From Halomarina litorea (GTDB taxonomy: Archaea; Halobacteriota; Halobacteria; Halobacteriales; Haloarculaceae), in the NCBI RefSeq assembly GCF_024227715.1, contig NZ_CP100449.1, positions 124,001 to 188,000 of the forward strand: a stretch of 64,000 nt of DNA, given 5' to 3'. Under the pieces are notes generated by a model. It made no database searches. It was not told the origin of the DNA and was given only the letters and a program-made list of their open reading frames with translations. The first letter of the stretch is position 1; each line of letters starts with the position of its first letter. Below, in pieces: positions 1 to 64,000 of the stretch. Position numbers and translations under genes: made by a program.

Positions 1-80
1 TCCACGAACTCCCGCGCCGTGTCCCGAATCATCCGCTCCTCCGCGCCGAGGTCCGCTTCCAACCCCACGTAGTCGAGCAT
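1..80 (-). CDS. Acyl-CoA dehydrogenase, N-terminus only (cut by window edge)
   Basis: Reading leftwards from the ATG at 80, the protein begins MLDYVGLEADLGAEERMIRD and continues TAREFV before the window ends. This is the typical start of a haloarchaeal acyl-CoA (glutaryl-CoA-like) dehydrogenase, a flavoprotein that desaturates acyl-CoA thioesters. An A/T core at about 101-108 lies 26 bases upstream, which fits a leaderless transcript starting at this ATG. Only 26 complete codons are visible, so the subfamily and the catalytic residues cannot be checked. Confidence 0.65.
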   Translation of the reverse strand, partial: MLDYVGLEADLGAEERMIRDTAREFV

Positions 81-162
81 ACCGGAAGGAACGACCGGGC
101 GGTTATGAACCTGTGGAAACTGGCATCGTCTCGTGACTTGACGATGGAAAGTAATCGAGGAG

Positions 163-648
163 TCAGGAGAGCTGGTCGGGCGAGAGGTAGTTGTCGACGT
201 TCGTGTAGCGCTCCGTCTCGATGGAGTAGTCGACCGACTCGACGGCGGGGAGTTCCTCCACCTCGCGGACGAGGCGGTCGACCTCGCTGTTCGAGGCGGC
301 CGTCGCCACCGCGTAGATGTCGTAGGAGCCGACGCCGCGACAGACCAGCCAGAAGGGCATCTCGGAGACTGCCGCGAGCGCCTCGGACTTCGCGTCGGGG
401 TCGTCGCTCACGGAGATGGCCAGTCTGACGATCTCCCAGTTGTGCTCGCTGGGCGCGAGGAGGAAGAAGATGGACGTCTGCTCGAAGAGCTTCGAGACCC
501 GGTAGCGGACGCCCTCGCTCGACATCTCGTAGCCCTCTTCGGCCACTCGCTCGGCGATGTCCGAGTACGGCGCTCTCGGGTCCGACGCCAGCACCTTCAG
601 GATGAGGCGGTCGAGTTCGTCGAGGTCGTCGATCTTCCGGTTGGCCAT
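163..648 (-). CDS. Lrp/AsnC-family transcriptional regulator
   Basis: The 161-residue protein has an N-terminal winged helix-turn-helix (about residues 8-60, starting DDLDELDRLILKVL) and a C-terminal RAM-like sensor domain (about 75-150). This is the usual size and order for Lrp/AsnC regulators, which bind DNA as dimers or octamers and sense amino acids or other small molecules. The ATG at 648 was preferred to an upstream in-frame start at 690 because MANRKIDDLDELDR is the normal family start and an A/T core at 671-680 lies about 27 bases upstream. It lies between catabolic genes and may control them; that role is inferred from position only. Confidence 0.85.
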   Translation of the reverse strand: MANRKIDDLDELDRLILKVLASDPRAPYSDIAERVAEEGYEMSSEGVRYRVSKLFEQTSIFFLLAPSEHNWEIVRLAISVSDDPDAKSEALAAVSEMPFWLVCRGVGSYDIYAVATAASNSEVDRLVREVEELPAVESVDYSIETERYTNVDNYLSPDQLS

Positions 649-740
649 ACGAGGGACGCTCGCGCGCAGGGGCAAACCGCTGTCGGTCACTCTACGTCAG
701 TCCACGGACGGGCGACGGTCGGCGAGTCGCCCCCACCCCG

Positions 741-1199
741 CTACTCCCGCGGCGGGAGGCGGGCCCTCGCGGACCCCGTGACCACTGCCTCGCCGTCGGC
801 GACGGTGACGACGAGGTCGACTTCGACGACGTGGCTCCCGTCGTCGGCCTCCTCGATTCCGACGACCTCGCCCGTCGCACGGACGGTGTCGCCGGGGAAC
901 ACCCGCGACTGGAACCGGGTGCTGAACGCCTCGATTCGGTCGAGGCCGAACCAGTCGGTGACCTGCGTGGCCGCGAACCCCGCGGTGAGCATCCCCTGTC
1001 CGAACACGGAGGGGTTGCCCGCGCCCGTCGCGAACGGTTCGTCGTAGTGGATGGGGTTGAAGTCGCCGCTGGCCCCCGCGTAGCGCACGAAGTCCTGCCG
1101 GGTGAGGTCCTCGACGACCACCTCGGGACCGGTGTCCCCGGCGCTCACGTCGCCGGCGAAGAGCGGCCCCTCGCGCGCGACTGCATCCTGTTCACGCAT
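741..1199 (-). CDS. MaoC-family enoyl-CoA hydratase, catalytic hot-dog subunit
   Basis: The 152-residue single hot-dog protein carries the hydratase motif SGDFNPIHYDE, in which the Asp and His form the catalytic pair of R-specific enoyl-CoA hydratases. Its start overlaps the end of the preceding gene by 8 bases, so the two are probably translationally coupled; an alternative start at 1208 would add MPP. The upstream partner is a FAS1-type hydratase N-domain that lacks this motif. Together they look like a two-chain hydratase that adds water to an enoyl-CoA, with the neighbouring SDR then oxidising the hydroxyacyl-CoA. Substrate is unknown. Confidence 0.85.
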   Translation of the reverse strand: MREQDAVAREGPLFAGDVSAGDTGPEVVVEDLTRQDFVRYAGASGDFNPIHYDEPFATGAGNPSVFGQGMLTAGFAATQVTDWFGLDRIEAFSTRFQSRVFPGDTVRATGEVVGIEEADDGSHVVEVDLVVTVADGEAVVTGSARARLPPRE

Positions 1200-1728
1200 C
1201 GGCGGCACCTCCCTCCCCCGCGGCGTCCCCGCCGTCGTCGACCGCCCCCGCCGTCTCGATGACCGTCGAGCGTTCCGTGAGCACCAGTTCGCCGTCGGTG
1301 TCGGTGTACTCGGTCTCGAAGACGGCGAACGTCATCGTCCCGCCGCGTCGGCCGTCGCGTTCGAACACGTCGGTGAGCGTCGTCTCCCCGGAGAGTTCGT
1401 CGCCGACGAGCAGCGGTCGCTCGAACTCGTAGCCCTGTTCGCCGTGCAGCGAGTACTCGCGCTCGAAGCCCAGTTCGAATCCCCGGTAGGTGTCGACCCC
1501 GTCGGGTCGGTAGCGGGGGAAGAGGACGGTCCGGGTGAACGTCAGCGGGGCGGGGACCGCCTCGTACCCCCGGTTCTCCGCCACTTCCTCGTCGCGGAAC
1601 ACGGGGTTGTCGTCGTGCAGCGAGCGGGCGAACTCCTCGACCTTGCCCGCCTCGACCAGCAGACCCTCCGTCGTCGTCCGAGTCTCGCCGACCATCGCCT
1701 CCAGTTCCGAGAGGGGACGCGTCGGCAT
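1192..1728 (-). CDS. FAS1-like MaoC dehydratase N-domain protein
   Basis: The 178-residue protein matches the non-catalytic N-terminal hot-dog half (MaoC_dehydrat_N type) of two-domain hydratases, including the stretch GYEAVPAPLTFTRTVLFPRY and a later EFERPLLVGDEL. No catalytic D/H hydratase motif is visible, so it probably supplies the acyl-binding half to the MaoC protein encoded directly downstream. Its ATG overlaps the stop of the upstream SDR gene (ATGA), and an earlier in-frame start at 1893 lies inside that gene and is rejected. The last 20 residues are an Ala/Gly/Asp-rich tail. Confidence 0.8.
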   Translation of the reverse strand: MPTRPLSELEAMVGETRTTTEGLLVEAGKVEEFARSLHDDNPVFRDEEVAENRGYEAVPAPLTFTRTVLFPRYRPDGVDTYRGFELGFEREYSLHGEQGYEFERPLLVGDELSGETTLTDVFERDGRRGGTMTFAVFETEYTDTDGELVLTERSTVIETAGAVDDGGDAAGEGGAADA

Positions 1729-2627
1729 CAGAACGCCCTCCCGGTCTTCGTGAGGTCCTCGCCGGCACAGACCGCCTCGCGGAACTGCTCGGCGATGGCT
1801 TCGGCCGTCCACCCCCCGGAACTGACGCCGACGCAAACCGTCTCGGGGTCGGTGACGAGGCCGATTTCGTCGCCCGCCGCCCGGACCGTACACCCGGTGA
1901 CGTCCTCCGCGGCGTCGCTCATCAGGTAGGCGACCATCGGCGCGACCTTCTCGGGGGGCAGTTCCTCGGCGGTGAACGCCTGCTTCTCCTCGGGGATGTC
2001 GGCGATCATCCGCGTGTACGCCGTCGGCATGAGGGCGTTGACGCGCACGTCGTGACGGTGGAGTTCGCGCGCGGCCGTCCGCGTGAGACCGAGGACGCCC
2101 GCCTTCGCCGCCGCGTAGTTCATCTGCCCGACGTTGCCGAGCGCCGACCGACTCGACACCGCGAGGAAGGAGCGCTGGGCGTCGAGGCTATCGTCGCCCG
2201 TCTCGCGGACCGCCTCCCGCCAGTGGGCCGCCGCGGCCCGCAGGAGCGCGAAGTGCCCGCGCAGGTGGACCTGCACGACGGTGTCCCACTCCTCCTCGCT
2301 CATCTTGTACGAGAGGGCGTCCCGGAGGACGCCCGCGAAGTTCGCCACGCCGTCGAGTCGGCCGTGCTCGTCGACGGTGTCGGCGACGAGTTCCCGCGTG
2401 TAGTCGAGCGAACTCACGTCGCCGAAGTGCGCCATCGCCTCGCCGCCGGCCTCGCGGACCGCCTCGGCGGTCGACTCGGCGGGCGTCTCGTCGGCCCCCT
2501 CACCGGAGACGTCCGACCCGAGGTCGTTGACCACGACCGTCGCGCCCAGTCGGCCGAGTTCGATAGCCGCCGCTTCGCCCAGTCCGTGTCCCGCGCCGGT
2601 GACGACGCAGACCTTTCCCGAGAGCAT
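1728..2627 (-). CDS. SDR-family 3-hydroxyacyl-CoA dehydrogenase-like protein
   Basis: The 299-residue short-chain dehydrogenase has the nucleotide-binding motif TGAGHGLG near the start, NFAG at about 100 and the catalytic Ser plus YAAAK (in VSSRSALGNVGQMNYAAAKA). Length and sequence resemble the SDR unit of peroxisomal multifunctional enzyme type 2, which oxidises (3R)-hydroxyacyl-CoA. This fits the two hydratase genes that follow in the same operon. The start at 2627 follows a TATA-like core (GTTTATGCC on the minus strand, about 2654) by 27 bases. The open frame runs further upstream to 3404 but that part is a shadow of the divergent gene. Confidence 0.85.
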   Translation of the reverse strand: MLSGKVCVVTGAGHGLGEAAAIELGRLGATVVVNDLGSDVSGEGADETPAESTAEAVREAGGEAMAHFGDVSSLDYTRELVADTVDEHGRLDGVANFAGVLRDALSYKMSEEEWDTVVQVHLRGHFALLRAAAAHWREAVRETGDDSLDAQRSFLAVSSRSALGNVGQMNYAAAKAGVLGLTRTAARELHRHDVRVNALMPTAYTRMIADIPEEKQAFTAEELPPEKVAPMVAYLMSDAAEDVTGCTVRAAGDEIGLVTDPETVCVGVSSGGWTAEAIAEQFREAVCAGEDLTKTGRAF

Positions 2628-2739
2628 GCTACCCGTGTCTCCGGGGCAGGTGGCATAAACCCACGTGCCGTCCGGTCGCGGAATCGACAGCGGTCGCCCG
2701 CCGGGAAACGCTTTTGTCGGCACTCCGCTCGCGTGTGGT
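2628..2739. promoter_or_regulatory. Divergent promoter region
   Basis: This 112-base gap separates the leftward SDR operon from the rightward hydroxyacyl-CoA dehydrogenase. A minus-strand core around 2650-2658 and a plus-strand core around 2708-2718 (CGCTTTTGTCGG) each sit 27 bases before the respective ATG, as expected for two leaderless transcripts. Confidence 0.55.
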
Positions 2740-3594
2740 ATGGTAGAACGAGCCATCGGTGTCGTCGGCGCCGGCACCATGGGTAGTAACATCGCACAGC
2801 TCGCCGCGCAGTACGGCTTCGACGTCTCCCTGCGCGACGTGGACGAGGACCAACTCCAGCGGGGGCTGGACCGCATCGAGTCCGACCTTCGGGAGGCGGA
2901 AGCGGGCGGCCACGTCGAGGACGCCGCCGGGACGTTCGCGCGGGTCACCGGGACGACGGACCTCGGGAAACTCACCGCCGAGTCGACGCTGATAATCGAG
3001 GCCGTCCCCGAGCGGATGGACCTCAAGAAGTCGGTGTTCGAGGAACTGGACGCCGCGACGGACCCGGACGTCGTCCTCGGGACGAACACCTCCTCGCTCC
3101 CCATCACCGAAATAGCGAGCGCGGCCGAGCACCCCGAACGGGTCATCGGGATGCACTTCTTCAACCCGCCGGTGAAGATGAAACTCCTCGAACTCGTCAC
3201 CGGCCACCACACGAGCGAGGCGACGGTCGACCGCGCGGAGGTGTTCGCCGAGGACGTGGGGCGGGAGTCCATCCTCGTCGACGACTTCCCCGGCTTCGCC
3301 ACCTCGCGACTCGGCGTCGCCCTCGGGATGGAGGCCGCCCGGATGGTCCAGGAGGGCGTCGCCTCAGCCGAGGACATCGACCGCGGGATGGAACTGGGAT
3401 ACAACCACCCGATGGGACCGCTGAAACTCGGCGACTACAACGGCTGGGACGTCCGCCTCGAGATCGGACAGGCGCTAGCCGACGAACTCGGCCGGGACGT
3501 GTTCCACCCGCCCCAGATCGTCCGGAAGATGGTCCGCGCCGGCGACCTCGGACAGAAGACGGGGCAGGGGTTCTACGACTGGAGCGACGAATGA
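2740..3594 (+). CDS. hbd: 3-hydroxyacyl-CoA dehydrogenase (Hbd type)
   Basis: The 284-residue protein has the Rossmann motif GVVGAGTMGSNIAQL at residues 7-21, the catalytic His in GMHFFNPPVKMKLLELV, and the C-terminal motif GYNHPMGPLKLGDYNGWD. Length and order match single-function NAD(P)-dependent (3S)-hydroxyacyl-CoA dehydrogenases such as Hbd/PaaH, which make 3-oxoacyl-CoA in beta-oxidation. The ATG at 2740 is 27 bases after an A/T core; an in-frame start at 2665 is not conserved. It ends in ATGA overlapping the start of a broken enoyl-CoA hydratase, its former operon partner. Confidence 0.92.
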   Translation: MVERAIGVVGAGTMGSNIAQLAAQYGFDVSLRDVDEDQLQRGLDRIESDLREAEAGGHVEDAAGTFARVTGTTDLGKLTAESTLIIEAVPERMDLKKSVFEELDAATDPDVVLGTNTSSLPITEIASAAEHPERVIGMHFFNPPVKMKLLELVTGHHTSEATVDRAEVFAEDVGRESILVDDFPGFATSRLGVALGMEAARMVQEGVASAEDIDRGMELGYNHPMGPLKLGDYNGWDVRLEIGQALADELGRDVFHPPQIVRKMVRAGDLGQKTGQGFYDWSDE

Positions 3595-3803
3595 CGCGCT
3601 ACCCCGCCGCCGACCCGAAGACGCTCGATACGGCGCGGGTCGAACTCGACACGCCCGCCGACCGGGTGGCGACCGTCACCATCGACCGCCCCGAGAAGCG
3701 CAACTCGCTCACCGAGGCGGTGAAAGGCGACCTTCGGGCGGCCCTCGGGTGGGTCCTGGAGAGCGAGGTCCGCGCCGTCGTCCTCACGGGCGCGGGCGAG
3801 AGC
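3591..3803 (+). pseudogene. Enoyl-CoA hydratase/isomerase, truncated
   Basis: The first ~71 residues are a normal crotonase N-terminus (RVATVTIDRPEKRNSLTEAV, then VRAVVLTGAGE). Immediately after this the sequence stops looking like protein: the frame continues to 4028 but has no oxyanion-hole GG motif, no catalytic Glu region and no C-terminal helices. About 180 of roughly 255 residues are missing. The break is filled by a hairpin-rich stretch. The gene still overlaps the upstream dehydrogenase stop by ATGA, so it was once its operon partner. Confidence 0.75.
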
Positions 3804-4002
3804 ACGCTCGCGGTTCTCGGGCGCTTCACGCCGAAGTTCTCGCTCGGTTCCGAACCTCGCGCCCTCAGAACCGCGCGGCTCACGGGTCACTGCGTCACCG
3901 GCGACTCCGTCGCCGGTTTCCGGCGGGACGGCGGAGTCGTCCCGCCCCATTCCCCGTTCGCCAATCCGAGACTCTCGCTCGCAGGGCTCGCTCCGAGTCT
4001 CG
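3804..4002. other. Hairpin-rich non-coding stretch at pseudogene break
   Basis: This segment carries several perfect short inverted repeats, for example CCGGCGAC-TCC-GTCGCCGG at 3899-3917 and CGGGACG-N7-CGTCCCG just after it. It contains repeated CTCG/GAGCGAG words and joins directly to the truncated crotonase. It has no transposase gene. It may be a small non-autonomous element or the scar of a deletion. Confidence 0.4.
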
Positions 4003-4725
4003 CTACTCCACGACGGCGAACGCCCTGACCGGACTCGCCGTCGCCCCCGCGAGGGGTAACGGCACCGCGCTGAACGTGAACCGGTGTGCAGGAATCGAGT
4101 CGACGTTCCGCAGGTTCTCGACGACCAGCGTGTGCTTCTCGGGGACGTCACGCCGGAGGAAGACGCGGTGGGCCGGCAGCGCGGGGTCGCTCGCCACGTC
4201 CATGTTCCCGCAGTCGATGCCGACCAGCGAGACGTCCCGGTCGTGAAGCCACTCCGCGCCGGCAGCCGAGAGACCGGGGTGCTCGCCGAGGTAGGTCTCG
4301 GGGTCGTCGGGGACGTAGCGGTCCCACCCGGTGTGCAGGAGGACGGCGTCACCCGCCCGCACCTCGACGCCCGCCTCCTCGGCCGCGGATTCCAGTTCGT
4401 CCGGGCCGACGAGTCCCTTCGGGCCGGCGTCCGAGATGTCCAGCCACACGCCCGGACCGTGGCACTCCTCTAAGGGAACCTCGTCGATGGACGCCCCCTC
4501 GGGGTGGACGTGGACGGGCGCGTCGAGGTGCGTGCCGTTGTGCTCGGCGATGTAGACGAAGCCGTTCTTGAACGACATGTCCTCGACGCCCCGCCCGCGC
4601 CACGTGGCCTCGCTGTCCTCGTGGTTCCGCCGCGTCCCCGTGAGAAAGAGCGGACTCCGCCCGTGGGCCGGATGGTTCGGCATCCCCTCCTCGATGTGCG
4701 CCGTCAGGTCGACCAGTTCGGTCAT
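4003..4725 (-). CDS. Cyclase-family metal-dependent hydrolase
   Basis: The 240-residue protein contains the signature HNGTHLDAPVH (about residues 62-72), the metal-binding motif of the cyclase/kynurenine-formamidase (KynB-like) family, and a second conserved stretch VSLVGIDCGNMD. Members hydrolyse amides, lactones or cyclise polyketides, and the substrate is not predictable here. The ATG at 4725 lies 27 bases from a minus-strand TATA-like core (ACTTATCGC, about 4748-4757). Its 3' end runs into the hairpin-rich stretch beside the broken crotonase. Confidence 0.82.
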   Translation of the reverse strand: MTELVDLTAHIEEGMPNHPAHGRSPLFLTGTRRNHEDSEATWRGRGVEDMSFKNGFVYIAEHNGTHLDAPVHVHPEGASIDEVPLEECHGPGVWLDISDAGPKGLVGPDELESAAEEAGVEVRAGDAVLLHTGWDRYVPDDPETYLGEHPGLSAAGAEWLHDRDVSLVGIDCGNMDVASDPALPAHRVFLRRDVPEKHTLVVENLRNVDSIPAHRFTFSAVPLPLAGATASPVRAFAVVE

Positions 4726-4768
4726 GTCCCACTCTGCGAACGGGGCGCGATAAGTGTACCGTGCCGTG

Positions 4769-5965
4769 CTACCGCGGGTCGTGCTCCGAGGGGTGGGCGA
4801 CGTCCTCCTTCACGAGGCGCGCGACGTCCTCCTCGGAGTAGCCCAGTTCCTCCAGCACCTCGCGGGTGTGTTCGCCGCGGGCGGGCGGCCGCTCACCGAG
4901 TTCGGGCCGCTCGCCCGACGCCTGGTAGGGCGCGCCGGCGGTCTGCACGTCGACGTCGTTCCAGAGGTTGTACGAGTCGGTGAGCAGTTCGCGGGCCTGC
5001 ACCTGCGGGTCCTCGGCCACCTCGTCGACGGTCTGGAGGGGGCCGGTCGGGACGCCCGCCTCGGCGAGCAACGCGGTCAGGTCCTCGCGGTCGTGCCGGC
5101 GGAACTCGGCGTCGAGTTCGGCTCGGAGGGCCTCGCGGTGCTCCCAGCGGTCGGCGTTCTCCGCGAAGCGCTCGTCGGTCAGGAGGTCCTCGCGGTCCAG
5201 CCCCCGACAGAGTCGCTCGTAGAGGCGGTCGTTGACGACGCTGAGGTAGAACGGCTCGTCCCCGGCGGCGTGGAACACCTCGTTGGGCGCGAGGCCGGCG
5301 AAGCCCTGCCCGGAGCGCTCGGGCACCTCGCCGGTGCCGGTGTAGTGGGCGATCCAGTAGCCCATCCACGAGACGGCCACCTCGAAGAGGCTCACGTCGA
5401 TGTGGGTGCCCTCGCCCGAGCGTTCGCGCTCCATCAGCGCCGAGGCGAGGAGGAACGCCGCCGTCGTCCCCGTCCCGTAGTCGATGACGCTCGCGCCGAT
5501 GCGGACGGGCGGGCGGTCCTGGTACCCGATGGTGGACATCAGGCCGCTCATGGCCTGCACGACGGGGTCGTAGGCGGGCCAGTCCGTCCGGGGACCGTCC
5601 TGTCCGAACCCCGTCAGCGAGAGGTAGACCACGTCCTCGTTGACCTCGGCGACGGACTCGTAGTCGAGGCCGAAGCGCTCGACGACGCCGGGGCGGAAGC
5701 TCTCGACGACGACGTCGGCGCGTTCGGCGAGGCTCTGTGCGGCGGCCTGCCCCTCCTCGGTCTTCAGGTCGAGCGAGACGCTGCGCTTGCCCCCGAGGTT
5801 GACGGAGGCGAACATCGCGCCGTCGAGCAGGCCCCGGAACGCGTCGCCGCCCGGCGGCTCTACCTTCACCACGTTCGCACCGAGCGTCCCGAGGAACTGC
5901 GTCGAGATGGGCCCGGCGATGGACTGCGTGAGGTCGAGGACGTCGATTCCCTCGTACGGTTGCAT
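4769..5965 (-). CDS. CaiB/BaiF family III CoA-transferase
   Basis: The 398-residue protein starts with the family signature (GIDVLDLTQSIAGPISTQFL, then LGANVVKVEPPGGD) and carries the catalytic Asp in ASVIDYGTG. Length is normal for formyl-CoA/mesaconate/carnitine CoA-transferases, which move CoA between carboxylic acids. A minus-strand A/T core near 5992 lies 27 bases before the ATG, so it has its own promoter. It lies tail-to-head with a second family III transferase; the two are related but clearly diverged. Acceptor and donor acids are unknown. Confidence 0.9.
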   Translation of the reverse strand: MQPYEGIDVLDLTQSIAGPISTQFLGTLGANVVKVEPPGGDAFRGLLDGAMFASVNLGGKRSVSLDLKTEEGQAAAQSLAERADVVVESFRPGVVERFGLDYESVAEVNEDVVYLSLTGFGQDGPRTDWPAYDPVVQAMSGLMSTIGYQDRPPVRIGASVIDYGTGTTAAFLLASALMERERSGEGTHIDVSLFEVAVSWMGYWIAHYTGTGEVPERSGQGFAGLAPNEVFHAAGDEPFYLSVVNDRLYERLCRGLDREDLLTDERFAENADRWEHREALRAELDAEFRRHDREDLTALLAEAGVPTGPLQTVDEVAEDPQVQARELLTDSYNLWNDVDVQTAGAPYQASGERPELGERPPARGEHTREVLEELGYSEEDVARLVKEDVAHPSEHDPR

Positions 5966-6045
5966 ACTCCCACCGAGCGGGCTTCGCTACAAAACAGTAC
6001 CGACGCGTGTCGCCCGGGCGGCAGGTATCGACGGAACCGTCGGGG

Positions 6046-7272
6046 TCAGGTGTCGGCCGGGTCCCAGTCCGGGCGGGCGTCGAGGACCCCCTCGTCGGCC
6101 AGCGCCGCCACCTCCTCGGGCGAGTAGCCCAGCTCTTCGAGGACCTCGGCGTTGTGCTCGCCGAGGACCGGCGCGTGTCGCCGGATGCCGGGTTCGGTCT
6201 CCGAGAGCGACAGGGGCGTGTCCGTGAGGGTGACCCGTCCGAGGCGGGGGTGGTCGACGTCCCGGAACACCTCGCGGGCCTCGACGTGGTCCAGCGCCGC
6301 CGTCTCGTCGACGGTGTAGTGGTGCGCGGCGGGGATGCCCGCGTCGTTCAGAGCGTCGACCGCCTCGTCCGCCCGCTGCTGGCGGAGCCACTCCTCGAAG
6401 ATGGTGGTGAGGCGCTTGGCGTCCGCGAGGCGGCCCGAGTCCGTCTGGTAGCGGGGGTCCTCCCGCAGGTCCTCGCGCTCCAGGAGGTCGCAGTAGCCGT
6501 TCCACATCGTCTCGGAGTACAGCAGGAGCGCGACGCAGACCCACCCGTCTTCGGCCTCGGCGGCCCCGTACAGCATGTCCGGGTTGAAGAAGGCGTTGCG
6601 GCCCGCTCTTGTGGGAACTTCCCCGAGGTTGTTGTAGTACTCGAAGGCCCCGTCCATGTTGTGCATGAGCGACTCCAGCAGCGAGACATCTACCTTCTGC
6701 CCGCCGCCGCCGGCGTCCCGGTGGCGGAGCGCGGCGAGTGCGCTGATGGTCGCGTGACAGCCGGCGTAGTAGTCCGCGAGCGAGGACTGCGAGCGGATGG
6801 GCGGTTGCCCCTCGTAGCCCATGATGCTCGACAGCCCGGAGACGTGCTGGACGATGGTGTCCATCGCGGGTTTCCGCGCGAGGGGGCCCGTCTCGCCGTA
6901 GCCCGTCACGTGGACGTAGACGAGGTCCTCGTTCAGGTCACGGAGGGTATCGTAGTCCACACCGAGTCGCTCCGCGACGCCCGGCGGCCAGTTCTGGACG
7001 AACACGTCCGCGCGTTCGACGAGGTCGTAGATGGCCTCGCGGCCCGCCTCGGTCTTCACGTCCAGACAGAGCGAGCGCTTGTTGCGGTTGAACTGCTCGA
7101 AGGCGGGGTTGAACGGCTTCCCGTCGAGTTCGCGGCGGTCGGTGCGAAACACGTCGCCGCCCGGGCGCTCGATTTTCACCACGTCGGCACCCAGGTCAGC
7201 GAGAAACGTCGCGCAGATGGGGCCGGCGATTGCCTGTCCGCAGTCCACGACGCGCACGTCTGAGAGTGGCAT
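6046..7272 (-). CDS. CaiB/BaiF family III CoA-transferase
   Basis: This 408-residue transferase begins MPLSDVRVVDCGQAIAGPIC and has the catalytic Asp in SSLADYYAG. The insert following the active site is rich in Asn/Tyr (EYYNNLGEVP). It is the more N-terminal member of two consecutive leftward CoA-transferase genes but has its own TATA-like core near 7299. It may activate a different acid from the neighbour, or both may serve one pathway with different donors. The sequence does not decide this. Confidence 0.9.
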   Translation of the reverse strand: MPLSDVRVVDCGQAIAGPICATFLADLGADVVKIERPGGDVFRTDRRELDGKPFNPAFEQFNRNKRSLCLDVKTEAGREAIYDLVERADVFVQNWPPGVAERLGVDYDTLRDLNEDLVYVHVTGYGETGPLARKPAMDTIVQHVSGLSSIMGYEGQPPIRSQSSLADYYAGCHATISALAALRHRDAGGGGQKVDVSLLESLMHNMDGAFEYYNNLGEVPTRAGRNAFFNPDMLYGAAEAEDGWVCVALLLYSETMWNGYCDLLEREDLREDPRYQTDSGRLADAKRLTTIFEEWLRQQRADEAVDALNDAGIPAAHHYTVDETAALDHVEAREVFRDVDHPRLGRVTLTDTPLSLSETEPGIRRHAPVLGEHNAEVLEELGYSPEEVAALADEGVLDARPDWDPADT

Positions 7273-7333
7273 ACCCCACCCTGCGTGGGGGGAGGTATCA
7301 AGGTGTGGGTGACGGGGGGGTGGGGGTCCCGTC

Positions 7334-8110
7334 TCAGTCCACGATGGCGCCCGAGTCGACGTTGATGTCCTGTCCGGTCAGGTTTCGGGCGTGCTCGCTG
7401 GCGAGGTAGGCGACCAGTTCGCCGACGTCGGCGGGGTCGACGATGCTGTCGAGGGGGAGCCGGTCGGTCACTCGCTTTGCCATCGCCTCCTCGTAGGAGA
7501 TGTCCCGGACCTCCGCCTGATTCGATATCATGCGCTCGATACGGTCGCCCTCCACCGCGCCGGGACAGACCGTGTTGACGGTGACGCCGTCGGGGCCGAG
7601 TTCGTGGGCGAGGCTCCGCCCAAAGCCGATGACGGCCATCTTCGACGCCGAGTAGGGCGTTCGCGTCGGGTAGGGGTCCTTCCCCGCGATGGAGCCGATG
7701 TTGACGACGCTCGCCCGGTCGCTCGCCCGGAGGTGGGAGACCGCGTGTTTCACGGTGAGGAACGTCCCGAGGACGTTCACGTCCTGCGTCCCCTGCCACT
7801 CCTCGACGGACACCTCCTCGACGGGCTTGGTCGGCCCGCCGATGCCCGCGTTGTTGACGAGGATATCGAGTCCGTCGAACTCCCCCACACAGGCGTCGAT
7901 GGCGTCCTCCACGGAGGGCTCATCGCTCACGTCGCAGGTGACGACGAGCGTCCGATCCTCGTCGTCGATGCGCGCCGCCGTCTCGCGCAGGCCCTCCTCG
8001 CTCCGCGCCGCCAGCGTCACGTTCGCGCCGTGGTCCACGAGTACCACCGCGATTTCCCTCCCGATGCCGCCGCTCGCGCCCGTGACGAACGCCGTCAGTC
8101 CTTCGAGCAT
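7334..8110 (-). CDS. SDR-family oxidoreductase
   Basis: The 258-residue classical SDR has the cofactor motif VTGASGGIGREIA at residues 8-20, NNAGIGG near 90, and the catalytic Ser with YSASK (NIGSIAGKDPYPTRTPYSASK). It ends with the usual INVDSGAIVD. Such proteins oxidise or reduce 3-hydroxyacyl-CoA, 3-oxoacyl-CoA or alcohols. A minus-strand core (GAGTTAAGCGG, about 8137) lies 27 bases before the ATG. It sits between CoA-transferase genes and a divergent crotonase/synthetase operon, suggesting a CoA-ester substrate. Confidence 0.85.
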   Translation of the reverse strand: MLEGLTAFVTGASGGIGREIAVVLVDHGANVTLAARSEEGLRETAARIDDEDRTLVVTCDVSDEPSVEDAIDACVGEFDGLDILVNNAGIGGPTKPVEEVSVEEWQGTQDVNVLGTFLTVKHAVSHLRASDRASVVNIGSIAGKDPYPTRTPYSASKMAVIGFGRSLAHELGPDGVTVNTVCPGAVEGDRIERMISNQAEVRDISYEEAMAKRVTDRLPLDSIVDPADVGELVAYLASEHARNLTGQDINVDSGAIVD

Positions 8111-8196
8111 ACCACCGCATCGGGGAAGGCCCGCTTAACTCCACCGGGGCCCGACCACCCACAGCGATAAGTCGGCCCCCACCCACGCGCGAACGT

Positions 8197-8853
8197 ATGC
8201 CACTACCCCCCACACCGGCGGGCCTCCGCCTCGACGAAGACGACGGCGTCGTGACGCTCACGCTGGACCGACCCGAGAAGCTCAACGCCCTCGACGCGGA
8301 GATGGTCGAGGGCCTCGCCGACGTCTTCGAGGGACTGCACGACGACGGGGCGGCGCGCCCGGTCCTCGTCGTCGGCGAGGGGCGGGCGACCTGCGCCGGG
8401 ATGGACCGGGCCATCGTCTCGGGCGACTACGCCGGCGAACACGCGGACCTCGATGCGACGGTCCAGCGCGTGTACGAACTCGTCGAGACGTACCCCGCGC
8501 CCGTCGCCGTTGCGGCCCGCGGCGCGCTGGTCGGGATGGGCTTCCTGTTCGCGACGGCGAGCGACCTCCTGTTCGTCGCCGAGGAGACGCGCCTCGCGGT
8601 CCCCGAGATATCCTACGGCATCGTCTCGGACTACGGCACCACCCGCCTCCCGGAACTCGTCGGGCGGCGGGTGGCGGTGGAGTTCCTCCTCACCGGCGAC
8701 CCCATCGACCCTGATCGAGCGGCGAGCGTCGGCCTCGTCAACGCCGTCGTCGCCCCCGAGGAGGTGGAGGCGACGGCCCGCGCCCGTCTCGAACGCATCG
8801 CGGAGCACGACCCGTCGGCCGTGGCGGGCGTACTGGAGCGCATCGGCCGATGA
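8197..8853 (+). CDS. Enoyl-CoA hydratase/isomerase (short crotonase)
   Basis: The 218-residue crotonase has TLDRPEKLNALDAEM at the start, GEGRATCAGMD in the oxyanion-hole position and VPEISYGIVSDYG in the second active-site region. It keeps the Glu of the PEI motif but has Phe where crotonase has its first catalytic Glu (GMGFLFA instead of GGGCELA). That pattern fits an isomerase or other crotonase chemistry better than water addition. It is about 40 residues shorter than usual, mostly at the C-terminus. An A/T core near 8169 suggests a leaderless start. It overlaps the next gene by ATGA. Confidence 0.8.
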   Translation: MPLPPTPAGLRLDEDDGVVTLTLDRPEKLNALDAEMVEGLADVFEGLHDDGAARPVLVVGEGRATCAGMDRAIVSGDYAGEHADLDATVQRVYELVETYPAPVAVAARGALVGMGFLFATASDLLFVAEETRLAVPEISYGIVSDYGTTRLPELVGRRVAVEFLLTGDPIDPDRAASVGLVNAVVAPEEVEATARARLERIAEHDPSAVAGVLERIGR

Positions 8854-10541
8854 GCGTCCCGGACGACGACCGGGCGTACACCGTCACGCGCGAGTCGTGG
8901 CCCGACGACCTGCCCCGCACGCTCCCGTTCCCCGAGGGACGGCGGCCCGTCAACGAGTACGTCCGCGCGCACGCGAGGGAGCGACCGGACGACCCCGCCG
9001 TCACGTCCTACGGCCGGACGCTCTCGTGGGGGGCGTTCGACTCCCTCGTGGATTCGTTCGCCGCCGCCTGCCACGACCGGGTCCACGGGGAGGGGACCTG
9101 CGCGCTCTTCCTCCAGAACTCCCCGGCGTTCCTCATCGCGTACCACGGGGCGCACCGTGCGGGCCTCGCCGTCACGCCGGTCAACCCGCAGTTCGAGCGG
9201 CGGGCGCTCGCTCGACAACTGGACGACGCGGACGCCTCGCTCCTCGTCGCGGGGACCGACCGCTTCGACGTGGCGCGAGAGGCGGCGGACGAGGCGGGCG
9301 TCGAGGACCTACTCGCGGTGGACTACGCGTCCCTCGCCGGCGGCGAGGACTCGCCCGTCCCCGGACCGCCGCTCCTCGATTCGGCGGTGCCGGAGGGGGT
9401 CGAGACGCTCTCGGCCGTCCTCGACGGCGCGCCGAGTGACACTCCCCGGGGCCGTCCCGCCCTCTCGGACCTCGCGCTCCTCCAGTACACCGGCGGGACG
9501 ACGGGCCTCCCGAAAGGCTGTGAGCACACCCACTGGAACGTCCTGTTCAAGGCGGCGACGACGGCCGCCGTTCGGGCGTACGACGAGGCGGACACCCTCC
9601 TCGGGGCGATGCCACTGTTCCACGTCGCGGGGAAACAGCGCTACTGCGACGCGCTGGCCGTCGCGGGCTGTCACGTCGTCCTCCTCGCGCGCTACACGCC
9701 CGAGGCGGTGCTGGCCGCCGTCGACGCCCACCGGGTGACCTCGACGTGGCTCGCGGTGCCCGCCATCGCGGAGGTGCTCGACCACCCCGCACGCGAGGAG
9801 TTCGACCTCACATCGCTGTCGGCGCGCCGCGGGTTCACGAACTGTTCGAGCTTCGGGACGGCCCTCACGCGAGAGTTGAGCGACCGCTGGGAGGCGGTCA
9901 CGGGTGCCTACGTCCAGGAGTCGGGCTACGGTCTGACCGAGACGCACACGACCGACACCCACACCTACGGCGACCGGCGCATCGAGGCGGGGTTCGTGGG
10001 CCGACCGTGCTACGGCGTCGAGGTGGAGATACGCGGCTTCGAGACGAACCGCGAGGTGGAGACGGGTGAGCAGGGCGAAATCGTCATGCGGACGCCGGCG
10101 ACCATGCGGGGCTACCTCGGGCGACCCGACGTGACCGAGGAGGTCCTCGAACCGGACGGCTTCCTCCACACCGGCGACGTGGGCCGCCTCGACCCCGACG
10201 GGAACCTCTACTTCCTCGGGCGGCGCAAGGACACCATCAAGGTCTCGGGACACACCGTCGCGCCCCGAGAGGTGGAACTGGCGGTCGAATCGACGGGCCT
10301 CGCGAGCGACTGCATCGTCGTCGGCGGCCCCCACGAGACGCGAGGGGCGGTCCTCGAAGCCCACGTCGTCCCGACCGACAAGTCGGTCGACGAGGGGAAC
10401 GTGCTCGCCGCGCTCTCGGGCGAACTCGCCGAGTACAAGACGCCGAAGTCGGTCGTCCTCCGCGATTCGTTCCCCCGGACAGACGTGGGGAAGGTCGACC
10501 GGGTAGCGTACTACGAGGAACTCCCCGACGACTACCGGTGA
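8850..10541 (+). CDS. AMP-forming acyl-CoA synthetase
   Basis: The 563-residue protein shows all ANL-family motifs in order: the phosphate loop LLQYTGGTTGLPKGCEHTH, GYGLTETHT, TGDVGRLDPDGNLYFLGRRK with the hinge, and the C-terminal catalytic Lys in DVGKVDR. It should activate a carboxylic acid as acyl-AMP and then acyl-CoA. Its start overlaps the upstream crotonase stop, so activation and double-bond chemistry are co-expressed. The Gly pair of GYGLTETHT is usual for medium-chain and aromatic acid ligases, but substrate cannot be fixed. Confidence 0.9.
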   Translation: MSVPDDDRAYTVTRESWPDDLPRTLPFPEGRRPVNEYVRAHARERPDDPAVTSYGRTLSWGAFDSLVDSFAAACHDRVHGEGTCALFLQNSPAFLIAYHGAHRAGLAVTPVNPQFERRALARQLDDADASLLVAGTDRFDVAREAADEAGVEDLLAVDYASLAGGEDSPVPGPPLLDSAVPEGVETLSAVLDGAPSDTPRGRPALSDLALLQYTGGTTGLPKGCEHTHWNVLFKAATTAAVRAYDEADTLLGAMPLFHVAGKQRYCDALAVAGCHVVLLARYTPEAVLAAVDAHRVTSTWLAVPAIAEVLDHPAREEFDLTSLSARRGFTNCSSFGTALTRELSDRWEAVTGAYVQESGYGLTETHTTDTHTYGDRRIEAGFVGRPCYGVEVEIRGFETNREVETGEQGEIVMRTPATMRGYLGRPDVTEEVLEPDGFLHTGDVGRLDPDGNLYFLGRRKDTIKVSGHTVAPREVELAVESTGLASDCIVVGGPHETRGAVLEAHVVPTDKSVDEGNVLAALSGELAEYKTPKSVVLRDSFPRTDVGKVDRVAYYEELPDDYR

Positions 10542-10553
10542 GGCCGTCCCCGG

Positions 10554-11297
10554 TCAGCGCATGAACTGCCCACCGTTGACCTGTACTGTCTCGCCGGTGA
10601 CGTAGCCGGCGTCCCGGAGGTAGGCGGCGGCCTCGGCGACGTCGTCCGGGGTCCCGAGGCGGCCCACCGGGATGGCGTCCCGTCGCTCGCGTTTGTCCTC
10701 GGCGTCGTTGGTCGCGTCGGTCATGTCCGTCTCGACGTAGCCCGGCGCGACGCAGTTCACCCGAACCTCGGGCGCGAACGCCAGTGCGAGGCTCTTCGTG
10801 AGGGCGACGACGGCCGCCTTCGAGGCGGCGTAGTGGGGTTCGTAGTCCGCGCCGGTGAAGGCGAGTCGAGAGGAGACGGTGACGACGGAGGGTGCCGCGC
10901 CATCGGCGGCGGCGGCCCGGAGGTGCGGGAGCGCCGCCCGGCAGACGGCGTAGGTGCCGGTTACGTTCGTCCCCATCACGTGATCGAACCCCTCGGCGGT
11001 GAGGTCCTCCGGGTAGACGTGCTCGTTGATACCGGCGTTCGTAACGACGTGGTGGAGGGAGCCGAAGCGCTCGACGGCCGCCTCGACGAGGGCGCTCGCG
11101 GCGTCCGGGTCCGCCACGTCCGCGCCGACGGCGACGGCGTCCCGGTCGGTGGTCTCGCGTATCGCCTCGACCACCTCGGTGGCGGCCGCCTCGTTCGAGT
11201 GGTAGTTGACGACGACGTCGAAGCCGTCGCGGGCGTACCGGAGCGCGACGCCCCGACCGATACCCCGCGAGGAACCGGTGACGACTGCTGCGGGCAT
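10554..11297 (-). CDS. SDR-family oxidoreductase (FabG-like)
   Basis: The 247-residue SDR has VTGSSRGIGRGVALRYARDG at the start, NAGINEH near 85, and the catalytic Ser plus YAASK (VSSRLAFTGADYEPHYAASK). It ends VTGETVQVNGGQFMR, typical of FabG-like 3-oxoacyl reductases. The Asn-Tyr-His following the second strand suggests NADPH use. A TATA-like core near 11323 is 26 bases before the ATG. It lies convergent with the synthetase gene and next to an MFS carrier. Confidence 0.87.
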   Translation of the reverse strand: MPAAVVTGSSRGIGRGVALRYARDGFDVVVNYHSNEAAATEVVEAIRETTDRDAVAVGADVADPDAASALVEAAVERFGSLHHVVTNAGINEHVYPEDLTAEGFDHVMGTNVTGTYAVCRAALPHLRAAAADGAAPSVVTVSSRLAFTGADYEPHYAASKAAVVALTKSLALAFAPEVRVNCVAPGYVETDMTDATNDAEDKRERRDAIPVGRLGTPDDVAEAAAYLRDAGYVTGETVQVNGGQFMR

Positions 11298-11321
11298 GGC
11301 CCTCCTTGCGAACGGGGGGAC

Positions 11322-12554
11322 CTAACCGTTCCCCCCGGCGGGTCCCGCGGGCGCGGGCAGGAGGAAGCAGACCAGCAGGGCGAGGAGCGCCACCCCGGAG
11401 AGCGCGAGAAACGCCTCGTCGAACCGGCCCGCGTCGGCGAGGACGCCGACGAACAGCGACCCGAGCGACCCGAGGACGAGGTAGCCGCTCCTGAGCAGGC
11501 CCAGTCCGCTGGTCTGGACGGCGTCGGGGAGTTCGCCGACGGTGTAGGAGAACGCGACCGGCCAGACGCCCAGTTGGACGCTGAGACCGACGCTCAGGGC
11601 GGCCAGCGCGCCAACACCCGAGACGGCGGGCACCACCGCGAGGAGGAGCGCGCTCGTCCCGACGACGCCGACGAGGGCCGGCCGCGGGCCGTAGCGGTCG
11701 CCGAGTCGCCCGACGGCGAGTTGCGAGACGACGCCGCCCGCGAAGAAGAGACCGAACAGCGTGGCGGCCAGCGGTTCCGAGAGCGCCTTCTCCTCGACGA
11801 GGTAGGTGGGGAGGAAGGCGGTGACGCCCTGATAGACGAAGAACATCGCCAGCATGAGCGTCGAGGCGAGGAGGACGCTCCGTCGGGAGAGGCTCCTCGC
11901 GACGAGGCCGAGCGTCCGGCCGACCGGGTCCGTCGAGGGCTCGCCCCCCACCGGGACGACGCGCCACGTGGCGACTGCGGTGAGCGCGAACAGGGGGAGG
12001 ACGAACGCGAACCCGCCGCGCCAGCCGACGCTCACGGCCAGCGCGGTGGCGACGACGGGGAGGGTGGCCGTCCCAACGTTGCCCGCCGCAGAGGAGAAAC
12101 CGATGGCCGTCCCCTCGTTGTCGGGGAAGGCCGCCGAGAGCACCGTCACGCGGGGGGTGCCGAACAGGCCCGTCCCGAGGCCGAACAGCGCCACGCCGAG
12201 GACGAAGACGGCGAACAGGGGCGCGGCGGTCATCAGGAGGACGCCCGCCCCCGCCACGAGCAACCCGGCCAGCAGGACGGCCCGTCCGCTGATGCGGTCG
12301 GCGACCAGACCGCTCGGGAACTGCATGAACGCGCTCACCGCGAGCAGGAGGGTGAACAGCGACCCCGAGACGGTGTGCGAGATGGTGAACTCGCGGCTGA
12401 TGCGCGGGAGGAGCGCGGGAAGGACGAGGCGGACGCCGAGGACGAGCAGCCACCCCGTCGCCACCGTCAGGAGGACGCCGGTCCTCCCGTCGGAGCGGGC
12501 GGCGCGGGCGGCGGCGGTGAGTCCGCAGAGTCGGGACCGGAGGGCGCGAAACAC
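11322..12554 (-). CDS. MFS transporter
   Basis: The 410-residue protein has about 12 hydrophobic segments and the MFS loop motif GLVADRISGRAVLLAG between TM2 and TM3, repeated in degenerate form as VGRLGDRYGPRPALVG in the second half. It starts at GTG (12554), with an A/T core near 12583. MFS carriers move small molecules using ion gradients; the flanking SDR and acyl-CoA dehydrogenase suggest an organic-acid substrate, which is inference only. Its first 35 residues include a basic/alanine stretch before TM1. Confidence 0.85.
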   Translation of the reverse strand: MFRALRSRLCGLTAAARAARSDGRTGVLLTVATGWLLVLGVRLVLPALLPRISREFTISHTVSGSLFTLLLAVSAFMQFPSGLVADRISGRAVLLAGLLVAGAGVLLMTAAPLFAVFVLGVALFGLGTGLFGTPRVTVLSAAFPDNEGTAIGFSSAAGNVGTATLPVVATALAVSVGWRGGFAFVLPLFALTAVATWRVVPVGGEPSTDPVGRTLGLVARSLSRRSVLLASTLMLAMFFVYQGVTAFLPTYLVEEKALSEPLAATLFGLFFAGGVVSQLAVGRLGDRYGPRPALVGVVGTSALLLAVVPAVSGVGALAALSVGLSVQLGVWPVAFSYTVGELPDAVQTSGLGLLRSGYLVLGSLGSLFVGVLADAGRFDEAFLALSGVALLALLVCFLLPAPAGPAGGNG

Positions 12555-12599
12555 GAGTGAGCGTTCGCCCCTCGTCGCTTGAACTTTCCCGTTCCGGCG

Positions 12600-13751
12600 C
12601 TACTCGTAGAGCTGGTTTGAGACGACGAGGCGGTTGATCTCGTTGGTCCCCTCGTATATCTGCATCCCCTTCGCGACGCGCATGTAGCGCTCGACGGGGT
12701 AGTCCTTGGAGTAGCCCCGGGAACCGTGTATCTGGACGGCCTCCGTCGCGGCGTCCATCGCCACGTCCGTCGCCTTCAGTTTCGCCATTGCGGCCTCCTG
12801 CGTGACGCGCTGGCCCCGGTCGCGTTCGTTCGCGGCGTGGAGCGTCAGCAGGCGGGCGGCCTCCACCTCAGTCGCCATGTCCGCGAGTTTGAACGAGACG
12901 CCCTGGAACTCGCGGATGGGCTGGCCGAACTGCTCTCGTTCGTCCGCGAAGTCGCGACTCGCCTCCAGTGCGGCCTGCGCGACGCCGACGCCCTGCGCGC
13001 CCGTCCCGATGCGCCCGATGTCGAGGCCCTCCATGACGTACCGGAAGCCCCGCCCCTCCTCGCCGACGAGGTTCTCGGCGGGCACGCGGAGGCCGTCGTA
13101 GCGAATCTCGCTCTCGACGGCCGCCTCCCCCTCCATGCAGGGGATGTCGCGGACGACTTCGAACCCGTCGCGTTCCTGCGGGTTCGGGATGCCGATGAGA
13201 CTCACCCCGCGGTAGTCGTCGTGGTCGTTGGTTCGGGCGGCGACGAGGACGAAGTCCGCGACGGCACCGTTCGTCGTCCACACCTTGTGGCCGTCGATGA
13301 CGAACTCCTCTCCCTCCCGTCGGGCGGTGGTCTCCAGTCCCCCGGCGTCGCTGCCCGCCTCGGGTTCGGTCAGCGAGAGCGCACCCACCCACTCGCCGGT
13401 GGCGAGCGACCGGAGCCACTCCTCGTTCTGACGTTCGTCGCCGAACTGGTGGATGGGGTAGCCGACGAGACAGTTCGCCCCGGAGACGGCCCCCGCGAGC
13501 AGTTTCCACGTCCGGGCGAGTTCCTCGATGGTGATGGCGAACGAGCGGAAGTCCTTGCCGGCCCCGCCGTACTCGCTCGGGAACGGGACGCCGTGGAAGC
13601 CCGCCTCGCCCACGGCCGCGACGAGGTCGCGGGGGAACTCCCCGCGGTCCTCGTAGCCCTCGACGTGCGGGGCGACCTCCTCCTCGCAGAACTCCCGGAC
13701 CGCCGCCCGGTGGTCTCGATGCTCGTCCGTCAGCGTGAAGTGCGATATCAT
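12600..13751 (-). CDS. Acyl-CoA dehydrogenase
   Basis: The 383-residue flavoprotein has the three-domain ACAD layout: N-terminal helices, the middle-domain motif LSLTEPEAGSDAGG, and the C-terminal IHGSRGYSKDYPVERYMR. The catalytic Glu is in QIYEGTNEIN, the same place as in medium- and short-chain acyl-CoA dehydrogenases. The helix-G position used by isovaleryl-CoA dehydrogenase is Gly here (LDIGRIG). It should form a trans-2-enoyl-CoA and pass electrons to electron-transfer flavoprotein. A minus-strand core near 13805 suggests a transcript with a short leader. Confidence 0.93.
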   Translation of the reverse strand: MISHFTLTDEHRDHRAAVREFCEEEVAPHVEGYEDRGEFPRDLVAAVGEAGFHGVPFPSEYGGAGKDFRSFAITIEELARTWKLLAGAVSGANCLVGYPIHQFGDERQNEEWLRSLATGEWVGALSLTEPEAGSDAGGLETTARREGEEFVIDGHKVWTTNGAVADFVLVAARTNDHDDYRGVSLIGIPNPQERDGFEVVRDIPCMEGEAAVESEIRYDGLRVPAENLVGEEGRGFRYVMEGLDIGRIGTGAQGVGVAQAALEASRDFADEREQFGQPIREFQGVSFKLADMATEVEAARLLTLHAANERDRGQRVTQEAAMAKLKATDVAMDAATEAVQIHGSRGYSKDYPVERYMRVAKGMQIYEGTNEINRLVVSNQLYE

Positions 13752-13846
13752 GTCGGGTCGGAGAGCGTCAGGCCCTCGCCCCGACGTTGGTGGGTGGCAT
13801 CATAATACCCGCGGGAGACACCCTCACGTTGCACGCTACCCAGTAA

Positions 13847-13855
13847 CACTATGTG
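13847..13855 (+). promoter_or_regulatory. TATA-like promoter core
   Basis: CACTATGTG is centred 26 bases before the ATG at 13877, consistent with a leaderless transcript of the synthetase/LLM/synthetase operon. It supports the ATG at 13877 over an in-frame start at 13853, which overlaps this core. Confidence 0.5.
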
Positions 13856-13876
13856 GGCGCACTTCAAGGCAGACGT

Positions 13877-15472
13877 ATGGTCTATCCGACGGTGCGAGAC
13901 CTTCTCGCACAGACAGCGGCACGTTCACCGGACGCGACGGCGCTGCGCGACCCGGCGGCCGACCGCACGCTCACTTACGCCGAGTGGGACGGCCTCGTGA
14001 CCCGGGTGGCGAACGGGTTGCTCGACGCCGGCCTGAGCCCCGGCGACCACCTCTCGGTCATGACGAAGGACTCGGTCGAACAGCTCACGCTCCTGTTCGC
14101 CGCCGCCGAACTCGGCGTCCTCTTCAACCCGATCAGCTACCGCGCCCCCGCGGGTCGTCTCTCCTACGTCCTCGACCACGCCGAGGCCGACGCGTTCGTC
14201 TTCGACGAGGCTGCCCTCGACACCGTCCGCGAGGTGGAGTCGGCGACGCTCCCGGCCCTCCTCGTCGGACGCAACGCCTCGTTCCAGGAGTCGGAACCCT
14301 ACGGGACGCTCACCGGCGGGTCCACCGAGTCGCCGCACATCCACGTCACCGCGGACGACGCCGCGCTGTTGCTCTACACCTCGGGGACGACGGGCACGCC
14401 GAAGGGCGTCCGCCACACCCACCGGAACGTCGTCCTCTCTGACCTCGCCTGTCTCCCGTACAATCGGCTTCGGCCGAGCGACACGAACCTCGCCCTCGGG
14501 CCGCTCTACCACGTCGGTCCCCTGCTCGCGAACTTCATGCCCGCCCTCCACGTCGGCGCGACCAACGTCATCCAGCGAGACTTCGACCCGGCGACCACGC
14601 TCGACTACGTCGAGTCCGAGGGCGTGACCGCGATGTGGGGCGTCCCGACGCACTTCAACGACCTCGTCTCGGAACCCGACGTGGCCGACCGGGACGTCTC
14701 GGACGTGCGGATGATCCAGTACTCGGGGGCGGCGATGCCCCGCGAAGTAGTGAGGGAGTGCCGCGAGCACTTCCCCGACGTCGACTTCGTCAACGCCTAC
14801 GGCACCACCGAGATCGTCTTCGGGACCGTCATCCACCCCGAGGACCACGACGAGCGTCTGGGGAGCATCGGGCGGGCCGTCCCGAACGCCGAGGTGAGAC
14901 TCGTCGACCCCGACGACCCGCGACCCGGGGCGCGCGTCCTCGAGGGGGCCACCGGCGAGATACTGGTCAAGACGCCGACGTGCATGGAGGGCTACTGGAA
15001 GGACCCCGAACGGACCGAGGAGGCGGTCATCGACGGCTGGTACCGGACCGGCGACCTCGCTCGGCGCGACGAGGACGGCTTCCTCTACTTCGTCGACCGC
15101 AAGGACAGCATGATCGTCTCCGGTGGCGAGAACGTCTACCCGACCGAGGTCGAGGACGTCCTCTATCGCCACGAGGGCGTGGAGTCCGTCGCCGTCGTCG
15201 GCGTCCCCCACCGCAAGTGGGGCGAGGTCGTAACGGCGTTCGTCGTTCCCACGAGTGCCGCGAGTGGGGACTCGTCGGACGAGGAAAGTGAGTCCGACGG
15301 CGTCCGGACGGACCCCGACGTGACCGAGGCGGACCTCGACGAGCACTTCCGGGCGGCCGAGGACGTGGAGGCGTTCAAGCGCCCGCGCGAGTACGTCTTC
15401 CGCGACTCGCTACCGAAGACAGAGAGCGGGAAGATCTCACGGTCGGCACTGAAAGCTGAGGTGGCGGGATGA
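13877..15472 (+). CDS. AMP-forming acyl-CoA synthetase
   Basis: This 531-residue ANL enzyme shows LLLYTSGTTGTPKGVRHTH, NAYGTTEIVFG, YRTGDLARRDEDGFLYFVDR and the C-terminal Lys in PKTESGKISRSAL. Between the C-domain core and its last helix pair is an unusual acidic Ser/Asp/Glu-rich insert of about 25 residues (around 462-487). It heads a three-gene operon: its stop overlaps the LLM oxidoreductase start by ATGA, and another synthetase follows 6 bases later. The pathway therefore couples two acyl-CoA ligases to an oxidoreductase. Confidence 0.92.
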   Translation: MVYPTVRDLLAQTAARSPDATALRDPAADRTLTYAEWDGLVTRVANGLLDAGLSPGDHLSVMTKDSVEQLTLLFAAAELGVLFNPISYRAPAGRLSYVLDHAEADAFVFDEAALDTVREVESATLPALLVGRNASFQESEPYGTLTGGSTESPHIHVTADDAALLLYTSGTTGTPKGVRHTHRNVVLSDLACLPYNRLRPSDTNLALGPLYHVGPLLANFMPALHVGATNVIQRDFDPATTLDYVESEGVTAMWGVPTHFNDLVSEPDVADRDVSDVRMIQYSGAAMPREVVRECREHFPDVDFVNAYGTTEIVFGTVIHPEDHDERLGSIGRAVPNAEVRLVDPDDPRPGARVLEGATGEILVKTPTCMEGYWKDPERTEEAVIDGWYRTGDLARRDEDGFLYFVDRKDSMIVSGGENVYPTEVEDVLYRHEGVESVAVVGVPHRKWGEVVTAFVVPTSAASGDSSDEESESDGVRTDPDVTEADLDEHFRAAEDVEAFKRPREYVFRDSLPKTESGKISRSALKAEVAG

Positions 15473-16464
15473 GTGACTTCGAGTCCCCCGAGACGGGCAT
15501 CGTCCTCCCGGAGTACGCCGACAAGCCGGACGACTGGCTGGTCGACTTCGGCGAACGGGCCGTCGAGGCGGGCGTCGACTCCGTCTGGTGTGGCGAGGGC
15601 TGGGGGTACAACGCCTTCCAGTTGCTCGCGCGCGTGGGCGAGCGCACCGACTGCGCGCTGGGGACGTGCATCGCCAACGCCTTCGCCCGCAGTCCGGCCG
15701 CACTCGCGGGCGACGCCCTCGCACTGCACGACCTGACGGACGGCCGGTTCGTCCTCGGCATCGGGACGAGTACGCCCGCCATCGTCGAGTCGTTCCACGG
15801 CGCGTCGTTCGAGCGCCCGCTCCGCCGCATCCGCGAGACCATCGAGATACTGGACCTCGCGCTCTCGGGCGAGCGAATCGACTACGACGGCGAGGTGTTC
15901 TCGCTCGCGGGCTTCCGACTGAATCACGCCGACGGCGCGCACGTTCCCGTCTGGAACGCCGCCCTCGGGCGGACGAACGTCGCCATGACCATCGACTACG
16001 CCGACGGCATCCTCCCGCACATGCTCCCGCTGTCCGCGCTGGACGACGCCATCGCGGACGCCGAGGAGCGCGCGAACACGGCCGACGACCTGCACCGCGC
16101 CGCGAGCGTCCCGACCAGCGTCCACGAGGACCCCGAGGAGGCCCGACGAATCCTCGCGAAGCACGTCGCCTACTACGTCGGGTCGACCTCGTTCTACAAC
16201 GACGTGGTCGCGGACAACGGCTTCCCCGAGGCGGCCGCCGCCGTCGCCGAGGCGTGGGAGGCGGGCGACCGCGCGGCCGCGAGCGAGGCCGTCACCCCCG
16301 AACTCCTCGATGCCATCGGCGTGGCGGGGACCCCCGAGACGGTCCCCGAGCGCTACCGGGAACTACTCGACGGCACCCTCGACACCGCGCTCTGTTCGTT
16401 CCCGATGGGCGCGACCGACGAGATGTACGACCTGACGCTCGACGCCGTCGGGCGACTGGGGTGA
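15469..16464 (+). CDS. LLM-class (probably F420-dependent) oxidoreductase
   Basis: The 331-residue TIM-barrel protein belongs to the luciferase-like family, with VDSVWCGEGWGYNAFQLLAR, LGTCIANAFARSP and GRFVLGIGTSTP in the expected order. Archaeal members usually use coenzyme F420 rather than FMN. It lies between two acyl-CoA synthetases in one operon, with a 4-base overlap upstream. It could oxidise or reduce a CoA ester or a free ring compound; relatives take part in monoterpene and steroid breakdown, but no substrate is visible. Confidence 0.85.
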   Translation: MSDFESPETGIVLPEYADKPDDWLVDFGERAVEAGVDSVWCGEGWGYNAFQLLARVGERTDCALGTCIANAFARSPAALAGDALALHDLTDGRFVLGIGTSTPAIVESFHGASFERPLRRIRETIEILDLALSGERIDYDGEVFSLAGFRLNHADGAHVPVWNAALGRTNVAMTIDYADGILPHMLPLSALDDAIADAEERANTADDLHRAASVPTSVHEDPEEARRILAKHVAYYVGSTSFYNDVVADNGFPEAAAAVAEAWEAGDRAAASEAVTPELLDAIGVAGTPETVPERYRELLDGTLDTALCSFPMGATDEMYDLTLDAVGRLG

Positions 16465-16470
16465 CCGACG

Positions 16471-18165
16471 ATGGAACAGGGCTTCGACACGGACACGATT
16501 CGCTGGCGGGACGGCGTGGTCGGCCACGACCCGGAGGCGTTCCCCGAACTGGAGACGGTCGAGCGCGACGGGTACAGCGTCAGGGCGTACGCCGACCGGC
16601 CGACCGGCGAGGACGGACCCGCCGGCGTGGACGGCCTCCTCGCGCGCGCGGTGGAGCGTGAACCCGACCGGGAGGCGGTCGTCTTCCCCGAGTCGGGCGA
16701 GCGCTGGACGTACGCGACCCTCGACGAACGGGTCGACCGGGTCGCCGCGGGACTCGCAAGCGCGGGCGTCGGGGCGGGCGACCTCGTCACCCTCGTCTGC
16801 TCGAACGGGCCGGCGTTCGTGGAGGCATTCTTCGCCGCGGTTCGGGTCGGTGCGGTCGCCGCCCCGGTCAACACGCGCGTCTCGCCGCGAGAACTCGACT
16901 TCCTGCTGACGACGGCCGACCCCGCCTGCCTGGTCGGGGACGGGGACCTCGCCGATACGGTCCGCGAGGCGGGCGTCCCCGACGGGACGCCAGTGTTCGT
17001 CACGGACGGTGAGGAGACGGGCGAGGAACGGCCCTACGCCGACCTCCCCGCCGCCGGGGACCCTCCCCGACCGACGACGGACGAGACGGACCCGACGGCC
17101 GTCCTCTACACGTCGGGGACGACGGGACACCCCAAGGGGTGTGTCATCGATGGCTTCCACCTCGCCAACGGCGCACACAACTACCGGACGAGTTTCGCGA
17201 CCGGCGACGGCCTCCGGTCGATGGTGACGGTGCCGCTCTTCCACGTCGCGGGCCTCGTCGCCAACCTGTTGCACACGATAGTGAGCCGGGGGACCACGGT
17301 GATCCTCGACGGAGCGTCACCCGAGACGTTCCTCGGGACCATCGAGACCGAACGCGTCGAGTTCGTCCTCGACGTGCCGACGAACTACACGCTCGCGATG
17401 GCGCGGGGCGACCCCTCGGCCTACGACCTCGACTCATGGGCGGTCGCGGCCTACGGCGGCGCACCCATGCCCGCCGAGTCGGTCCGGCGGCTCCGCGAGT
17501 CGTTCCCGGACGTCGCGCTGTGTGACGCCTACGGCACGACCGAGACCGTCGGCGGCCTCGTGACGATGTGTCCCGACGAGTACACCGACGAGCGCGCCTC
17601 GACCATCGGGCTGCCCACGCCGCCGATGGAACTGGCAGTCGTCGACGACGACCGGATCCCGCTCGGCCCCGGTGAGACGGGCGAACTCGCCATCCGCGGC
17701 CCCATCGTCGTCGAGTCGTACCTCGACCGGCCCGAAGCGACGGCGGAGTCCTTCGAGGACGGGTGGTACTACACCGGCGACCTCGCCACCATCGACGGGG
17801 ACGGCTTCGTCGAACTGCGGGGCCGGGGGCGCGACAAGATCGTCCGGGGGGGCGAGAACGTCTACGCCCTCGACGTCGAGGAGGTGCTGGTCGCCCACGC
17901 GGGGGTCCTCGAGGCGAGCGTCACGAGCTTCCCCGACGAGGTGCTCGGCGAGCGGGTCCTCGGTGCCGTCGTCCCCCGCGAGGGCGTCCGCCTCACCGAG
18001 GACGACCTGCGCGAACATTGTGCGGGTCGACTCGCCGACTACAAGATACCCGAGGTGTTCCGCATCCTCGACGAACTCCCGAAGAATCCCGGCGGCAAGG
18101 TGGTGAAGAGCGACCTCCTGCCCGAGCCGTTGCGACACGGCATCCGGGCGGGCGGCGGCGAGTGA
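16471..18165 (+). CDS. AMP-forming acyl-CoA synthetase
   Basis: The 564-residue enzyme has the phosphate loop VLYTSGTTGHPKGCVIDGFH, CDAYGTTETVGG, YYTGDLATIDGDGFVELRGR and the C-terminal Lys in PKNPGGKVVKSDLL. An N-terminal extension of about 50 residues precedes the first adenylation-domain strand. It closes the operon that starts at 13877. It is only distantly similar to the first synthetase in that operon, so the two probably act on different acids. Confidence 0.9.
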   Translation: MEQGFDTDTIRWRDGVVGHDPEAFPELETVERDGYSVRAYADRPTGEDGPAGVDGLLARAVEREPDREAVVFPESGERWTYATLDERVDRVAAGLASAGVGAGDLVTLVCSNGPAFVEAFFAAVRVGAVAAPVNTRVSPRELDFLLTTADPACLVGDGDLADTVREAGVPDGTPVFVTDGEETGEERPYADLPAAGDPPRPTTDETDPTAVLYTSGTTGHPKGCVIDGFHLANGAHNYRTSFATGDGLRSMVTVPLFHVAGLVANLLHTIVSRGTTVILDGASPETFLGTIETERVEFVLDVPTNYTLAMARGDPSAYDLDSWAVAAYGGAPMPAESVRRLRESFPDVALCDAYGTTETVGGLVTMCPDEYTDERASTIGLPTPPMELAVVDDDRIPLGPGETGELAIRGPIVVESYLDRPEATAESFEDGWYYTGDLATIDGDGFVELRGRGRDKIVRGGENVYALDVEEVLVAHAGVLEASVTSFPDEVLGERVLGAVVPREGVRLTEDDLREHCAGRLADYKIPEVFRILDELPKNPGGKVVKSDLLPEPLRHGIRAGGGE

Positions 18166-18183
18166 GCGCCTCTGACAGTTGAT

Positions 18184-18897
18184 TTACGGCGACCCGGCGT
18201 CCGAGACGGCGAGGTACTGTCCGATGACCTCCTCGCTGTCCCGCAGTTCAGCTACGGTCCCCTCCCACGTAACTTGTCCCTTGCTCAATAGGTACGCGCG
18301 TTCGGCGAGCGCGAAGGCGAACGCCGTGTTCTGCTCGGTGAGCAACACGGTGATGCCCGTCTCGATGACCTCCTTCAGGAGCGTCCGCAGGTCCGCGACG
18401 ATGTTCGGGGCCAGCCCCTCGCTCGGTTCGTCGAGAACGAGGAGGTCGGGGTCGGTCACCAGCGCGCGTGCGATGGTGAGCATCTGCTGTTGGCCGCCGC
18501 TCAGCTGCCCGCCGAGACGGTGGGAGTGTTCGTCCAGCGCCGGGAACAACTCGTAGATGCGGTCGTGGTCCCACGGCGAGTCGCGGGCCATCGTCACCTC
18601 CAGCGTGTCCGCCACGCTGAGGTCCGGGAACACCCGGCGGTCCTCCGGAACGTAGCCGATACCGCGCCGCGCGGTCTGGAAGGGGGCGAGACCGTCGATT
18701 CGCTCGCCGTGGAACGTGACCGACCCCGACCGGGGCGGGGTCAGCCCGACGATGCTCCGCAGGGTGGTGGTCTTGCCCGCGCCGTTCCGCCCGAGGAGGG
18801 CGACGATCTCCCCCTCCTCGACATCCATCGACACGCCGTGGAGGACGTGGCTCTGCCCGTAGTAGGTGTGGACGTCCTCCAGTTCCAGCAGGCTCAT
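18184..18897 (-). CDS. livF: ABC transporter ATPase, LivF type
   Basis: The 237-residue ATPase has Walker A GRNGAGKTTTLRS, signature LSGGQQQMLTIARAL and Walker B LLVLDEPSEG, and lacks extra domains, like LivF of branched-chain amino acid importers. It powers the importer encoded just upstream. Its ATG (18897) overlaps the LivG stop. A longer open frame to 19743 is a read-through in the wrong context and is not used. It is the last gene of the long leftward operon-like run. Confidence 0.93.
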   Translation of the reverse strand: MSLLELEDVHTYYGQSHVLHGVSMDVEEGEIVALLGRNGAGKTTTLRSIVGLTPPRSGSVTFHGERIDGLAPFQTARRGIGYVPEDRRVFPDLSVADTLEVTMARDSPWDHDRIYELFPALDEHSHRLGGQLSGGQQQMLTIARALVTDPDLLVLDEPSEGLAPNIVADLRTLLKEVIETGITVLLTEQNTAFAFALAERAYLLSKGQVTWEGTVAELRDSEEVIGQYLAVSDAGSP

Positions 18898-19655
18898 TCC
18901 GCCACCTCCCCGCCGAGGTAGGCACTCTGGACGCGCTCGTCCCGGCGAATCTCGTCGGGCGTCCCGTCTGCGATGATGCTCCCCCGGTCGAGGACGAGAA
19001 CCCGGTCCGCGATGGAGAACACGATGTCGATGTCGTGTTCCGTGACGAGGAAGGTCATGTCGGTGCGCGCGTCTAAGTCCTCGACGAGGTCGACCATCTT
19101 CTCCGTCTCCGTCGGGTTCATCCCCGCCGTGGGTTCGTCGAGGAGGACGAGTTGCGGGTCCGTCGCCAGCACGATGCCGATCTCGACCCGGCGCTTGTCC
19201 CCGTAGGAGAGTTCCGTCACCGGCTCGTCGGCGATGTCGCCCAGTCCGACGAGGTCCAGCACCTCGTCGGTCCCGGCGGTGATGTCCTCGTCCGCCCCCG
19301 CCCGGCCGAACGCGTTCCAGCGTTCGTCGGACCGGGAGATGACCGGCGCGCGGATGTTCTCCCGAACGGTGAGACCTTCGAAGACGTTCGTCACCTGGAA
19401 CGAGCGCCCGATGCCGAGGTGCGTGCGTTCGGCGGGCGACGTGGTGGTCACGTCCCGCCCGTCGAACCGAATCCGCCCCTCCGTCGGCGTCAGCGTCCCG
19501 ATGAGCAGGTTGTACATCGTCGTCTTGCCGGCCCCGTTCGGGCCGATGAGCGCGCACAGTTCCTCGCGGGCGAGCGTGCGCGAGATGTCGTCTACGGCGA
19601 CGAGTTCGCCGAAGCGCTTCGTCACCCCGTCCAGTTCGAGGAGCGGGGCCGTCAT
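18894..19655 (-). CDS. livG: ABC transporter ATPase, LivG type
   Basis: The 253-residue ATPase has Walker A GPNGAGKTTMYNLLIG, signature LSYGDKRRVEIG and Walker B LVLLDEPTAGMNPTE. The LSYGDKR signature and the C-terminal EIRRDERVQSAYLGG are typical of LivG rather than LivF. It pairs with LivF on the cytoplasmic side of the importer. It overlaps both neighbours by 4 bases. Confidence 0.93.
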   Translation of the reverse strand: MTAPLLELDGVTKRFGELVAVDDISRTLAREELCALIGPNGAGKTTMYNLLIGTLTPTEGRIRFDGRDVTTTSPAERTHLGIGRSFQVTNVFEGLTVRENIRAPVISRSDERWNAFGRAGADEDITAGTDEVLDLVGLGDIADEPVTELSYGDKRRVEIGIVLATDPQLVLLDEPTAGMNPTETEKMVDLVEDLDARTDMTFLVTEHDIDIVFSIADRVLVLDRGSIIADGTPDEIRRDERVQSAYLGGEVAE

Positions 19656-20722
19656 CGCTCGTCCACCTCCGCCGGGCGCTCGCGGGTGGTGTCCGGGTCC
19701 CCGTCCCGCCCGAGTAACGATCGGACCGCCTCGGTCCCGTCACCCGTCGCGAGGCCGACGAGGCCGCCGGGGACGAACAGGACGATGGGAATGAGCACGA
19801 TGCCTAGTCCGATCTGCCAGTAGTCGGTGATGCTCGTCAGCCACTCCTCCAGGAAGACGAAGACGAACGACCCGATGGCCGGCCCGAAGAACGACGCGGG
19901 ACCGCCGAGCAGCGTGATGAGCACGGGTTCCGCGCTCATCGACCAGTGGAGCGTCTCGGGGGTGACGATGAAGTTCCTGACCGAGAACAGCACGCCGCCG
20001 ACGCCCGCGAACAGGCCCGCGACGACGAACGCCGAGAGTTGGTAGCGCTTGACCGGGATGCCGACGAGTTCCGCGCGCTGTGGGTTCTCGCGGATGACCT
20101 TCAGGAGTGCGCCGTACGGCGAGTTGACGACGCGCCAGAGCACCGCCAGCGAGCCGACGAGGACAGCGAACGTGACGTAGTAGAACGTCACCGTGTCCAG
20201 CAAGTTCACCGTCAGCCCCGGCAGTTCGACCACCGGCGCACTCACCGTGATGCCGTTCGCACCGCCCGTCACGTCGTCCCACTGGAACGCGACCTGGTAT
20301 AGCATCATGTTGAATGCGAGGGTGAGCATGGCGAAGTATATCTCGCCGCGCTGGACGCAGAGCAGGCCGACGACGGCCGCGAACGCGGCGGCAGCGATGA
20401 CGGCCACCACACCGCCGACCAGGAACGACTCGAAGGCCGCCGGGAGCATCTCGATGCGGCCGCTGAGAAGGATGCCGAAGGCGTACGCCGCGAGACCGAA
20501 GTACGCCGCGTGCCCGAACGAGAGCAACCCCGTGTAGCCGAACAGGAGGTTGAAACTCGTCGCGAACAGCGTCAGTATCATCACCGTGATCAGCAAGCCG
20601 AGTTCGTACTCGCCGAGGACGCCGCCCGCGACGAGCGGGAGCGCGGCGAGGACGACGGCGGCGGCGAGGACGGCACCCCGTCGAGACCAGACCCGACTCA
20701 CGAGGTCGGTGCGTGCGCTCAC
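19652..20722 (-). CDS. livM: ABC transporter permease, LivM type
   Basis: The 356-residue membrane protein has about ten hydrophobic segments and the LivM-type stretch GYTGLLSFGHAAYFGLAAY. The start is GTG at 20722, overlapping the livH stop (GTGA); the open frame upstream of it belongs to a shadow. The C-terminal tail is charged. With LivH it forms the membrane channel. Confidence 0.92.
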   Translation of the reverse strand: MSARTDLVSRVWSRRGAVLAAAVVLAALPLVAGGVLGEYELGLLITVMILTLFATSFNLLFGYTGLLSFGHAAYFGLAAYAFGILLSGRIEMLPAAFESFLVGGVVAVIAAAAFAAVVGLLCVQRGEIYFAMLTLAFNMMLYQVAFQWDDVTGGANGITVSAPVVELPGLTVNLLDTVTFYYVTFAVLVGSLAVLWRVVNSPYGALLKVIRENPQRAELVGIPVKRYQLSAFVVAGLFAGVGGVLFSVRNFIVTPETLHWSMSAEPVLITLLGGPASFFGPAIGSFVFVFLEEWLTSITDYWQIGLGIVLIPIVLFVPGGLVGLATGDGTEAVRSLLGRDGDPDTTRERPAEVDER

Positions 20723-21615
20723 GCCGTCACCTCCCTGCCGAACAGGCCGGTGGGCATGCTCAGCAACACGATGGCCATCAGGACGAACGGGATGACCGGC
20801 TGGAGCGCCGGGGCGACGAGGAACGCGAGGGAGTTGACCACCCCGATGAGGAGTGCACCGACGAGCGCCCCGGAGAACGACCCCAGACCGCCGACGACGA
20901 CGACGACGAACGAGTTGATGATGATGCTCTCGCCCATCGTCGGCTGGATAGTCTGATAGGGAGCCGAGAGCGCCCCGCCCAGTCCCGCGAGGACGCTCCC
21001 CGCGACGAACATCGCGGTGAACAGCAGGGGGACGTTCACGCCGAGGGCGTTTGCGATGTCGCGGTCCTGTGCGGCAGCCCGGACCATCTTGCCGACGCGG
21101 GTCCGCTCGAACACCAGCCACATCCCCAGCGCGAACACCGCCCCGACAGCGATGAGGAAGAGGTTGTAGACCGGGTAGCCCCGACCCAGCAGTGACACCT
21201 GGAAGTCGAGGCCCGCCGGGACGCCGATGGACCGGAAGTCGGTCCCCCACAAGATGCGGGCGGCGTTGTCGATCACGAGGACGACGGCGAACGTCAGGAG
21301 CAACTGGAACTCGTGGTCGCGGTCGTAGATGGGGCGGATGAGCACCCGCTCGATGACGCCGCCGACCACCGCGACGAGCAGCGGTGCGACGAGGAGCGCG
21401 AGCCAGAACTGTCCGTTGAAGAACGCGAACGGCCCGCTCGCCGTCACGAGGAAGAACGTGAAGTACGCCCCGAGCATGTACAGCGAGCCGTGGGCGAAGT
21501 TCAGCACGCCGAGGACGCCGAAGATGAGCGTCAGGCCGACGGCGGCGAGGAACAACAGCATCCCGTTGGCGACGCCGTTGACGAGGGCGATGCCGATACT
21601 GGCGAGGTCGGTCAT
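20719..21615 (-). CDS. livH: ABC transporter permease, LivH type
   Basis: The 298-residue protein has about eight hydrophobic segments and the LivH signature GVLGVLNFAHGSLYMLGAY. It lies 30 bases after livK and overlaps livM by 4. The expected LivKHMGF set is complete. Confidence 0.93.
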   Translation of the reverse strand: MTDLASIGIALVNGVANGMLLFLAAVGLTLIFGVLGVLNFAHGSLYMLGAYFTFFLVTASGPFAFFNGQFWLALLVAPLLVAVVGGVIERVLIRPIYDRDHEFQLLLTFAVVLVIDNAARILWGTDFRSIGVPAGLDFQVSLLGRGYPVYNLFLIAVGAVFALGMWLVFERTRVGKMVRAAAQDRDIANALGVNVPLLFTAMFVAGSVLAGLGGALSAPYQTIQPTMGESIIINSFVVVVVGGLGSFSGALVGALLIGVVNSLAFLVAPALQPVIPFVLMAIVLLSMPTGLFGREVTA

Positions 21616-21645
21616 AGTCGTGTGGAGTTCATTGCGAGGGGGGAG

Positions 21646-22950
21646 CTACATCTCACAGTTCGGTTCGGGCGTGACGCTCTCGCCGGGGACCGGATTCATC
21701 TCGGTGAAGCCGTAGAACTCCAGGTCGTCGACGGGGCCGATGCGCCCGGTCCAGATGTTCTCGTCGATGACCTGGTGGTCCGCGGCGCGGATTCGTTTCG
21801 TCCCCTCAGGGGCCTGAAACTCCAGTCCCTCGAGCCCCGAGACGAGGTCGTCGGTGCTCGTCCCGCCGCTCTCGGTGATGGCGTTCATGAGCGCGTACAC
21901 CCCGGCGTAGGTCTCCTGGCCGACGTTGAGGGGAATCTCGTCGTACTCCTCGCGCCACGCCTCGACGAAGGCGGTGTTGCGCTCCGTGTCGGGGTACTGG
22001 AAGAAGTATCGGTCGACGGCGATCATCTCGACCATGTCGGACCCGAGCGACCGGGAGACGTCCGTGATGGCGCCGCTCCCGGCGACGAACTCCGGCACCT
22101 GCTCGAAGAAGTCGTACTGCTGGGCCTGCTTGATGAAGGTGATGAGGTCGCCCGCCCACAGCGACGTGTAGACGATGTCCGGACCGGCGTCGAGGACCGC
22201 CTGAATCTCGTTCTGGAAGTCCCCCTTCCCGAACGCGGGGAAGGTCTCCGCGACGACGGAGGCGTCGGCCTGTGCCGACATCTCCTCCTGAAACACCGCC
22301 CACGTCTCCTTGCCGAAGGAGTAGTCGGGGATGACGCCCGCGATGGCCGACCCGTCGGTGAGTGAGGCGGTGGTCTGGGCCAGTCCCGTCGTCAACTGGT
22401 CGAGGTTCGACGCCGTCCGGAAGGTCTGGGGTTTGCACTCCGAACCGGTGATGGTCGGCGTCTGGGCGATGGTCGCCACCGCGAGGACGTCCTGGCTCGC
22501 CGCGAACTCGGAGACGGCCTTCGCGACCGAACTGCTCGCGAAGCCGAGGAGCACGTCCACCTCCTCTTGCTGGACGAGTTCGCGGGCCCGCTGGACGCCC
22601 GTATCGGGCGAGGACTCCGTGTCCTTGTGGACGACCTCCAGTTCGACGCCCTCGCCGGCGTCGTTCACCTGCTTGACGGCGAGGTCGGCGCCCTTCTGCG
22701 ATGGTTCGCCGATGGTCGCGAACGGACCGGAGAGCGGGACCAGATGGCCGATCTTGAGCGACTGGGTGCCACCACCCCCGCCGCCCCCGCCACCGCTCCC
22801 GTTTCCGCCTCCGCCGCTGTCGCCTCCGTCACCGCCGCCACCACCGTCTCCGTTGCCGCCGTCGCCCGCACAACCCGCGAGCGCCGTCAGTGCGCCGATC
22901 GAAGCGGTACCCGTCCCTTTGAGGAAGGTGCGTCTACTGCTGCGTGTCAT
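21646..22950 (-). CDS. livK: ABC substrate-binding lipoprotein, LivK type
   Basis: The 434-residue protein starts with a twin-arginine signal (SRRTFLKGTG) and a lipobox ending ALAGC at residue 27, then a long Gly/Asp/Ser linker to about residue 62, as in many haloarchaeal lipoproteins. The mature domain (LKIGHLVPLSGPFATIGEPS onward) is a type I periplasmic-binding fold (Peripla_BP_6). It captures the substrate outside the membrane. Although named after leucine importers, members also bind aromatic and other carboxylic acids, and the neighbours (acyl-CoA dehydrogenase, thiolase-like) favour an organic acid here. Confidence 0.9.
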   Translation of the reverse strand: MTRSSRRTFLKGTGTASIGALTALAGCAGDGGNGDGGGGGDGGDSGGGGNGSGGGGGGGGGTQSLKIGHLVPLSGPFATIGEPSQKGADLAVKQVNDAGEGVELEVVHKDTESSPDTGVQRARELVQQEEVDVLLGFASSSVAKAVSEFAASQDVLAVATIAQTPTITGSECKPQTFRTASNLDQLTTGLAQTTASLTDGSAIAGVIPDYSFGKETWAVFQEEMSAQADASVVAETFPAFGKGDFQNEIQAVLDAGPDIVYTSLWAGDLITFIKQAQQYDFFEQVPEFVAGSGAITDVSRSLGSDMVEMIAVDRYFFQYPDTERNTAFVEAWREEYDEIPLNVGQETYAGVYALMNAITESGGTSTDDLVSGLEGLEFQAPEGTKRIRAADHQVIDENIWTGRIGPVDDLEFYGFTEMNPVPGESVTPEPNCEM

Positions 22951-22971
22951 TCGATGGCAAGTAGCACTGCC

Positions 22972-22984
22972 CTTATTTATAGTT
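22972..22984 (-). promoter_or_regulatory. livK: Strong TATA box of the liv operon
   Basis: On the minus strand the sequence CTATAAATAAGG is centred 28 bases before the livK ATG. It is the best TATA box in the window and suggests that livKHMGF is also transcribed independently of the enzyme genes upstream. Confidence 0.65.
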
Positions 22985-23029
22985 ATGTGTCACCCAGAGG
23001 ATGACGGGAACCGACCGGAGGAGGGACAC

Positions 23030-23953
23030 TCAGAACTCGCTCGCCACCTCCCGCCCGAACCGTTCGACCTGCTCGACCTGTTCGTCAACGTCCGTGGTGT
23101 AGAAGTCGAGGACGATGCGGGTGGTCCCCGCCTCGACGTACGCCTCTACGTCCTCGATCACCTTCGACGCCTCGCCGACGAGGAGGGTATCCCGGTCGAC
23201 GTCGGACCCGACGTGGACCGCCCGGACGACGGCGACCTCGGGAGTCCCCGTGCGGTCGTAGTCGTCCCACGCACGACCCATCCGTTCGCGGGCGCTGGCG
23301 ACGTCCTCCGGGTGGTCCCAGAAGATGGTCCACCCGTCGCCGAACTCGCCGACGCGGCGGAAGGCGGCCCCGGACCGGCCGCCGATCCAGACCTTGGGTC
23401 TGCCCTCGCCCGGCGTGGGGTAGAAGCCCGTCTCCTGGAAGGAGTGGTGGGGACCGTCGAAGGCGAGTTGCCCCTCCTCGCGGGCGCGTTCGAACAGGCG
23501 GAGGAACTCGTCGGTCCGGGAGCCGCGTTCCTCGAAGGGGACGTCGAGTACCTCGAACTCGGTGCGGAGCCACCCCGGCGCGACGCCGAAGTCGAACCGG
23601 CCGCCCGAGAGCGCTTCCACCGTCAGCGCCTCCCGGACCAAATCGACGGGGTGGCGGTACGGGACGATGCAGGTGTTCGTGCCCAACTGTATCTCGTCGG
23701 TGACGCCCGCGAGGTGCGAGAGCACGTCGAAGACGTCGTAGGCGTCCTGCGAGACGTGGAAGGGCGACTCCCCCGAGCGGGAGAACGGGTACTCGTCGGG
23801 GATGTCCGCGGGGAAGGTGACGTGGTCGCCGGCCCACACCGCGTCGAACCCCTCGCGTTCCGCCGTCTGCGCGACCCGACGGAACGCCTCGGGGGTGGCG
23901 TGGTCGCCGAACGTCGAGAGCATCACGCCGAACTCGATTCCCTCAGAGTTCAT
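23030..23953 (-). CDS. LLM-class F420-dependent oxidoreductase
   Basis: The 307-residue protein contains FGVMLSTFGDH, VWAGDHVTFP and SGGRFDFGVAPGWLRTEFEV, typical of the F420-dependent (TIGR03619-like) LLM group. It overlaps the upstream acyl-CoA dehydrogenase by 11 bases, so the two are co-translated. It is one of three LLM proteins seen in this window. Substrate is unknown; co-transcription with a dehydrogenase, a thiolase-like protein and an importer implies a step in the same catabolic route. Confidence 0.87.
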   Translation of the reverse strand: MNSEGIEFGVMLSTFGDHATPEAFRRVAQTAEREGFDAVWAGDHVTFPADIPDEYPFSRSGESPFHVSQDAYDVFDVLSHLAGVTDEIQLGTNTCIVPYRHPVDLVREALTVEALSGGRFDFGVAPGWLRTEFEVLDVPFEERGSRTDEFLRLFERAREEGQLAFDGPHHSFQETGFYPTPGEGRPKVWIGGRSGAAFRRVGEFGDGWTIFWDHPEDVASARERMGRAWDDYDRTGTPEVAVVRAVHVGSDVDRDTLLVGEASKVIEDVEAYVEAGTTRIVLDFYTTDVDEQVEQVERFGREVASEF

Positions 23954-25133
23954 CGAACAGCACCTTCCCGATGGTGTTTCGCTGTATCTCGCTCGTCCCC
24001 TCGTAGATGGTGCCGGCCTTCACGTCGCGGTAGAAGTGTTCGACCTCGTGTTCGCGGGCGAAGCCCTTTCCGCCGAACACCTGCACCGCCTCCTCGGCCA
24101 CCTCGCAGGCCATCTCCGTCGCGAACAGTTTCGCGATGCTCGCCTGCTCGATGAGCGACTGGTCCACCTCGCGGCTCTCGCGTTCCGCCGCGTCGATGGT
24201 CCGGGCGGCGTGGTACACCTGCGCTCTGGCCACCTGACAGTTCTTTCGCATGTCGGCGAGTTTCCAGCGCATCCCCTGGTAGTCGCCGATGGGCTGGCCG
24301 CCCTGTTCGCGCTCCTTCGAGAAGGCGAGCGCCCGGTCGAACGCCCCCTCCGCCATCCCGAGATGGGCGGCAGCGATGTCGACCCGACCGTGTTCCAGCC
24401 ACGCGAGCGTCTGGTAGAACCCCTGGCCCTCCTCGTCGCCGAGCAAGTTCTCGGCGGGGACTCGAACCTCGTCGTAGGTGATGCGGGCGTGTTCGGCCGC
24501 GTCGAGGCCGAGTCGGTCGCGGGGCGTCGCGTCGTACCCCTCGCTGTCGGTGGGGACGACGATGAGGCTCAGCCCCCGGTAGGGCTTCTCGGGGTCCACG
24601 TCTGGGTCCGTCCGGCAGAGCGTCGCCACCCAGTCGCCGCTCGCGCCGTTGGCGATCCAGTCCTTCTCGCCGTCGATGACGTACTCCTCCCCTGCGGGTC
24701 CGCTGACCCGCTCTGCCGTCGTCGTGAGTTCCGCGAGCGCCGACCCCGTGTCGGGTTCCGTGAGGCCGATGCCCGTGGTTATCTCCCCGCGCGTCACCGG
24801 TTCGAGCCAGCGTTCCTTCTGCTGCGGGGAGCCGAACGAGTCCATGACGAAACAGCCTGTCATCGCGCCGTGGAGGGCGATGCCGACCGAGGAGTCGGCC
24901 CGGCAGAACGCCTCCGCGACGAGACACTGCTCGACGAGCGAGGCGTTCTGCCCCCCGTAGGCCTCCTCGAAGGGCAGACCGATGAGGCCCGCCTCGGCCG
25001 CCTTCCGGTAGACCTCCCACGGCCACTCGCCGGACTCGACGTACTCCATCGCGACCGGTTCGATGTGCTCCTCGCCGAACGCGCGCGCTCGGTCCCACAG
25101 GTCCCGCTGTGACTCGGTCAGTTCGACCGTCAT
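23943..25133 (-). CDS. Acyl-CoA dehydrogenase
   Basis: The 396-residue ACAD has IGLTEPDTGSALAELTT in the middle domain and VQVFGGKGFAREHEVEHFYR near the end. The catalytic Glu is in TIYEGTSEIQ, and the helix-G alternative position is Gly (LEHGRV). The ATG at 25133 is preferred to the GTG at 25142 because a TATA-like core (25158-25165) lies 27 bases upstream. It is followed by the LLM gene with an 11-base overlap. Confidence 0.93.
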   Translation of the reverse strand: MTVELTESQRDLWDRARAFGEEHIEPVAMEYVESGEWPWEVYRKAAEAGLIGLPFEEAYGGQNASLVEQCLVAEAFCRADSSVGIALHGAMTGCFVMDSFGSPQQKERWLEPVTRGEITTGIGLTEPDTGSALAELTTTAERVSGPAGEEYVIDGEKDWIANGASGDWVATLCRTDPDVDPEKPYRGLSLIVVPTDSEGYDATPRDRLGLDAAEHARITYDEVRVPAENLLGDEEGQGFYQTLAWLEHGRVDIAAAHLGMAEGAFDRALAFSKEREQGGQPIGDYQGMRWKLADMRKNCQVARAQVYHAARTIDAAERESREVDQSLIEQASIAKLFATEMACEVAEEAVQVFGGKGFAREHEVEHFYRDVKAGTIYEGTSEIQRNTIGKVLFDEL

Positions 25134-25229
25134 AGCCGTCACCTCTGTCGTAGCTGTGATAAGTGTTCGCGTGGGTGACGAGACCGGACGACGGTGACCC
25201 CACGAGCCGCCCCCCGACGGGCGCGGGAG

Positions 25230-25643
25230 TCAGTCCTCGCGGGGGGCGAAGACGGGCACCGCGACGTCCTCGCGGTCCGTCTCCTCGAAGCGCACCTCGA
25301 CGGGCATCCCCACCTCGACTTCGTCGGGGTCGCAGTCCACGACGTTGGTGATGACACGCGGGCCCTCGTCGAGTTCGACGTGGGCGTACACCAGCGGGAG
25401 CGAGGACTCGGGCCACCCTGAGACGCCGCGCATGACGGTGTAGGAGTACACCTCGCCCGTCCCTTCGGCCTCGCGCCACTCGACGTCGTCGCTGAAGCAG
25501 TCCGGACAGAGCGCCCGCGGGTAGTGATACGTGAGCCCGCACTCTCGGCACGCGGAGAGGAGGAACTTCCCTTCGGTCGCCGCCCGCCAGAACTCCTCGG
25601 TTTCGGGGGTGGGCTTCGGGAGGGGGCGGGGTTCCCACGTCAT
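25230..25643 (-). CDS. DUF35 zinc-ribbon/OB-fold protein, thiolase partner
   Basis: The 137-residue protein has an N-terminal helix (TPETEEFWRAATEGKFLL), a zinc ribbon with CxxC pairs (CRECG and CPDC) and a C-terminal OB fold (GEVYSYTVMRGVSGWP). DUF35 proteins bind thiolase-fold enzymes and help deliver CoA esters, as in archaeal acetoacetyl-CoA thiolase/HMG-CoA synthase and in the steroid aldolase Ltp2-ChsH2. Its ATG overlaps the stop of the thiolase-like gene, which strongly supports a complex between the two. Confidence 0.9.
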   Translation of the reverse strand: MTWEPRPLPKPTPETEEFWRAATEGKFLLSACRECGLTYHYPRALCPDCFSDDVEWREAEGTGEVYSYTVMRGVSGWPESSLPLVYAHVELDEGPRVITNVVDCDPDEVEVGMPVEVRFEETDREDVAVPVFAPRED

Positions 25644-26818
25644 CGGTCGTCCCTCCCGAGGAGCGCCGTCACGGAGCCGTGGCGCGTCCCGAGACTCCCG
25701 CCCGTCCCGTGGGCGAGAGCGACCTGCGCGTCCTCGACCTGCACGGGGGCGTTGGCCTCGCCCCGCAACTGGCGGACGGCCTCGATGACCTTCGTCATCC
25801 CGCCGCGGTTTCCGGGGTGGTTCGAACAGAGGCCGCCGCCGTCCGTGTTGAACGGCAGGTCTCCGTCCGGGGCCTGCAGGGTGCCCCCTTCGACGAACGA
25901 CCCGCCCTCGCCCTTCGCGCAGAACCCGAGGTCCTCGATGGTCTGGAGGACGGTGATGGTGAAGGAGTCGTAGATGGAGGCGTAGTCCACGTCTTCGGGA
26001 CCGAGGCCCGCCTCGGCGAACGCCCGCGGGCCGGAGTCCGCCGCGCCGGTGTACGTCAGGTCCGTCCGGCCGGCGTCGAGGTGTTTGACGGCCTCGCCGT
26101 GGCCCAGCACCTCGACGCACTCGCGCTCGATTGCTCGGCGAACGTCGTCGCTGACGACGACGAGTGCGCCGCCGCCGTCGGAGACGACACAGCAATCCAG
26201 CAGGTGGAGTGGGTCCGCAATCATCCGCGAGGAGACCACGTCCTCGACGGTCACCGGGTCGCGGTACATCGCGTGTTCGTTGTGCTGGGCGTGCTCCGAG
26301 GCGGCGACCCGTATCTCGGCGAGTTGCTCGCTCGTCGTGCCGAACTCGTGCATGTGACGCTGGGCGGCGACGGCGTACTTCGAGAGGGTGGATGCCCCGT
26401 AGATGACCTCGAAGGAGTCCTGCATCGTCCGCAGGGGACTCGCGCTGGCACCGCTGGTGTGGCTCTCCGACCGGGGCCGACCCGCGAGAGTGACGAGGGC
26501 GACGTCGCACTTGCCGTCGCGGATGGCGCTGGCGGCGTGGCCGACGTGGCTCACGTACGAGGAGCCGCCGTAGTCGGTGGTGTCGGCGTACGCCACGTCC
26601 AGCCCCATGTAGTCGGCCATGATGAGCGGCGTGAGGCCGTGTTCGTACCACGGCATCCCCGCCGTGAAGTAGGCGTCCACGTCGTCTTTCGTCAGTCCCG
26701 CGTCGTCGAGGGCCCCGCGGGCCACCTCGGCGTGCAGTTGCATCGTCGACTTCTCCGGTGCCTCGCGCGTCGGGTGCTCGAAGGCACCCGCCACGAACAC
26801 CGGCTCTCGGGCCGTCAT
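25640..26818 (-). CDS. Thiolase-like protein lacking the nucleophilic Cys
   Basis: The 392-residue protein has the thiolase fold layout and the C-terminal motifs LPFNTDGGGL, SNHPGNRGGM and VRQLRGEAN of the SCP-x/acetyl-CoA acetyltransferase-like branch. Where thiolases have the Cys nucleophile (about residue 88) it reads DTTDYGGSSYVS, and the second active-site Cys near the C-terminus is also absent (ALAHGTGGSLG). Such Cys-less thiolase-fold proteins with a DUF35 partner include retro-aldolases. It is first in the leftward run, with a TATA-like core near 26847. Confidence 0.85.
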   Translation of the reverse strand: MTAREPVFVAGAFEHPTREAPEKSTMQLHAEVARGALDDAGLTKDDVDAYFTAGMPWYEHGLTPLIMADYMGLDVAYADTTDYGGSSYVSHVGHAASAIRDGKCDVALVTLAGRPRSESHTSGASASPLRTMQDSFEVIYGASTLSKYAVAAQRHMHEFGTTSEQLAEIRVAASEHAQHNEHAMYRDPVTVEDVVSSRMIADPLHLLDCCVVSDGGGALVVVSDDVRRAIERECVEVLGHGEAVKHLDAGRTDLTYTGAADSGPRAFAEAGLGPEDVDYASIYDSFTITVLQTIEDLGFCAKGEGGSFVEGGTLQAPDGDLPFNTDGGGLCSNHPGNRGGMTKVIEAVRQLRGEANAPVQVEDAQVALAHGTGGSLGTRHGSVTALLGRDDR

Positions 26819-26878
26819 GGCTCGTCTCTCCGGGCACGGGGACGTAAGTCTTTACCACGACCGGGGGGAGGGTGCCAA

Positions 26879-26888
26879 CGCTTATTAG
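26879..26888 (+). promoter_or_regulatory. TATA-like promoter core
   Basis: GCTTATTAGC is centred 27 bases before the ATG at 26911, supporting a leaderless start and the shorter protein. Confidence 0.5.
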
Positions 26889-26910
26889 CGGACACCGGAA
26901 GGTGTGGGTG

Positions 26911-28047
26911 ATGATCGCACTCTCAGCGGAGCAGCAGATGCTCGTATCGTCGCTTGAGGACCTCGCAGAGCGGGAGTTCGCGGACCGCGCCTTCGAGTGG
27001 CAGGGCGACCCGCCGTGGGCGAACGTCGAACTGCTGGCCGAACAGGGCTTCCTCGGCATCAACATCGCCGAGGAGTACGGCGGCGGGGGGATGACGGAGT
27101 TTGACGCCATGCTCACCATCGAGGCGGTGGGGCGGGTCTGCCCGGACACGGCCGAGTTCCTCTACAACCAGCAGATGGTCGCGCCGCGCGCCATCGAGAT
27201 GTTCGGGACCGAGGAGGCCAAAGAGCGCTACCTCCCCCCGGTGACGGCGGGCGAGGACAGCATCGCTATCGCCATCTCCGAACCCGAGTCGGGCAGCGAC
27301 GTGGGGTCGATGCGCACCGAAGTCGTAGAGGAGGACGGCGACCTCGTCCTGAACGGCGAGAAGATCTGGGTGAGCAACGTCCAGCACTCCAGCGCGGCGG
27401 TGGTCTGGACGCGGTTCCCCGAGGGGCTGGGGTCCGTCGTCGTCGAGTTCGACTGGGACGGGGTGAGCGTCGACCAGCACTACACCAACATGGCCGAACA
27501 CGAGCAGACCCAGTTCCGCATGGAGGACGTCGTCGTCCCCGAGGCGAACGTCGTCACCCGGGGGAAAGAGGGGTTCAAACAGCAGTTACAGGCGCTCAAC
27601 TGGGAACGGCTGGGGAGTGCGACGCTCGCCAACAGCATCTCGCGGTGCGCCCTCGACAAGGCCATCCAGTACGCCGGCGACCGCGAGCAGTTCGGCCAGC
27701 CAATCGGCGACTTCCAGGGTATCGAGTGGAAACTCGCGGACATGGCGAAAGACCTCGAAGCCTCCCGCGCGCTCACCTACCGGGCGGCCACCCGCGCCCA
27801 CGAACAGGGGCGGATTCCGGACCGCCTCGACGCCTCGCTGGCGAAACTGCTCTCCAGCGAGACGGTCGAACGCGTCGTCAGCGAGTCCCTCCAGATCCAC
27901 GGGGCGAACGGCTACCAGCGCGACCACCCGCTGGAGTACCTCTACCGCCTCGCGCGCGGCCGTCGGCTCGCGGCTGGGACCGACGAGATACAGAAGAACC
28001 AGATCGCCGCCGTCCTCAAGCGCGACGGCCTGCCGGACCTCGCGTAG
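26911..28047 (+). CDS. Acyl-CoA dehydrogenase, helix-G glutamate type
   Basis: The 378-residue ACAD has INIAEEYGGGGMTEFDAML, IAISEPESGSDVGSM and IHGANGYQRDHPLEYLYR. At the usual catalytic-loop position it reads RRLAAGTDEIQ, so the Glu of the YEGT motif is Ala. A Glu is present in ALNWERLGSA, matching the helix-G base of isovaleryl- and long-chain acyl-CoA dehydrogenases. It is closely similar along its length to the dehydrogenase at 33603. An in-frame start at 26872 is rejected because it lies before the promoter core. Confidence 0.92.
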   Translation: MIALSAEQQMLVSSLEDLAEREFADRAFEWQGDPPWANVELLAEQGFLGINIAEEYGGGGMTEFDAMLTIEAVGRVCPDTAEFLYNQQMVAPRAIEMFGTEEAKERYLPPVTAGEDSIAIAISEPESGSDVGSMRTEVVEEDGDLVLNGEKIWVSNVQHSSAAVVWTRFPEGLGSVVVEFDWDGVSVDQHYTNMAEHEQTQFRMEDVVVPEANVVTRGKEGFKQQLQALNWERLGSATLANSISRCALDKAIQYAGDREQFGQPIGDFQGIEWKLADMAKDLEASRALTYRAATRAHEQGRIPDRLDASLAKLLSSETVERVVSESLQIHGANGYQRDHPLEYLYRLARGRRLAAGTDEIQKNQIAAVLKRDGLPDLA

Positions 28048-28830
28048 TCAGGAGTAGTCCCGGTCGTACTCGGGCGCGCGTTTCTCCGAGAAGGCGGCGA
28101 TGGCCTCCGAGTGCTCCTCGTCGTTGACGCAGTCCCACTGGTAGTCGATGGCTCGCTCGCAGTACTCCTCGAAGGACTGCTCGGGGTCCACGAGGTCGTT
28201 CGTCCGGCGGACGGCCAGCGCGGGCAGCGCGAGTATCTCCTCGGCGAGGGCGACTGCGCCGGCGAGCGGGTCCTCGCGCTCCTCGACGGCCAGTCCGAGG
28301 TCGACGCAGTCCTCGGGGGTGATGTCCCTGCCCGTGAGCAGGTACTCGCGGGCTTTCGCCTCGCCGACGAGTCGCGGGAGCAACCACGCCCCGCCGTCGC
28401 CGGGGACGAGTCCGACCTTCACGAACCCCTCGCGGAGGAGGGCGTTCGGCCCGACGACACGCAGGTCGCAGGCGAGCGCGAAGTCACACCCCGCACCGAC
28501 GGCCGGGCCGCCGACGCCCGCGATGGAGGGTTTCGACATCCCTCGGAGCTGGCGGACGACGTTCTGGACGCCCCAGAGGTAGCCCGCGTAGTCCTCGTAG
28601 GTCATCTCCCCGGACCAGTCGGGCATCGTGGAGACGTCCGCCCCCGCGCAGAACCCGTCGTCCGCGCCCGTCAAGACGACGACGTAGACGCCCTCGTCCT
28701 CCCGCGCGTCGCGCAGGGCGGCGTTCAGTTCGAGGATGGTCTGTCGGCGGAACGCGTTTTTCACCTCCGGCCGGTCGATGGTTATCGTCGCGATGCCCCC
28801 GTCGGTGTCGTATCGAACGTCGTCGTACAT
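28048..28830 (-). CDS. Enoyl-CoA hydratase/isomerase family protein
   Basis: The 260-residue crotonase has TITIDRPEVKNAFRRQT, GADDGFCAGADVS in the oxyanion-hole region and GAGCDFALACDLRV. The first catalytic Glu position is Asp (GCDFA) and the second region reads FVKVGLVPGDGGAWLLPR, the pattern of PaaG/CaiD-like isomerases and dienoyl-CoA enzymes rather than classical crotonase. It ends immediately beside the convergent dehydrogenase stop. The open frame continues upstream to 29385 without family similarity, so the ATG at 28830 is chosen. Confidence 0.88.
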   Translation of the reverse strand: MYDDVRYDTDGGIATITIDRPEVKNAFRRQTILELNAALRDAREDEGVYVVVLTGADDGFCAGADVSTMPDWSGEMTYEDYAGYLWGVQNVVRQLRGMSKPSIAGVGGPAVGAGCDFALACDLRVVGPNALLREGFVKVGLVPGDGGAWLLPRLVGEAKAREYLLTGRDITPEDCVDLGLAVEEREDPLAGAVALAEEILALPALAVRRTNDLVDPEQSFEEYCERAIDYQWDCVNDEEHSEAIAAFSEKRAPEYDRDYS

Positions 28831-29723
28831 GGGTACCGCCCGCACGCGGCGGGTCGTGTCTCGAGAACACACACCATGACACTTGACTCTATGCCTCCCG
28901 CGCCCGGGCGAAACGGAGCGTTCCGCGTAACGAGACGAACCGGGGTTCCTGCCTTCTCGAGAGACCCGACCACGTGACATTACACGCATATGCTTGTAAC
29001 GACAGGAATACTCGTGGCTCCACCACGCCCCGACAGATCCAGATTTTGGTGACGGGGGTCGACCGCACCGGATTCGACTGCGGTCGGACGCCGGCGAGGG
29101 CCGGGGAAGGCGACCCGTCGTCGGAGACACCGCCGGGCGGGGGGCCGGTCGCGGCCCGGCGGCACCGCCTCGTCGTGCGTTCGTGTGACACGACGGTCCG
29201 GACGTGTGTTCCGCGTTCCGGAACCAGTCGGCGGTCACGACTCCGATTGGTGAACCCCTCGGTATCGCGCTTGAGGGACTTCTACGGGAACCAGTGCCAG
29301 CCCTCGGCTTCACTCGCGAGCCGGGGGACTGAAACAGCGCCATTTGAGAGGCCCTCAAAGCCGTACAGAGCACTCCGCCGCTCAATAGTCAGTTCCTCAT
29401 CGAGGAAGATTATTTCTGAGGTGAATAGGACCCGATACGGCCCGATACTCGGGTCAGTGGCTGCTTTTGGGGCGCCTCTTTCGGTTCCTCATTGTGGAAT
29501 AGAAGCGTGTCACAGAATCGCACTGGTCGTCGGTTCCGGCTACCTCGTCGGAGTTCCACGGGTGGACCTTCGACCCCCGGCGAGGGAGGTTCGACCAGCA
29601 GCGGGGGAGGAGCACGGAAGTGACCGTACGGGACGCTGGAGCGGACGAGGCGGCCCGGCGAACGTCGAGCACGGACGGCGAGACCACGGCAATGCTTTTG
29701 CTGACTGCCTCGCACGGGTGGGT
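28831..29723. other. 893-base non-coding gap with atypical composition
   Basis: No credible gene is seen on either strand. The first part holds the crotonase upstream region and is GC-rich. From about 29250 to 29540 the sequence is visibly A/T-richer than its surroundings and codon-like structure is absent in all frames; on the minus strand a short frame ends RFYSTMRNRKRRPKSSH, which looks like the tail of a broken gene. This may be the remnant of a mobile element or degraded ORF. The last part (about 29691-29703, AATGCTTTTGCTG) is the promoter core for the gene at 29724. Confidence 0.4.
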
Positions 29724-30929
29724 ATGGCCGAATTTCTGGGCGGGAGCCTCGAGCTCTCGCAGAGCCAGCGGCTGGTCCGCAAGTCCATCCGGGAGATCTG
29801 TGCGAACTTCGACCGCGAGTACTGGCGCGAGAGGTCGTCGGAGGGCGAGTACCCCCACGAGTTCGTCGACGTCCTCGCCGAGGAGGGGTGGATGGGCGCG
29901 CTGATCCCCGCAGAGTACGGCGGCGCGGGGATGGGGACGCCCGAGACGGTCGTGATGATGGAGGAGATCGCGGCCGGCGGCGGCGGGTTCGCCGCCGCAC
30001 AGGCCGTCCACGGCGGCATCTACAACTCCGTCCCACTGGTGAAGTACGGCAGCGAGTCGATGAAGGAGGACCTCCTGCCGCGGGTGGCGGACGGCGAGGC
30101 GTCGATCCAGGCGTTCGGCCTCACCGAACCGAACGCGGGGTCGGACTCCACGTCCATCGAGACGCGCGCGGAGAAGGAGGGAGACGAGTGGGTCGTCACC
30201 GGCCAGAAGATCTGGACCTCGCGGGTCGACGTGAGCGACTACCTCGTCCTCGTCGCGCGCACCACCCCGAAAGACGAGGTGGAGAAGCGCACGCGGGGCA
30301 TCTCGATGTTCCTCGTGGACGTCGAGGACGCCGTCGAGCAGGGCGCACTAGAGATGGACCACATCGACAAGTCGGCCAGCGAGTTCGTCCACTCCTTCCA
30401 GCTCTACTTCGACGGCCTGCGCCTCCCCGAGGACGCCCTCATCGGCGAGGAGGGTCAGGGGTTCTACCAGGTGCTCGACGGCCTCAACGAGGAGCGCCTC
30501 GTCATCGCGGCCGAGTGCCTCGGACTGGGTCGGCTGGCCATCGACCGCGGGGTGTCCTACGCCAACGAGCGAGAGGTGTTCGGGACCGCAATCGGCGCGA
30601 ACCAGGCCATCCAGCATCCGCTGGCGGAGGCGTTCGCCCGCCTGCAGGCCGCCCGACAGCTCACGTACGCGGCCGCCAACCAGAGCGCGAGCGGTGAGAG
30701 CGTCGACCTCGGCGCGTACGCGAACATGGCGAAGTTCCTCTCGGCGGACGCGGCCTTCGAGGCGGCCGACGCCGCCGTCCAGACCCACGGCGGGTTCGGC
30801 GTCGCCACCGAGTACGACGTCGAGCGCTACTTCCGGGAGGCGCGCCTCACCCGCCTCGTCCCCATCACCCAGCAACTGGTGTTAAACTACATCGGCGAGA
30901 AGGTCCTCGGCCTGCCCCGGTCGTACTGA
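29724..30929 (+). CDS. Acyl-CoA dehydrogenase, atypical active-site loop
   Basis: The 401-residue ACAD has IPAEYGGAGMGTPETVVMM, FGLTEPNAGSDSTSIETRA and THGGFGVATEYDVERYFR. The C-terminal loop reads LTRLVPITQQLVLNYIG: both the catalytic Glu and the normal GTxEI loop are gone. A Glu in LNEERLVIAAECLG takes the helix-G position, like isovaleryl-CoA dehydrogenase. The ATG at 29724 lies 27 bases after a TATA-like core; the open frame upstream to 28974 is spurious. Confidence 0.9.
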   Translation: MAEFLGGSLELSQSQRLVRKSIREICANFDREYWRERSSEGEYPHEFVDVLAEEGWMGALIPAEYGGAGMGTPETVVMMEEIAAGGGGFAAAQAVHGGIYNSVPLVKYGSESMKEDLLPRVADGEASIQAFGLTEPNAGSDSTSIETRAEKEGDEWVVTGQKIWTSRVDVSDYLVLVARTTPKDEVEKRTRGISMFLVDVEDAVEQGALEMDHIDKSASEFVHSFQLYFDGLRLPEDALIGEEGQGFYQVLDGLNEERLVIAAECLGLGRLAIDRGVSYANEREVFGTAIGANQAIQHPLAEAFARLQAARQLTYAAANQSASGESVDLGAYANMAKFLSADAAFEAADAAVQTHGGFGVATEYDVERYFREARLTRLVPITQQLVLNYIGEKVLGLPRSY

Positions 30930-30964
30930 GCCGTCCCCGACTCGAACGCCCTGTCGCGGTCTGC

Positions 30965-30974
30965 AACATTTATG
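30965..30974 (+). promoter_or_regulatory. TATA-like promoter core
   Basis: AACATTTATG lies about 27-30 bases before the ATG at 30999, supporting that start over the in-frame ATG at 30972, which overlaps this core. Confidence 0.5.
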
Positions 30975-30998
30975 CCGACACCTGCGAACAGTGCGCAC

Positions 30999-32105
30999 AT
31001 GACCGAACGCGAAACCGGACGACTGGCCTACCTCGCCGAACCCAAGCGACTGGAACTGAAGGAGTATCCCGTCCCCGAGGCGGAACCGGGGGCCGTCGTC
31101 ACGGAGGTGGAACAGGCGAACGTCTGCGGGTCCGAACTGCACATCTGGGGCGGCCACCACCCGCAGGTGAAAGAGGGCGTCCTCGGTCACGAGGCGCTCT
31201 GTCGGATCAAGGAACTCGGCGAGGGCGTCGAGACGGACTACGCGGGCGAACCGGTGGAGGTAGGCGACCGCATCGCCCCCGTCTACTACATCACCTGTCG
31301 GCGCTGTCCGGCCTGTCTGGTCGGTGAGTTCCACCTCTGTGAGAACGCGTATCGCTACTGGTCGAAGCCCCCCGAGGAGCCGCCGCACTTCCACGGGACG
31401 TTCGCGACGCACTACTACGTCCACCCCGACCAGTACTTCTACAAAGTGCCCGAGGACCTGCCGACGAACATCGCCGCGGGCGCGAACTGCGCGCTCTCGC
31501 AGGTGCTGTTCGGCTTCGACGAGGTAGGCGTCGGTTACGACGACACCGTCGTCGTCCAGGGGGCGGGCGGCCTCGGCCTGAATGCCATCGCCGTCGCCAC
31601 CGAACGCGGCGCGGAGACCATCGTCGTGGAGGGCGTCGACGGCCGTATCGACCGGGCGAGGGAGTTCGGCGCGGACCACGTCGTCGACTTCCGCGAGTAC
31701 GACTCCGTCGAGGCGCGCGCCGAGCGGGTCCGAGAACTCACCGACGGGCGCGGCGCGGACGTGGGTGTGGAGGTGGCGGGCGTCCCCGCCGCGTTCTCGG
31801 AGGGCATCCACCTCCTGCGCCACGGCGGGCGCTACCTCGAGATGGGCAACGTCTCGCCCGGCCAGATGACCGAGTTCGACCCCGGCCTCCTCACGCGGAA
31901 GTCCATCGACATCACCTCCGCCGTCCGGTACAACCCGTGGTACCTCCACAAGGCGCTCTCGTTCCTCACCGACCACCACGAGGCGTACCCCTACGCCGAC
32001 CTCATCGACGCCGAGTTCGACCTCGTGGACGTGAGCGAGGCGCTCCAGAAGTCGGAGAACCGCGAGGTGACGCGGGCGAAGCTGATTCCCCACGCCCACG
32101 ACTGA
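30999..32105 (+). CDS. Zinc-dependent alcohol dehydrogenase (MDR family)
   Basis: The 368-residue medium-chain dehydrogenase has catalytic-zinc ligands in VCGSELHIWGG and LGHEA, a structural-zinc four-Cys cluster CRRCPACLVGEFHLC and the Rossmann motif VVQGAGGLGLNAIAVA. It oxidises an alcohol or a hydroxyacid with NAD(P). It begins a rightward series of separately promoted genes including an MmgE/PrpD protein and an acyl-CoA dehydrogenase. Confidence 0.9.
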   Translation: MTERETGRLAYLAEPKRLELKEYPVPEAEPGAVVTEVEQANVCGSELHIWGGHHPQVKEGVLGHEALCRIKELGEGVETDYAGEPVEVGDRIAPVYYITCRRCPACLVGEFHLCENAYRYWSKPPEEPPHFHGTFATHYYVHPDQYFYKVPEDLPTNIAAGANCALSQVLFGFDEVGVGYDDTVVVQGAGGLGLNAIAVATERGAETIVVEGVDGRIDRAREFGADHVVDFREYDSVEARAERVRELTDGRGADVGVEVAGVPAAFSEGIHLLRHGGRYLEMGNVSPGQMTEFDPGLLTRKSIDITSAVRYNPWYLHKALSFLTDHHEAYPYADLIDAEFDLVDVSEALQKSENREVTRAKLIPHAHD

Positions 32106-32178
32106 GCGCGACGGGGCGGTCCCCTCCTTCCCCCACCCGACACGCGGAGTTATGTCGCTCCGCCCGTTCACCCCTGCT

Positions 32179-33555
32179 ATGAGCGACCACAGCGAGACGA
32201 ACGACGTCACGGACCGGGCGCCCGACGCGGAACTCGCCGCGTTCGTCACGGACCTCGCGTACGACGACCTGCCCGACGACCTCGTCCGCGCCGCCGAACG
32301 CGCCTTCGTCGACACCGTCGGCGTGACCGTCCCCGGCGCGGCGGAGGGCGCCGGTCGGGTCGCGATGGAGACCATCGAGGCGACGGGTGGCGACGGTCCA
32401 GCCACCCTCGTCGGCGGCGGGAGCGCCTCCCTCGCGGACGCCGCCTTCGCGAACGGGACCGCCGGACACGCGCTCGACTTCGACGACGTGACTCGGGGCG
32501 TGTGGCACCCGAGCGTCCCCATCGTCGCACCCATCCTCGTACTCGCCGAAGCGCGGGGGCTGTCGGGGGAGGCGGCGGTGACGGCCTACGTCGCGGGCTA
32601 CGAGACGCAGTGTTACCTCGCGGACGCCCTCCTGCCGGCCCACTACGAGCGGGGGTGGCACGCCACCGCCACCTTCGGGACGTTCGGCGCGGCGGCGGCC
32701 GGTGCGGCCCTCCTCGAACTCGACGAGGGCGAGGCGCGCCACGCCCTGAACGCCGCCGCCTCCCTGCCCGCGGGGCTGAAGGCGAACTTCGGGACGATGA
32801 CCAAGCCGATGCACGCCGGCCACGCCGCCCGGTCGGGTCTCACGGCGGCGCTCCTCGCCGAGCGGGGCCACACCGCCACGCCGGGCGCGATGGGCCTCGA
32901 CCGCGGCTTCATCGACCTCTATTCGGGGAACTCGGACCCCGCCGTCGGCGAGATGGCCTCCCTCGGCGAGGAGTGGGCGCTCCGCACGGACGGTATTCAG
33001 GTGAAAAAGTACCCCTGCTGTTACTTCACCCACCCCGCCATCTACGCAACGGAGGAACTCGTCGCCGAGAACGGCGTGGCCCCCGAGGACGTGGAGTCCA
33101 TCACGGTGTCGGCCTCGCAGGGGGCCGCCGACGCCCTCCACTACCCCGACCCGAGCACGGGGCTGGAGGGGAAGTTCTCGATGGAGTACACCGTCGCGTG
33201 CGCGGCCGCGCGCGACCGGGTCGGCCTCGCGGCGTTCGACGACGAGAACGTCTCCGACCCCGAGGTGCAGGCGGTGCGCGAGCGCGTGACCTTCGAGGTG
33301 GACCCCGACCTCGGGTACAACCCCTACTTCACGTCCGTGACACTGGAGACGCGCGACGGCGAGCGCTACGAACGGACACAGGAGGTGCCCCCGGGAACGC
33401 CCGCGGACCCACTCTCGGATGCGGAACTGCGCGAGAAGTTCGAGATGTGTCTCGCGCGCGCGGGGCGGGGGGACGACGCGGGAGCGGCGTACGACCGCCT
33501 CGACTCGCTCCGGGAACAAGAGGACGCGGGGAGCGTGCTGTCGTCGCTCTCGTAG
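32179..33555 (+). CDS. MmgE/PrpD family protein
   Basis: The 458-residue protein has the conserved all-helical N-domain motif GTAGHALDFDDVTRGVWHPS and a C-domain with KKYPCCYFTHPAIYA. The family includes 2-methylcitrate dehydratase and cis-aconitate decarboxylase, enzymes that dehydrate or decarboxylate tricarboxylic acids. The ATG at 32179 lies 27 bases after GAGTTATGTCG; the in-frame start at 32152 overlaps that core. Its link to the nearby MaoC hydratase and CoA-transferase is suggestive of C5 or methyl-dicarboxylic acid use, but this is inference. Confidence 0.88.
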   Translation: MSDHSETNDVTDRAPDAELAAFVTDLAYDDLPDDLVRAAERAFVDTVGVTVPGAAEGAGRVAMETIEATGGDGPATLVGGGSASLADAAFANGTAGHALDFDDVTRGVWHPSVPIVAPILVLAEARGLSGEAAVTAYVAGYETQCYLADALLPAHYERGWHATATFGTFGAAAAGAALLELDEGEARHALNAAASLPAGLKANFGTMTKPMHAGHAARSGLTAALLAERGHTATPGAMGLDRGFIDLYSGNSDPAVGEMASLGEEWALRTDGIQVKKYPCCYFTHPAIYATEELVAENGVAPEDVESITVSASQGAADALHYPDPSTGLEGKFSMEYTVACAAARDRVGLAAFDDENVSDPEVQAVRERVTFEVDPDLGYNPYFTSVTLETRDGERYERTQEVPPGTPADPLSDAELREKFEMCLARAGRGDDAGAAYDRLDSLREQEDAGSVLSSLS

Positions 33556-33602
33556 GCGGCGCCGACGGGAACCTATTTGTCCCCCTCCGCCATTCGTGAG
33601 CC

Positions 33603-34742
33603 ATGTTCGCACTCGACGACGAACAGCGGATGGTTCTCAGACTCGTCTCGGACCTCGCCGAACGCGAGTTCGCCGAGGACGCCTGCTCGCACGGCGGAGA
33701 ACTGCCGTGGGAGAACGCCCGGACCCTCGCCGATCAGGGCCTCGTCGGCATCAACATCGCCGAGGAGTACGGCGGCGGCGGGATGGGCGAATTCGAGGCC
33801 ATGCTCGCCATCGAGGCGGTAGGGCGGGTCTGTCCCGACACGGCGAACTACCTCTACGGGCAGTCGATGGTCGCCCCCCGGGCGGTGGAGATGTTCGGTA
33901 CCGAGAAAGCGAAGGAGCGCTACCTCCCGCCCGTCACCGCGGGCGAGTCGGCGCTCTCCATCGCCATCTCGGAACCTCACGCCGGGAGCGACGCGGGCGC
34001 GATGGACACCCACGTCGAGGCGGACGGCGACGACTTCGTGTTGAACGGCGAGAAGATATGGGTCAGCTACGTCGAGGACGCCGACGCCGCCGTCGTCTGG
34101 TGTCGGTTCCCCGATGGAAACCTCGGGACGGTCCTGATGGACTTCGACGCGCCGGGCGTGGACGTCGGCGAGCACTACACGAACATGGCCGGGCACTCCC
34201 AGACGCACTTCTTCATGGAGGACGTCCCCGTCCCGGCGGAGAACGTCCTCGTTCGGGGCCGGGAGGCGTTCAAGGAGCAACTGAAGGCGCTCAACTGGGA
34301 GCGCTGCGGGAGCGCCGCCTACGCCAACGCCATCGCGCGGTGTGCCTTCGAGAAGGCCGTCGACTACGCCCAACAGCGAGAACAGTTCGACCAGCCCATC
34401 GCGGAGTTCCAGGGGATGCGCTGGAAGGTGGCGGAGATGGCCACCAGTCTCGAAATCTCGCGCAACATGACGTGGCGGGCGGCCCTCGAAGCCGAGGCGC
34501 GCGGGCGCGTTCCCGACCGACTGGCGACGAGCATGGCGAAACTCGTCGCCTCGCGGACCGCCGAAGAGGTCGTCAGCGAGTCCCTGCAGGTGTTCGGCGC
34601 GACGGGCTACCAGCGCGAACACCCGCTGGAGTACCTCTACCGCCTCCAGCGCGGGCGGCGCATCGCCGCCGGGACCGACGAGGTGCTGAAAGACCAGATC
34701 GCCAGCGCCGTCTTCGAGGACGGCCTGCCCGACCTCGCCTGA
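33603..34742 (+). CDS. Acyl-CoA dehydrogenase, paralogue of the one at 26911
   Basis: The 379-residue ACAD parallels the protein at 26911 throughout: INIAEEYGGGGMGEFEAMLA, IEAVGRVCPDTANYLYGQSM, FGTEKAKERYLPPVTAGES. The loop reads RRIAAGTDEVL, lacking the YEGT Glu, while ALNWERCGSA supplies a helix-G Glu. Both end GLPDLA. The two likely arose by duplication. A core ACCTATTTGT at 33571-33580 is 27 bases before the ATG. Confidence 0.92.
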   Translation: MFALDDEQRMVLRLVSDLAEREFAEDACSHGGELPWENARTLADQGLVGINIAEEYGGGGMGEFEAMLAIEAVGRVCPDTANYLYGQSMVAPRAVEMFGTEKAKERYLPPVTAGESALSIAISEPHAGSDAGAMDTHVEADGDDFVLNGEKIWVSYVEDADAAVVWCRFPDGNLGTVLMDFDAPGVDVGEHYTNMAGHSQTHFFMEDVPVPAENVLVRGREAFKEQLKALNWERCGSAAYANAIARCAFEKAVDYAQQREQFDQPIAEFQGMRWKVAEMATSLEISRNMTWRAALEAEARGRVPDRLATSMAKLVASRTAEEVVSESLQVFGATGYQREHPLEYLYRLQRGRRIAAGTDEVLKDQIASAVFEDGLPDLA

Positions 34743-34751
34743 GTCCGGTCG

Positions 34752-35141
34752 TCAGTACGACTCGATGCGCTCGCGCCACACCTCGGGGATGGGCGTCGAG
34801 GTCCCCGCCTCGCGGTCGTACGCGACCTGCACCGACTCGCCGGTGGCCGCGAGTTCGCCGTCGCCGTACACCTCGTAGGACATCGGGAGCGAGGACTCCC
34901 CCATCCCGTCGATGGTGAGTTCGACGCGCACCTCGGCGCCGAGTTCGACCGGCGCGTGGTAGGTCAGTTCCTGGCTGACGATGACGGTGTCGACGTGGTC
35001 GAGTCGCTCGCCGATGACCTCGTCGTAGAACGCGGCGCGTGCCTGTTCGAGGTAGGTGAAGTAGACGGCGCTGTTGACGTGGTCCATCGCGTCGATGTCC
35101 TTGAACCGTACCTGAATCGTGGTGACGAACGGGTCGTCCAT
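34752..35141 (-). CDS. Acyl-CoA thioesterase (4HBT hot-dog family)
   Basis: The 129-residue hot-dog protein begins with the family motif VRFKDIDAMDHVNSAVYFTY, containing the catalytic Asp, and ELTYHAPVELGAEV in the central strand. It hydrolyses acyl-CoA, perhaps releasing CoA when intermediates build up. A minus-strand core GGTTTAGTAC about 27 bases upstream gives it its own promoter. A relic of a CoA-transferase ends just upstream and its frame reads through this gene in another frame. Confidence 0.88.
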   Translation of the reverse strand: MDDPFVTTIQVRFKDIDAMDHVNSAVYFTYLEQARAAFYDEVIGERLDHVDTVIVSQELTYHAPVELGAEVRVELTIDGMGESSLPMSYEVYGDGELAATGESVQVAYDREAGTSTPIPEVWRERIESY

Positions 35142-35223
35142 ACCGCCGTGGGGCGCCCCGCCGTACTAAACCTCCCGCCATCGCGCGCCACGGGGATAGC
35201 AGGTCACTCGACGACTCCGCCCC

Positions 35224-35793
35224 TCTGAGCCGGTCGCGTTCGGCCGCGTCGTAGCCCAGCGCGTCGAGGAGGGAGTCGGTGTCCGCGTCCCGGCCGGGCG
35301 CGTCGTCCAGTCCGCCGGGCGTCCGCGAGAACTCCGGGACGACGCCCGGAAGGTGGTACGACCCGAGTTCGGGGTGGTCGCGCTCGACGACGGCCCCCTG
35401 TGCGCGCACCTGCGGGTCGGCGACCATCCCCTCGCCGTCGTTGACCGGCGAGGCGAGAATCGTCCCCTCGCACTCGACGAAGTACGCCATCCACTCCTCG
35501 GCGGTTCGGTCGGCGAGGACCGCCTCGACGTCCGCCTGAAGTTCCGTCCTGCGTTCCAGTCGCGCCGTGTTCGTCCCGTAGGGGTGGTCCGGGTCGGTCC
35601 AGTCGGGGCGGTCGATGGCCGAACAGAAGTCCCGCCAGTGGTCGTCGATGACCAGCAGTCCGAGGTAGTCCTCGGCGGTGGCGAAGTAGCCGTTCGGGGC
35701 GAACGTCGCGCGGTAGGCGGGGTCGTAGTCGACGTGGTGCTGGCCGCCGGTGTACTCGGCGAGCTGGTGGCCCATGAGCGAGACGACGGCCAT
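35224..35793 (-). pseudogene. CaiB/BaiF CoA-transferase, C-terminal half only
   Basis: The 190 recognisable residues match the second half of family III CoA-transferases: SLMGHQLAEYTGG, then NGYFATAEDYLGLLVIDDHW and LLDALGYDAAERDRLR at the end. The first ~190 residues, including the AGP signature and the catalytic Asp, are missing. There is no stop codon at the expected end; the frame runs on to 34573 through the thioesterase gene. The upstream side is the promoter of the divergent MaoC gene, so the front half has been deleted. Confidence 0.75.
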
Positions 35794-35888
35794 ACTCTCG
35801 GGGACGCGCGGGCGGGGTTAAGTCCGCCCGTGCGACGTGTTATCGCACAGAAACACTTAGTAGCGCGACTCGCACACGTCGTAACACG

Positions 35889-36470
35889 ATGAGCGACGAC
35901 GACTCGGCGACGACGGAGCGACGTCTGCAGACCGGCTGGCAGGGACGGTACTACGAGGACTTCCAGGTCGGGGACGTCTACAAACACCCCTTCGGGCGCA
36001 CCGTCACGGAGACGGACAACGTCTGGCTGACGAACGTGACGATGAACCTCAACCCGATGCACTTCAACGAGGCGTACGCCGCCGAGACGGAGTTCGGCGA
36101 GCGACTCGTCGACGGCCTGTTCGTCATCTCGCTGGCGGTGGGGATGAGCGTCGTGGACGTCTCCGTGAACGCCACCGCGAACCTCGGGTACGACGAGGTT
36201 CGCCACCACGCGCCCGTCTTCCACGGCGACACCATCTTCGCCGAGAGCGAGGTCATCGAGAAACGGGAATCCTCCTCCCGGGACCACGTCGGCATCGTCA
36301 CCACGAAGCTCCGGGCGTTCAATCAGGACGGCGAGAAGGTCCTCAGCCTGAAGCGCACGCCGATGGTGCTCAAGCGCGAGTACGCCCAGCCGAGCGCCGC
36401 CCGGCCGCCGGGGTGGCCGGAGGGCGTCGGTACCCAGCCCGAGGACCTCGGGGACCAGCGGGGCGACTGA
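35889..36470 (+). CDS. MaoC-family hydratase, mesaconyl/itaconyl-CoA hydratase-like
   Basis: The 193-residue hot-dog protein has GRYYEDFQVGDVYKHPFGRT, ETDNVWLTNVTMNLNPMHFN and VRHHAPVFHGDTIFAESEV. In the hydratase motif the usual catalytic Asp is Asn (MNLNPMHFN), a variation I associate with the mesaconyl-CoA and itaconyl-CoA hydratase branch. Its stop overlaps the next ATG (TGATG), so it is translationally coupled to an acetyl-CoA hydrolase/transferase-family protein. The pair resembles RipB-RipA of itaconate degradation in gene order and families. A core CACTTAGTAG lies about 30 bases before the ATG. Confidence 0.83.
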   Translation: MSDDDSATTERRLQTGWQGRYYEDFQVGDVYKHPFGRTVTETDNVWLTNVTMNLNPMHFNEAYAAETEFGERLVDGLFVISLAVGMSVVDVSVNATANLGYDEVRHHAPVFHGDTIFAESEVIEKRESSSRDHVGIVTTKLRAFNQDGEKVLSLKRTPMVLKREYAQPSAARPPGWPEGVGTQPEDLGDQRGD

Positions 36471-37972
36471 TGGGCGACGAGCGACTGGTCGGCGACCTGC
36501 CTCTGACCGACGCGGCGACGGCGGCCGAACAGGTACCGGACGACGCCTGTCTCGCCGTCAGCGGGTTCGGGAGCGTCGGCTACCCGAAGGCCGTCCCGCT
36601 CGCCCTCGCACGGGCGGCGGGGTGGGAGGGGACGCTGGACGGCGGAGAGGGCGATGGACCGCCCGCGACCGGCGACCGGGACCTCTCGCTGACCGTCGTC
36701 TCCGGCGGGAGCGTCGGCGACGAACTCGACACCGCACTCGTGGAGGCGGGCGCGATGGCGCGCCGCTTCCCCTATCAGGCGCGGGCCGCCTCGCGGTCGG
36801 CCGCCAACGACGGGAGCGTGGCCTTCCACGACCGGCACATCGCGGGGCTGGGCGACGAGGTGCGCTTTGGCGGGCTCGCGGACCCGGACATCGCGATAGT
36901 CGAGGCCGTGTCGGTGGGCGAGGACTGGCTGGTCCCCTCCACGTCCATCGGCCACACCCCGGCGTTCGTCGCGGCGGCCGACCGCCTCGTCGTGGAGGTG
37001 AACCGCGCACAGCCGCTGGCGCTGGGTGACCTCCACGACGTCTACCGCCTCGCGCCGCCGCCACACCGCGAGCCCATCCCGCTCACGCGACCCGGCCAGC
37101 GCATGGGCGACCGACGGGTCCGGTTCGACCCGGGGAAACTCGTCGCCGTCGTGGAGACGGAGACGCGCGACTCCCCCTACTCGTTCCGCGACCCGTCGCC
37201 GCGCGACGAGGCCATCGCCGCGAACCTCGGCGACTTCCTGAGCGAGGAGGTCGAGCGCAACCCGGCGTTCGCCGAGGCGGTCCGCCTCCAGTTCGGCGTC
37301 GGGAGCCTCGGCAACGCCCTCATGGGCGAACTCGGCTCGGTCGACTTCGGGGACCGGGAGGTGGCGTACTTCGGCGAGGTCATCCAGGACGGCCTGCTGG
37401 ACCTGCTCGACGAAGGGTCGCTCGCCGCCGCCAGCGCCACCTCGCTCGCGCTCTCCGCGGAGGGACAGGACCGCCTGTTCGCGGACGTCGAGCGTTACGC
37501 CGACGACGTGGTCCTCCGTCCGGCGGACGTCTCGAACAGCGCCGAACTCGTCGCCAGACTGGGCGTCGTCGCCGTCAACAGCGCACTGGAGGTGGACCTC
37601 TACGGCCACGTCAACTCGACGCACGTCGGCGGGACGCACGTCCGCACCGGCGTCGGCGGGAGCGGCGACTTCAACCGCAACGCCCTCGTCTCGGTGACGG
37701 CCCTGCCCTCAACTGCCGCCGGGGGCGACATCCCCCGAATCGTCCCGATGGCCCCCCACGTCGACCACACGGAACACGACGTGGGCGTCGTCGTCACCGA
37801 ACAGGGCGTCGCGGACCTGCGGGGTCGCTCGCCGCGCGAACGCGCCGACCTGCTGGTCGAGGAGTGCGCTCACCCCGACTTCCGGCCCGCGCTCCGGTCG
37901 TACCTCGACCGGGCCCGCGAGACGGGCGGGCACGTCCCCCACGACCTCCCCTCGGCGTTCGACTGGGAGTAG
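36470..37972 (+). CDS. Acetyl-CoA hydrolase/CoA-transferase family protein
   Basis: The 500-residue protein matches the Cat1/Ach1 family: FGSVGYPKAVPLALA near the start, GVGSLGNALMGEL and a later DLYGHVNSTHVGGTHV. The active-site Glu is probably the one in AYFGEVIQDGLLD. Such enzymes transfer CoA between succinyl- or acetyl-CoA and another acid. The ATG at 36470 shares a base with the hydratase stop; an earlier start at 36413 lies in that gene. Coupling to the hydratase suggests it activates the acid whose CoA ester is hydrated. Confidence 0.88.
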   Translation: MGDERLVGDLPLTDAATAAEQVPDDACLAVSGFGSVGYPKAVPLALARAAGWEGTLDGGEGDGPPATGDRDLSLTVVSGGSVGDELDTALVEAGAMARRFPYQARAASRSAANDGSVAFHDRHIAGLGDEVRFGGLADPDIAIVEAVSVGEDWLVPSTSIGHTPAFVAAADRLVVEVNRAQPLALGDLHDVYRLAPPPHREPIPLTRPGQRMGDRRVRFDPGKLVAVVETETRDSPYSFRDPSPRDEAIAANLGDFLSEEVERNPAFAEAVRLQFGVGSLGNALMGELGSVDFGDREVAYFGEVIQDGLLDLLDEGSLAAASATSLALSAEGQDRLFADVERYADDVVLRPADVSNSAELVARLGVVAVNSALEVDLYGHVNSTHVGGTHVRTGVGGSGDFNRNALVSVTALPSTAAGGDIPRIVPMAPHVDHTEHDVGVVVTEQGVADLRGRSPRERADLLVEECAHPDFRPALRSYLDRARETGGHVPHDLPSAFDWE

Positions 37973-38021
37973 TCGGGCGCGCACCGTTCGTGTTTACGTT
38001 CCTGAGAATTTCTAACGGAAG

Positions 38022-38033
38022 AACAATAATTTT
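38022..38033 (+). promoter_or_regulatory. A/T-rich promoter core of symporter operon
   Basis: ACAATAATTTTA lies about 40 bases before the ATG at 38070, giving a leader of roughly 10-15 bases. Just after it CCACCCGTGG forms a near-palindrome that could bind a regulator. Confidence 0.45.
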
Positions 38034-38069
38034 ACCACCCGTGGTATCGTGGGACACGGTGGATCACCG

Positions 38070-38207
38070 ATGAACGTCCTAGAGGTGCTGACCGTCACGA
38101 CGGTGCTGTACTTCGTCGCCGTCGCGTTCTGGATACTCAAGATGGAAGACTACCTCCAGACGCGCGAGGAGAACCGGGAGACCACGGCTGCCGGGGGTGA
38201 GCAGTGA
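38070..38207 (+). CDS. Small single-TM protein, symporter accessory subunit
   Basis: The 45-residue protein (MNVLEVLTVTTVLYFVAVAF, then WILKMEDYLQTREENRETTA and AGGEQ) has one hydrophobic helix at about 5-24 and a charged cytoplasmic tail. Its stop overlaps the symporter start as TGATG, so the two are translationally coupled. Small one-helix partners encoded directly before SSS symporters are known in bacteria as symporter small accessory proteins. It is probably a subunit that stabilises or tunes the transporter. Codon use and the A/T-rich promoter upstream support it as real despite its length. Confidence 0.75.
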   Translation: MNVLEVLTVTTVLYFVAVAFWILKMEDYLQTREENRETTAAGGEQ

Positions 38208-39778
38208 TGGCACAGGGAGGGGCCGTCTCGACGTGGGGCTGGGGGTTCCTCGTCGGCTACATCGTCCTCATCGCCGGGCTGGGGTACCTCGGGTACCGGC
38301 GGACGAACTCGCAGGACGACTACGCGACGGCCCGCGGCGGGTTCGGCTTTCTCACGCTGGCGTTCGCGTACGCGGCCACCGTCGCCAGTGGCTCGACGTT
38401 CATGGGCATCCCGGCGATGGCCTACGGGATGGGGTTCAAAGCCGGCTACTACGCCATGATCTACCCCATCGGCATCTACCTCGGGATGCTGTTCGTCGCC
38501 CGCATCACGAAGAAGGTGGGCGACCGCTTCGGCTCCCAGTCGGTCCCCGACTTCCTCGGCGACCGCTATCAGAGCCCCCTGCTCCGCCTGCTGGCCGCGC
38601 TCCTCGCCCTCTTCCTCCTGTTCTACGTGATGGCGCAGATAGCGGCCGCCGGGTGGATGTTCGACACCATCCTCGGGCTGGAGTACGACATCGGCATCTG
38701 GTTCGCCGGTGGCCTGTTGCTCCTGTACCTGACCGCCGGCGGGGCGCACGCCGACATCCTCACGGACGCCGTACAGGGAGCCATCATGGTCGGCGTCACC
38801 CTGCTCATCGTCGTCATGTTCGTCACCGGGTGGGGCATGGAGGGCGGGATGACCGCCGTCAACGGCGCGCTCCCGACCGACATGCAGTGGAACACCCACA
38901 CCGACCCGGCGAACCCGACGTTCGCGAGCTGGTGGGTCATCTTCCTGCTGTTCATCGCGCACATCGGCTTCACGGCGCTTCCCCACCTCGGCAACAAGTT
39001 CTTCGCCATCAAGGGGACCCAGTACATGAAGAAGTTCATGACCGTCTCGGCGGTCATCGGGATGGCGCTCCCGCTGATGTTCCTCGGGGGGATCCTCGGG
39101 CGCGCACAGGGAATCCAACTGGAGAATCCCGACGCCATCGTTCCGATGCTGTTCGTCGAGAATCTGCCGGCGGTCGTGGCGGCGTTCCTCGGCGTGGCCA
39201 TCCTCAGCGCCATCATCTCGACGGCCGACGGCCTCATCATCGCCATCTCGCAGATATTCGCGAACGACCTCTACCGGAAGACGTACGCCCCGTGGCGCGG
39301 CCGCGACCCGAACGACGACGCGGTCAACCAGCGTGCCCTCTGGATATCGCGCATCGCCACCGTCTTCGTGACGCTCGGTTCCGTCGCCGCCGTCATGACG
39401 CCGCCGGAGTACCTCGCCATCCTCCTGTGGGTCGGTATCGGCGGCATCATCGCCGGGTACGGCGGGCCGTACTTCGTCGGCGCGTTCCGTGAGAACACCT
39501 CGAAGGTGGCCGCCCTCAGCGGGTTCTCCCTCGCGTTCGTCGTCTACTTCGTCATCCACCTTGGCCCGCAGTTCGGCCTCTACGAGGGCTGGTACCCCTA
39601 CAACGAGAACCCGTTCGCCTCCTCGGCCATCGGGTTCGTCATCTCGTGTGTGACGACGTACCTCGTCAGCAAGTTCACCGAACCGCTCCCCGCGAGCCAC
39701 CTCGACGAGGTGTTCCGACCCGAGCGGAAGGGGACGGCGAAGTCGGGGACCAGGTCCGAGTCGGGGGCGGACGACTGA
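38207..39778 (+). CDS. Sodium:solute symporter (SSS family)
   Basis: The 523-residue protein has about 13 hydrophobic segments and the SSS motifs ATVASGSTFMGIPAMAYGMG, GGAHADILTDAVQGAIM and AILSAIISTADGLIIAIS with the expected Na+-site residues. Members of this branch (PanF/acetate/monocarboxylate type) import pantothenate or short organic acids. The ATG at 38207 is preferred over the in-frame GTG at 38204. The gene lies between its small partner and a 204-residue hypothetical protein, 4 bases downstream. Confidence 0.92.
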   Translation: MAQGGAVSTWGWGFLVGYIVLIAGLGYLGYRRTNSQDDYATARGGFGFLTLAFAYAATVASGSTFMGIPAMAYGMGFKAGYYAMIYPIGIYLGMLFVARITKKVGDRFGSQSVPDFLGDRYQSPLLRLLAALLALFLLFYVMAQIAAAGWMFDTILGLEYDIGIWFAGGLLLLYLTAGGAHADILTDAVQGAIMVGVTLLIVVMFVTGWGMEGGMTAVNGALPTDMQWNTHTDPANPTFASWWVIFLLFIAHIGFTALPHLGNKFFAIKGTQYMKKFMTVSAVIGMALPLMFLGGILGRAQGIQLENPDAIVPMLFVENLPAVVAAFLGVAILSAIISTADGLIIAISQIFANDLYRKTYAPWRGRDPNDDAVNQRALWISRIATVFVTLGSVAAVMTPPEYLAILLWVGIGGIIAGYGGPYFVGAFRENTSKVAALSGFSLAFVVYFVIHLGPQFGLYEGWYPYNENPFASSAIGFVISCVTTYLVSKFTEPLPASHLDEVFRPERKGTAKSGTRSESGADD

Positions 39779-39782
39779 TCCC

Positions 39783-40397
39783 ATGGCCACGACGACCCCC
39801 CACCCGGACGGGACCGAGGTTCGGACGTTCGACCCGCGCCTCGACGCGGGGACGGCGACAGAGCGGACCGACCGCATCACGACCGGGGCCTACCTGCGGT
39901 CGCGCGTCGCGTCGCTGTTCGGACGCGACGAGCGCCCGGCGGACGTCTCGCTCGTCTACTACCCCGACTACGTCGCCTACACGACCGTCACGCTCCACCG
40001 CTACGTCGGTGGCGACCGGACGGTGAAGTTCCTCGTCGGCATCGACGCCGTCACCGGTCGCGTCGGCGAAGTCGACGTCGACCTGCCGACGCGGGAGGCG
40101 CGGCGCGTCGACCCGAGCGCGGTCATCGCGCCCGACCGTTCGCCGGTCGACGCCGAGGCCGAGTGGGAGGAGTGGCTCTTCCCCTACCTCGACCGTCGCT
40201 TCCGGCCGGTCAAGCGCCCCGACTACACGCTCGACGACCTCGAACTCGTCTTCGTCCCCTACTGGCTGGTCGACTACGGGAGCGCCGAGGAGAGCTACGT
40301 CGTCAGCGGCCTGACGAAGCAAGTCGAGGAGGTCGTCTCGCTGAAACCCGTCGAGGGGTACTACGCGGAGACGCGGGGAGCAGGCGCCCGCGAGTGA
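39783..40397 (+). CDS. Hypothetical protein in symporter operon
   Basis: The 204-residue acidic, soluble protein is not recognised. It has no signal peptide or membrane segment. Two regions look structured: SLVYYPDYVAYTTVTLHRYV followed by KFLVGIDAVTGRVGEVDVDL (about 54-100), a beta pattern like a PepSY-type fold, and LELVFVPYWLVDYGS (about 150-165). It starts 4 bases after the symporter stop and must be co-transcribed, so a role in regulating or sensing transport is possible. Confidence 0.7.
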   Translation: MATTTPHPDGTEVRTFDPRLDAGTATERTDRITTGAYLRSRVASLFGRDERPADVSLVYYPDYVAYTTVTLHRYVGGDRTVKFLVGIDAVTGRVGEVDVDLPTREARRVDPSAVIAPDRSPVDAEAEWEEWLFPYLDRRFRPVKRPDYTLDDLELVFVPYWLVDYGSAEESYVVSGLTKQVEEVVSLKPVEGYYAETRGAGARE

Positions 40398-40398
40398 C

Positions 40399-41571
40399 TC
40401 AGTCGAACGCGGCGGCGACGACGGCCCGCAGTCGGTCGTCGACGGTCCGCGGGTTGGTCGCGATGCGCCGGTCCTGAGCCACCGTCCGCTCGACTATCGC
40501 CCCCACGTCGTCGGTCCCGAGTCCGAGGTCCGACAGCGACCCCGGGAGATCGAGGGCCGCCCGGAGGCGGTCGCACTCCGCGAGGAGGGCGGCCGCGGCC
40601 TCGTCGTCCGTAGCCGCCTCCGTCACGCCGAGGTCACGGGCGAGCACGGCGTACTCCCCCCGGCGCGCCGGGAGGTTGTACGTGAGGCCCGGTCGGACGG
40701 AGGCGGCGAGACACTCCCCGTGGGGACGACCGGTCATCCCGCCGACGGTGCTCGCGAGGGCGTGGACCACGCCGAGTCCCGCCGTCGAGAACGCCGCCCC
40801 CGCGAGGTGTGCGCCGAGGCTCATCGCCCGCCGTGCCGCCCGGTCGCCACCGTCGGCGTACGCCCGTTCGAGCGACCCGTGGGCGAGCGTGAGCGCCTGC
40901 CGGGAGAGCGGCCGGGACACCGGGTTGGCCCCCTGATAGGTGATGGGCCGTTCGGGGACCCAGCGGTGGTCGCGGGCGGTGAGCGATTCGAGGGCGTGGA
41001 CGAACGCGTCGAACCCCGAGCGGGCGGTGACGTGTGCCGGCAAGCCCTCGGTGAGCGTCGGGTCGACGAGCGCGGCCGTCGGACGGAGGTGTTCGTCGCT
41101 GATTCCGCGCTTTACCCCCTCGTGCGCGAGCACGGCAGTCTGTGTCGCCTGCGACCCCGTCCCGCTGGTCGTCGGCACCGCCAGCACCGGAGCGGTCGGG
41201 CCGGCGACCCGACCGACGCCGAGGTAGTCCGCGGGGTGGCCGCCGTGGGCCGCGAGGACTGCGGCCACCTTCGCGGTGTCGATGGCGGAGCCGCCGCCGA
41301 CGGCGACGACGCCGTCCACGTCGTCCAGCGGGAGGTCCTCGAAGTCGTCGGTACCGGGTTCCGTCGTCGCGTAGTGCGTCTCCACCGGACGCTCGACCGG
41401 GTCGGTGACCCGCGAGAGGACGCCCGCCTCCTCGACGCCCTCGTCGGTGACGACGAGCGGACGGTCGACGCCGTACCGGTCGAGTGCCGCCGGGACTTCC
41501 GAGGCGACGGTCGCACCGAAGCGCACGTCTGGAGTTCGAAACGTTATCGGAGTGCCGTGAACGTCGTCCAT
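40399..41571 (-). CDS. Iron-containing alcohol dehydrogenase (Fe-ADH)
   Basis: The 390-residue protein has the NAD(P) motif VVAVGGGSAIDTAK, VPTTSGTGSQATQTAV and iron-binding His residues in DAFVHALES and GVVHALASTVGG...GRPHGECLAA. It interconverts an alcohol and aldehyde or a hydroxyacid and ketoacid (hydroxyacid-oxoacid transhydrogenase is a close family). The ATG at 41571 begins like the family; an in-frame ATG at 41628 sits 22-27 bases from the A/T core at 41648 and cannot be ruled out. It is divergent from an IclR regulator. Confidence 0.88.
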   Translation of the reverse strand: MDDVHGTPITFRTPDVRFGATVASEVPAALDRYGVDRPLVVTDEGVEEAGVLSRVTDPVERPVETHYATTEPGTDDFEDLPLDDVDGVVAVGGGSAIDTAKVAAVLAAHGGHPADYLGVGRVAGPTAPVLAVPTTSGTGSQATQTAVLAHEGVKRGISDEHLRPTAALVDPTLTEGLPAHVTARSGFDAFVHALESLTARDHRWVPERPITYQGANPVSRPLSRQALTLAHGSLERAYADGGDRAARRAMSLGAHLAGAAFSTAGLGVVHALASTVGGMTGRPHGECLAASVRPGLTYNLPARRGEYAVLARDLGVTEAATDDEAAAALLAECDRLRAALDLPGSLSDLGLGTDDVGAIVERTVAQDRRIATNPRTVDDRLRAVVAAAFD

Positions 41572-41627
41572 GCCCCGTGTTCGCACCCGCCGCTGAAAGT
41601 CCTCGGGGACGACGCCACGGTACTCCA

Positions 41628-41655
41628 CGTTCCCTCTACCGGAACGTTAAATATC
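41628..41655. promoter_or_regulatory. Inverted-repeat operator and TATA core before IclR gene
   Basis: A perfect inverted repeat ACGTTCC-N7-GGAACGT (41628-41648) abuts the A/T core TTAAATAT (41648-41655) in the gap between the Fe-ADH and the IclR gene. The core is about 30 bases before the IclR ATG (41681). The repeat sits where a factor-B recognition element would be, a good place for autoregulation by IclR and joint control of the divergent dehydrogenase. Confidence 0.5.
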
Positions 41656-41680
41656 GGGTAGGCATATGGCATCGTAGCCC

Positions 41681-42451
41681 ATGATACAGCAGGACACGAA
41701 CACGGGTGGCGTCAAGTCCATCGGGACGGCGTTCGACGTTATCGAAGCCCTCCGGACGCTCGACGGGGCGCGCATCACGGAACTGTCGGAGGAACTCGGC
41801 GTCGCCAAGAGCACCGTCCACCGCCACCTCGATACGCTGTACCGCCGGGGGTACGTCGTCCGCGAGGGCGACGAGTACCACGTCGGCCTCCGGTTCCTCC
41901 AGTTGTCCGAACACGCCCGCCTCCGCAAACCGGAGTACGAACTCGCGCGCGCGAAGGTAGAGGAACTCGCCCGTGAGACCGAGGAGCGCGCGCAGTTCAT
42001 CGTCGAGGAACACGGCGAGGGGGTGTACGTCCACCTCGAGACCGGACGCCACGCGGTCCACACCGACTCCGGCGTCGGCCGGCGAATCCCCCTCTACGCC
42101 ACCGCCGCCGGCAAGGCCATCCTCGCGCAGTTCCCCGACGAGTACGTCCGCGAACTCCTCGACCGCGACGGGATGTCGGAACTCACCGACCACACCATCA
42201 CCGACCCGGACTCGCTGTTCGAGGACCTGTCGACCATTCGCGACCGGGGGTACAGCGTCAACGACCAGGAGAACACCCGCGGCATCCGCGCGGTGGGCGT
42301 CCCCGTCTCTGGCCCCGAGGGGTTCGTCGTCGGTGCGCTGAGCGTCTCCGGCCCGACCCACCGGATGAAGGGCGACCGCCTCGAACGGGACCTGCCCGAC
42401 CTGTTGCTGGGGACGGCCAACGAACTCGAACTCAACATCACCTACTCGTGA
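41681..42451 (+). CDS. IclR-family transcriptional regulator
   Basis: The 256-residue protein has an N-terminal winged helix (IGTAFDVIEALRTLDGARIT, then VAKSTVHRHLDTLYRRGYVV, residues 9-60) and a C-terminal ligand-sensing domain (about 80-250) with RIPLYATAAGKAIL. IclR proteins sense aromatic or other catabolic intermediates and repress or activate the adjacent pathway. It is flanked by the Fe-ADH gene (divergent) and an acyl-CoA dehydrogenase (downstream). It is related to the second IclR at 54673 but not a recent copy. Confidence 0.92.
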   Translation: MIQQDTNTGGVKSIGTAFDVIEALRTLDGARITELSEELGVAKSTVHRHLDTLYRRGYVVREGDEYHVGLRFLQLSEHARLRKPEYELARAKVEELARETEERAQFIVEEHGEGVYVHLETGRHAVHTDSGVGRRIPLYATAAGKAILAQFPDEYVRELLDRDGMSELTDHTITDPDSLFEDLSTIRDRGYSVNDQENTRGIRAVGVPVSGPEGFVVGALSVSGPTHRMKGDRLERDLPDLLLGTANELELNITYS

Positions 42452-42469
42452 CAGGGCTACGACTGTCAC
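42448..42469. terminator. Inverted repeat at IclR stop, possible terminator
   Basis: GTGACAG-N8-CTGTCAC overlaps the iclR stop codon and is followed within about 10 bases by a T-rich TCTGTTTCGTCT. It could end the transcript. It also fits GTGACA-N10-TGTCAC, which recurs at 53797, so a protein-binding site is possible. Confidence 0.4.
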
Positions 42470-42631
42470 GTCGGCGTATCTGTTTCGTCTCGTAGAACCG
42501 CCATCCGGCGCGCGTCGTCCCCGAAATCGAACCCCGAAGGAGGGAGCGACCGCGTTCCGCGCGCCGCGGGCCGTTCCGCCGCGCAGAACGACGCCCCGTG
42601 CGGACCGGGAGGCGCCGGCGTACCCACACCG

Positions 42632-42641
42632 GGGTTTATGT
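42632..42641 (+). promoter_or_regulatory. TATA-like promoter core
   Basis: GGTTTATGTC is centred 27 bases before the ATG at 42665 and contains the alternative in-frame ATG at 42638, which is therefore unlikely to be translated. Confidence 0.5.
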
Positions 42642-42664
42642 CAGCTCGAACGAACCGAGGGGGT

Positions 42665-43915
42665 ATGATCGGCGACGACCCACTGCTGACCGACGAGGAG
42701 TCGGCGTACCTCGCTGAGACGCGGCGAGCGCTCGACGAGGAGGTGTTCGTCGGGCGACTCGACCGCGAGCACGTCCGTGCGCTGGACCGCAACGAGGAGT
42801 CGGCGGAGGACTGGCGGGAGTACATGCGGCGGATGGGCGAACGCGACTTGCTCGGCATCAGCGTCCCCGAGGCGTACAACGGGGCCGGCGGGACGTTCAC
42901 GGAGACGGCGCTGGCGGAGGGGGCCATCGGCAACCGGGGGAGCATCGTCCACGCCTGTCAGGCCTCGCTCACCCAGCACATCGGGCGGACGATGTACGAA
43001 CACGGAAGCGAGCACGTTCGGGAGACCTACCTGAAGCCGATGCTCGCCGGGGAGTTCGTCGTCGCGCAGGCGTTCACGGAACCGGCGAGCGGGACGGACA
43101 TCGCCCACCTCGGGACGCGCGCGGAACGCGAGGGCGACCACTGGGTCGTCGATGGGGAAAAGCGGTTCATCGACTTCGCGCCCTACGCCGACGTGCTGTT
43201 CGTCCCCGTCAGGACGGGTGGCGAGGCGGGCGACCGGGAGGGCCTGTCGATACTGGTCGTCGACGGCGACACCGAGGGGTTCGAGGTGCTCGAACGCCAC
43301 GCCGACTGGCACGGCTTCCGGGGGACGGGCGCGTCGTGGATTCGCTTCGACGACGCCCACGTCCCCGTCGAGAACACCATCGGCGAGGCGGGCAGCGCGT
43401 GGTCGTACATCACGAACGAACTCAACCTCGAACACCTCACCATCTCGCGGTACTGCCTCGGTGCGGCCGAGCGCGCACTCGCATTCGCGGCGAACTACAC
43501 CGAGGCCCGCGAGGTCAACGGGCGGCCCCTCTCGCGCTATCAGGGCGTGAGCCACCAGCTCTCGGAGTGTGCGACCCGGCTGGACGCCGCCTACCTCCTC
43601 AACACGCGGGCGGCGCGCATCCTCGACCGGGACGGGATGGCCGCCGGCCGGATGGAGGGGGCGATGGCCAAGCAGTTCGGCAACGAGGTGGCCCACGCGG
43701 TGGCCGACACCGCGATGCAGGTGATGGGCGGCGTCGCCACCACCGCGAAGTACCCCGTCGAGCGCATCCAGCGAGACGTGCGCGCCGGGCGGTACATGGG
43801 CGGCGCGACGGAGGTGATGAAGGCCATCGTCCAGCACGACGCCTACGACAGACTGCGCGACGAGGACTTCGACGGGTCCCTCGTCGGACGGGAACACGAG
43901 GGCCTGCCGTGGTGA
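42665..43915 (+). CDS. Acyl-CoA dehydrogenase, atypical active-site loop
   Basis: The 416-residue ACAD has ISVPEAYNGAGGTFTETALA, QAFTEPASGTDIAHLGTRAE and VMGGVATTAKYPVERIQR. The catalytic loop reads RYMGGATEVMKAI, so the YEGT Glu is absent; ELNLEHLTIS has a Glu at the helix-G position. It lies alone between the IclR gene and a convergent flavin reductase. The 200-base upstream region is GC-rich and holds only the inverted repeat at 42448 and the TATA core. Confidence 0.9.
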   Translation: MIGDDPLLTDEESAYLAETRRALDEEVFVGRLDREHVRALDRNEESAEDWREYMRRMGERDLLGISVPEAYNGAGGTFTETALAEGAIGNRGSIVHACQASLTQHIGRTMYEHGSEHVRETYLKPMLAGEFVVAQAFTEPASGTDIAHLGTRAEREGDHWVVDGEKRFIDFAPYADVLFVPVRTGGEAGDREGLSILVVDGDTEGFEVLERHADWHGFRGTGASWIRFDDAHVPVENTIGEAGSAWSYITNELNLEHLTISRYCLGAAERALAFAANYTEAREVNGRPLSRYQGVSHQLSECATRLDAAYLLNTRAARILDRDGMAAGRMEGAMAKQFGNEVAHAVADTAMQVMGGVATTAKYPVERIQRDVRAGRYMGGATEVMKAIVQHDAYDRLRDEDFDGSLVGREHEGLPW

Positions 43916-43936
43916 GCGGGCGTCGGAGGGAGGAGG

Positions 43937-44527
43937 TCAGTCGGGGCGTTCCATCCGGAAGCGACTCTCGACGGAGTCGTAGAAGCTCCCGGCCAGTCGC
44001 CCCACGACGTCGAGGTTCCCGACGTCCACCTTCCCGTCCTCGGTCAGGAGGCCGTCGTCGATGTGCGCGTACACCACCTCGCCCATGACGACGTGGTGCG
44101 ATCCGACCCGCTGCATGTCGTACAGTTCGCACTCGTAGGCCACCTCGACGCCCGCGACGCGGGGCGGGCGCACCTTCGTCGAGGCGGCGCGTTCGAGGTC
44201 CGCGAAGTCGAACTCGCTCTCGTCGCTCGGAACCGAGGCGCTCGTCCGATTCATTGCCTCCGCGAACGGCGCGGTGACGACGTTGACGACGAACTCCTCC
44301 GTCTCCTCGACGTTCCGGGCGGTGTCGGTCAACCCGTGGGGGCGGACCCCCGGCGCGAACATGACGACGGGCGGCGAGACGCTCACCACGTTGAAGAAGG
44401 AGTACGGCGCGAGGTTGTCGACGCCCTCGGTGCTCGTCGTCGAAATCCAGCCGATGGGTCGCGGGACGACGGTGCCGGTCAGCGTGCGGTACATCGAACG
44501 GTCGTGGGTGCTCGGATCGAGTTCCAT
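43937..44527 (-). CDS. Flavin reductase-family protein
   Basis: The 196-residue protein has the flavin reductase-like (FMN-binding split barrel) motifs YRTLTGTVVPRPIGWISTT, NLAPYSFFNVVSVSPPVVMF and FVVNVV. The family includes flavin reductases that supply two-component monooxygenases and uncharacterised FMN proteins. It overlaps no neighbour and ends beside the convergent dehydrogenase. A perfect 14-base palindrome TCCCTCGCGAGGGA (44538-44551) lies 11 bases before its ATG and may be an operator. Confidence 0.87.
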   Translation of the reverse strand: MELDPSTHDRSMYRTLTGTVVPRPIGWISTTSTEGVDNLAPYSFFNVVSVSPPVVMFAPGVRPHGLTDTARNVEETEEFVVNVVTAPFAEAMNRTSASVPSDESEFDFADLERAASTKVRPPRVAGVEVAYECELYDMQRVGSHHVVMGEVVYAHIDDGLLTEDGKVDVGNLDVVGRLAGSFYDSVESRFRMERPD

Positions 44528-44537
44528 GTGGTCTGGT

Positions 44538-44551
44538 TCCCTCGCGAGGGA
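44538..44551. promoter_or_regulatory. Perfect 14-base palindrome before flavin reductase
   Basis: TCCCTCGCGAGGGA lies between the flavin reductase ATG and its A/T-rich upstream region. Its position would let a bound protein block the start of transcription or translation. Confidence 0.3.
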
Positions 44552-44623
44552 CGCTGCCGTCGCTTTCGCGGCGACCGCCAAAGCGTTTCGCCCCCCGCAC
44601 GGGGTGGTCCCACCGCCTCCGGG

Positions 44624-44643
44624 AGACCCCTCGTCCAGAGTGT
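44624..44643 (-). repeat. Solitary origin-recognition-box-like repeat
   Basis: On the minus strand this reads ACACTCTGGACGAGGGGTCT, 19 of 20 identical to the repeats of the origin at 50201-51306. It lies in the gap between a flavin reductase and a thiolase-like gene, 5.6 kb from the origin, in the same orientation as the inverted repeat at 50201. No other copies are seen outside the origin. Confidence 0.75.
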
Positions 44644-44797
44644 AACGGAACGGCGATGGCCCGCGGCGCGACCCCCGGACGGTGACTCGCCCGGCGACCC
44701 CTGCGATCCTGTGTCCGGTCATCGGGCGCGTCGGTCGCTCCGCCGCCGACCGGGGAGTTAAGTCCCCGCGGCCGGACCTCAGGTCGGTGACCACCCA

Positions 44798-45952
44798 GTG
44801 CCGACAGCACACGTGACGGGCCTCGCGGCCCTCCCGAACGGACGGTACGACGCGCCGGAGCGTGACCTCGCACTCCGGGTCGTCCTCGACGCACTCGACG
44901 ACGCGGGCCGTTCCCCACGCGACATCGACGGCCTCTACCTGCCGAAGCCGCGCCCGTGGACGCCACAGGGGTTCTTCTCGACGCTCCTCGCGAACCTCCT
45001 CGGGGCGGCACCCCGGCGGACGGTGGAGACGTACACCGGTGGGACGAGCGGCGGGAGCGCCTTCCAGACCGCCGTCGCGGACGTTCGCGCGGGCCGGGCA
45101 GAGACGGCCGTCGTCCTCGCCGTCGAGCGCAACTCCATCATCGACACCGCCGACTACTTCCGGTACATCCTCGGCATCTTCGACCGGGAGTTTCAGGCCC
45201 CGGCGGGACCGTCGATTCCCGCCGTCTACGCCCAGTCGATGCAACGCTACTGCCACGAGTACGGCGTCTTGCGGGAGGCGATGGCGGATATCGTCGTGAA
45301 GAACCGTGCCAACGGGGCGACGAACCCCGAATCGGTCTTCGACGCGGGCGTGAGCGCCGACGAGGTGCTCGGGTCGCGACCCATCGCCGACCCCCTCCGA
45401 CTGTTCGACTGCCCCCGTCCGTGCGACGGGGCGGCCGCGCTGGTCGTGTCGAGCGAACGGTCGGGGAACGCGGACGGCGAGGCGGTTCCGGTAGCGGGAC
45501 TCGGTGCCCACCACGCGTCGAGCCATCTCGTTGGGACGCGCGACGGGTCGCTCGCGCACCTTCCCGCGGTCGGCGGGGCGGTCGAGGACGCACTCGGGGA
45601 CGCGGGATGCGACGTCGAGTCGGTGGACGTCCTCGAACCGTACGCGCCGTTCCCGCACGTCGAGGCCATCCTCACGGAGGAGGCGGGCCTGTTCGACCGC
45701 GGCGAGGGTGTCGCCGCCTGCGCCCGTGGCGAGACGGCCCTCGACGGCGCACACCCGGTGAGTCCCTCGGGTGGGTGTCTCGGCCGGGGGCACCCCGCGA
45801 TGGTGACGCCGCTGTTGAACCACGTCGCCGCCGTCCGACAGGTCCGGGGGACCGCCCACAATCAGGTGGACGGCGCGGAGACGGTCCTCACGACGAGCGA
45901 ACACGGCCACGTCGACGGTGCCACGGCCACCGTCTTCGGGGGTGGGCGATGA
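44798..45952 (+). CDS. Thiolase-like protein lacking the nucleophilic Cys
   Basis: The 384-residue thiolase-fold protein has YLPKPRPWTPQGFF, TGGTSGGSAFQTAVADVRAG and SGGCLGRGHPAMVTPLLNHV. At the position of the catalytic Cys (about residue 84) it reads TGGTSGGS, and the C-terminal Cys-containing motif is replaced by TSEHGHVDGAT. The GHP histidine is kept. It begins with GTG and is followed by a DUF35 gene with ATGA overlap. Substitution of the nucleophile in a DUF35-paired thiolase points to an aldolase-type reaction. It is distinct from the paralogue at 25640. Confidence 0.85.
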   Translation: MPTAHVTGLAALPNGRYDAPERDLALRVVLDALDDAGRSPRDIDGLYLPKPRPWTPQGFFSTLLANLLGAAPRRTVETYTGGTSGGSAFQTAVADVRAGRAETAVVLAVERNSIIDTADYFRYILGIFDREFQAPAGPSIPAVYAQSMQRYCHEYGVLREAMADIVVKNRANGATNPESVFDAGVSADEVLGSRPIADPLRLFDCPRPCDGAAALVVSSERSGNADGEAVPVAGLGAHHASSHLVGTRDGSLAHLPAVGGAVEDALGDAGCDVESVDVLEPYAPFPHVEAILTEEAGLFDRGEGVAACARGETALDGAHPVSPSGGCLGRGHPAMVTPLLNHVAAVRQVRGTAHNQVDGAETVLTTSEHGHVDGATATVFGGGR

Positions 45953-46407
45953 ACGGGTCGTCCGACCCCGACGACTCGGGTGACGGCGGTGGCGCGCTCG
46001 AAATCGGGCGCTACACCCGCCCGTTCTGGTCGGCACTCTCCGAGGGCGACTTCCTCGTCCACGAGTGTCGGGACTGCAACCGGGCGTTCTTCCCGCCCGC
46101 GCCGGTCTGTCCGCACTGCGGGGCCACGGAGGTCGAGTGGGTCGAGGCCAGCGGCGAAGCGGAGCTGTACTCCTTCACCCGCCAGCACACCGCGCCGCCG
46201 GGGTTCGATGCGCCGGTCCTCCTCGGTCTCGTCGAACTGGCGGAGGGCCCGCGCGTGCTGTGCGCTATCGAGGGCGAGTACGGCGACCTCGAACTCGGGC
46301 AGGCGGTCGAACTCGTCGCGACGGAGTACGACGAGGGGTTCGACCGCGGCGACCTCTCGGGCGAGGCGTTCTTCGCGGCCCGGCCGGTCCACGACCGAAG
46401 TGAGTAG
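45949..46407 (+). CDS. DUF35 zinc-ribbon/OB-fold protein, thiolase partner
   Basis: The 152-residue protein has an acidic N-terminal extension, RYTRPFWSALSEGDFLVHEC, a zinc ribbon CRDCN...CPHCG and an OB fold (AELYSFTRQHTAPPGFDAPV). Its ATG overlaps the thiolase-like stop, matching the gene pair at 25230-26818 in the other orientation. It probably forms a complex with that protein and positions the CoA ester. A polypurine tract follows. Confidence 0.9.
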   Translation: MNGSSDPDDSGDGGGALEIGRYTRPFWSALSEGDFLVHECRDCNRAFFPPAPVCPHCGATEVEWVEASGEAELYSFTRQHTAPPGFDAPVLLGLVELAEGPRVLCAIEGEYGDLELGQAVELVATEYDEGFDRGDLSGEAFFAARPVHDRSE

Positions 46408-46499
46408 AGGAGGGCGAGACAGGAGGAGAGCGAAACGGGAGAAGAGCGAAACGGGAGGAATGAGAAGCAGGAGGAAAGGAGAGAACGACCGCGATTCGG
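46408..46499. other. Polypurine tract between convergent genes
   Basis: About 80 bases are almost entirely A and G on the plus strand, with GAGCGAAACGGGA repeated twice. It separates the convergent DUF35 and hydroxyacyl-CoA dehydrogenase genes and has no coding potential. Its T/C-rich complement may help terminate the leftward transcript. Confidence 0.4.
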
Positions 46500-47699
46500 T
46501 CAGTAGAACGTCTCGTTCGCCTTCGCCGTCTCGACGAGGAGATCGCAGGGGAGCGTCTCCATCGACTTCTCGAACGGTTCGTGGCGGTCGGCGAGTTCCA
46601 CGAGGCGGCGGACGACGGCCTTCGCGCCCACCTCGTCGGCCTTCTCGAAGGGACCCATCGGCCAGTTGCCCCCGAGGCGTGCCCCGGTGTCCACGTCCTC
46701 GACGGTGGCGACGTCGTGCTGGACCATCTTCGCCGCCTCGTTGATGACCGGCGCCCAGACGTCGAGGGGGTCGACGTCGCGCCCGGCGCGGGCGTCGATG
46801 TCGGGCGCGTCCTGGTCCTCGTAGCTGTAGAAGCCGTGGTCGGCCTTCCGGCCGTAGTGCCCGCGGTCGTACAGTTCGTGCAGGAGCGGGCAGACCCGCG
46901 TGTCGTAGCGCAGCAGTCGGTCGTCCGTGAGGTGGTCCTCCTCGGCCTCGACGCGAATCTGGATGCCGCCGGTGAAGTCCGCGAGTTCGAACGGCCCCAT
47001 CGGGAAGCGCTCCTTGTACTTCATCGCGGAGTCGACCTCCTCGATTTCGGCCTCACCGTAGTAGGCCATCCACGCGGCGGCCTCGCCGTACGGTCGCATG
47101 CAGCGGTTGACGATGAACGAGGGGACGTCCTTGCGACACCGGATGGGCGTCTTGCCCCAGTCCTCGACGAGGGCCTCACCCAGGTCGGCGACGACGGGGT
47201 CGGTGTGTTCCGTCTCGATGACCTCGACGAGGTCCATCAGCATCGGCGGGTTGAACCAGTGCGTACCGATGACCTGCGAGGGGCGGTCGGTCCCCTCGGC
47301 GAGTTTCGTCACGTTCAGCCCCGAGGTGTTCGTCGCCAGAATCGCGTGGTCCGGCGTGTGCTCGTCTAGCTGGTCGAACACCTGCGCCTTGATGGACTGC
47401 TGTTCGAGGACCACCTCGGTGACGAAGTCCACGTCGCCGACCGCCGTCTCGAGGTCGCTCTCGAAGGAGAGGCGGTCCAGCGCGGCGCTCGCCTCCTCCT
47501 CGGAGATGTGGCCCTTCTCGGCGGACTTGTCGTAGCTCCACTCGATGTGGCCCTCGGCGGCCTCGACCTGTTCGGCGTCGATGTCCTGCAGGGTGACCTC
47601 GTAGCCCGCGAGTGCCTGCACCGCGGCGATGCCGCGACCCATCTCGCCGGCGCCGATGACCGCCGTGCGCTCCACGTCCTCGACTGATTCGAGCGTCAT
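46500..47699 (-). CDS. 3-hydroxyacyl-CoA dehydrogenase with two C-domains
   Basis: The 399-residue protein has the NAD motif VIGAGEMGRGIAAVQALAGY, the catalytic His region GTHWFNPPMLMDLVEV and then two 3HCDH C-terminal domains (RFPMGPFELADFTGG and GNWPMGPFEKADEVGA). Single-function Hbd proteins have one, and multifunctional enzymes add a crotonase domain that is absent here. A minus-strand core GTGAAAAGTG near 47725 is 28 bases before the ATG. The longer frame to 48392 is spurious. Confidence 0.9.
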   Translation of the reverse strand: MTLESVEDVERTAVIGAGEMGRGIAAVQALAGYEVTLQDIDAEQVEAAEGHIEWSYDKSAEKGHISEEEASAALDRLSFESDLETAVGDVDFVTEVVLEQQSIKAQVFDQLDEHTPDHAILATNTSGLNVTKLAEGTDRPSQVIGTHWFNPPMLMDLVEVIETEHTDPVVADLGEALVEDWGKTPIRCRKDVPSFIVNRCMRPYGEAAAWMAYYGEAEIEEVDSAMKYKERFPMGPFELADFTGGIQIRVEAEEDHLTDDRLLRYDTRVCPLLHELYDRGHYGRKADHGFYSYEDQDAPDIDARAGRDVDPLDVWAPVINEAAKMVQHDVATVEDVDTGARLGGNWPMGPFEKADEVGAKAVVRRLVELADRHEPFEKSMETLPCDLLVETAKANETFY

Positions 47700-47821
47700 G
47701 CTCGCTCGTTGGCGTGGGGTGTGAAAAGTGTGTCCGGTTCGCGCGTGCGTCACCACCTCACTCCCCCTCTGACCCTCACTCCCCCTCCGACTCGCGCCGG
47801 CGCCCGCACCCGGATAGGCGC

Positions 47822-48730
47822 TCACTCCTCGCAGTCGAGGGTGCGCGCGAGGGCCGTGAGGTCGTCCGCGAGCGTCGTCGCCGCCGTCAACACCGGGTAG
47901 GTCCAGTCGGCGTCGTGGTAGAGGTACCGACAGAGGGCATGGCCGTCCAGGGAGTGACTGTCGACGACCGGGTCCCCCAGGCGGCGCTGGCGGTCGGTCA
48001 CCGTCGTCTCGCATCGCTCCTGCAGGGCCGCGAGGCGCGTACAGGGGCACTCGGGGCCGTCGTCCTCCCTCCTCGCCGGGAGCGGGCCGGAGCGGGTCGT
48101 CCCCCGCAGGTCGTCGGCCGCCTCGACGATGTCCCGCAGGGTTCGGTCGGCGTCGTCGAGCGCCGCCGACTCGACGTCCAGCGCGTCGATCAGTCCCTCC
48201 CGGGAGGTCCGTGCGGTCCGGGCGGCCCCCAGCAGGGTCTCCCTGAACGACTCGGTGAAGGTCGAGGGACCGCCGCAGACGACGCCCGTGGCGATGTCCT
48301 GGCCGAGTTCCGAGGCGAGGTGCTCGGCGAGCGACTCGTCGTACACCGACCCGAAGTGGTCGACGGCCATCACCGTCTCCCGGTAGACGCACCTGACGGC
48401 CGCGAGCGGGTCGGAGGACCCCCCCACGGACGTCGACAGCGTCGTCGTCCGCATCGAGGGCACGCCGGACGGCCCGGTGCTGGTCGACCCCGGGAGCGAG
48501 AGGTCCTCGACGCCGGATTCGAACCGACGGAACGCCGCTCGCTCGGCGGCCACCTGCTCGCGCTCTTCGCGGAGCAGGTCGCGGGCGGTTCGGACGGGGG
48601 CGACGACGTGACGGTGCATGGTGTCTCCAGCGGGGGTGTCGTGGCCGACCGAACCCGCCGGACGGCGGACGCCGACGCTGGCGAGGCTACGAGGACTCCC
48701 CCTCTCTCGCAGCGGTTCGTGGTATCGCAT
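47822..48730 (-). CDS. Hypothetical haloarchaeal protein, DUF7260-like
   Basis: The 302-residue protein is predicted soluble and mostly helical, with a coiled-coil-like stretch RDLLREEREQVAAERAAFRR, a Cys cluster ECPCTRLAALQERC and a conserved-looking C-terminus. It resembles the haloarchaeal DUF7260 group in layout; that assignment is tentative. The ATG at 48730 is supported by a TATA-like core at 48751-48760. A later ATG at 48619 is the alternative. Confidence 0.65.
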   Translation of the reverse strand: MRYHEPLRERGSPRSLASVGVRRPAGSVGHDTPAGDTMHRHVVAPVRTARDLLREEREQVAAERAAFRRFESGVEDLSLPGSTSTGPSGVPSMRTTTLSTSVGGSSDPLAAVRCVYRETVMAVDHFGSVYDESLAEHLASELGQDIATGVVCGGPSTFTESFRETLLGAARTARTSREGLIDALDVESAALDDADRTLRDIVEAADDLRGTTRSGPLPARREDDGPECPCTRLAALQERCETTVTDRQRRLGDPVVDSHSLDGHALCRYLYHDADWTYPVLTAATTLADDLTALARTLDCEE

Positions 48731-48917
48731 GACAGAGAGTGCGGCGTCGTGTTAAGTGTTGTTGTGGGGAGGTGACTGGTCGAGGCGTGAGGGCGAAATC
48801 GGGGTCGAGCAGCGGAAGCGACGTTTCGGCGGACCGACGAGACAGTGACCCCGGAGACGACGGGTCGTGGCTCGCGCTCCCAAACGCTTACCTCGGGGAG
48901 GGACACAGAGACAGTCG

Positions 48918-50120
48918 ATGCGCACCGAGGAGTCGACCGGCGGCCGCCTCCCCCTGTCGGGGGTGACGGTCGTCGACCTGACGCAGGTGGTCGCCGGCCC
49001 GTTCGCGACGATGACGCTCGCGGACCTCGGGGCCGACGTGGTGAAGATAGAGGCGGTCGGTCGCGGCGACCGGAGCCGGTCGATTCAGCCGGTGCCCGAG
49101 TACTTCGACACCATCAACCGGAACAAGCGGAGCGTCACGCTCAACCTGAAGGACGAACGCGGCCAGCAGGTCGCACTGGATTTGCTGGCCGACGCCGACG
49201 TCTTCGTCGAGTCCACGAAGCCCGGCCGCATCGACCGCTACGGCCTCGACTACGAGACGGTCCGTGAGGTGAACCCCGACATCGTCTACTGCACCATCAC
49301 GGGGTTCGGGACCGACAGCCCCTATCAGGACCTCCCCGCGTGGGACATGCTCATCCAGGGGATGAGCGGCATCATGAGCATGACAGGCGAACCCGACCGC
49401 ACGCCCCTCTGGTCGGGACTCCCGAGCGGCGACCTCATCGCCGGGTCGTACGCCGTCCAGAGCGTCCTCGCGGCGCTCTACGCCCGCGAGCGCGGCGATA
49501 TCGAGGGGGAGTGGGTCGAGGTGCCGATGTTCGACGCCGCCGTCTCGTGGCTCACCTCGCGCGCCGGCTACACCTTCGGGACGGACGAACCGTTCCCCCG
49601 TCACGGGACCCACCACCCCTCTATCGCGCCGTTCGGACTGTTCGACGCGGTCGACGGTACCGTCGTCGTCGCGGCCGGGACCGGCAGTCTCTGGGAGGCG
49701 CTCTGTGCGGCGGTCGACCGCCCGGACCTCGCCGAGGACGACCGATTCGCGACGATGGACGACCGGGTGGAGAACCGCACGGAACTGCTCGCCGCCCTCG
49801 AACCGGTGTTCGCCGACTACGAGGTGGCCGAACTGGTCGCCCGACTGCGCGAACACGACGTCCCCGCGGGGCCCATCCACGACACCGCGTCGGTCTGGGA
49901 GGACGAACACGTCCGGGAGCGGAACCTCCGGCGGACAATGGAACGCGAGGGGCGGCCGGACGCGGAGGTCATCGACCACCCGGTCCACTTCACCAACCTC
50001 GTCACCGACCTCGGGACGCCGCCCGAGGAACTCGGGGAGAGTACGGACGACGTCCTCTCGGACCTCGGGTACGATCCGGAGACCGTCGACGACCTGCGGC
50101 GGGACGGGGTCGTCGACTGA
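48918..50120 (+). CDS. CaiB/BaiF family III CoA-transferase
   Basis: The 400-residue protein starts GVTVVDLTQVVAGPFATMTL, then LGADVVKIEAVGRGDRSR, and has the catalytic Asp in PSGDLIAGSY. It is the third full-length family III CoA-transferase in the window. A core ACGCTTACCTC lies 28 bases before the ATG; a GTG at 48867 is rejected. It is the last gene before the replication origin and is transcribed towards it. Confidence 0.9.
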   Translation: MRTEESTGGRLPLSGVTVVDLTQVVAGPFATMTLADLGADVVKIEAVGRGDRSRSIQPVPEYFDTINRNKRSVTLNLKDERGQQVALDLLADADVFVESTKPGRIDRYGLDYETVREVNPDIVYCTITGFGTDSPYQDLPAWDMLIQGMSGIMSMTGEPDRTPLWSGLPSGDLIAGSYAVQSVLAALYARERGDIEGEWVEVPMFDAAVSWLTSRAGYTFGTDEPFPRHGTHHPSIAPFGLFDAVDGTVVVAAGTGSLWEALCAAVDRPDLAEDDRFATMDDRVENRTELLAALEPVFADYEVAELVARLREHDVPAGPIHDTASVWEDEHVRERNLRRTMEREGRPDAEVIDHPVHFTNLVTDLGTPPEELGESTDDVLSDLGYDPETVDDLRRDGVVD

Positions 50121-50200
50121 GGTGGGAACGAGGTCGTCCGGTCGGCGTCGGGAGTAGGGACACCTCGGTGTCGCAGATGGGTGAGGGTCCCCCCACACAC

Positions 50201-50220
50201 ACACCCCTCGTCCAGAGTGT
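50201..50220 (-). repeat. ORB 1 (inverted, perfect)
   Basis: Exact reverse complement of the 20-base consensus. It is the only copy in this orientation within the origin, lies left of the A/T-rich patch and is preceded by a short CA run. Confidence 0.8.
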
Positions 50221-50424
50221 AAACGGGAACGAGGGTGGGGGGAGGGGAAGCGGAGGTGTCGGTCAGTGGAGACGTTTCCCGCTATCGAGGCCAACCGACT
50301 CGTGAGGCGCGGAGCGTGTACTGCAGTGACTGCCAAAACAGAACCCCTCTCGAACCCGCTAGACCACCGTTTCCCGTCGAATCGCCGAAGCAGCCGAGTC
50401 TACGCTCGGCTGTCTGTCGACTTG

Positions 50425-50480
50425 CTTAATCTAGCTTGGCGGGATGTTCGCTGGAGTAGCTATTAAATCTAGGGGCAGAA
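50425..50480. other. Probable DNA-unwinding element
   Basis: The A/T-richest part of the origin, with CTTAATCTAGCTTGG and GCTATTAAATCTAGG in close succession, lies between the opposed recognition boxes. Confidence 0.5.
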
Positions 50481-50710
50481 CAGTATCGTCGGATGAGAGG
50501 TCGCGTGGAGAGTGGTGTGGACTGTGATTCGGACGCACCCCTCGCTGCTCTCTCGAGGAGTGTCGTGTATCGAACTACGAGACGGCACAGGAGGCCGCGA
50601 GACGTCAGTACCGCCGTCGTCCGGCGACAATACACCGACTTCGACCTTGACCCACCGCTCCGTTTCGACGCACCTCCCTCCTTACACCCCCCACCCCCTC
50701 TCGCGCAGTT

Positions 50711-50730
50711 ACACTCTGGACGAGGGGTGT
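50711..50730 (+). repeat. ORB 2 (direct, perfect)
   Basis: Exact 20-base consensus, preceded by CTCTCGCGCAGTT. The same prefix precedes ORB 3, so these two copies share a longer repeat. Confidence 0.8.
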
Positions 50731-50988
50731 GTGTGTCCCCTCGGCCCCATCGACAGTCCCCGTCGGCTGGGCCGAACTCCGACGCGAACTGACGGCCACC
50801 GGGGAGTCGTTCGACTCCTCGACCCGGTGGATGAGGTCGACCCATCTTGAGTAATGTCGACCCGGTGCGGGTAATGGTTCGCCGTCACGGGTGATGGTCT
50901 GTCTCTGTACTGCCTCCCGCCTCTGCACCCTCTTCCGTCCTTGCACCCCCTCCTGTCTCTCTCATCTCCGACCCGCTCTCGCGCAGTT

Positions 50989-51008
50989 ACACTCTGGACG
51001 AGGGGTGT
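50989..51008 (+). repeat. ORB 3 (direct, perfect)
   Basis: Exact 20-base consensus, with the same CTCTCGCGCAGTT prefix as ORB 2, 278 bases further on. Confidence 0.8.
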
Positions 51009-51077
51009 CCGAGACCCGTCCCATGTACTCACCGACGACCGGCTCTCGTGGTCTCTACGGCCGATATTCGGACGGAT

Positions 51078-51097
51078 ACACTCTGTGCCGGGGGTGT
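51078..51097 (+). repeat. ORB 4 (direct, degenerate)
   Basis: ACACTCTGTGCCGGGGGTGT keeps both ends and the G run but differs in the centre. Confidence 0.6.
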
Positions 51098-51217
51098 CGG
51101 ACGCGCGTCTGACGAGTGAACAGCGTTCGACAGACGAACAGAACGTGTGCCGACATCGCACACGAACGGACACATTATCGGGACGCTCCTCGACACCCTC
51201 TCCCTCCCGCGCGGTTT

Positions 51218-51237
51218 ACACTCTGGACGAGGGGTGT
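51218..51237 (+). repeat. ORB 5 (direct, perfect)
   Basis: Exact 20-base consensus, followed by the same extra GTGT seen after ORB 2. Confidence 0.8.
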
Positions 51238-51286
51238 GTGTTCCCTCCGTCTCGGACCCCCGACGGTCCACCTCCTGTCACTCGAT

Positions 51287-51306
51287 ACACTCTGGACGAG
51301 GGGTGT
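51287..51306 (+). repeat. ORB 6 (direct, perfect)
   Basis: Exact 20-base consensus, 69 bases from ORB 5. Confidence 0.8.
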
Positions 51307-51342
51307 GGGGAACCGGCAGTACGAGCAGTCAGCCCGCCGAAT

Positions 51343-51350
51343 ACACTCTG
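51343..51350 (+). repeat. ORB 7 (half site)
   Basis: Only the left half ACACTCTG is conserved. Confidence 0.45.
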
Positions 51351-51419
51351 TTCGCGGTCGGTCAGGGATTCGACCTGTCCGGTCGGAGGTCGTCCGAACG
51401 CGGTGAATACCGTGTAGAT

Positions 51420-51438
51420 ACACTCTGGACGGGGAGGG
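51420..51438 (+). repeat. ORB 8 (promoter-proximal, diverged right end)
   Basis: ACACTCTGGACGGGGAGGG keeps the left part and a G-rich tail. It ends 3 bases before the TATA core of orc1/cdc6, where initiator binding would block the promoter. Confidence 0.65.
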
Positions 51439-51440
51439 AC

Positions 51441-51449
51441 AGATATATG
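51441..51449 (+). promoter_or_regulatory. TATA box of orc1/cdc6
   Basis: AGATATATG is centred 28 bases before the ATG at 51473, implying a leaderless transcript and favouring that ATG over the in-frame GTG at 51449. Confidence 0.6.
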
Positions 51450-51472
51450 TGGGAGGCGTTCCGCGAGTGACT

Positions 51473-52747
51473 ATGGCAGACGAACCCACGCGGCTCTCGG
51501 ACTTCGACGGGGCGTACGACGACCCGTCCGAGGACCCCCTGTTCGCCGCCGAGGACGAGGGGCGGGGCCGACTGGGCGTCTTCGAACGCAAGGAACTCCT
51601 GAAGGTCGGACACGTCCCGGAGAGCACTCGCATCGTCGGTCGAGACGGGGAGATCGAGTCGGTCGCCGCAGAACTCCGCCCCATCGTCCAGAACGATCCG
51701 CCGAACAACGTCGTCATCTACGGGAAGACCGGGACGGGGAAGTCGCTCGTCGCGCGCCACGTCACCGAGCGCGCCCGGCGGGCCGCCGTCGCGAACAACG
51801 TCGCCGCGGGGACGGTGTACGTCGACTGCGCACAGCACAACACGCAGACCCGCGTCGCACGCACCATCACCCGGACGCTCAACGACGAGGAGGTCACCGG
51901 CCTCTCCATCCCGCGCGCCGGCATCGGGAGCGGGGAGTACTACGACTACCTCTGGGAGATACTCGACAAACGGTACGACGCGGTCGTGGTCATCCTGGAC
52001 GAGGTGGACCGCCTGAGCGACGACGACGTTCTGATGCAGCTCTCGCGCGCCCGCGAGTCTGGGAAGGCCGAGTGCCACCTCGGGGTCATCGCCATCAGCA
52101 ACAAGATCGAGTACCGCGACCGCCTCAACGAGCGCGTCAAGTCGAGTCTCCGCGAGGAGGAGTTCGTCTTCCAGCCGTACGACGCCGACCAGTTGCGCGA
52201 CATCATGCACCACCGGCGCGACGCCTTCCGCGACGGCGTCCTCACCGAGGAGGTCATCCCGCTCACGGCGGGGTTCGCCGCACAGGAACACGGCGACGCG
52301 CGCAAAGCCATCGAGATTCTCCGCCACGCCGGGGAACTCGCGGAGCGCCGGGGCGACGAACACGTCACGGAAGACCACGTCCGCGACGCACAGGAGTGGG
52401 CTGAGATCGACCGCTTCGAGGAACTGCTCCGCGGATCGACGACGCAAGTGAAGTTCATCCTCTACGCGCTCGCGACGCTCACCGAGGCCTCCGACGGCGA
52501 GGAGTTCTCGACGAGTCGCATCTACGAGCGCTACCGCGACACCTGCGACACCCTCGGCGCGAACGTCCTCGGCGAGCACCGCGTCTACGAACTCCTCAAG
52601 GAGCAGGCGTTCCTCGGCGTCGTCGAGTCCCGTCGCACCGGCGGTGGGCGCGGGCAGGGCAGCTACCTCGAACACCGCCTCGTCAAGGACACCGACGTCG
52701 TCCTGAAGTCCGTCCTCCGGGACAGCAGGCTGAGCGACCTCCGGTAG
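51473..52747 (+). CDS. orc1: Orc1/Cdc6 replication initiator
   Basis: The 424-residue AAA+ ATPase has Walker A VVIYGKTGTGKSLVARHV, Walker B VVVILDEVDRLSDDD, sensor-like VIAISNKIEYRDRLNERVKS and a C-terminal winged-helix domain (about 320-424) with SRIYERYRDTCDTLG. It should bind the adjacent repeats as a dimeric or multimeric initiator and recruit MCM helicase. Length is normal for haloarchaeal Orc1/Cdc6. Its adjacency to the 20-base repeats makes it their cognate initiator, and ORB 8 over its promoter suggests autoregulation. Confidence 0.95.
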   Translation: MADEPTRLSDFDGAYDDPSEDPLFAAEDEGRGRLGVFERKELLKVGHVPESTRIVGRDGEIESVAAELRPIVQNDPPNNVVIYGKTGTGKSLVARHVTERARRAAVANNVAAGTVYVDCAQHNTQTRVARTITRTLNDEEVTGLSIPRAGIGSGEYYDYLWEILDKRYDAVVVILDEVDRLSDDDVLMQLSRARESGKAECHLGVIAISNKIEYRDRLNERVKSSLREEEFVFQPYDADQLRDIMHHRRDAFRDGVLTEEVIPLTAGFAAQEHGDARKAIEILRHAGELAERRGDEHVTEDHVRDAQEWAEIDRFEELLRGSTTQVKFILYALATLTEASDGEEFSTSRIYERYRDTCDTLGANVLGEHRVYELLKEQAFLGVVESRRTGGGRGQGSYLEHRLVKDTDVVLKSVLRDSRLSDLR

Positions 52748-52837
52748 GGTGTCCGAGCGGGACGGTCCCCGGTACGATTCCCCGACGACGGGAGGACGAC
52801 CCCGACGGCCGACTGGCAGCGTCGGCCGCCACGCACA

Positions 52838-52847
52838 GCTATTTGTG
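52838..52847 (+). promoter_or_regulatory. TATA-like promoter core
   Basis: GCTATTTGTG is centred 27 bases before the ATG at 52870. Confidence 0.5.
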
Positions 52848-52869
52848 ACCGCTCTCACAACCCCTTGCC

Positions 52870-53751
52870 ATGCGAATCGGGAGATATTCACACGGCGACG
52901 AGGCGCCGTGGGTCGGCGTTCGGCGGGAAGAATCGGTCGTCGACCTGCGGTCCGCCGGCGCGGCCGTCGGCATCGACCTGCCACGCTCGACCCGCGCGTT
53001 GCTCGGAGAGTGGCGCTGGCAGGAGAAGGCGGGACTCGCGGTCGACTCCGCCCTCGAGACGGGCGTGGGACGCTACGACCACGACGAACTCGACCGGCAC
53101 GCGCCGGTCGGTGCCCCGGAGAAGGTCGTCTGCGTCGGGTTGAACTACGCGGACCACGTCGAGGAGACAGACGAGGACCCGCCGGAGGAACCGGTCCTCT
53201 TCTCGAAGTTTCCCACGTCGGTCGTGGGCCCGGACGACGACATCGCGTGGGACCCGGACCTCACCGACGAGGTGGACTTCGAAGCGGAACTGGTCGCCGT
53301 CGTGGGCGACCGTGCCCGTGAGGTGAGCGAGGACCACGCGATGGACCACGTCGCCGGCTACACGGTCGGTAACGACGTCTCGGCGCGCGACCTGCAGTTC
53401 GACGACGGCCAGTGGGTCCGGGGCAAGAGCCTCGACACGTTCGCGCCTACTGGTCCCGAACTCGTCACCAGCGACGAGGTGGCCGACCCGGAGGGACTCG
53501 ACATCTGGACGGACGTGAACGGCGAGCGACTGCAGGACTCCTCGACGGAGCACCTCGTGTTCGGCGTCGCCGAACTCGTCGCGTTCTGCTCGCGCGCGTT
53601 CACGCTCTCGCCGGGCGACCTCGTGTTCACGGGCACGCCCCCGGGCGTCGGCGCGTTCCGCGACCCGCCGATTCACCTCGACGACGGGGACCGCGTGACG
53701 GTCGGCGTCGAGGGTATCGGCGAACTCACCAGCGACTGCAGACACCGCTGA
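52870..53751 (+). CDS. Fumarylacetoacetate hydrolase-family protein
   Basis: The 293-residue protein has a short N-domain and an FAH catalytic domain with VCVGLNYADHVEET, metal-binding Glu and Asp in DFEAELVAVVGDRA and GYTVGNDVSARDLQ, and FTGTPPGVGAFRDP. Such enzymes cleave or isomerise acyl pyruvates and 2-oxo-hepta-enedioates in aromatic breakdown, or decarboxylate oxaloacetate. It is a single gene between orc1/cdc6 and a convergent probable rdfA. No other aromatic-ring cleavage gene is in the window. Confidence 0.9.
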   Translation: MRIGRYSHGDEAPWVGVRREESVVDLRSAGAAVGIDLPRSTRALLGEWRWQEKAGLAVDSALETGVGRYDHDELDRHAPVGAPEKVVCVGLNYADHVEETDEDPPEEPVLFSKFPTSVVGPDDDIAWDPDLTDEVDFEAELVAVVGDRAREVSEDHAMDHVAGYTVGNDVSARDLQFDDGQWVRGKSLDTFAPTGPELVTSDEVADPEGLDIWTDVNGERLQDSSTEHLVFGVAELVAFCSRAFTLSPGDLVFTGTPPGVGAFRDPPIHLDDGDRVTVGVEGIGELTSDCRHR

Positions 53752-53795
53752 GCGGCGGCAGTTCGCCCGCCCCCGGCGCTCCTCGTGCACGTCGT

Positions 53796-53819
53796 CGTGA
53801 CACCACTACCGTTGTCACG
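53796..53819. terminator. Inverted repeat between convergent genes
   Basis: CGTGACA-N10-TGTCACG lies between the FAH-family and rdfA-like stops and could end both transcripts. Its core GTGACA-N10-TGTCAC is identical to the repeat at 42448 in sequence of arms and spacing, so a protein site is an alternative. Confidence 0.4.
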
Positions 53820-53824
53820 TGCGC

Positions 53825-54418
53825 TCAGTCGGACGAGGAGGCCTCACCCTCGTCGAACTGGTCGAGCAGGGAGAGGACGTCCTCCTGTCGGCCGGTGTCC
53901 CGGTCGACGACGCGGATGTCGACGAGGACGTCGTAGTCGCCCGCGCCCATGTAGTCGGCGCGCTTGAGTCGTTCGAGGGTGTTCTCGGTGACGGCGACGG
54001 TCCGGCTCTGGAGTTTCTGGAGCGTCTCGCGAGAGGACTCCAGCGGGTCGCCGCCGCGTTCGGGGCTCTCGACGCCGCGTTCGCCCGTCAGGTAGGTGTA
54101 CACCGCCTGGTGGGAGACGAAGTCGTGGTCGAGCGACTCCACGTCGACGCCCTCGCGCTCCAGTCGTCGGCGGGCCGTCGTCCGGTTGCCGGCGTCGACG
54201 TCCTTCGCCGTCAGGAGGCGGTAGGTGTTCTCGACCTCGCCGTCGACGGGTCGCATCCGGGCGTCCTCCATCGCCGCCGCCAGCAGGCGACGGTTGAAGT
54301 AGTCGGCCAGTTCGCGGAGGCTCATCCGGTCGCCCTCCTCGTCGGTCCAGCGCGCCTCTAAGTCGGCACCCATCCCCGTCAGTTCGTAGTCGTCGATGAG
54401 TCGGGCGACCTTACTCAT
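53825..54418 (-). CDS. rdfA: Probable rod-determining factor RdfA
   Basis: The 197-residue cytoplasmic protein begins SKVARLIDDYELTGMGADLE, followed by MSLRELADYFNRRLLAAAM, VENTYRLLTAKDVDAGNRT and ARRRLEREGVDVESLDHDFV. I recognise this pattern as the haloarchaeal family that includes RdfA, required for rod cell shape in Haloferax volcanii; the family has several paralogues per genome, so the same function is not certain. Typical family members end in a Cys-rich motif; this one ends in an acidic tail without Cys. The ATG at 54418 is preferred to the GTG at 54442. Confidence 0.65.
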   Translation of the reverse strand: MSKVARLIDDYELTGMGADLEARWTDEEGDRMSLRELADYFNRRLLAAAMEDARMRPVDGEVENTYRLLTAKDVDAGNRTTARRRLEREGVDVESLDHDFVSHQAVYTYLTGERGVESPERGGDPLESSRETLQKLQSRTVAVTENTLERLKRADYMGAGDYDVLVDIRVVDRDTGRQEDVLSLLDQFDEGEASSSD

Positions 54419-54672
54419 CGCCACTCGTCGTGGGCTGTTCACTCCGGTCGTTCATTACCTGTGCCAGGGGCCGAGACGGTATATGACTTGCTGACTGCAC
54501 GGAGGACGTCACTCACGGACGAACCGCACGACGGGGATACCGTTCGCCAGAGCCGAACGGACGGGGCGGCCGAACGACAGGGAAGTCGGGCCGGTGGGTG
54601 GGACGTGACGGGGAGCGAGGCGACGGGCACCGCTACGACTCCTCGGACGTCTCGTTCGGGTTCGTCGAACGC

Positions 54673-55446
54673 TCAGGAATGGAACATGAGGTTCACCTCG
54701 ATGGCGTTGGCGCTCGCGAGGAGGCTGTCCCGCAGGTCCGCCTCGCGTCCGCACCCGAAGAGCCGACGGGCGGGCCCGGAGAGCGTGATAGCTCCCTCAA
54801 CGGTCCCGTCGGGGGCGTGGACGGCCGTCCCGAGTGCGACGACGCCGTCGAGGTACTCCTCGCGGTTCGTGGCGACGCCGGACTCCCGGACGTCGGCGAG
54901 TTCCTCGTGGAGGGACTCGCGGTCGGTGATGGTCGCGTCCGTGAACGCGGGGAGGCCCCAGCGGTCGACGACGCCGTCGACCCGGTCCCGCGGGTACGTC
55001 GCAAGGACGGCCTTCCCGCCGGCCGAGCAGTGGAGGTACACCGGCGTGCCGACGGTGATGTCGCTGGGGACCGACCGGTCGCCCTCGCCGACGTGGACGA
55101 CGGTGCCGAGTCCATGCTGGATGGTCATCGCGACGACGTGTTCGCCCGTCTCCTCGGCGAGGTCCTCGACCGGCCGCCGGGCGGCCTGCGCCAGCGGTTC
55201 GGCCGCCCTGACGTGTTCGCCGAGGGTGAGAAACCGGATGCCGAGACGGTACTCCTCGCCCTCGCGGACGACGTAGCCCTTCGACTCGAGCGTCGCGAGG
55301 TGGGCGTGGACGGTGCTCTTGGCCGCACCCACCGACTCGGCGATGTTCGTCACGCCGTCGCACTCGACCGCCCGGAGGTGTTCGACGATGTCGAAAACGC
55401 GGACGACCGACCCGAGGCGACGGTCCCGCCCGTCCTGCACTGTCAT
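54673..55446 (-). CDS. IclR-family transcriptional regulator
   Basis: The 257-residue protein has an N-terminal winged helix with VGAAKSTVHAHLATLESKGY and an effector domain with PVYLHCSAGGKAVLATYPRD. It lies just downstream of an MFS carrier gene on the same strand and has its own TATA-like core (CAGTTAAC, about 55473) 27 bases before the ATG. It may control uptake by that carrier or nearby catabolic genes. The 254-base gap on its 3' side shows nothing recognisable. Confidence 0.92.
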   Translation of the reverse strand: MTVQDGRDRRLGSVVRVFDIVEHLRAVECDGVTNIAESVGAAKSTVHAHLATLESKGYVVREGEEYRLGIRFLTLGEHVRAAEPLAQAARRPVEDLAEETGEHVVAMTIQHGLGTVVHVGEGDRSVPSDITVGTPVYLHCSAGGKAVLATYPRDRVDGVVDRWGLPAFTDATITDRESLHEELADVRESGVATNREEYLDGVVALGTAVHAPDGTVEGAITLSGPARRLFGCGREADLRDSLLASANAIEVNLMFHS

Positions 55447-55490
55447 GGGTGGTGGTACCGAACGACGGTAGTTAACTGTTGTTCTACGAT

Positions 55491-55513
55491 GACGAACGTT
55501 CTGTGGGTTCGTC
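55491..55513. promoter_or_regulatory. Inverted repeat upstream of IclR promoter
   Basis: GACGAAC-N9-GTTCGTC lies about 20 bases upstream of the TATA-like core of the IclR gene, with a nested GAACGTTC palindrome. It is a candidate autoregulatory operator and shares AACGTTC-type half sites with the operator at 41628. Confidence 0.4.
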
Positions 55514-55552
55514 CTCCGGAGACGGCACGCGTCGGGAACGGTCGCGGGCCGG

Positions 55553-56821
55553 TCACGGGGTGGTCGGGAGGGCGGTCCGGCCCTGTCGGACGAGGGGGAC
55601 GACGGAGACGAGGAGCGTACAGACGACGGCGGCGGCACAGAGGGCGTAGGTCGTGGCGAAGCCGAACCAGCCGTCGACCATGGGGACGGCGAGCACCGGG
55701 CCGAGGCTCAGGCCCACGTCGCCCATGACGTTGTAGACGCCGCCCATCCGTCCGACCTCGTCGCCGGGCGTGATGTCCCCGAGGGTCGCCATGAGGACGG
55801 GGCCGGCCCCGCCCGTCCCCGCCCCGATGAGCGCCGCCCCGACGAACAGTCCGGAGAGCGTGGGGACCCCGGCGAGGACGGTCAGTCCCGTCGCGATGGC
55901 GACGAACGTCGGCAGGAGGAGGACGGCCCGGTTGTCGAGGCCGTCCGACACCCGGCCGGTGACGACGGTCGCCCCGCTGGCGGCGACGACGCCCACGCCG
56001 AGGACGAGTCCGCTGATGCCGGCGGCGTCGAGGGCGGACACCGACACGCCGGTCGACTCGGCGTACTTCGCCACCGTGGCGAGGAGGACGCCGCCGAAGA
56101 TGAACCGGAGGGTCATGTTCCCGACGCCGATGGGGACGACGCGCGGTTCGTCGCGGACCATCTGGGGGACGTCGCGCAGGCGGGTCCGCCGGTCGGTCTC
56201 CGGCCTGACGTCGGGCAAGACGAGGTAGCCGACGACGCCCGCGACGCCCGCGAGGACGCCCGCGAGGAGGAACGCGGCCTCCACCGAGAGGAGGTCCGAG
56301 ACGAGGCCGCCGACGACGAGGCCCGTCGGGAAGCCGAGCGACTGGCCGCCACGCATGTACCCGAGCCACTTCCCGCGGTTCGACCGGTCGGTGACGTGGG
56401 TGACGGTGGCGAACGCGCCGATGAAGACGAACGCGCTCCCGACGCCCCACATCGCCCGCGCGAGGAGGAAGACGACGGCGGCGTTCGAGACGGGCCCGAC
56501 CAGCGGCAGGTCGGCGGCCGTCCCCGACGGGACGCGCAGGCCCGCGAGGTAGCCGAAGGGGGCCAGTCCCTGTACGAACAGGCCGACGATCATCGGGCGG
56601 CGCGACCCCACCCGGTCGATGATGGTCCCTGCAGGGGCGTTCATCGGGAGGCGGGCGAAGCGGTTGGCCGAGAGGATCAGGCCGAGCATGACGGCGCTGA
56701 TGCCGAGCAGGTCGTCGAGGAGGGGGAGCGTCGGGAAGGCGACGCCGGTCGCGATGCCGCCGAAGAACACGCCCGCGACGACCGCCAGCGAGACCTTCCT
56801 GACGTCGTAGCCGTCGCTCAC
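55553..56821 (-). CDS. MFS transporter
   Basis: The 422-residue membrane protein has about 12 hydrophobic segments and the MFS loops GTIIDRVGSRRPMIVG and ARAMWGVGSAFVFIGAFATV. The start is a GTG at 56821. It is followed by an IclR gene 106 bases downstream on the same strand. It resembles drug/metabolite efflux or sugar-acid carriers. The substrate is unknown. Confidence 0.87.
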   Translation of the reverse strand: MSDGYDVRKVSLAVVAGVFFGGIATGVAFPTLPLLDDLLGISAVMLGLILSANRFARLPMNAPAGTIIDRVGSRRPMIVGLFVQGLAPFGYLAGLRVPSGTAADLPLVGPVSNAAVVFLLARAMWGVGSAFVFIGAFATVTHVTDRSNRGKWLGYMRGGQSLGFPTGLVVGGLVSDLLSVEAAFLLAGVLAGVAGVVGYLVLPDVRPETDRRTRLRDVPQMVRDEPRVVPIGVGNMTLRFIFGGVLLATVAKYAESTGVSVSALDAAGISGLVLGVGVVAASGATVVTGRVSDGLDNRAVLLLPTFVAIATGLTVLAGVPTLSGLFVGAALIGAGTGGAGPVLMATLGDITPGDEVGRMGGVYNVMGDVGLSLGPVLAVPMVDGWFGFATTYALCAAAVVCTLLVSVVPLVRQGRTALPTTP

Positions 56822-56893
56822 CGGCTGACACCTGACGGGGCCGACCCGGTCGGCGGCGCGACGCCGAGGTGGGAGGAGTACCCGTGGTCCACG

Positions 56894-57145
56894 TTACTCC
56901 AGGTCGGTCCGGAGCGTGACGGTGCTGTAGCCGACGAATGCGGCCGTCGCGATCGCGAAGACGGTCGCGTCGAGCGACCAACCTCCGGCGACGTTGTAGA
57001 GCGCCCAGGCGGTCACTGCGAGGACGACGGCGACCACCGCGTGCTTCCAGCGCGAGGCGACGACCCGCACGGCCGGGTGTCGGTCGAGGTGGTCCGGGTA
57101 ATCGTACTCGTCGTGGTCGCCGATGGTGGCCGAGTCCTGTGACAT
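56894..57145 (-). CDS. Small membrane protein, two TM helices
   Basis: The 83-residue protein has an acidic N-terminus (about 1-28) then two hydrophobic stretches, HAVVAVVLAVTAWALYNVAG and DATVFAIATAAFVGYSTVTL. It is not recognised. A minus-strand TATA-like core (CATAAAAGTC on the plus strand, 57171-57180) lies 28 bases before the ATG. It is divergent from an RDD-family gene. Confidence 0.65.
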   Translation of the reverse strand: MSQDSATIGDHDEYDYPDHLDRHPAVRVVASRWKHAVVAVVLAVTAWALYNVAGGWSLDATVFAIATAAFVGYSTVTLRTDLE

Positions 57146-57224
57146 ACATCATCTACCAGGGGAAGCGGGACATAAAAGTCCAGCGCGAGGCAACCTTTTG
57201 GTCGGCGCGCTCCGACCCCCGGGT

Positions 57225-57755
57225 ATGGTTCAGAGGCCAGGGAGCGCTGGACGGGCGCGGTCGGCGCTGAGCCGGGTACTCGACCTCTACCCGACGAGTC
57301 AGCCGCCCACCCCTGCGCTCGACACAGCCGGCGAGCGGGCGGTCCTGTACGACCGGTGGTTCGCCGCGCTCGCTGACCTGCTCGTCTGTTTCGTCCTCGT
57401 CGAGGCGCCCCTCCTCTCCCTCGTCGACACCCTCTCCGGAGGGAGGTTCCTCGACGTGCCCGGCGTCCCGCTGTTGTCGGTCGTCCTGCTCGCGCCGATC
57501 TACGTCACCTACTCGTTCGCCTTCGAGTGGCGCTACGCTCGCACCCCGGGGAAGGTCTGGCGTGACCTGACGACCGCGACGACGGACGGCCGCCCGCCGT
57601 CGCTGCGCGCCAGTGCCGTCCGGAACCTCCTGCGGTACGTCGACGGGGTGGGCGTTCCCCCCCTCCTCGTCGGGACGGTCAGCGCGCTGTGGTCGGTGTC
57701 GGGCCAGCGCCTCGGCGACCGACTCGCGGGGACGGTCGTGGTCCGCACTCGTTGA
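57225..57755 (+). CDS. RDD-family membrane protein
   Basis: The 176-residue protein has the RDD signature: YDRWFAALADLLVCFV in the first helix, EWRYARTPGKVWRDL after the second, and GQRLGDRLAGTVVV at the end. RDD proteins are small integral membrane proteins of mostly unknown role, some proposed as Na+/H+ antiporters. A core CCTTTTGGTC lies 27 bases before the ATG at 57225; the frame upstream to 57123 is not used. Confidence 0.8.
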   Translation: MVQRPGSAGRARSALSRVLDLYPTSQPPTPALDTAGERAVLYDRWFAALADLLVCFVLVEAPLLSLVDTLSGGRFLDVPGVPLLSVVLLAPIYVTYSFAFEWRYARTPGKVWRDLTTATTDGRPPSLRASAVRNLLRYVDGVGVPPLLVGTVSALWSVSGQRLGDRLAGTVVVRTR

Positions 57756-57801
57756 GCGCCGTCGAGCGTCGCGAGCAGTGAAAAAGACGCGCGTGGGTTT
57801 G

Positions 57802-58911
57802 TCAGGCCCGTACCGCCGGTGCGGTCCCGATCTGGACGCCCGACTCGGGGTCGAACAGCATCACCTGCGAGGGGTCGACGACGATGCCGTGTTCCTCGCG
57901 GTCGCCCTCGAAGTCCGGGTGGGTGACGACGGTCACCTCGCCGAACTCCGTATCGAAGAAGCTGTGCGTGGCGTCCCCGAGCGGCTCGTCGAGGAGGTGG
58001 GTCGCCGGGATATGTCCGTCGATCCGCCGTTCGGCGTCGAGGTGCTGAGGGCGGATGCCGACGCGGACCGACTGACCGACGTAGCCGTCGAGGCGCTCCG
58101 CGCCCCGCCCCAGTGGGTACTCGTACTCGCCGATGTGGAGCGTGACGCCGTCGTCCGTCCTTTCGAGCCGACCGTCGAAGAACTGGGTGGTCGGCTGGCC
58201 GATGAACGACCCGACGAACTCCGTCGCCGGGTTGTCGTACACCTTCTTCGGGGGGCCGACCTGTTCGAGTTCCCCGTCGTTCATCACCGCGACGCGGTCG
58301 GACATCGTCATCGCCTCCTCCTGGTCGTGGGTGACGTACAGCGTCGGGCAGCCGATGCGTTCGGTCACCTGCTGGACGACGGGCCGAAGTTCGCGCTTCA
58401 GTTTGGCGTCGAGGTCACTCATCGGTTCGTCGAACAGGAAGACGGAGGGGTCCCGAACCAGCGACCGCCCGAGGGCGACGCGCTGCTGTTGGCCTCCCGA
58501 GAGGTCGACCGGGCTCTTGTCGAGCTGGTTCGAGATCTGGAGCAGGTCGGCGGCGTCCTCGACCTTCCGGTAGCGTTCTTTCTTCGGAACGCCCGCGATC
58601 TTCAGCCCGTAGGCCATGTTCTCGCGGACGCTCATGTGGGGGTACAGCGCGATGTCCTGGAACAGCAGCGCGATGTCGCGTTGCTGGGGCGGGAGGTCCG
58701 TCACGTCGCGGTCGCCGAAGCGGATGGCCCCGCCCGTGGGCGTGTCGAGGCCCGCCACACAGCGCAGCGTCGTCGTCTTCCCGCAGCCCGAGGGGCCGAC
58801 GAGCGTGACGAACTCCCCGTCGTCGATGGTCAGGTCGATACCGTCGACGGCGACGGTCTTGCCGTCACCGTCGCCGAACACACGTCGTAGGTTTTCGAGG
58901 TGAACTTTCAT
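57802..58911 (-). CDS. Sugar-type ABC transporter ATPase (MalK/UgpC type)
   Basis: The 369-residue protein has Walker A GPSGCGKTTTLRCVAG, signature DLSGGQQQRVALGRSL and Walker B VFLFDEPMSDLDAKL, followed by a TOBE-type regulatory domain (about 240-369). This layout is that of CUT1-family ATPases such as MalK and UgpC. Its ATG overlaps the permease stop (ATGA). It is the last gene of the leftward operon that starts with the solute-binding protein. Confidence 0.93.
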   Translation of the reverse strand: MKVHLENLRRVFGDGDGKTVAVDGIDLTIDDGEFVTLVGPSGCGKTTTLRCVAGLDTPTGGAIRFGDRDVTDLPPQQRDIALLFQDIALYPHMSVRENMAYGLKIAGVPKKERYRKVEDAADLLQISNQLDKSPVDLSGGQQQRVALGRSLVRDPSVFLFDEPMSDLDAKLKRELRPVVQQVTERIGCPTLYVTHDQEEAMTMSDRVAVMNDGELEQVGPPKKVYDNPATEFVGSFIGQPTTQFFDGRLERTDDGVTLHIGEYEYPLGRGAERLDGYVGQSVRVGIRPQHLDAERRIDGHIPATHLLDEPLGDATHSFFDTEFGEVTVVTHPDFEGDREEHGIVVDPSQVMLFDPESGVQIGTAPAVRA

Positions 58912-59789
58912 AGTGAACGGATCTGGAAGCCTTTCAGCAGATAGCTCTGGAGGAAGTACGCGAACAGCAGCGGCGGAATCGTCATCAGCATCGACGCCGC
59001 CATCATGTCGCTCCAGGCGAAGCTGTACGACTGGTTGATGAGCCGGAGGATACCGGGTGCGAACGTCGTCGCGGAGTTCTGGGGCAGCAGGATACGCGCG
59101 AACGTGAAGTCGCTCCACGCCAGCGCGAACGCGAACAGTGCTGCCGCGATCATCGCCGGCTGGGTCTGCGGGACGACGACGTCGCGGAACGTCCGCCAGC
59201 GCGACGCGCCGGCGACCCACGCCGACTCCTCCATCGCCCGCGGGATGGTCTGGATGTACTTCCACATCAGCCACACCGAGAACGGCATCGAGATAGCCGT
59301 CAGCGCGATGATCAGTCCGATCCGGGTGTTCAGCAGGCCCAGGTCCTGCCAGATGAGGTACAGCGGCAGGCCGAGCACGATGGGGCTGAACATATACCCG
59401 AACAGGAGAAACCGGGCGAAGTTCGCCTTGTGGTTGAACTGGATGCGCGCGAGGCCGTAGCCCGCCACCAGCGAGATGACGATGACCGAGAGGACGGTCC
59501 CGAGCGTCACGATGACGCTGTTGAGGAGGTAGAGGCCGACGTCGCTGTTGAACAGCACCTCGTAGTTCGACAGCGTGAACCCCTCGGACGACGGGAACCA
59601 CGTGATGCCTCCGGTCTGGATGGCGTTGCGCGTCTTCAGCGAGCTCTGGAACACCCAGTAGATGGGGAAGACGATGAAGACGAAGAAGATGAACGCGCTC
59701 ATGCCGAGCGCGACACGGTACAACTTGTCCTCCGTCCGGAAGTCGAGGCCGAACGTTCCGCTCCGGTCGCTCTCTGTCTTGGTTCCCAT
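58908..59789 (-). CDS. Sugar-type ABC permease (MalG type)
   Basis: The 293-residue membrane protein has about six hydrophobic segments and the EAA-type cytoplasmic loop ESAWVAGASRWRTFRDVVVP, which docks the ATPase. It ends LKGFQIRSL. Its ATG shares one base with the stop of the other permease. The N-terminus is charged and cytoplasmic. Confidence 0.92.
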   Translation of the reverse strand: MGTKTESDRSGTFGLDFRTEDKLYRVALGMSAFIFFVFIVFPIYWVFQSSLKTRNAIQTGGITWFPSSEGFTLSNYEVLFNSDVGLYLLNSVIVTLGTVLSVIVISLVAGYGLARIQFNHKANFARFLLFGYMFSPIVLGLPLYLIWQDLGLLNTRIGLIIALTAISMPFSVWLMWKYIQTIPRAMEESAWVAGASRWRTFRDVVVPQTQPAMIAAALFAFALAWSDFTFARILLPQNSATTFAPGILRLINQSYSFAWSDMMAASMLMTIPPLLFAYFLQSYLLKGFQIRSL

Positions 59790-60736
59790 CAGGTCTCCAC
59801 CTCGTCACTGGGGTTGAACACCTTGAAGTAGGCGACGCCACCGAGCGCCAGGAAGACGAACATCACGACTGCGATGGCGTTGGCCAGCCCGTAGTTGGCG
59901 GCCTCGAAGGCCTCCCGGTAGGCCAGCACGGGCAGCGTCGTCGTCGCGTAGCCCGGACCCCCGTTCGTGAGGATCCAGATGAGGTCGAACTTGTTGAACA
60001 TGAAGATGGAACGGAGCAGGACCGCGACGAGGATGACCCCCTGGATGCGCGGGAGCGTGATATCACGGAACATCTCCCAGCGATTTGCGCCACAGATCTT
60101 CGCTGCCTCGTAGAACCGCATCGGGATGGCACGAAGCTGGGCGAGCGCGAAGATGGTGATGAAGATGGAGAACTTCCAGCTCCCGATGAGGACCACCAGC
60201 GGCATCGCCCACTGGTGGGTGCCGAGCGCGAAGGTGTTCTCCCCCCACAGCCCCAGGGTCTCGCTGCCGATCTGGTGGAGTACGCCGACGAAGGTGTCGA
60301 ACATGAACAGGCCACCGAGGGCGACGACGATGGTCGGGATGAGGTACGCGGAGAACACGACCGCAGTCATCAGCTTCTGGGCGACCTTGATCTGGTTGAG
60401 CGTCAGCGCGATCCAGAGCCCGACGACCAGCTGGAGCAGTGTCGAGCCCACCATGAAGACGACCCCGCGCCACAGCGACGCCCAGAACCGGTCGATTCGG
60501 AGCACCTCCGCGTAGTTCGAGAGGCCGATGTACGTCCAGTTGGGGTTCAGCAGGGGAATCTCGTGGAGCGACGCCCAGACGGCGAAGCCGACCGGGATGA
60601 TGGAGATAATGAGGTACAGCAGGATAACCGGGAGGATGGTCCCGATGCCGATGAGCGTCTCCGCGTCGACCGGCGCTCTGTCCAGTAGCGAGCCGATCCG
60701 GCGGGTGTCCTCCCGCTCGATGGTCTCACCCGCCAC
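59789..60736 (-). CDS. Sugar-type ABC permease (MalF type)
   Basis: The 315-residue membrane protein has about six to seven hydrophobic segments and the EAA loop YEAAKICGANRWEMFRDITL. It starts with GTG at 60736, 36 bases after the binding-protein stop. With the MalG-type protein it forms the channel. Confidence 0.92.
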   Translation of the reverse strand: MAGETIEREDTRRIGSLLDRAPVDAETLIGIGTILPVILLYLIISIIPVGFAVWASLHEIPLLNPNWTYIGLSNYAEVLRIDRFWASLWRGVVFMVGSTLLQLVVGLWIALTLNQIKVAQKLMTAVVFSAYLIPTIVVALGGLFMFDTFVGVLHQIGSETLGLWGENTFALGTHQWAMPLVVLIGSWKFSIFITIFALAQLRAIPMRFYEAAKICGANRWEMFRDITLPRIQGVILVAVLLRSIFMFNKFDLIWILTNGGPGYATTTLPVLAYREAFEAANYGLANAIAVVMFVFLALGGVAYFKVFNPSDEVET

Positions 60737-60772
60737 GTCCTCCCCTCCCTGTTGTGTCGTTCGGTGTCATCA

Positions 60773-62281
60773 TCAGTTGTCCAGTCGGTCCGACATCCGC
60801 TCGCGCGCCTCCCCGACGATCTCGTTCGCCCGCTGGAGTCCCTGCTCGTAGGCTTTCTGCGGCGAGAGCGTGTCGGTGACGACCTGGTTGACCATCTCCG
60901 CCTGGAAGAAAAAGCGGTAGTAGTAGACGCCGATGGGGCTGTTCGCCAGCACCGACGCCCCCTCGATGTTGTCGTAGTACTCGGCGACGATCTCGTTCTG
61001 GACCTTCTCGAGCATCTTCAGCTGGCGCGGGTACTGCTGCCAGTAGTCGTAGCCGGTGAACGTGTCCGTCTCGATGATGTCGCTGTAGATGGGAAGGAAG
61101 CGCGTCGGCTCCGTCTCGTACATTCGTGCCGCGCGTTCCCCGTCCTCGGCGTAGAGCCACCTGAGGAACGCCGCGCCCCCCTCGGGGTTGTCCGAGTTCG
61201 AAAAGACGTGGTGGCCGTCGGGCGTCGGGTTCGAGAGGTAGGAGTCCTCCTTGGTGATGCCGCCCTCCTCCCAGAGGGGCATCGGAGCGACGGCCGTGTT
61301 CTTCGCAACCTCGTCGTTCGCCCCGGCGGCGACGCCAGCGGGCCAGATGTTGAGGTGGTACTGCTGGGCGAACTGTCCGCCGACCCAGTTGCGCAGCGAC
61401 GACCCCCAGCCGATGCCGGTCGGGTCCGGCGAGTACTGCGAGAGGTCCTTGAAGTACTGGAGCAGCGTGACGATCTCCTCCTCGGGGAACCACACCTCGA
61501 CTTCCTCCTGTTTCGTGCGGTCCTTGAATCGGAGTTCCTGGACGCCCATGTTCGCGAGGTACGTCTGGAACTCGTCTTGGGCCTTCCCGGTCTTCTGCCC
61601 GGCGAGGCCGTACCCGCGGATCCCCATATCGGCTTCGTCGATGGCCTTGGCGTTCTCGAGGACGCCCTGAAAGGATGTCGGAACCGACAGGCCGAGTTCG
61701 TCGTAGACGTCCTGGCGATAGATGAACGTCCCCGTGTAAGCACCGTGTGGCATCTCCCAGTAGGACTCTCCGTTGTGATAGGGCTGTGAGATGAGCGTTC
61801 CACTGTTCTCCTGTGCGGCGGCGACCGCGTCTCCGATGTCCCTGAGTCCGCCGGAGGCCCAGATGTCGCCGACCTGCTCGAAGGTCGAGGAGTTGATCGC
61901 CGGCGGATCGCCCGCCTGGATGAGGTTCGCCAGGCGACTCTCCTGGTTCCCGGAGAACCCGGAGTACTCCATCTCTACCTTCCAGTCGGTTTCCTCCTGG
62001 AAGGCGGGAACCAGGCTCTCCTCCCACTTCTGTTGCCAGGCCTCGTTGTTGTAGTCGGTAATGACGTGGACGGCCGCGCCGCCCGGCCCGCCACCACTCC
62101 CGTTCCCGTCCCCGTTCCCACCACCGCCGCTGTCGTTCCCGCCCCCACCGCCGAGACAGCCCGCGAGGCCCGCTGCACTCGCGCTCGCGAGGGCGAGGGC
62201 GTGACGCCGCGTCACTGACCAGTCGCCGTCGAGGTCGCCGAACTCATCGTGCTCACTACTCTCGTGGTCGTTGTTAACCAT
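60773..62281 (-). CDS. Extracellular solute-binding lipoprotein (sugar-type ABC)
   Basis: The 502-residue protein has a 23-residue acidic lead, a twin-arginine signal (TRRHALALASA), a lipobox ending GLAGC at residue 42 and a Gly/Asp/Asn/Ser linker to about 72. The mature domain (VHVITDYNNEAWQQKWEESL onward) is a family 1 (MalE/UgpB-like) binding fold. It captures a sugar, sugar phosphate or oligosaccharide. No sugar-breakdown gene is in the window, so the substrate is open. Confidence 0.9.
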   Translation of the reverse strand: MVNNDHESSEHDEFGDLDGDWSVTRRHALALASASAAGLAGCLGGGGGNDSGGGGNGDGNGSGGGPGGAAVHVITDYNNEAWQQKWEESLVPAFQEETDWKVEMEYSGFSGNQESRLANLIQAGDPPAINSSTFEQVGDIWASGGLRDIGDAVAAAQENSGTLISQPYHNGESYWEMPHGAYTGTFIYRQDVYDELGLSVPTSFQGVLENAKAIDEADMGIRGYGLAGQKTGKAQDEFQTYLANMGVQELRFKDRTKQEEVEVWFPEEEIVTLLQYFKDLSQYSPDPTGIGWGSSLRNWVGGQFAQQYHLNIWPAGVAAGANDEVAKNTAVAPMPLWEEGGITKEDSYLSNPTPDGHHVFSNSDNPEGGAAFLRWLYAEDGERAARMYETEPTRFLPIYSDIIETDTFTGYDYWQQYPRQLKMLEKVQNEIVAEYYDNIEGASVLANSPIGVYYYRFFFQAEMVNQVVTDTLSPQKAYEQGLQRANEIVGEARERMSDRLDN

Positions 62282-62308
62282 TGTCTACACAACACGGTAC
62301 GACTACGG

Positions 62309-62320
62309 GGTAATAAGTAT
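62309..62320 (-). promoter_or_regulatory. TATA-like core of sugar ABC operon
   Basis: On the minus strand ATACTTATTACC lies about 33 bases before the ATG of the binding protein at 62281. Confidence 0.5.
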
Positions 62321-62427
62321 CCGGGTTGGTCTCATCCCCATTGTCGTTTCGGAACCGGGCGATATCGGCCGCCTTCGGTCGAACTGCACCGGTTCGCACC
62401 GGGATGGCTCGACACCGTGACCCCAAC

Positions 62428-62437
62428 CCTTATGTGT
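62428..62437 (+). promoter_or_regulatory. TATA-like promoter core
   Basis: CCTTATGTGT is centred 27 bases before the ATG at 62458, supporting that start over an in-frame upstream start at 62443. Confidence 0.5.
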
Positions 62438-62457
62438 AATGTTTGATACCATGTGCC

Positions 62458-63654
62458 ATGGACTTCAGCGTCCCCTCGGAGGCCGTCCAGATACAGAAGG
62501 CGCTCGACGACTTCGTCGAGCGGGAGGTCGAACCCCTGGAGAGCGAGCACCCCGAGTTCCTCGGCGAGGACTACCAGCGCCACATCGTCGACGAGGACCA
62601 CTACCAGGTCCCCGAGTATCGAGATATCGTCGAGACCATCCGCGAGAAGTCCGTCGAGGCGGGTTTCTGGGGCATGGGGATGCCCGAGAAGGTGGGCGGC
62701 GGGGGGGTGGACCTGCTCACCGACGCCATCGTGACCGAACACCTCGCCAACCGGCCGCCGGGGTTCCACAGCGCTATCATGGGCGGGGCGGGCGGGCCGA
62801 CGCCCGTCCTCCTCGCCTGCGACGAGGACCAGCGAGCGAAGTTCCTCGAACCCCTCATAGCCGGCGAGGTGACGACCTGTTTCGCGCTGACGGAACCCGA
62901 CCACGGGAGCGACCCTCACTACATGGACGCAACCGCCGAGAAGGAGGGTGACGAGTGGGTGATCAACGGCAACAAGTACTGGATAACGAACGGGCCGTAC
63001 GCCGACTTCGCGATGGTGTTCGCCCGCACCTCGGGCGAGAAGGGCGACTACGAGGGCATCACCTGTTTCCTCGTCGAGAGCGACAACCCGGGCTACCACG
63101 TCGAGAAGGTCCACCGGACGATGGGGCTGACCCCCGGCGGGCAGGCGGAACTCCGCTTCGACGACTGCCGGATCGGCGAGGACCGCGTCCTCGGCGAGGT
63201 CGACCAGGCGTTCCAGACGGCGATGAACTGGATCGGCGGCGGGCGCATCAAGATCGCCGCGAACGCCGTCGGGACCTCGCAGTTCCTGCTGGACCTCGCC
63301 GTGGAGTACGCCCGCGACCGCGAGACGTTCGGCAAGCCCATCGGCCACCGGCAGGGCGTCTCCTTCCAGCTTGCGGACCTCGCGACGGACATCGAGCAGG
63401 TGCGTCAGCTCTACCGCTACGCCGCTTGGAAGATTCAGGAGGGCGAACGCGCCCGCAAGGAGGAGTCGATGGCGAAGCTCAGGGGCTCGGAACTCGCCAA
63501 CCGCGCCGCCGACGTCGCCATGCAGGTGTACGGCGGGGCCGGGTTCATGAAGGACACGCCCATCGAACGGGAGTACCGCTCTGCGCGCGTCCTCCGCATC
63601 TTCGAGGGGACCGACGAGATTCAGCGCCGGACCATCGCCCGCGAACTCGTCTGA
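62458..63654 (+). CDS. Acyl-CoA dehydrogenase
   Basis: The 398-residue ACAD has GMGMPEKVGGGGVDLLTDAI, FALTEPDHGSDPHYMDATAE and VYGGAGFMKDTPIEREYR. The catalytic Glu is in RIFEGTDEIQ, and the helix-G position is Gly (IGGGRIKIAANA). The WITNGPYADFAMVFARTSGE stretch of the middle domain is intact. It is divergent from the sugar transport operon and convergent with an LLM gene. Confidence 0.93.
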   Translation: MDFSVPSEAVQIQKALDDFVEREVEPLESEHPEFLGEDYQRHIVDEDHYQVPEYRDIVETIREKSVEAGFWGMGMPEKVGGGGVDLLTDAIVTEHLANRPPGFHSAIMGGAGGPTPVLLACDEDQRAKFLEPLIAGEVTTCFALTEPDHGSDPHYMDATAEKEGDEWVINGNKYWITNGPYADFAMVFARTSGEKGDYEGITCFLVESDNPGYHVEKVHRTMGLTPGGQAELRFDDCRIGEDRVLGEVDQAFQTAMNWIGGGRIKIAANAVGTSQFLLDLAVEYARDRETFGKPIGHRQGVSFQLADLATDIEQVRQLYRYAAWKIQEGERARKEESMAKLRGSELANRAADVAMQVYGGAGFMKDTPIEREYRSARVLRIFEGTDEIQRRTIARELV

Positions 63655-63682
63655 CCCGGTTCCGGTCCCGTCGGGGTCGCGT

Positions 63683-64000
63683 TCAGTCGCCGGCCTCGCC
63701 CTCCGCGTCGAGGGGGTAGGCAGGTACGTGTGTCCGGTCGCCGTCGCCCGGCGGTTCGGGGAACTGCTTGCGGTCCATCGCCGCCTCGACCGCGGGTGCG
63801 AGTCGCTCGCGCTTGCGCTCCAGTCGCGCCGGTTCCCGGTCGTGGAACTCGGGCATCACCCGCTCGGCGAACAGTTCGAGCGACTCGCAGATGTGCTCGT
63901 GGCGGTTCTTCCCGCCCTGCTGGATGAAGATGACCTGGTCGACGCCCGCCTCCTCGAACCCGCGGAGGTGCTCGCGGATGCCATCGGGCGTGTCGATGGC
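63683..64000 (-). CDS. LLM-class oxidoreductase, C-terminal part (cut by window edge)
   Basis: The visible 105 residues read leftwards from the window edge as AIDTPDGIREHLRGFEEAGV, then DQVIFIQQGGKNRHEHICES and LELFAERVMPEFHDREPARL, ending at TGA 63683-63685. This is the C-terminal end of a haloarchaeal luciferase-like (probably F420-dependent) oxidoreductase. The rest lies outside the window. It is the third LLM protein here. Confidence 0.75.
   Translation of the reverse strand, partial: AIDTPDGIREHLRGFEEAGVDQVIFIQQGGKNRHEHICESLELFAERVMPEFHDREPARLERKRERLAPAVEAAMDRKQFPEPPGDGDRTHVPAYPLDAEGEAGD

Follow-up and report, generated by a model that had tools for sequence, protein, structure and literature searches.

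We conclude that the array of repeats upstream of an orc1/cdc6 gene in the 64-kb window (the whole stretch of DNA analysed, C2:124001-188000) is, with high probability, a replication origin, the sole one of its kind on a 375-kb secondary replicon, or megaplasmid. As such the locus is a further member of a known origin family and embodies no new principle; families of boxes and initiators have already been described in principle (PMC3528665, PMC3936714). The new part, relative to known origins, lies in the gap between its inverted and direct boxes: a TATA-AGTCC unit with a covarying dyad, and an origin recognition box (ORB) of the oriC1 type.

The box array beside orc1/cdc6

The array comprises five letter-perfect copies of ACACTCTGGACGAGGGGTGT and three degraded ones, spanning 50201-51439 on the 5' side of orc1/cdc6 (table 1). 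The boxes are unevenly spaced, at 69-510 bases, and all three partial copies (51078, 51343 and 51420) retain TACACTCTG. A CoA-transferase family III gene (PF02515) is its 5' neighbour, and an FAA-hydrolase gene lies 3' of orc1/cdc6, whose product contains the domains AAA_22, Cdc6_lid and Cdc6_C and matches TIGR02928 at 424 bits. An earlier, sequence-only reading had placed five perfect and three partial copies, one of them inverted, between a CoA-transferase and orc1/cdc6, and the coordinates and domain matches bear out each of these points. Its recognition box of 20 bases is genuine as a repeat; as to length, the family consensus WTWCACTCTKGACGAGGGGTGT, drawn from 239 sites at 44 family loci, is slightly longer. 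It had overlooked the one-mismatch copy at 44624-44643 (-).

How often would such a box be met by chance? In dinucleotide shuffles of the window 0.01 matches are expected at up to three mismatches, and the six matches observed were reached in none of 100 shuffles. At the same threshold the whole 3.88-Mb genome contains six sites only, the five perfect boxes and the copy at 44624, while the reversed box, used as a control, has no site in it. The 20-mer, for which a genome-wide search had been proposed, is thus not scattered but confined to the locus, save for one isolated copy. This copy separates divergently oriented genes for a flavin reductase and a thiolase, and titration or gene control would be guesses at its role. 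A literature search with the 20-mer itself matched unrelated primers only.

The locus may also be set against published criteria for haloarchaeal origins (PMC3528665). G-string repeats lie in an intergenic region directly beside orc/cdc6; inverted repeats flank an AT-rich element, weak in the window; the adjoining Orc/Cdc6 exceeds 300 aa and has AAA+ and winged-helix domains; and the boxes resemble one another inside an Orc family and differ from one family to the next.

Might the repeats be of another kind, such as the ends of a mobile element, a CRISPR or the iterons of a non-Orc replication protein? Iterons are plausible for repeats near a replication gene, but no other replication gene was recognised beside the array, and the uneven spacing, the G-string, the polarity and the one-to-one association with Orc clades speak against repeats of any such kind. 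We regard this reading as scarcely credible.

A second alternative is that the boxes serve mainly as operators for the control of orc, or as a titration or incompatibility region, and do not mark a start site. One degraded box abuts the predicted orc promoter, so that autoregulation is possible there, and the TATA-like ATATATG next to it would fit a leaderless orc transcript. (A sigma-70 promoter scan, whose model is not applicable to archaea, found nothing.) Some relatives have boxes 3' of orc as well, and titration of an initiator by an ORB array has precedent (PMC3936714). However, operators would need neither an inverted box some 1.3 kb away from the gene nor an AT-rich gap, both of which are kept in 38/39 relatives, and we consider this reading very improbable.

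Table 1. Features of the window (positions in the window), other origins of the same genome and loci sharing single elements.
Feature	Position or locus	Strand	Remarks
Isolated box, one mismatch	44624-44643	-	5.6 kb from the cluster
Origin recognition box, perfect, inverted	50201-50220	-	borders the gap on the left
Gap separating the inverted box from the direct ones, putative unwinding element	50221-50710		AT-rich
Right half (GAAGCGGAGGT) left of an oriC1-type ORB	50247-50257	+	whole in relatives, 20-24 nt inside the inverted box
Unit and dyad	50364-50467	-	
oriC1-type ORB-like TTCGACGGGAAACGGTGG, beside the dyad	50364-50381	-	0 mismatches to TTCNNNNNGAAACG
Dyad CAGCCGAG-TCTACG-CTCGGCTG	50391-50412		arms vary among relatives and stay complementary
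Diverged counterpart of AGTCC(ATT/TCC)AAGTG, here ATCCCGCCAAGCTAGATT	50428-50445	-	
TATA-like TTTAATA of the unit	50461-50467	-	relatives: TTTATA exactly 22 nt ahead of AGTCC
Origin recognition box, perfect	50711-50730	+	right flank of the gap
Origin recognition box, perfect	50989-51008	+	
Degraded box ACACTCTGTGCCGGGGGTGT	51078-51097	+	matrix score 18 of 44
Origin recognition box, perfect	51218-51237	+	
Origin recognition box, perfect	51287-51306	+	
Half box, only ACACTCTG retained	51343-51362	+	
Degraded box	51420-51439	+	abuts the predicted orc promoter from upstream
TATA-like ATATATG	51443-51449	+	about 27 nt ahead of the orc start codon
orc1/cdc6, 424 aa, presumed cognate initiator	51473-52747	+	AAA+, Cdc6 lid, winged-helix
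oriC1	C1:332 kb		box GTTCCACCCGAAACGAAGGGGTGG
orc locus	C1:1.28 Mb		box GAACAGACGAAACGTACTC
orc locus	C1:2.26 Mb		box TTATGCGGACACGAGGGGTGGG
orc locus	C3		box GAACAAATCGATAGGGGTG
orc locus	C4		box TTACAACTCGAAAAAGGGGGG
orc locus	C5		box GTTTCACCGGAAACGTGGTGTG
Further loci with unit and dyad	L022:1964-2040; L064, L069, L079, L080, L113, L116, L125, L129, L135, L197, L202		
Single window-type box beside an Orc about 36% identical	L137, L140, L145, L148, L154, L163, L164		

The replicon and the other origins of the cell

On what kind of replicon does the array lie? The genome, of 3,884,949 bases, is assembled in six contigs, and C2 measures 374,934 bases. Neither a tRNA gene nor 16S rRNA was found on C2; the single 16S rRNA gene of the genome is on C1 (3.13 Mb). 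C2, C4 and C5 each begin 141-335 bp ahead of a ParA match and so look like circular plasmids rotated to a fixed start, though no terminal overlap was found at the ends of C2. When the whole of C2 was searched for 16-mers clustered within 1.5 kb in three or more copies and both orientations, the array was the only match. Base skew along C2 is weak and has its extremes at 109 and 340 kb, off the locus. Since this is the sole such cluster on C2, with parA at the start of the contig and no tRNA or 16S rRNA on it, a megaplasmid origin is the most likely reading of the locus. C2 also has a stretch of lower GC (C2:22500-97500, L036-L039; 55-62% against about 69%), possibly acquired DNA, which includes a second, box-less orc-like gene at C2:51254.

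Predicted haloarchaeal origins can nevertheless be dormant: two of seven in H. hispanica lacked ARS activity (PMC3528665). Could the locus then be a genuine but dormant or crippled origin, C2 being replicated from elsewhere or as part of another replicon? Dormant orc origins are on record in H. mediterranei and H. hispanica (PMC4595724, PMC3528665), orc7 of H. volcanii gave no peak at home, three boxes of the array are degraded, and its dyad and oriC1-type element have diverged. On the other hand, C2 has no other ORB-like cluster, no repeats surround the orc-like gene at C2:51254, and decay would not keep five boxes letter-perfect. Dormancy is in our judgement unlikely, and a functional origin of C2 remains the reading that we prefer.

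There are 18 matches to the window Orc in the genome, and a de novo repeat search around them identified at least six further orc loci with boxes of their own (table 1). At up to four mismatches of 20 the window box matches its own region only, and none of the other origins' boxes matches the window region at that threshold; a cross-match matrix of the boxes contains two single matches, both between other origins. By our own reading of the open reading frame, oriC1 adjoins a DNA polymerase D small-subunit-like gene. The sequence-only reading had expected an origin that coexists with several others in the cell. Other origins with different boxes do exist; this one, however, belongs to a secondary replicon and is not one of several on one chromosome. 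Elsewhere on C1 (L023, C1:2697500-2709500) four orc-like genes lie within 8 kb, several of them truncated or interrupted; obvious boxes are lacking, and the group may be an array of integrated origins in decay.

A family of boxes and initiators

Orcs at least 76% identical to that of the window occur on at least 26 named plasmids, and the next lower identity is 59%. The box pattern matched 63 stretches in a collection of genomes of 84,980 species, the named ones being haloarchaea, and a close match was found in 27 of the 146 genomes of the window's own family. Phages and viral contigs contained no close Orc relative and no box. The same layout is common to 44 distinct loci, a few of which end at contig ends or show small departures: one or a few distal inverted boxes come first, a gap follows, and direct boxes run from there to orc. 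All 39 members that are complete at that end have the inverted distal box or boxes, the gap and the direct boxes, and in 38 of the 39 the AT-richest 60-mer upstream of orc falls inside the gap, against 11.1 expected at random. The window-type Orcs form one clade (support 93/99) with members from several haloarchaeal families. The genes flanking these loci are non-syntenic, even inside the window's own genus, and we conclude that box array and orc behave as a cassette.

Sister Orc clades, 50-59% identical, have the related boxes CACTCGGTGCGAGGGG, CACTCGGAACGAGGGG, CACTCGGTACGAGG and CAGTCTGAACGAGGGG; remoter clades have box types CACCGGAAACG and CGACGGAAACGTGGGG. The nearest boxes align ungapped, the main difference being four bases between CACTC and CGAGGGG, a pattern that fits co-diversification of initiator and box (PMC3528665). 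Derivation of the window box from the oriC1 box by loss of two bases was considered and dropped, since the sister boxes align without gaps. The series CACTC-(four variable bases)-CGAGGGG is found in many haloarchaeal genera and lends itself to the question of how Orc1/Cdc6 reads an origin.

Does the window Orc recognise its own box, and that box alone? A clade-by-clade comparison shows that box and Orc type travel together across haloarchaea, and from this we infer that the initiator is specific for its box. The pair may not be exclusive. Another Orc type, 36-37% identical to that of the window, has boxes of its own and also, at a conserved place upstream, a single near-perfect box of the window type; loci of the L137 type carry two further repeat types, CACATCGATGACGGGGGG and TTGCACACGGGGTG. 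Ten genomes with such or other stray single boxes were searched and contained no Orc more than 54% identical to that of the window, so that the box alone is no proof of an exclusive pair. Of the proposal of an initiator/box pair with its own specificity, co-inheritance thus supports the pairing, which, to judge by the stray boxes, may not be exclusive.

How might an origin of this kind work? With its winged-helix domain and AAA+ insertion, the Orc1/Cdc6 encoded at 51473-52747 would bind to the boxes; melting of the AT-rich gap, at about 50.22-50.71 kb, would follow, then loading of MCM and replication in both directions. Tuning or titration of the initiator, as by oriC2D of Haloarcula hispanica, may be the role of the surplus direct boxes on the orc side and of the box that stands alone at 44.6 kb. 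Distinct boxes at each origin would let each replicon start by its own initiator.

Conserved elements of the gap

In the window the gap is only modestly AT-rich: its AT-richest 60-mer (about 50427-50486) is 55% AT in a window of about 67-70% GC, and elsewhere the window has stretches richer in AT. What, then, is conserved within it? In relatives we find TTTATA, exactly 22 nt, AGTCC(ATT/TCC)AAG, a half-site and, a further 15-25 nt along, an inverted repeat that begins about 46-58 nt past the TATA. The copy in the window has diverged yet is recognisable, with ATCCCGCCAAG starting at 50445. Of 25 independent gaps, 16 have at the same place a perfect inverted repeat 7 bp or more in length, against about 5% of shuffled sequences. 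The TATA-AGTCC unit is present in two sister Orc families also. It lies on the strand opposite to orc in the window family and on the same strand as orc in the genome's own C5 origin; its direction in either case is from the larger box array towards the smaller.

Searched in 146 genomes, the strict unit pattern had six perfect matches, all of them in ORB origins; as a test of prediction, two were new and each had an 8-bp stem. One-mismatch matches looked like chance. When the hairpin was not required, stems of at least 7 bp accompanied 9 of 15 anchor matches, against 0.2 expected.

The automatic alignment of the dyads left some rows out of register, and pairs were counted in a hand-anchored, N-padded alignment, in which 92% of the cells pair (32-48% in slid registers) and both partners have changed in 10 of the 11 pairs. 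Hand anchoring leans towards structure, for which reason the counts that do not require a hairpin were added; the count over 25 gaps and the strict-pattern and anchor tests are the fairer ones. The half-site, at 9-14 nt past AGTCC, forms a third copy and covaries with the arms of the dyad: when the dyads were permuted among origins, the similarity observed between half-site and arms was reached in none of 20,000 trials, the kinship of the rows being left in. G-U accounts for only two of about 193 paired cells, which favours a dyad or cruciform in duplex DNA over an RNA stem, and Rfam gave no match for 50-53 kb even at E = 1.

The second element is an ORB-like KTCCASNNGAAACRGNGGTT of the oriC1 type, 20-24 nt inside the inverted box in most family members. 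With one mismatch allowed, TTCNNNNNGAAACG is found in 11 of 25 gaps, against two in shuffles and one for a reversed control. This suggests that the universal initiator may bind at window-type origins too.

From these observations we draw a tentative proposal, which we rate as plausible rather than probable: the gap would hold a composite core, hitherto undescribed and common to the megaplasmid origins of several Orc families, at which a second, replicon-specific factor or a gap RNA would control melting and to which the chromosomal Orc1/Cdc6A would bind too. If so, binding of Orc1/Cdc6A would tie megaplasmid replication to the chromosome.

Comparison with known systems

The haloarchaeal oriC1 (Cdc6A/Orc1; ORB approximately TTCCASTGGAAACGAGGGG) resembles the locus in its inverted G-string boxes around an AT-rich gap beside orc, and in a polarity that is equal, C-run left and G-run right. 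It differs in the clade of its Orc, and the window box departs from the cell's own oriC1 box, GTTCCACCCGAAACGAAGGGGTGG, at 8 of 20 positions. We also considered whether the locus is oriC1 itself and rejected this: its initiator is not of the Cdc6A type nor its box a TTCCA-type ORB, and oriC1 lies at C1:332 kb. The oriC1-type ORB of the gap bears on the coordination of several origins by Cdc6A that has been suggested (PMC3936714).

In H. hispanica each origin depends on the adjacent cdc6, whose product fires that origin, and oriC1 requires its G-string (PMC3936714). Like the window, oriC2 and oriC2D of Haloarcula hispanica have an unequal array of many boxes, for which titration of the initiator has been proposed (PMC3936714). 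There, however, the surplus boxes lie 3' of cdc6E, whereas in the window they lie between the gap and orc, with one isolated box 5.6 kb upstream.

The nearest named counterpart is probably oriP3-orc7 of H. volcanii. The gene HVO_A0257 (orc7, on pHV4) is 1278 nt long (PMC2841640), as is that of a plasmid Orc of Haloferax alexandrinus which is 79% identical to the window Orc and has the same boxes and layout; the published threshold for an orc family is about 80% identity or more (PMC3528665). Gene length, plasmid context and accession series link that copy with HVO_A0257, which makes orc7 a probable orthologue of the window Orc. The origin oriP3-orc7 had ARS activity in H. mediterranei and was silent in H. 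volcanii itself (PMC4595724).

Have elements comparable to those of the gap been described? Northern analysis has verified a small RNA that lies immediately 5' of orc5 in H. volcanii, at oriC2 (PMC6490895). The resemblance is one of analogy only: the unit pattern had no convincing match in 15 Haloferax genomes, and H. volcanii oriC2 was discarded as a further copy. As far as descriptions can be compared, ucm and UBP of Sulfolobus offer another parallel, in that a conserved non-ORB element likewise lies in an archaeal unwinding region (PMC12141716). But ucm is a fixed 11-bp sequence, whereas the element of the window family combines a TATA-AGTCC unit with a dyad, the arms of which vary in sequence and covary. 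It bears on the question raised by the Sulfolobus work in 2025, whether analogous factors for non-ORB elements exist in other archaeal lineages (PMC12141716).
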